From Deltaproteobacteria bacterium (lineage in GTDB: Bacteria > Desulfobacterota > DSM-4660 > Desulfatiglandales > HGW-15), in NCBI GenBank assembly GCA_030671095.1, contig DAOVAK010000150.1, positions 1-6,767 on the forward strand: 6,767 nucleotides of DNA, written 5' to 3'. Both the position numbers and the translations under genes were made by a program. Numbering within the stretch: the stretch's first letter is position 1; each line of letters starts with the position of its first letter. Positions 1-6,767 of this stretch are shown one piece after another. Under the pieces are notes generated by a model. That model made no database searches. It saw nothing but the letters and a program-made list of their open reading frames with translations, and was not told the DNA's origin.

Positions 1-105
1 GGGCTTGTCTAACAAAATCAGATCGTGAGGTCAACAAAATTATGTGCATTTCCTTGAGACAGCTTTAGCAGGCCACAATACTCACCATGCCCAATCCCCC
101 CTCAC

Positions 106-146
106 CCCCGTATCAAGCCTGTCCCTGTGAAAACAGGGGTACGGGG
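106..146. repeat. Nested hairpin with GAAA loop
   Basis: An outer 7-bp stem, CCCCGTA (106-112) with TACGGGG (140-146), encloses a 6-bp stem CCCTGT (123-128) with ACAGGG (133-138) closing a GAAA loop. The outer stem sequence recurs at 273-279/285-291 inside the neighbouring element, so both appear to derive from one dispersed palindromic repeat family. No T-tract follows, so a terminator role is not supported. Confidence 0.5.
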
Positions 147-173
147 CAAGCTCTAATTCTCGCCCACCCATCA

Positions 174-347
174 GGAGACTGTGTCGCAATTCGTCATCCC
201 CCGCCGACGTCGGCGGGAGATCCAGAATGATTTGATTTTCCGCTAGCTTCCTGGGTTCCGGGTCTCGCCCAACCCCGTATCGAGTACGGGGCAGGCTTAC
301 CGGGCTCGCCCGGAATGACAGTTTTGTTGAATTGTGACACAGTCTCC
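174..347. repeat. MITE-like element with 19-bp inverted ends
   Basis: The ends GGAGACTGTGTCGCAATTC (174-192) and GAATTGTGACACAGTCTCC (329-347) are inverted repeats matching at 18 of 19 positions. Inside lie three palindromes: an 18-nt perfect palindrome at 200-217, a 7-bp stem CCCCGTA/TACGGGG at 273-291, and CCGGGC-TC-GCCCGG at 300-313. GTCATCCC (193-200) and the complement of GGAATGAC (312-319) form an offset second inverted pair; the right side has about nine extra bases. The roughly 174-bp length, the terminal inverted repeats and the absence of any gene fit a non-autonomous miniature element or a composite intergenic repeat. No target-site duplication is evident at the borders. Confidence 0.6.
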
Positions 348-387
348 AGGGGAGAGGGAGAAGGGGGAAGTCCGTGTCTTTGTGGCC

Positions 388-885
388 TCATTTCCTCCTA
401 ATTATCACCTGATCAATGGACCTTCTGCTCCCCTTTCCCCTGCGCTCCGCAGGGTGTCCAAGGGCCACAACAGCCATGAGTTCACAACTTTCTGGCACCT
501 CAAGGATCTTTTGAACGGCTTCCCTGTTATTGAGAATCTCACCCAGCCATACCGCTCCCAAGCCGAGGTGATGGATAGCCAGAAGCATATTCTGGATACA
601 GGCCCCCATGGCCTGAATATCTTTGACACGATTATAGCTTTCCGCATTGTCCAGAAACACGGCGATACAGACGGGTGCACCTTTAATAATATGGGCGTAT
701 TTGGTCTGCCGAGAGAGTTCTATTCTCAACTCGCGATCGCGTACAATGACGAATTTCCAGGGCTGATTGTTAAGTCCAGAAGGCGCCCACGTGCCCATTT
801 CGACGATCTGATCGAGGATCTGGTCATCCACAATATCCGTTGTAAATTTCCTGATGCTCCGACGCGTTCTAATCTCCTCCAGCAT
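388..885 (-). CDS. Nitroreductase family protein (FMN-dependent, small form)
   Basis: Predicted cytoplasmic flavoprotein of 165 residues that would use FMN and NAD(P)H to reduce nitro or quinone-like substrates; the true substrate cannot be read from the sequence. Family signatures are the N-terminal RTRRSIRKF segment (residues 6-14, phosphate-contacting arginines), APSGLNNQPWKF (34-45, flavin-binding loop), the central helix GACIQNMLLAIHHLGLG (94-110) followed by WLGE, and the C-terminal VVALGHPAE strand. Length is normal for the short nitroreductase subgroup. The ATG at 885 is preferred over an in-frame GTG at 891 because AAGGGGG sits 5 nt before the ATG, whereas it abuts the GTG. The gene overlaps the end of the upstream glycosidase-like gene by 17 nt, which implies translational coupling. 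No downstream partner exists on this strand within the window. Confidence 0.9.
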   Translation of the reverse strand: MLEEIRTRRSIRKFTTDIVDDQILDQIVEMGTWAPSGLNNQPWKFVIVRDRELRIELSRQTKYAHIIKGAPVCIAVFLDNAESYNRVKDIQAMGACIQNMLLAIHHLGLGAVWLGEILNNREAVQKILEVPESCELMAVVALGHPAERRGKGSRRSIDQVIIRRK

Positions 886-1759
886 TTGCACCCCCTTTTC
901 TCTTCACAACCCCAATCACATTGGGTATTCTCTGTAGCGATTTGAGATCCTCATGTTCCGTGGTATCCGCTTCACAGGTTCCGACAAATATCATCTCTTT
1001 GCCACGGGCTCTAATGTAAAGCGTTGCCTCCGGCCCACCTTCAAGGTACATGGCACTTTTTATGTTAATGGGGATAGAAAGCAGAATATGGATGAGGTCA
1101 TGGGTTGAGAAGGGCGACCGACTCAGGATGAACAGGACATGGTTGTCGTTGTCCATGCCGATGGCAGCCGAACCGTAGATCTCCTCTCGCTGTGGCCAAC
1201 CCCTCTTTTTTCCGTCACTTATCATCCTGTAGTTCTGCACGACCGTGTTGTACCTCTTGATCACGCTCTTCCAGTCCTTATGAAGGCGTCGATCCACAAT
1301 CTGCACTTCAGGGAGGGAGGCGTCAACAGGATTAAAGCAAAGAAAGGCCCCAAAAGCAGGATTGATATAGGAATTGTTGAGGTGTTTGTCATTCCTCATA
1401 TATCCCGTGCTCCTGAGAGGCTCCATATTCTGATACATGCTGGCATTGATAGCGGCCAGCAGGCCAAATTCATTGCACCATGCTTTTGCGGTTTGAGGTT
1501 TGCGGTCGTATTCTGACGCAGACAAGAGTCTCAGCGCATGGAACTTCGGGTCGATTTTAAGGATAACAATCTTATGATTGCAAATCTTGGATCTCATCTT
1601 TGGATCGAACGCTCCCATATATAGTCCATCAGAAAGTTTCTGCCACGCACGGGGTTCAGCACTGGAACGCGAGACAGCTATGATCAAGAACATCAGGAGA
1701 AGTAGTAGGATTGCAGACAGACGACTATTCAACATGTTTCTCCGTACACCACTTTTCAT
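869..1759 (-). CDS. Secreted phosphodiester glycosidase-like (NAGPA/DUF2233) protein
   Basis: A 296-residue exported protein of the phosphodiester glycosidase (DUF2233, NAGPA-type) family, whose characterised members cleave sugar-phosphodiester linkages; the substrate here is unknown. The N-terminus has a signal peptide: basic residues (R6, R7, R13), a hydrophobic core around 16-29, and a likely cleavage near SSA-EP (34/35). Family motifs follow: AINASMY (103-109), NYRMISDGK (176-184), SAAIGMDNDNHVLFI (197-211) and the conserved LEGGPEATLYI (239-249). The frame stays open upstream to a TTG at 1843, adding 28 residues. The ATG at 1759 is chosen because GGGAGGAG precedes it and because the longer start falls in the promoter. 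Export to periplasm or cell surface is expected. It is the first gene of an operon with the overlapping nitroreductase, a pairing with no obvious biochemical logic. Confidence 0.85.
   Translation of the reverse strand: MKSGVRRNMLNSRLSAILLLLLMFLIIAVSRSSAEPRAWQKLSDGLYMGAFDPKMRSKICNHKIVILKIDPKFHALRLLSASEYDRKPQTAKAWCNEFGLLAAINASMYQNMEPLRSTGYMRNDKHLNNSYINPAFGAFLCFNPVDASLPEVQIVDRRLHKDWKSVIKRYNTVVQNYRMISDGKKRGWPQREEIYGSAAIGMDNDNHVLFILSRSPFSTHDLIHILLSIPINIKSAMYLEGGPEATLYIRARGKEMIFVGTCEADTTEHEDLKSLQRIPNVIGVVKRKGGANAGGD
891..897 (-). promoter_or_regulatory. Ribosome binding site of nitroreductase
   Basis: On the minus strand AAGGGGG (897 to 891) is 5 nt upstream of the ATG at 885. It runs right up to the alternative GTG codon, so it decides the start in favour of the ATG. 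It lies 3' of the upstream gene's stop codon only in map terms: the upstream gene is still being translated through it, which suits coupled translation. Confidence 0.6.
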
Positions 1760-1763
1760 GTCT

Positions 1764-1771
1764 CTCCTCCC
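1764..1771 (-). promoter_or_regulatory. Strong ribosome binding site of glycosidase-like gene
   Basis: GGGAGGAG on the minus strand, with the GGAGG core 6 nt before the ATG at 1759. It is the clearest Shine-Dalgarno in the window and fixes the start inside the longer open frame. Confidence 0.8.
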
Positions 1772-1812
1772 AAATTCCGGATTTTCTTCGAGGAAAGGAA
1801 CGCCTGTCCGTG

Positions 1813-1843
1813 AGTATAGCAAAGACTTCATAGGATTGCGCAA
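1813..1843 (-). promoter_or_regulatory. Extended -10 promoter of minus-strand operon
   Basis: Read on the minus strand, TGCTATACT gives an extended -10 (TATACT at 1818-1813, five of six consensus bases, preceded by TGn). A possible -35, TTGCGC (1843-1838), sits at a long 19-nt spacing, so the extended -10 probably carries most of the activity. Transcription would begin near 1805, leaving a leader of about 45 nt. The alternative TTG start at 1843 coincides with the -35 and would not be transcribed. Confidence 0.5.
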
Positions 1844-1964
1844 GTCTGGAATCTATTAAAACCGAAACTTTCTCAAAAAAATATTAAATTTCAACATGTT
1901 ATGCCGCACCAAGGAAAACCGACAAGAAACACGCTTCTGAAAAATCGCGCTCCGTGCGCTTCAT

Positions 1965-1992
1965 TTGACATTCTTGGTGAAATTGTTATGTT
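1965..1992 (+). promoter_or_regulatory. Promoter of the CULT-Lon operon
   Basis: A perfect -35 TTGACA (1965-1970) is separated by 16 nt from TATGTT (1987-1992, four of six -10 bases). Transcription would start near 2000, about 28 nt before the ATG at 2028. The first in-frame start-like codon of the CULT gene, a TTG at 1965, lies within the -35 itself and so cannot be the translation start from this promoter. The region is shared with the divergent minus-strand operon; its AT-rich centre lies around 1868-1895. Confidence 0.5.
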
Positions 1993-2027
1993 TTGATATC
2001 CGATACCCCCTTGCCTTGGATTCAAAG

Positions 2028-2393
2028 ATGCTCTTTCTGCTTTCTTCCCTTGAAAAAGTGGGTGGAAATGGTGCGAAGGCTTATCATTGCGCTGCCTGCG
2101 GTGGATTAATCAGCCACTCTGACCGACTGATTCTCGTCGGGGGGACCGATCGTCACCTTTTCGTCAACCCGGCAGGTGTGGAGTGCGATTTTCATACCTT
2201 TTATTCCTGTCCAGGTGCAATCGCTGTAGGAGAAGCGACTGAGGTCCACACCTGGTTTTCAGGGTATACGTGGCGAATGGCCTTCTGCCGCCAATGCGGT
2301 CAACACCTTGGCTGGTATTACGAAGCCCTTTTTAAATCCGAGCGCCCGGGGGAGTTCTGGGGGATCCTTATCTCCCACGTCGTCAGCCAATAA
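2028..2393 (+). CDS. Single-domain CULT (cereblon-like) protein
   Basis: A 121-residue protein matching the CULT domain, the beta-tent fold that binds thalidomide-type imides in human cereblon and in the Magnetospirillum homologue MsCI4. Zinc ligands are CAAC (C21, C24) and CRQC (C87, C90). NPAG (47-50) and the HTWFSGYTW segment supply H74, W76 and W82; HLGWYYE supplies W96 and Y98. By motif alignment these correspond to human N351, H378, W380, W386, W400 and F402, so the ligand cage looks complete. The closing strand FWGIL (110-114) resembles cereblon FWGL. No signal peptide is convincing, so it is probably cytoplasmic. The start is uncertain: ATG 2028 has only a weak GGA ribosome site 7 nt upstream, and GTG 2058 is possible; both keep the whole domain. 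The next gene, 46 nt downstream, encodes a Lon-type protease with no separate promoter visible, suggesting a joint role in recognising and degrading damaged proteins (inference). Confidence 0.88.
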   Translation: MLFLLSSLEKVGGNGAKAYHCAACGGLISHSDRLILVGGTDRHLFVNPAGVECDFHTFYSCPGAIAVGEATEVHTWFSGYTWRMAFCRQCGQHLGWYYEALFKSERPGEFWGILISHVVSQ

Positions 2394-2426
2394 TCAAGTG
2401 CCCAAAGAATCAACAAGCGAAAAAAT

Positions 2427-2432
2427 GGAGGG
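2427..2432 (+). promoter_or_regulatory. Ribosome binding site of Lon-like gene
   Basis: GGAGGG lies 7 nt before the ATG at 2440. It is much stronger than the site of the upstream CULT gene, which suggests the protease is translated more efficiently than its co-transcribed partner. Confidence 0.75.
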
Positions 2433-2439
2433 ATAGGAT

Positions 2440-4881
2440 ATGCCCAAACAATTCCCGGAAGTCCCGATTGACGAGCTTCGAGGCCATGTGGATCCAGAAT
2501 CTCTTCCCTTTGAAAACACAGCCTCCCTCGAACCCCCTAAAGAACGAATCCTCGGCCAGGACAGGGCCAGCGATGCCATCAAATTCGGGATGGGCATGAA
2601 GGAAAACAATTATCACATCTTCATTGCAGGTCCCTCCAAAGCGGGGCTGACTTACACAGCCAGGACCTATCTTGAAGAACAGGCGAAAAAAGAGCCAACG
2701 CCGCCTGACTGCTGTTATGTGTACAACTTCAAGGAACCCGATAAGCCCACGAGCTTAAGAATTTCGGCTAGCCAGGGCAAAGAACTCAAAAAAGATATGC
2801 AGGAGTTGATCAACACCCTTCAGACAAAACTCCCTGAAGTCTTTGACAGTGAGGACTACCGCGGTAGAGATAGCGAATTGCAAGAGGGCATCGAACGACA
2901 CCGTCGAGAAATTATCGATGGGTTGTCTCGTGAAGCCAAGGAAGAAGGTTTCATACTTCAGGTCTCTCAGGTGGGCATGGTCATCATCCCAGCCACGAAA
3001 GAGGGTCAACCCTTGAGCCAAGAGGAACTGGCCCAACTGGGCGAAGAGGACAGGCAAAAGCTCAAAGAAAAGAGTGATGAACTCCAGGAAAAAATGAAAG
3101 GGGCAGTTAGCAAAATCCGAGATTTGGAAGCGGAGTTCAAGGAGAGACAAGAAAAGCTGAAAAGCAACATTGCCCTATTTGTTGTGGGACAGGAGTTGGA
3201 AGGCTATCGGGAAAAGTATAAGGAAGAGTCAGAGGTGATAGAATACCTCAAGGTGGTGCAGGAAGATATTGTTGAGAACATCGATGACTTCATAAAGAAA
3301 CCGGAAAGCCCACAACAGCAACTCGTGCAGCTTCCTGTCGCTGCCAGGGAACCCACCTTTCGTAAGTATGATATCAACGTCCTGGTTGACCATTCCGAAA
3401 CAAAAGGTGCTCCCGTTGTCATCGAATCCAATCCCATTTATCCAAACCTCTTCGGAACCATTGAACGCCAGGCATTGTTCGGCGCCCTGTTTACCGATTT
3501 CACCATGATCAAACCAGGGGTCCTTCACAAAGCGAATGGTGGATATCTCGTCATGAAGGCGTTGGATTTGCTAAGGTGGTATGTCTCCTATGAGGCACTG
3601 AAGCGGGCACTTCGAGATCAGGAAATTCGTATTGAAGATTTGGGGGAGCTTTACGGCCTTTTCAGCACACGAACTATTCGTCCTGAGCCCATTCCTCTCA
3701 ATATCAAAATCGTGCTCACGGGGGATCCCTATCTTTTCGAATTGCTTCACTTTTACGATGATCGTTTCGAGAAGCTCTTCAAGGTCAAGGCACACATGGA
3801 TGACCGGATGGACCGAAAAGATGAGAGCGCCATGCAGGTGGCACAAATGATCGGGGACTTCTGTTCTGAGCAGGACATCCGTCATCTGGATCGAAGGGGT
3901 GTGGCTCGGATCCTTGAATACAGCATGGAGCGCACCGAAGACCGGGATAAACTCACCCTAGAACTGGGAGACATAAGCGACCTGATCAGAGAGGCCAACT
4001 ACTTTGCTGGCCAGAATGAGACGGAATTCATCCAACGGGCTCACGTTGAAAAGGCTATTCAAAAGCGCATTTTCAGATCCAATCTATGGGAGGAACGGAT
4101 CAAAGAACTGGTGGAGAAGGATATTTTCTGGATCGAAACCGATGGCTCAAAAATAGGTCAGATCAATGGGATCTCTATTCTCATGACAAGTGATCACGAA
4201 TTCGGTAAACCCAACCGGATTACAGCGACAGTCTCGGTGGGTCGCGAGGGTGTGGTTGGCATCGAACGTGAATCCAAGATGAGTGGCAACATTCACACCA
4301 AAGGCGTCATGATACTTACCAGCTTTCTCAAAGAACGCTTCGCCCATAACAAGCCGTTGTCCCTTTCTGCAACCTTGTGTTTTGAGCAAAGCTATGGATT
4401 GGTGGAAGGAGACAGCGCGTCTAGCACAGAGCTTTTTGCCCTATTAAGTGCCTTGGCAAGGATCCCCATTTACCAAGGGATCGCCGTGACAGGTTCGATC
4501 AGCCAGAAAGGGGAAATCCAGGCCGTGGGCGGTGTAACCCGTAAGGTGGAGGCCTTTTTTGACATCTGCAAGCACAAGGGTCTCAATGGCCGTCAGGGCG
4601 TTATCATCCCGGAAAAAAACGTCCGAAACCTCATGCTCAAGCAAGAAGTCATTGATAGTGTGAAAGCGGGGCAATTCCACATCTGGCCCATTTCCACGGT
4701 TGAGCAAGGCATTGAAATTCTGACGGGGACGGAAGCTGGAGAACTGCAACCTGATGGCACATATCCCGAAGGCACCCTCTTTAGTACGGTGGATGAACGC
4801 TTCCTGGAAATTGCGGAAATCGTCAAGAAATTCGCCAAAGAGGAGGAAGAGGAGGGCGAAAAACCGGATGAAGAAAAATGA
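2440..4881 (+). CDS. Lon-family (S16) peptidase, LonB/LonC-like with degenerate AAA+ module
   Basis: An 813-residue cytoplasmic serine-lysine peptidase of the AAA_32/Lon_C group, expected to form a ring and degrade unfolded or tagged proteins. An N-terminal AAA-like part begins around residue 35 (ILGQDRASDAIKFGM). Its Walker A position reads GPSKAGLT (64-71), with L70 where the ATP-binding lysine should be. A helical, charged coiled-coil insertion of LonC type covers about 193-275. AAA landmarks resume with NPIYPNLFGTIE, ANGGYLVM (365-372, a Walker B region lacking the usual DE), the sensor-like LTGDP (426-430) and FEKLFKVKA. The protease domain occupies about 570-770. S659 in EGDSASSTE and K702 in GGVTRK are 43 residues apart, as in E. 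coli Lon S679/K722. The C-terminus is a Glu/Lys-rich acidic tail. There is no LonA-type N-domain, so substrate recognition may rely on the coiled coil or a partner such as the adjacent CULT protein. Whether it hydrolyses ATP is doubtful. Confidence 0.92.
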   Translation: MPKQFPEVPIDELRGHVDPESLPFENTASLEPPKERILGQDRASDAIKFGMGMKENNYHIFIAGPSKAGLTYTARTYLEEQAKKEPTPPDCCYVYNFKEPDKPTSLRISASQGKELKKDMQELINTLQTKLPEVFDSEDYRGRDSELQEGIERHRREIIDGLSREAKEEGFILQVSQVGMVIIPATKEGQPLSQEELAQLGEEDRQKLKEKSDELQEKMKGAVSKIRDLEAEFKERQEKLKSNIALFVVGQELEGYREKYKEESEVIEYLKVVQEDIVENIDDFIKKPESPQQQLVQLPVAAREPTFRKYDINVLVDHSETKGAPVVIESNPIYPNLFGTIERQALFGALFTDFTMIKPGVLHKANGGYLVMKALDLLRWYVSYEALKRALRDQEIRIEDLGELYGLFSTRTIRPEPIPLNIKIVLTGDPYLFELLHFYDDRFEKLFKVKAHMDDRMDRKDESAMQVAQMIGDFCSEQDIRHLDRRGVARILEYSMERTEDRDKLTLELGDISDLIREANYFAGQNETEFIQRAHVEKAIQKRIFRSNLWEERIKELVEKDIFWIETDGSKIGQINGISILMTSDHEFGKPNRITATVSVGREGVVGIERESKMSGNIHTKGVMILTSFLKERFAHNKPLSLSATLCFEQSYGLVEGDSASSTELFALLSALARIPIYQGIAVTGSISQKGEIQAVGGVTRKVEAFFDICKHKGLNGRQGVIIPEKNVRNLMLKQEVIDSVKAGQFHIWPISTVEQGIEILTGTEAGELQPDGTYPEGTLFSTVDERFLEIAEIVKKFAKEEEEEGEKPDEEK

Positions 4882-4898
4882 GGCCATCACCCTTTTCT

Positions 4899-4939
4899 CC
4901 CTATGGGCCGGCTTCCGGCTCCGCTTCCAGCCCGTAGGG
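4899..4939 (+). terminator. Stem-loop after the Lon-like gene
   Basis: CCCTATGGGC (4899-4908) pairs with GCCCGTAGGG (4930-4939) over 10 bp including one T-G wobble. The 21-nt loop itself has GGC/GCC-rich repeats that could pair further. It begins 17 nt after the stop codon and could terminate or stabilise the CULT-Lon transcript. No T-tract follows, so an intrinsic terminator is not proven. The remaining spacer up to 5141 contains no gene. Confidence 0.4.
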
Positions 4940-5083
4940 CTTCCAGGCCGGAGGGTAGAGCCTACAGCTCGGAGAGAGGTAAGGGGATCTCTATTCGGGC
5001 AGGGGGAGGTGGCTAAAAAAGTATTACCATGTCAACACTCATAGACGTTACCGAGAGATTTGGGATGTTTCTGACTGAGAGGG

Positions 5084-5110
5084 TTGACGGATAGCCGCCG
5101 AATGTTTAAT
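5084..5110 (+). promoter_or_regulatory. Candidate promoter of BFN gene
   Basis: TTGACG (5084-5089, five of six) and TTTAAT (5105-5110, five of six) are separated by 15 nt, shorter than the preferred 17. Transcription would start near 5117, leaving room for the GAGAGG ribosome site (5129-5134), which is 7 nt before the ATG at 5142. The good hexamers but short spacing make this a moderate prediction. Confidence 0.4.
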
Positions 5111-5141
5111 AGGATCACATGAAGACCTGAGAGGTTACGAG

Positions 5142-5597
5142 ATGACATCTGACGAAATGATATCCATAAGTGAAGTTCATCTTGAGTCCGATCCCAATAG
5201 GGGGAATATGGTCGTTCTCAAAGAAGATGCAGACGCAGAGCGCTATTTCATGATGTTCGTTGGCGACGCGGAATTTGCCGCCATTGCCAAGGAGAAAGGC
5301 CTGGTTGAACCGAAACGCCCTCTAACCCATGAACTTTACCTCAATATCATGGACAAACTGCAACTGGAGTTCCTTCGCATCGAGATCCACGACATGCAGC
5401 AGGAGACCTTTTATGCCCACGTGATCTTGCGTGCCAATGGGGAAGAGCATGCTATTGACAGTAGACCCAGCGACGCGGTAGCGCTTGCCTTGAACAGGAA
5501 GGTCCCCATTTTGGTCCGCCAGGATCTATTTCGCCGCAAGCTTACTCAGGAAGAAGTTAAGGAATATGAGGGGCTTGTAAAAAGTGTCAAGTTTTAG
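5142..5597 (+). CDS. Bifunctional nuclease family (BFN/DUF151) protein
   Basis: A 151-residue protein of the BFN/DUF151 family. The plant founder has combined RNase and DNase activity, while bacterial members are largely uncharacterised. Diagnostic segments are FVGDAEFAAIA (39-49), RPLTHEL (59-65), the helix-strand region NIMDKLQLEFLRIEIHD (68-84) and the family hallmark DSRPSDAVALAL (106-117), followed by VPILV. A C-terminal charged helix rich in E and K replaces the UVR domain seen in some plant and bacterial relatives. Length is typical. The start is supported by GAGAGG 7 nt upstream. No signal peptide is present, so it is cytoplasmic. It appears to be a single transcription unit, separated from the Lon-like gene by 260 bp and from the permease by 93 bp. 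A role in stress responses together with the protease is speculative. Confidence 0.9.
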   Translation: MTSDEMISISEVHLESDPNRGNMVVLKEDADAERYFMMFVGDAEFAAIAKEKGLVEPKRPLTHELYLNIMDKLQLEFLRIEIHDMQQETFYAHVILRANGEEHAIDSRPSDAVALALNRKVPILVRQDLFRRKLTQEEVKEYEGLVKSVKF

Positions 5598-5621
5598 GTG
5601 TTGAACAGCAAATCTTGACAC
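5584..5621. repeat. Inverted repeat across BFN stop codon and next promoter
   Basis: GTGTCAAG (5584-5591) and CTTGACAC (5614-5621) are perfect 8-bp inverted repeats with a 22-nt loop. The left arm is in the last BFN codons, the stop codon is in the loop, and the right arm contains the -35 TTGACA of the permease promoter. It could be a weak stem-loop on the BFN mRNA or an operator-like site; chance is also possible. Confidence 0.4.
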
Positions 5622-5643
5622 ACAACCATCTTCTTCATATCCT
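5615..5643 (+). promoter_or_regulatory. Promoter of the EamA permease gene
   Basis: A consensus -35 TTGACA (5615-5620) lies exactly 17 nt from TATCCT (5638-5643, four of six -10 bases). Transcription would start near 5650, giving a leader of about 40 nt. This argues that the permease is expressed independently of the BFN gene. Confidence 0.5.
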
Positions 5644-5690
5644 GCCTTGATCGGAGTGTCCTCCCTAACATCTAAAACAGGATAGCTGCC

Positions 5691-6602
5691 ATGTACCGAG
5701 CCCAACTTCGATGGCAACCCATAGCCATTCTCCTGCTCTGTGCCCTGACCTGGGGGGCCAACATGGCTATCGTAAAGATGACGTTTCGCGAGCTGGAGCC
5801 TCTGTTCATGGCTGGCCTGCGCTCCCTGGTGGCCAGCGGGTGCCTCTATGTCTGGATGAGGGCCAAAGGGATTACCATCTTTCCTTCCAGAAGTATTCTT
5901 TTCCACGGAATCGTGATTGGATTTCTCTTCGGATCGGAGTTTGCTCTCATCTATGTGGGCCTCAAGTACACGCTCGCGTCAAGGATGTACGTTCTCCTTT
6001 ACACTGCGCCTTTTTTCGTGGCCCTGGGCGCCCATTTCTTCTTAAAGGGGGATCGCATCAATCCCTGGAAAGCGGGAGGTCTGGTCCTGGCCTTTGTCGG
6101 CATAGTGGCCTTGTTTTCCAAAGGTCTGGACTCTTTCTCCTTCAGCGCTTTGCCTGGCGATCTCTTGGCCCTAGCTGCCGGCGTGGTGTGGGCCGCTACA
6201 ACGCTATATGTCAAGAAGTATCTGGCATACCAGACAGTGCCCTTACAGACCCTTTTCTACCAGGTCTTCTTTTCTGCGCCTCCATTGTTCCTCATGAGTC
6301 TCATGCTGGAAGACCCCACCTTCTCCAACCTTACGTTGTTTGGAGGCTTTTCCCTGTTTTATCAATGCATCATCGTCGCCTTCCTCAGCTACCTCGCCTG
6401 GTTTGAGCTCATCCACCGTTACCCCGTCAGTCTGTTGCACGCCTTTTCATTTTTCACGCCCGTCTTCGGTGTCTTGCTGAGCGGAGCCCTGATTCTCGGC
6501 GAGTTCATCGGCCCCAATCTTATCTTTGCCCTCACTTTCGTCAGCGTAGGGATGGTCCTGGTCAACCGCCAGCCCAAGGCTGAAACCGATCCGGAAAACT
6601 AA
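5691..6602 (+). CDS. EamA/DMT-superfamily permease
   Basis: A 303-residue inner-membrane protein of the drug/metabolite transporter superfamily, with two tandem EamA repeats and about ten predicted helices; the substrate (metabolite exporter or uptake carrier) cannot be assigned. The first repeat opens with the family-typical WGANMAIVK (21-29) in helix 1, then the FMAGLRSLVASG segment of helix 2 (39-50) and the LKYT-A-YVLLYTAPFFVAL region. The second repeat starts near residue 155 (GDLLALAAGVVWAATTLYVKKY). It ends with the LLSGALILGE motif and a last helix before a short polar tail (NRQPKAETDPEN). Length is standard. AGGA 8 nt before the ATG serves as the ribosome site. The gene stands alone downstream of BFN with its own promoter. 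Confidence 0.92.
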   Translation: MYRAQLRWQPIAILLLCALTWGANMAIVKMTFRELEPLFMAGLRSLVASGCLYVWMRAKGITIFPSRSILFHGIVIGFLFGSEFALIYVGLKYTLASRMYVLLYTAPFFVALGAHFFLKGDRINPWKAGGLVLAFVGIVALFSKGLDSFSFSALPGDLLALAAGVVWAATTLYVKKYLAYQTVPLQTLFYQVFFSAPPLFLMSLMLEDPTFSNLTLFGGFSLFYQCIIVAFLSYLAWFELIHRYPVSLLHAFSFFTPVFGVLLSGALILGEFIGPNLIFALTFVSVGMVLVNRQPKAETDPEN

Positions 6603-6629
6603 TACAAGCCCATTTAATATTTTTGCAAT

Positions 6630-6740
6630 TGTCATTGCGAGCCCTTCGAATTCCTCAGGGTAAACTCCGCGCGGCAATCTCCTCCTTCACTCCGAGATTG
6701 CTTCGTCGTCCCGCGAAACGCGGGACTCCTCGCAATGACA
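6630..6740. repeat. Dispersed palindromic intergenic repeat (GTCATTGCGAG type)
   Basis: The ends TGTCATTGCGAG (6630-6641) and CTCGCAATGACA (6729-6740) are perfect 12-bp inverted repeats. Inside are GTCCCGCG/CGCGGGAC around AAA (6708-6726, 8-bp stem) and GCAATCTC/GAGATTGC (6674-6681/6694-6701). This sequence style is familiar from multi-copy intergenic repeats in many bacteria, including Desulfobacterota. It lies 27 nt after the permease stop codon and may fold in its mRNA and limit read-through or 3' decay. Confidence 0.75.
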
Positions 6741-6767
6741 CTTTAGATATCGCTTCTATATTACTTG

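Follow-up and report, generated by a model that had tools for sequence, protein, structure and literature searches.

Organisation of the locus

The window, that is the whole 6,767-nucleotide stretch of DNA that was analysed, contains a triad of genes on one strand that encode a CULT protein, a Lon-family protease of the LonC type and a BFN/DUF151 protein (Table 1). The CULT and LonC genes are separated by 46 nt, the GGAGGG sequence ends 7 nt before the LonC ATG, and the gap between the LonC and BFN genes is 260 nt. The original prediction had described a complete CULT gene followed, after 46 nt without a promoter, by a Lon-like gene on the same strand with a good ribosome site, and it holds on each of these points; its interval (2028..4881) was right for CULT and the protease and left out the BFN gene. 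Outside the triad, Pfam identifies a nitroreductase gene and a NAGPA-type gene, both on the − strand, and, on the + strand, a gene for an EamA transporter.

Table 1. Genes and candidate expression signals of the triad in the window.
Feature	Coordinates	Strand	Remarks
CULT gene	2028..2393	+	121 aa from ATG 2028; intact single-domain ORF
LonC-type protease gene	2440..4881	+	813 aa; intact ORF
BFN/DUF151 (PF02577) protein gene	5142..5597	+	151 aa; Pfam
Promoter-like sequence (TTGACA, 16 nt, TATGTT)	1965..1992	+	upstream of CULT; consensus scan only
GGAGGG, likely LonC ribosome site	2427..2432	+	read from sequence

Consensus scanning, which is a weak method for such sites, called no promoter-like or terminator-like site between CULT and LonC (2394–2439). 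In the promoter-like site that it called upstream of CULT, the −10 element ends at 1992, which leaves 35 nt to the start codon; across the whole window nine promoter-like sites were called, compared to 5.7 ± 2.4 in shuffled sequences, which is not far from chance. TTG 1965 was considered as the CULT start and rejected, ATG 2028 being preferred because 87% of the aligned sequences have Met at this position.

The CULT protein and its ligand pocket

The CULT protein matches the Pfam Yippee-Mis18 family (PF03226, E = 1.4e-8), the solved bacterial CULT protein MsCI4 (E = 1.7e-20) and full-length human cereblon chains (E ~1e-12). It carries two CxxC motifs that provide the Zn ligands (C21, C24, C87 and C90), and an aromatic cage made up of W76, W82 and W96, together with Y98 and N47. 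In an alignment of 121 CULT sequences (the window protein plus 120 of the 125 sequences found), the Zn cysteines and these five pocket residues are 98–100% conserved, H74 is at 77%, and a further pair of cysteines is conserved at 96% (C53) and 98% (C61); C21/C24 and C87/C90 are invariant in alignments A1 and A2. W76, W82 and W96, which are invariant or nearly so, align with the cage of MsCI4, and PMC8900816 equates W380, W386 and W400 of human cereblon with W79, W85 and W99 of MsCI4 as the three cage tryptophans. Judged from these alignments, the ligand cage is conserved.

An AlphaFold2 model of the window CULT, built from 48 alignment rows, has a pLDDT of 89.5. It superposes on MsCI4, its top structural match (TM-scores of 0.79–0.83 and rmsd values of 1.1–2.1 for the three best matches), and also on cereblon; all of the best 50 PDB matches listed are entries for these two proteins, so that a beta-tent fold is predicted for the protein. 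One bacterial CULT protein is described as an established surrogate for thalidomide binding in PMC8900816. Judged from its homologues, the window CULT would be expected to bind cyclic imides.

The CULT tree was built from 121 columns, and 18 of its 37 inner branches stay open. Among 72 candidates of about 514–1634 aa, compared at the sensitivity of shared five-residue words, no fusion of CULT to a large protein was significant, and viral contigs gave two pattern matches and no relatives.

The protease is a LonC with degenerate Walker motifs

The protease matches AAA_32 (PF13654, 7.5e-51), LonB_AAA-LID, Lon_C and LonC_helical (PF20437, 1.2e-13) in Pfam, and the solved LonC chains 4fwd and 7euy at 7e-92 and 2e-91 respectively. 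Its putative catalytic dyad consists of S659 and K702, with 42 residues between them and D658 preceding the serine, and an insertion, CKHKGLNG, is found at residues 710–717. These features agree with the rules given in two LonC studies (PMC3391209, PMC9569914), according to which an Asp precedes the catalytic Ser, 42 residues lie between Ser and Lys and a C-x3-GL-x-(G/E) insertion is specific to LonC. By its domain matches and motifs, the product is a LonC with an intact Ser–Lys dyad. It had been predicted to be an S16 Lon-like protease without the LonA N-domain: the Lon family is right and is here narrowed to LonC, and the missing N-domain is confirmed, since Pfam gives no LON-domain match up to E = 1. 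LonA was rejected as an identity on this ground and on the degenerate Walker motifs, and archaeal LonB was rejected too. Neither the protease nor the CULT gene matches a LON domain at this threshold, and the parallel with cereblon is therefore one of function and not of architecture.

Both Walker motifs are degenerate, Walker A reading GPSKAGLT (residues 64–71) and Walker B GGYLVMKA (residues 367–374). Every one of the 14 sequences in the LonC clade described below has the Walker A Lys and the Walker B Asp replaced and the dyad intact. The consensus Walker A Lys is also absent from all seven LonC sequences compared outside the clade; four of these stay close to the Walker pattern of the clade, departures in Walker A are seen in G741 and G399 (genomes and loci carry G and L numbers throughout), and the paralogue G003p has the most different pattern.

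The closest characterised relatives, MtaLonC and TTC1975, share with the window LonC the C-x3-GL-x-G insertion, degenerate Walker motifs, the GDS site and the Ser–Lys dyad, but are 719 aa long compared to 813 aa; in the window LonC, unlike in these proteins, the Walker B Asp itself is changed to Lys, and the gene is linked to BFN and CULT. MtaLonC is a hexamer with no ATPase activity, according to PMC3391209. Because its Walker motifs are degenerate, and because this activity is missing from MtaLonC, whose changes are milder, the window LonC is probably ATP-independent; its substrates should then already be unfolded, and it probably degrades only such chains.

The BFN gene

The BFN (bifunctional nuclease domain) product scores 100.2 bits against PF02577, the cut-off being 27, and has a solved relative in TM0160. 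In the LonC clade, the gene comes after LonC at 14 of 14 loci. With flanks of up to 1.5 kb, BFN was found beside LonC at none of 29 loci (L166–L194) in the class of G011 and at none of 23 loci (L215–L237) in the order of G014. Within the clade, BFN is a more constant partner of LonC than CULT is. A role as a possible second adaptor is proposed because, in Arabidopsis, a ClpC1 trap is reported to be enriched for UVR-DUF151 proteins (PMC8889267).

CULT adjacency within one LonC clade

Fourteen LonC sequences, consisting of the window protein, 11 from the class of G004 and those of G014 and G502, form a single clade (support 100/99). CULT adjoins the LonC–BFN pair in eight of the 14, lying upstream of LonC in six (the window, G446, G004, G009, G012 and G014) and downstream of BFN in the two sister genomes G007 and G466. 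The original prediction had allowed that the adjacency could be a coincidence in a single genome; this was rejected on the eight clade members, and the pairing of CULT with LonC is more than a single-genome accident. The gap between the two genes, 46 nt in the window, is 13 nt in G009, 102 nt in G012 and 444 nt in G004, the last of which argues against a tight operon there. The CULT gene of G014 is broken by stops or a frameshift, and the contig of G446 starts inside the C-terminus of CULT just before LonC, as recognised by eye in the translation, the search having given no CULT match.

Of the other six members, three (G003, G442 and G502) lack an adjacent CULT with both sides of the pair in view. 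CULT and LonC are apart in G003, where CULT lies elsewhere (L003), and no CULT match was found in the genomes of G442 and G502. In G469 another ORF is located upstream of LonC, and the contig ends within BFN, so that the downstream side is unseen; the sequence in view upstream of LonC is limited to 194 nt in G463 and 138 nt in G470, with no CULT end there. The sister genomes G012 and G442 both have an upstream gene of the metallo-beta-lactamase fold (78% identical), which abuts LonC in G442, with CULT in between in G012.

The surroundings of the triad are far less constant. Across the outer flanks of six loci (the window, G004, G009, G012, G014 and G007), the only shared family besides the triad is a 163–167 aa ORF found in G004 and G007, in an ORF-based comparison limited by the short pieces for the window and G009 and by long antisense ORFs that took the place of some real genes. 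A single clade of CULT-adjacent LonC sequences was rejected (AU p 1.9e-6). Adjacency as a trait requires four changes when 20 rows are scored and G469 is counted as lacking it, or three over 19 rows with G469 unscored, gains and losses being counted together. In a formal test of transfer into G014, grouping G014 and G502 as one clade was not rejected (p 0.106). For one protein that flanks the triad on the G014 contig, the nearest sequences among 45 chosen genomes are three from its own order (65, 63 and 62%), followed by one from the class of G004 (62%), which argues weakly against misbinning. The host group of the cluster is probably Desulfobacterota.

Surveys across related genomes

A first survey, which scanned genome contigs with a CULT alignment of 43 rows, yielded 14 loci, and at five of these CULT lies beside LonC and BFN (upstream at L004, L009, L012 and L014, downstream at L007). 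LonC is matched in each of the 14 genomes. In G001 and G005 the matches are fragments that stop at runs of N; broken genes were considered here and rejected, as the pieces abut scaffold gaps. The LonC of G008 ends with its contig.

Wider sampling bore on whether the two genes occur in the same genomes, the co-occurrence figures being raw genome counts uncorrected for shared ancestry. Of 85 genomes in the class of G004, 11 carry LonC of the clade type (at least about 70% identical), and these 11 include all seven that have the CULT type of the window (six by search, and G446). A phylum draw centred on the chosen genome G012 found some CULT in 38 of 395 genomes, four of them with the window type and 34 with divergent forms; at a strict threshold, clade LonC is present in 19 of the 395, which include all four window-type genomes and none of the 34 divergent ones. 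Absences of CULT or LonC are soft because many of the genomes are draft bins and the number of candidates scored in each genome was capped.

Beyond the clade, linkage was looked for in three samples. Of the 55 genomes in the class of G011, 53 have LonC at the threshold applied and 12 have window-type CULT, with LonC adjacent at none of the 12 loci of these close CULT relatives (less than 300 nt is seen on one side of L008 and L013, and at least 1.8 kb on both sides of the others). Of the 34 divergent CULT loci of the phylum draw, 33 were examined, and LonC was adjacent at none of these. A strong LonC match is present in 25 of 291 genomes in the order of G014, and in the 25 loci examined the LonC–BFN pair occurs in two genomes, G014 and G502; CULT matches are found in 180 of the 291 genomes, and LonC was found at none of 28 divergent CULT loci with flanks of up to 1.5 kb, nine of which were shorter. 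A general rule for bacteria that couples CULT to Lon was rejected on these counts, and in the genomes sampled CULT and LonC are linked within a single LonC clade only. The expected enrichment of Lon-like genes beside CULT is thus seen in that clade and not elsewhere in the sample.

Neighbour clustering, which covered 46 CULT loci, places a DsbD-like gene after CULT at eight of the 12 loci from the class of G011, two of the eight being checked by Pfam. At L080, a Lon-like gene of 29% identity is located ~6.6 kb from a divergent CULT gene.

A possible proteostasis cluster

We infer that the genes for CULT, LonC and BFN are expressed together as a small proteostasis cluster that would be kept by selection in one bacterial group. 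When a protein chain breaks at Asn, an imide can be left at the C-terminus, and the resulting pieces are often unfolded. In the proposed mechanism, CULT would bind proteins or fragments with a cyclic-imide end that arises from breakage or modification at Asn or Gln, and would pass them to LonC or hold them until LonC acts, perhaps through direct contact; LonC, a Ser–Lys protease minus the ATP-hydrolysis motifs, would degrade those imide-ended chains that are already unfolded, and BFN may serve as a further adaptor beside it. Clearance of broken protein pieces fits the locus because a putatively imide-capable pocket, a protease that probably does not unfold its substrates and conserved clustering are found together. 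That CULT recognises imide-ended unfolded fragments and LonC removes them, the two acting as a functional pair, is the reading tentatively favoured here, at somewhat short of an even chance. The adaptor or sensor role originally predicted for CULT is partly supported, by recurrence beyond one genome, the conserved cage and the missing LonA N-domain, and not by the CULT loci sampled outside the LonC clade. A more specific form, in which the cluster is a ubiquitin-free bacterial counterpart of the cereblon pathway whose free-standing CULT protein reads C-terminal cyclic imides on broken or aged proteins and feeds these to a LonC chamber that works without ATP, BFN being an additional adaptor, is rather doubtful.

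The two proteins might instead be co-expressed under the same protein-damage stress and act independently, with CULT sensing or sequestering peptides that have an imide end, or else a small ligand (a pyrimidine, for example), and with LonC working by itself. The structure of MsCI4 with deoxyuridine (4v31), the abundance of LonC without CULT in the class of G011 (53 versus 12 of 55 genomes) and the other genes that CULT adjoins elsewhere all favour such independence, which nonetheless seems somewhat unlikely and by itself leaves unexplained why CULT occurs on either side (six times upstream of LonC, twice downstream of BFN). It is less probable still that CULT is a passenger, having joined LonC–BFN by chance and been inherited with no functional tie. 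All linked cases fall in one LonC clade, adjacency changed three to four times on the tree and LonC–BFN persists without an adjacent CULT in G442, G502 and G003, as a passenger would allow; but the triad is kept while almost all flanks change, and CULT sits on the opposite side of LonC–BFN in G007 and G466.

A redox- or repair-linked CULT, with the DsbD-like thiol:disulfide transporter as its usual partner and LonC adjacency as secondary, is suggested by the DsbD-like gene at eight of the 12 class-of-G011 loci and by the conservation of C53 and C61. Several of the eight loci share wider synteny and are therefore not independent, and the DsbD-like family is found at none of the six clustered LonC-clade loci (the window, L004, L007, L009, L012 and L014), which leaves this role improbable. 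The location of a relative of the drug-binding domain of human cereblon beside LonC and a third conserved gene in one bacterial group suggests a possible bacterial use of a damage-reading CULT protein in protein clean-up.

Relation to known systems

Each part of the cluster is known, and the CULT–LonC–BFN arrangement appears to be undescribed in the open-licence literature searched, in which no CULT–LonC pairing was found for bacterial CULT in connection with Lon, operons or prokaryotic context; in the portion available of the 2015 paper on the CULT family (PMC4287342), neither 'operon' nor 'neighbo-' occurs. A conserved cluster with a protease offers a testable partner for bacterial CULT, and it suggests a possible source of specificity for LonC proteases, which probably cannot unfold substrates. 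If the proposed function is true, the cyclic-imide degron would be placed outside ubiquitin systems, and degron recognition by cereblon would be older than its link to ubiquitin.

MsCI4 from Magnetospirillum gryphiswaldense (PDB 4v2y and others) resembles the window CULT in its single domain, Zn cysteines, three-Trp cage and (predicted) fold; the two are ~36–38% identical, and the window gene differs in lying in a LonC–BFN cluster. Human cereblon, the substrate receptor of CRL4-CRBN, works with DDB1 and ubiquitin. It has a CULT domain and ligand pocket in common with the window protein, whereas the window genes have no LON domain and the protease is encoded by a separate gene. ClpS and SspB are bacterial protease adaptors that serve ATP-driven unfoldases; the mode of action proposed for the window CULT is the same, but LonC is probably no such unfoldase. 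In Arabidopsis UVR-DUF151, as described in PMC8889267, a BFN/DUF151 domain is likewise tied to a protease system, in that case the plastid Clp and together with a UVR domain, whereas the window BFN is tied to LonC by gene order.

Variation within and around the CULT-LonC-BFN cluster

Sister genomes of the LonC clade, G012 and G442, form a pair with versus without CULT at one site: after a metallo-beta-lactamase-fold gene common to both, G012 has CULT and then LonC, whereas G442 has LonC immediately. At the cluster of G014, the CULT gene is disrupted; elsewhere that genome has another CULT match, which is divergent and free of internal stops.

LonC is in pieces in G001 and G005 (L210, L212, L213); a broken gene was rejected, because every piece abuts a run of N and thus reflects a scaffold gap. 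Many genomes of the class of G004 contain a further LonC-like gene, about 40–43% identical to the LonC of the window, and neither BFN nor CULT adjoins it in the copies examined in that class (L029–L033, L121–L128).

At the outer flanks, a PAC2-family protein gene comes next after BFN in G446, a place taken in the window by an EamA transporter. The PAC2 family includes proteasome assembly chaperones. Upstream of the cluster, G004, G007 and G466 share a family of 163–167 residues, which gave no significant Pfam match.

CULT neighbours and additional cysteines

In the class of G011, where LonC adjoins CULT at none of the 12 loci, a DsbD-like thiol:disulfide gene (a family defined by neighbour clustering, with two of the eight checked by Pfam) lies next after CULT on the same strand at 8 of these 12 CULT loci. 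A DnaJ-like gene follows ~2.4–3.2 kb farther along in seven of these eight, where the whole arrangement is part of a wider synteny.

Two additional cysteines, C53 and C61, are present in 96% and 98%, respectively, of the aligned sequences of the window's CULT subfamily, and the solved bacterial CULT protein MsCI4 has no cysteine at the matching alignment positions.

Positions of the features described
Feature	Location	Strand
Site with CULT, G012	L012:9293-12949	
Same site without CULT, G442	L201:3644-6779	
Disrupted CULT, G014	L014:10001-10304	
PAC2-family gene, G446	L200:3190-4158	
163–167 aa family	L004:8286-8777; L007:3941-4444; L199	
CULT then DsbD-like gene	L001, L002, L005, L006, L008, L010, L011, L195	same
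CULT C53 and C61	window 2184-2210
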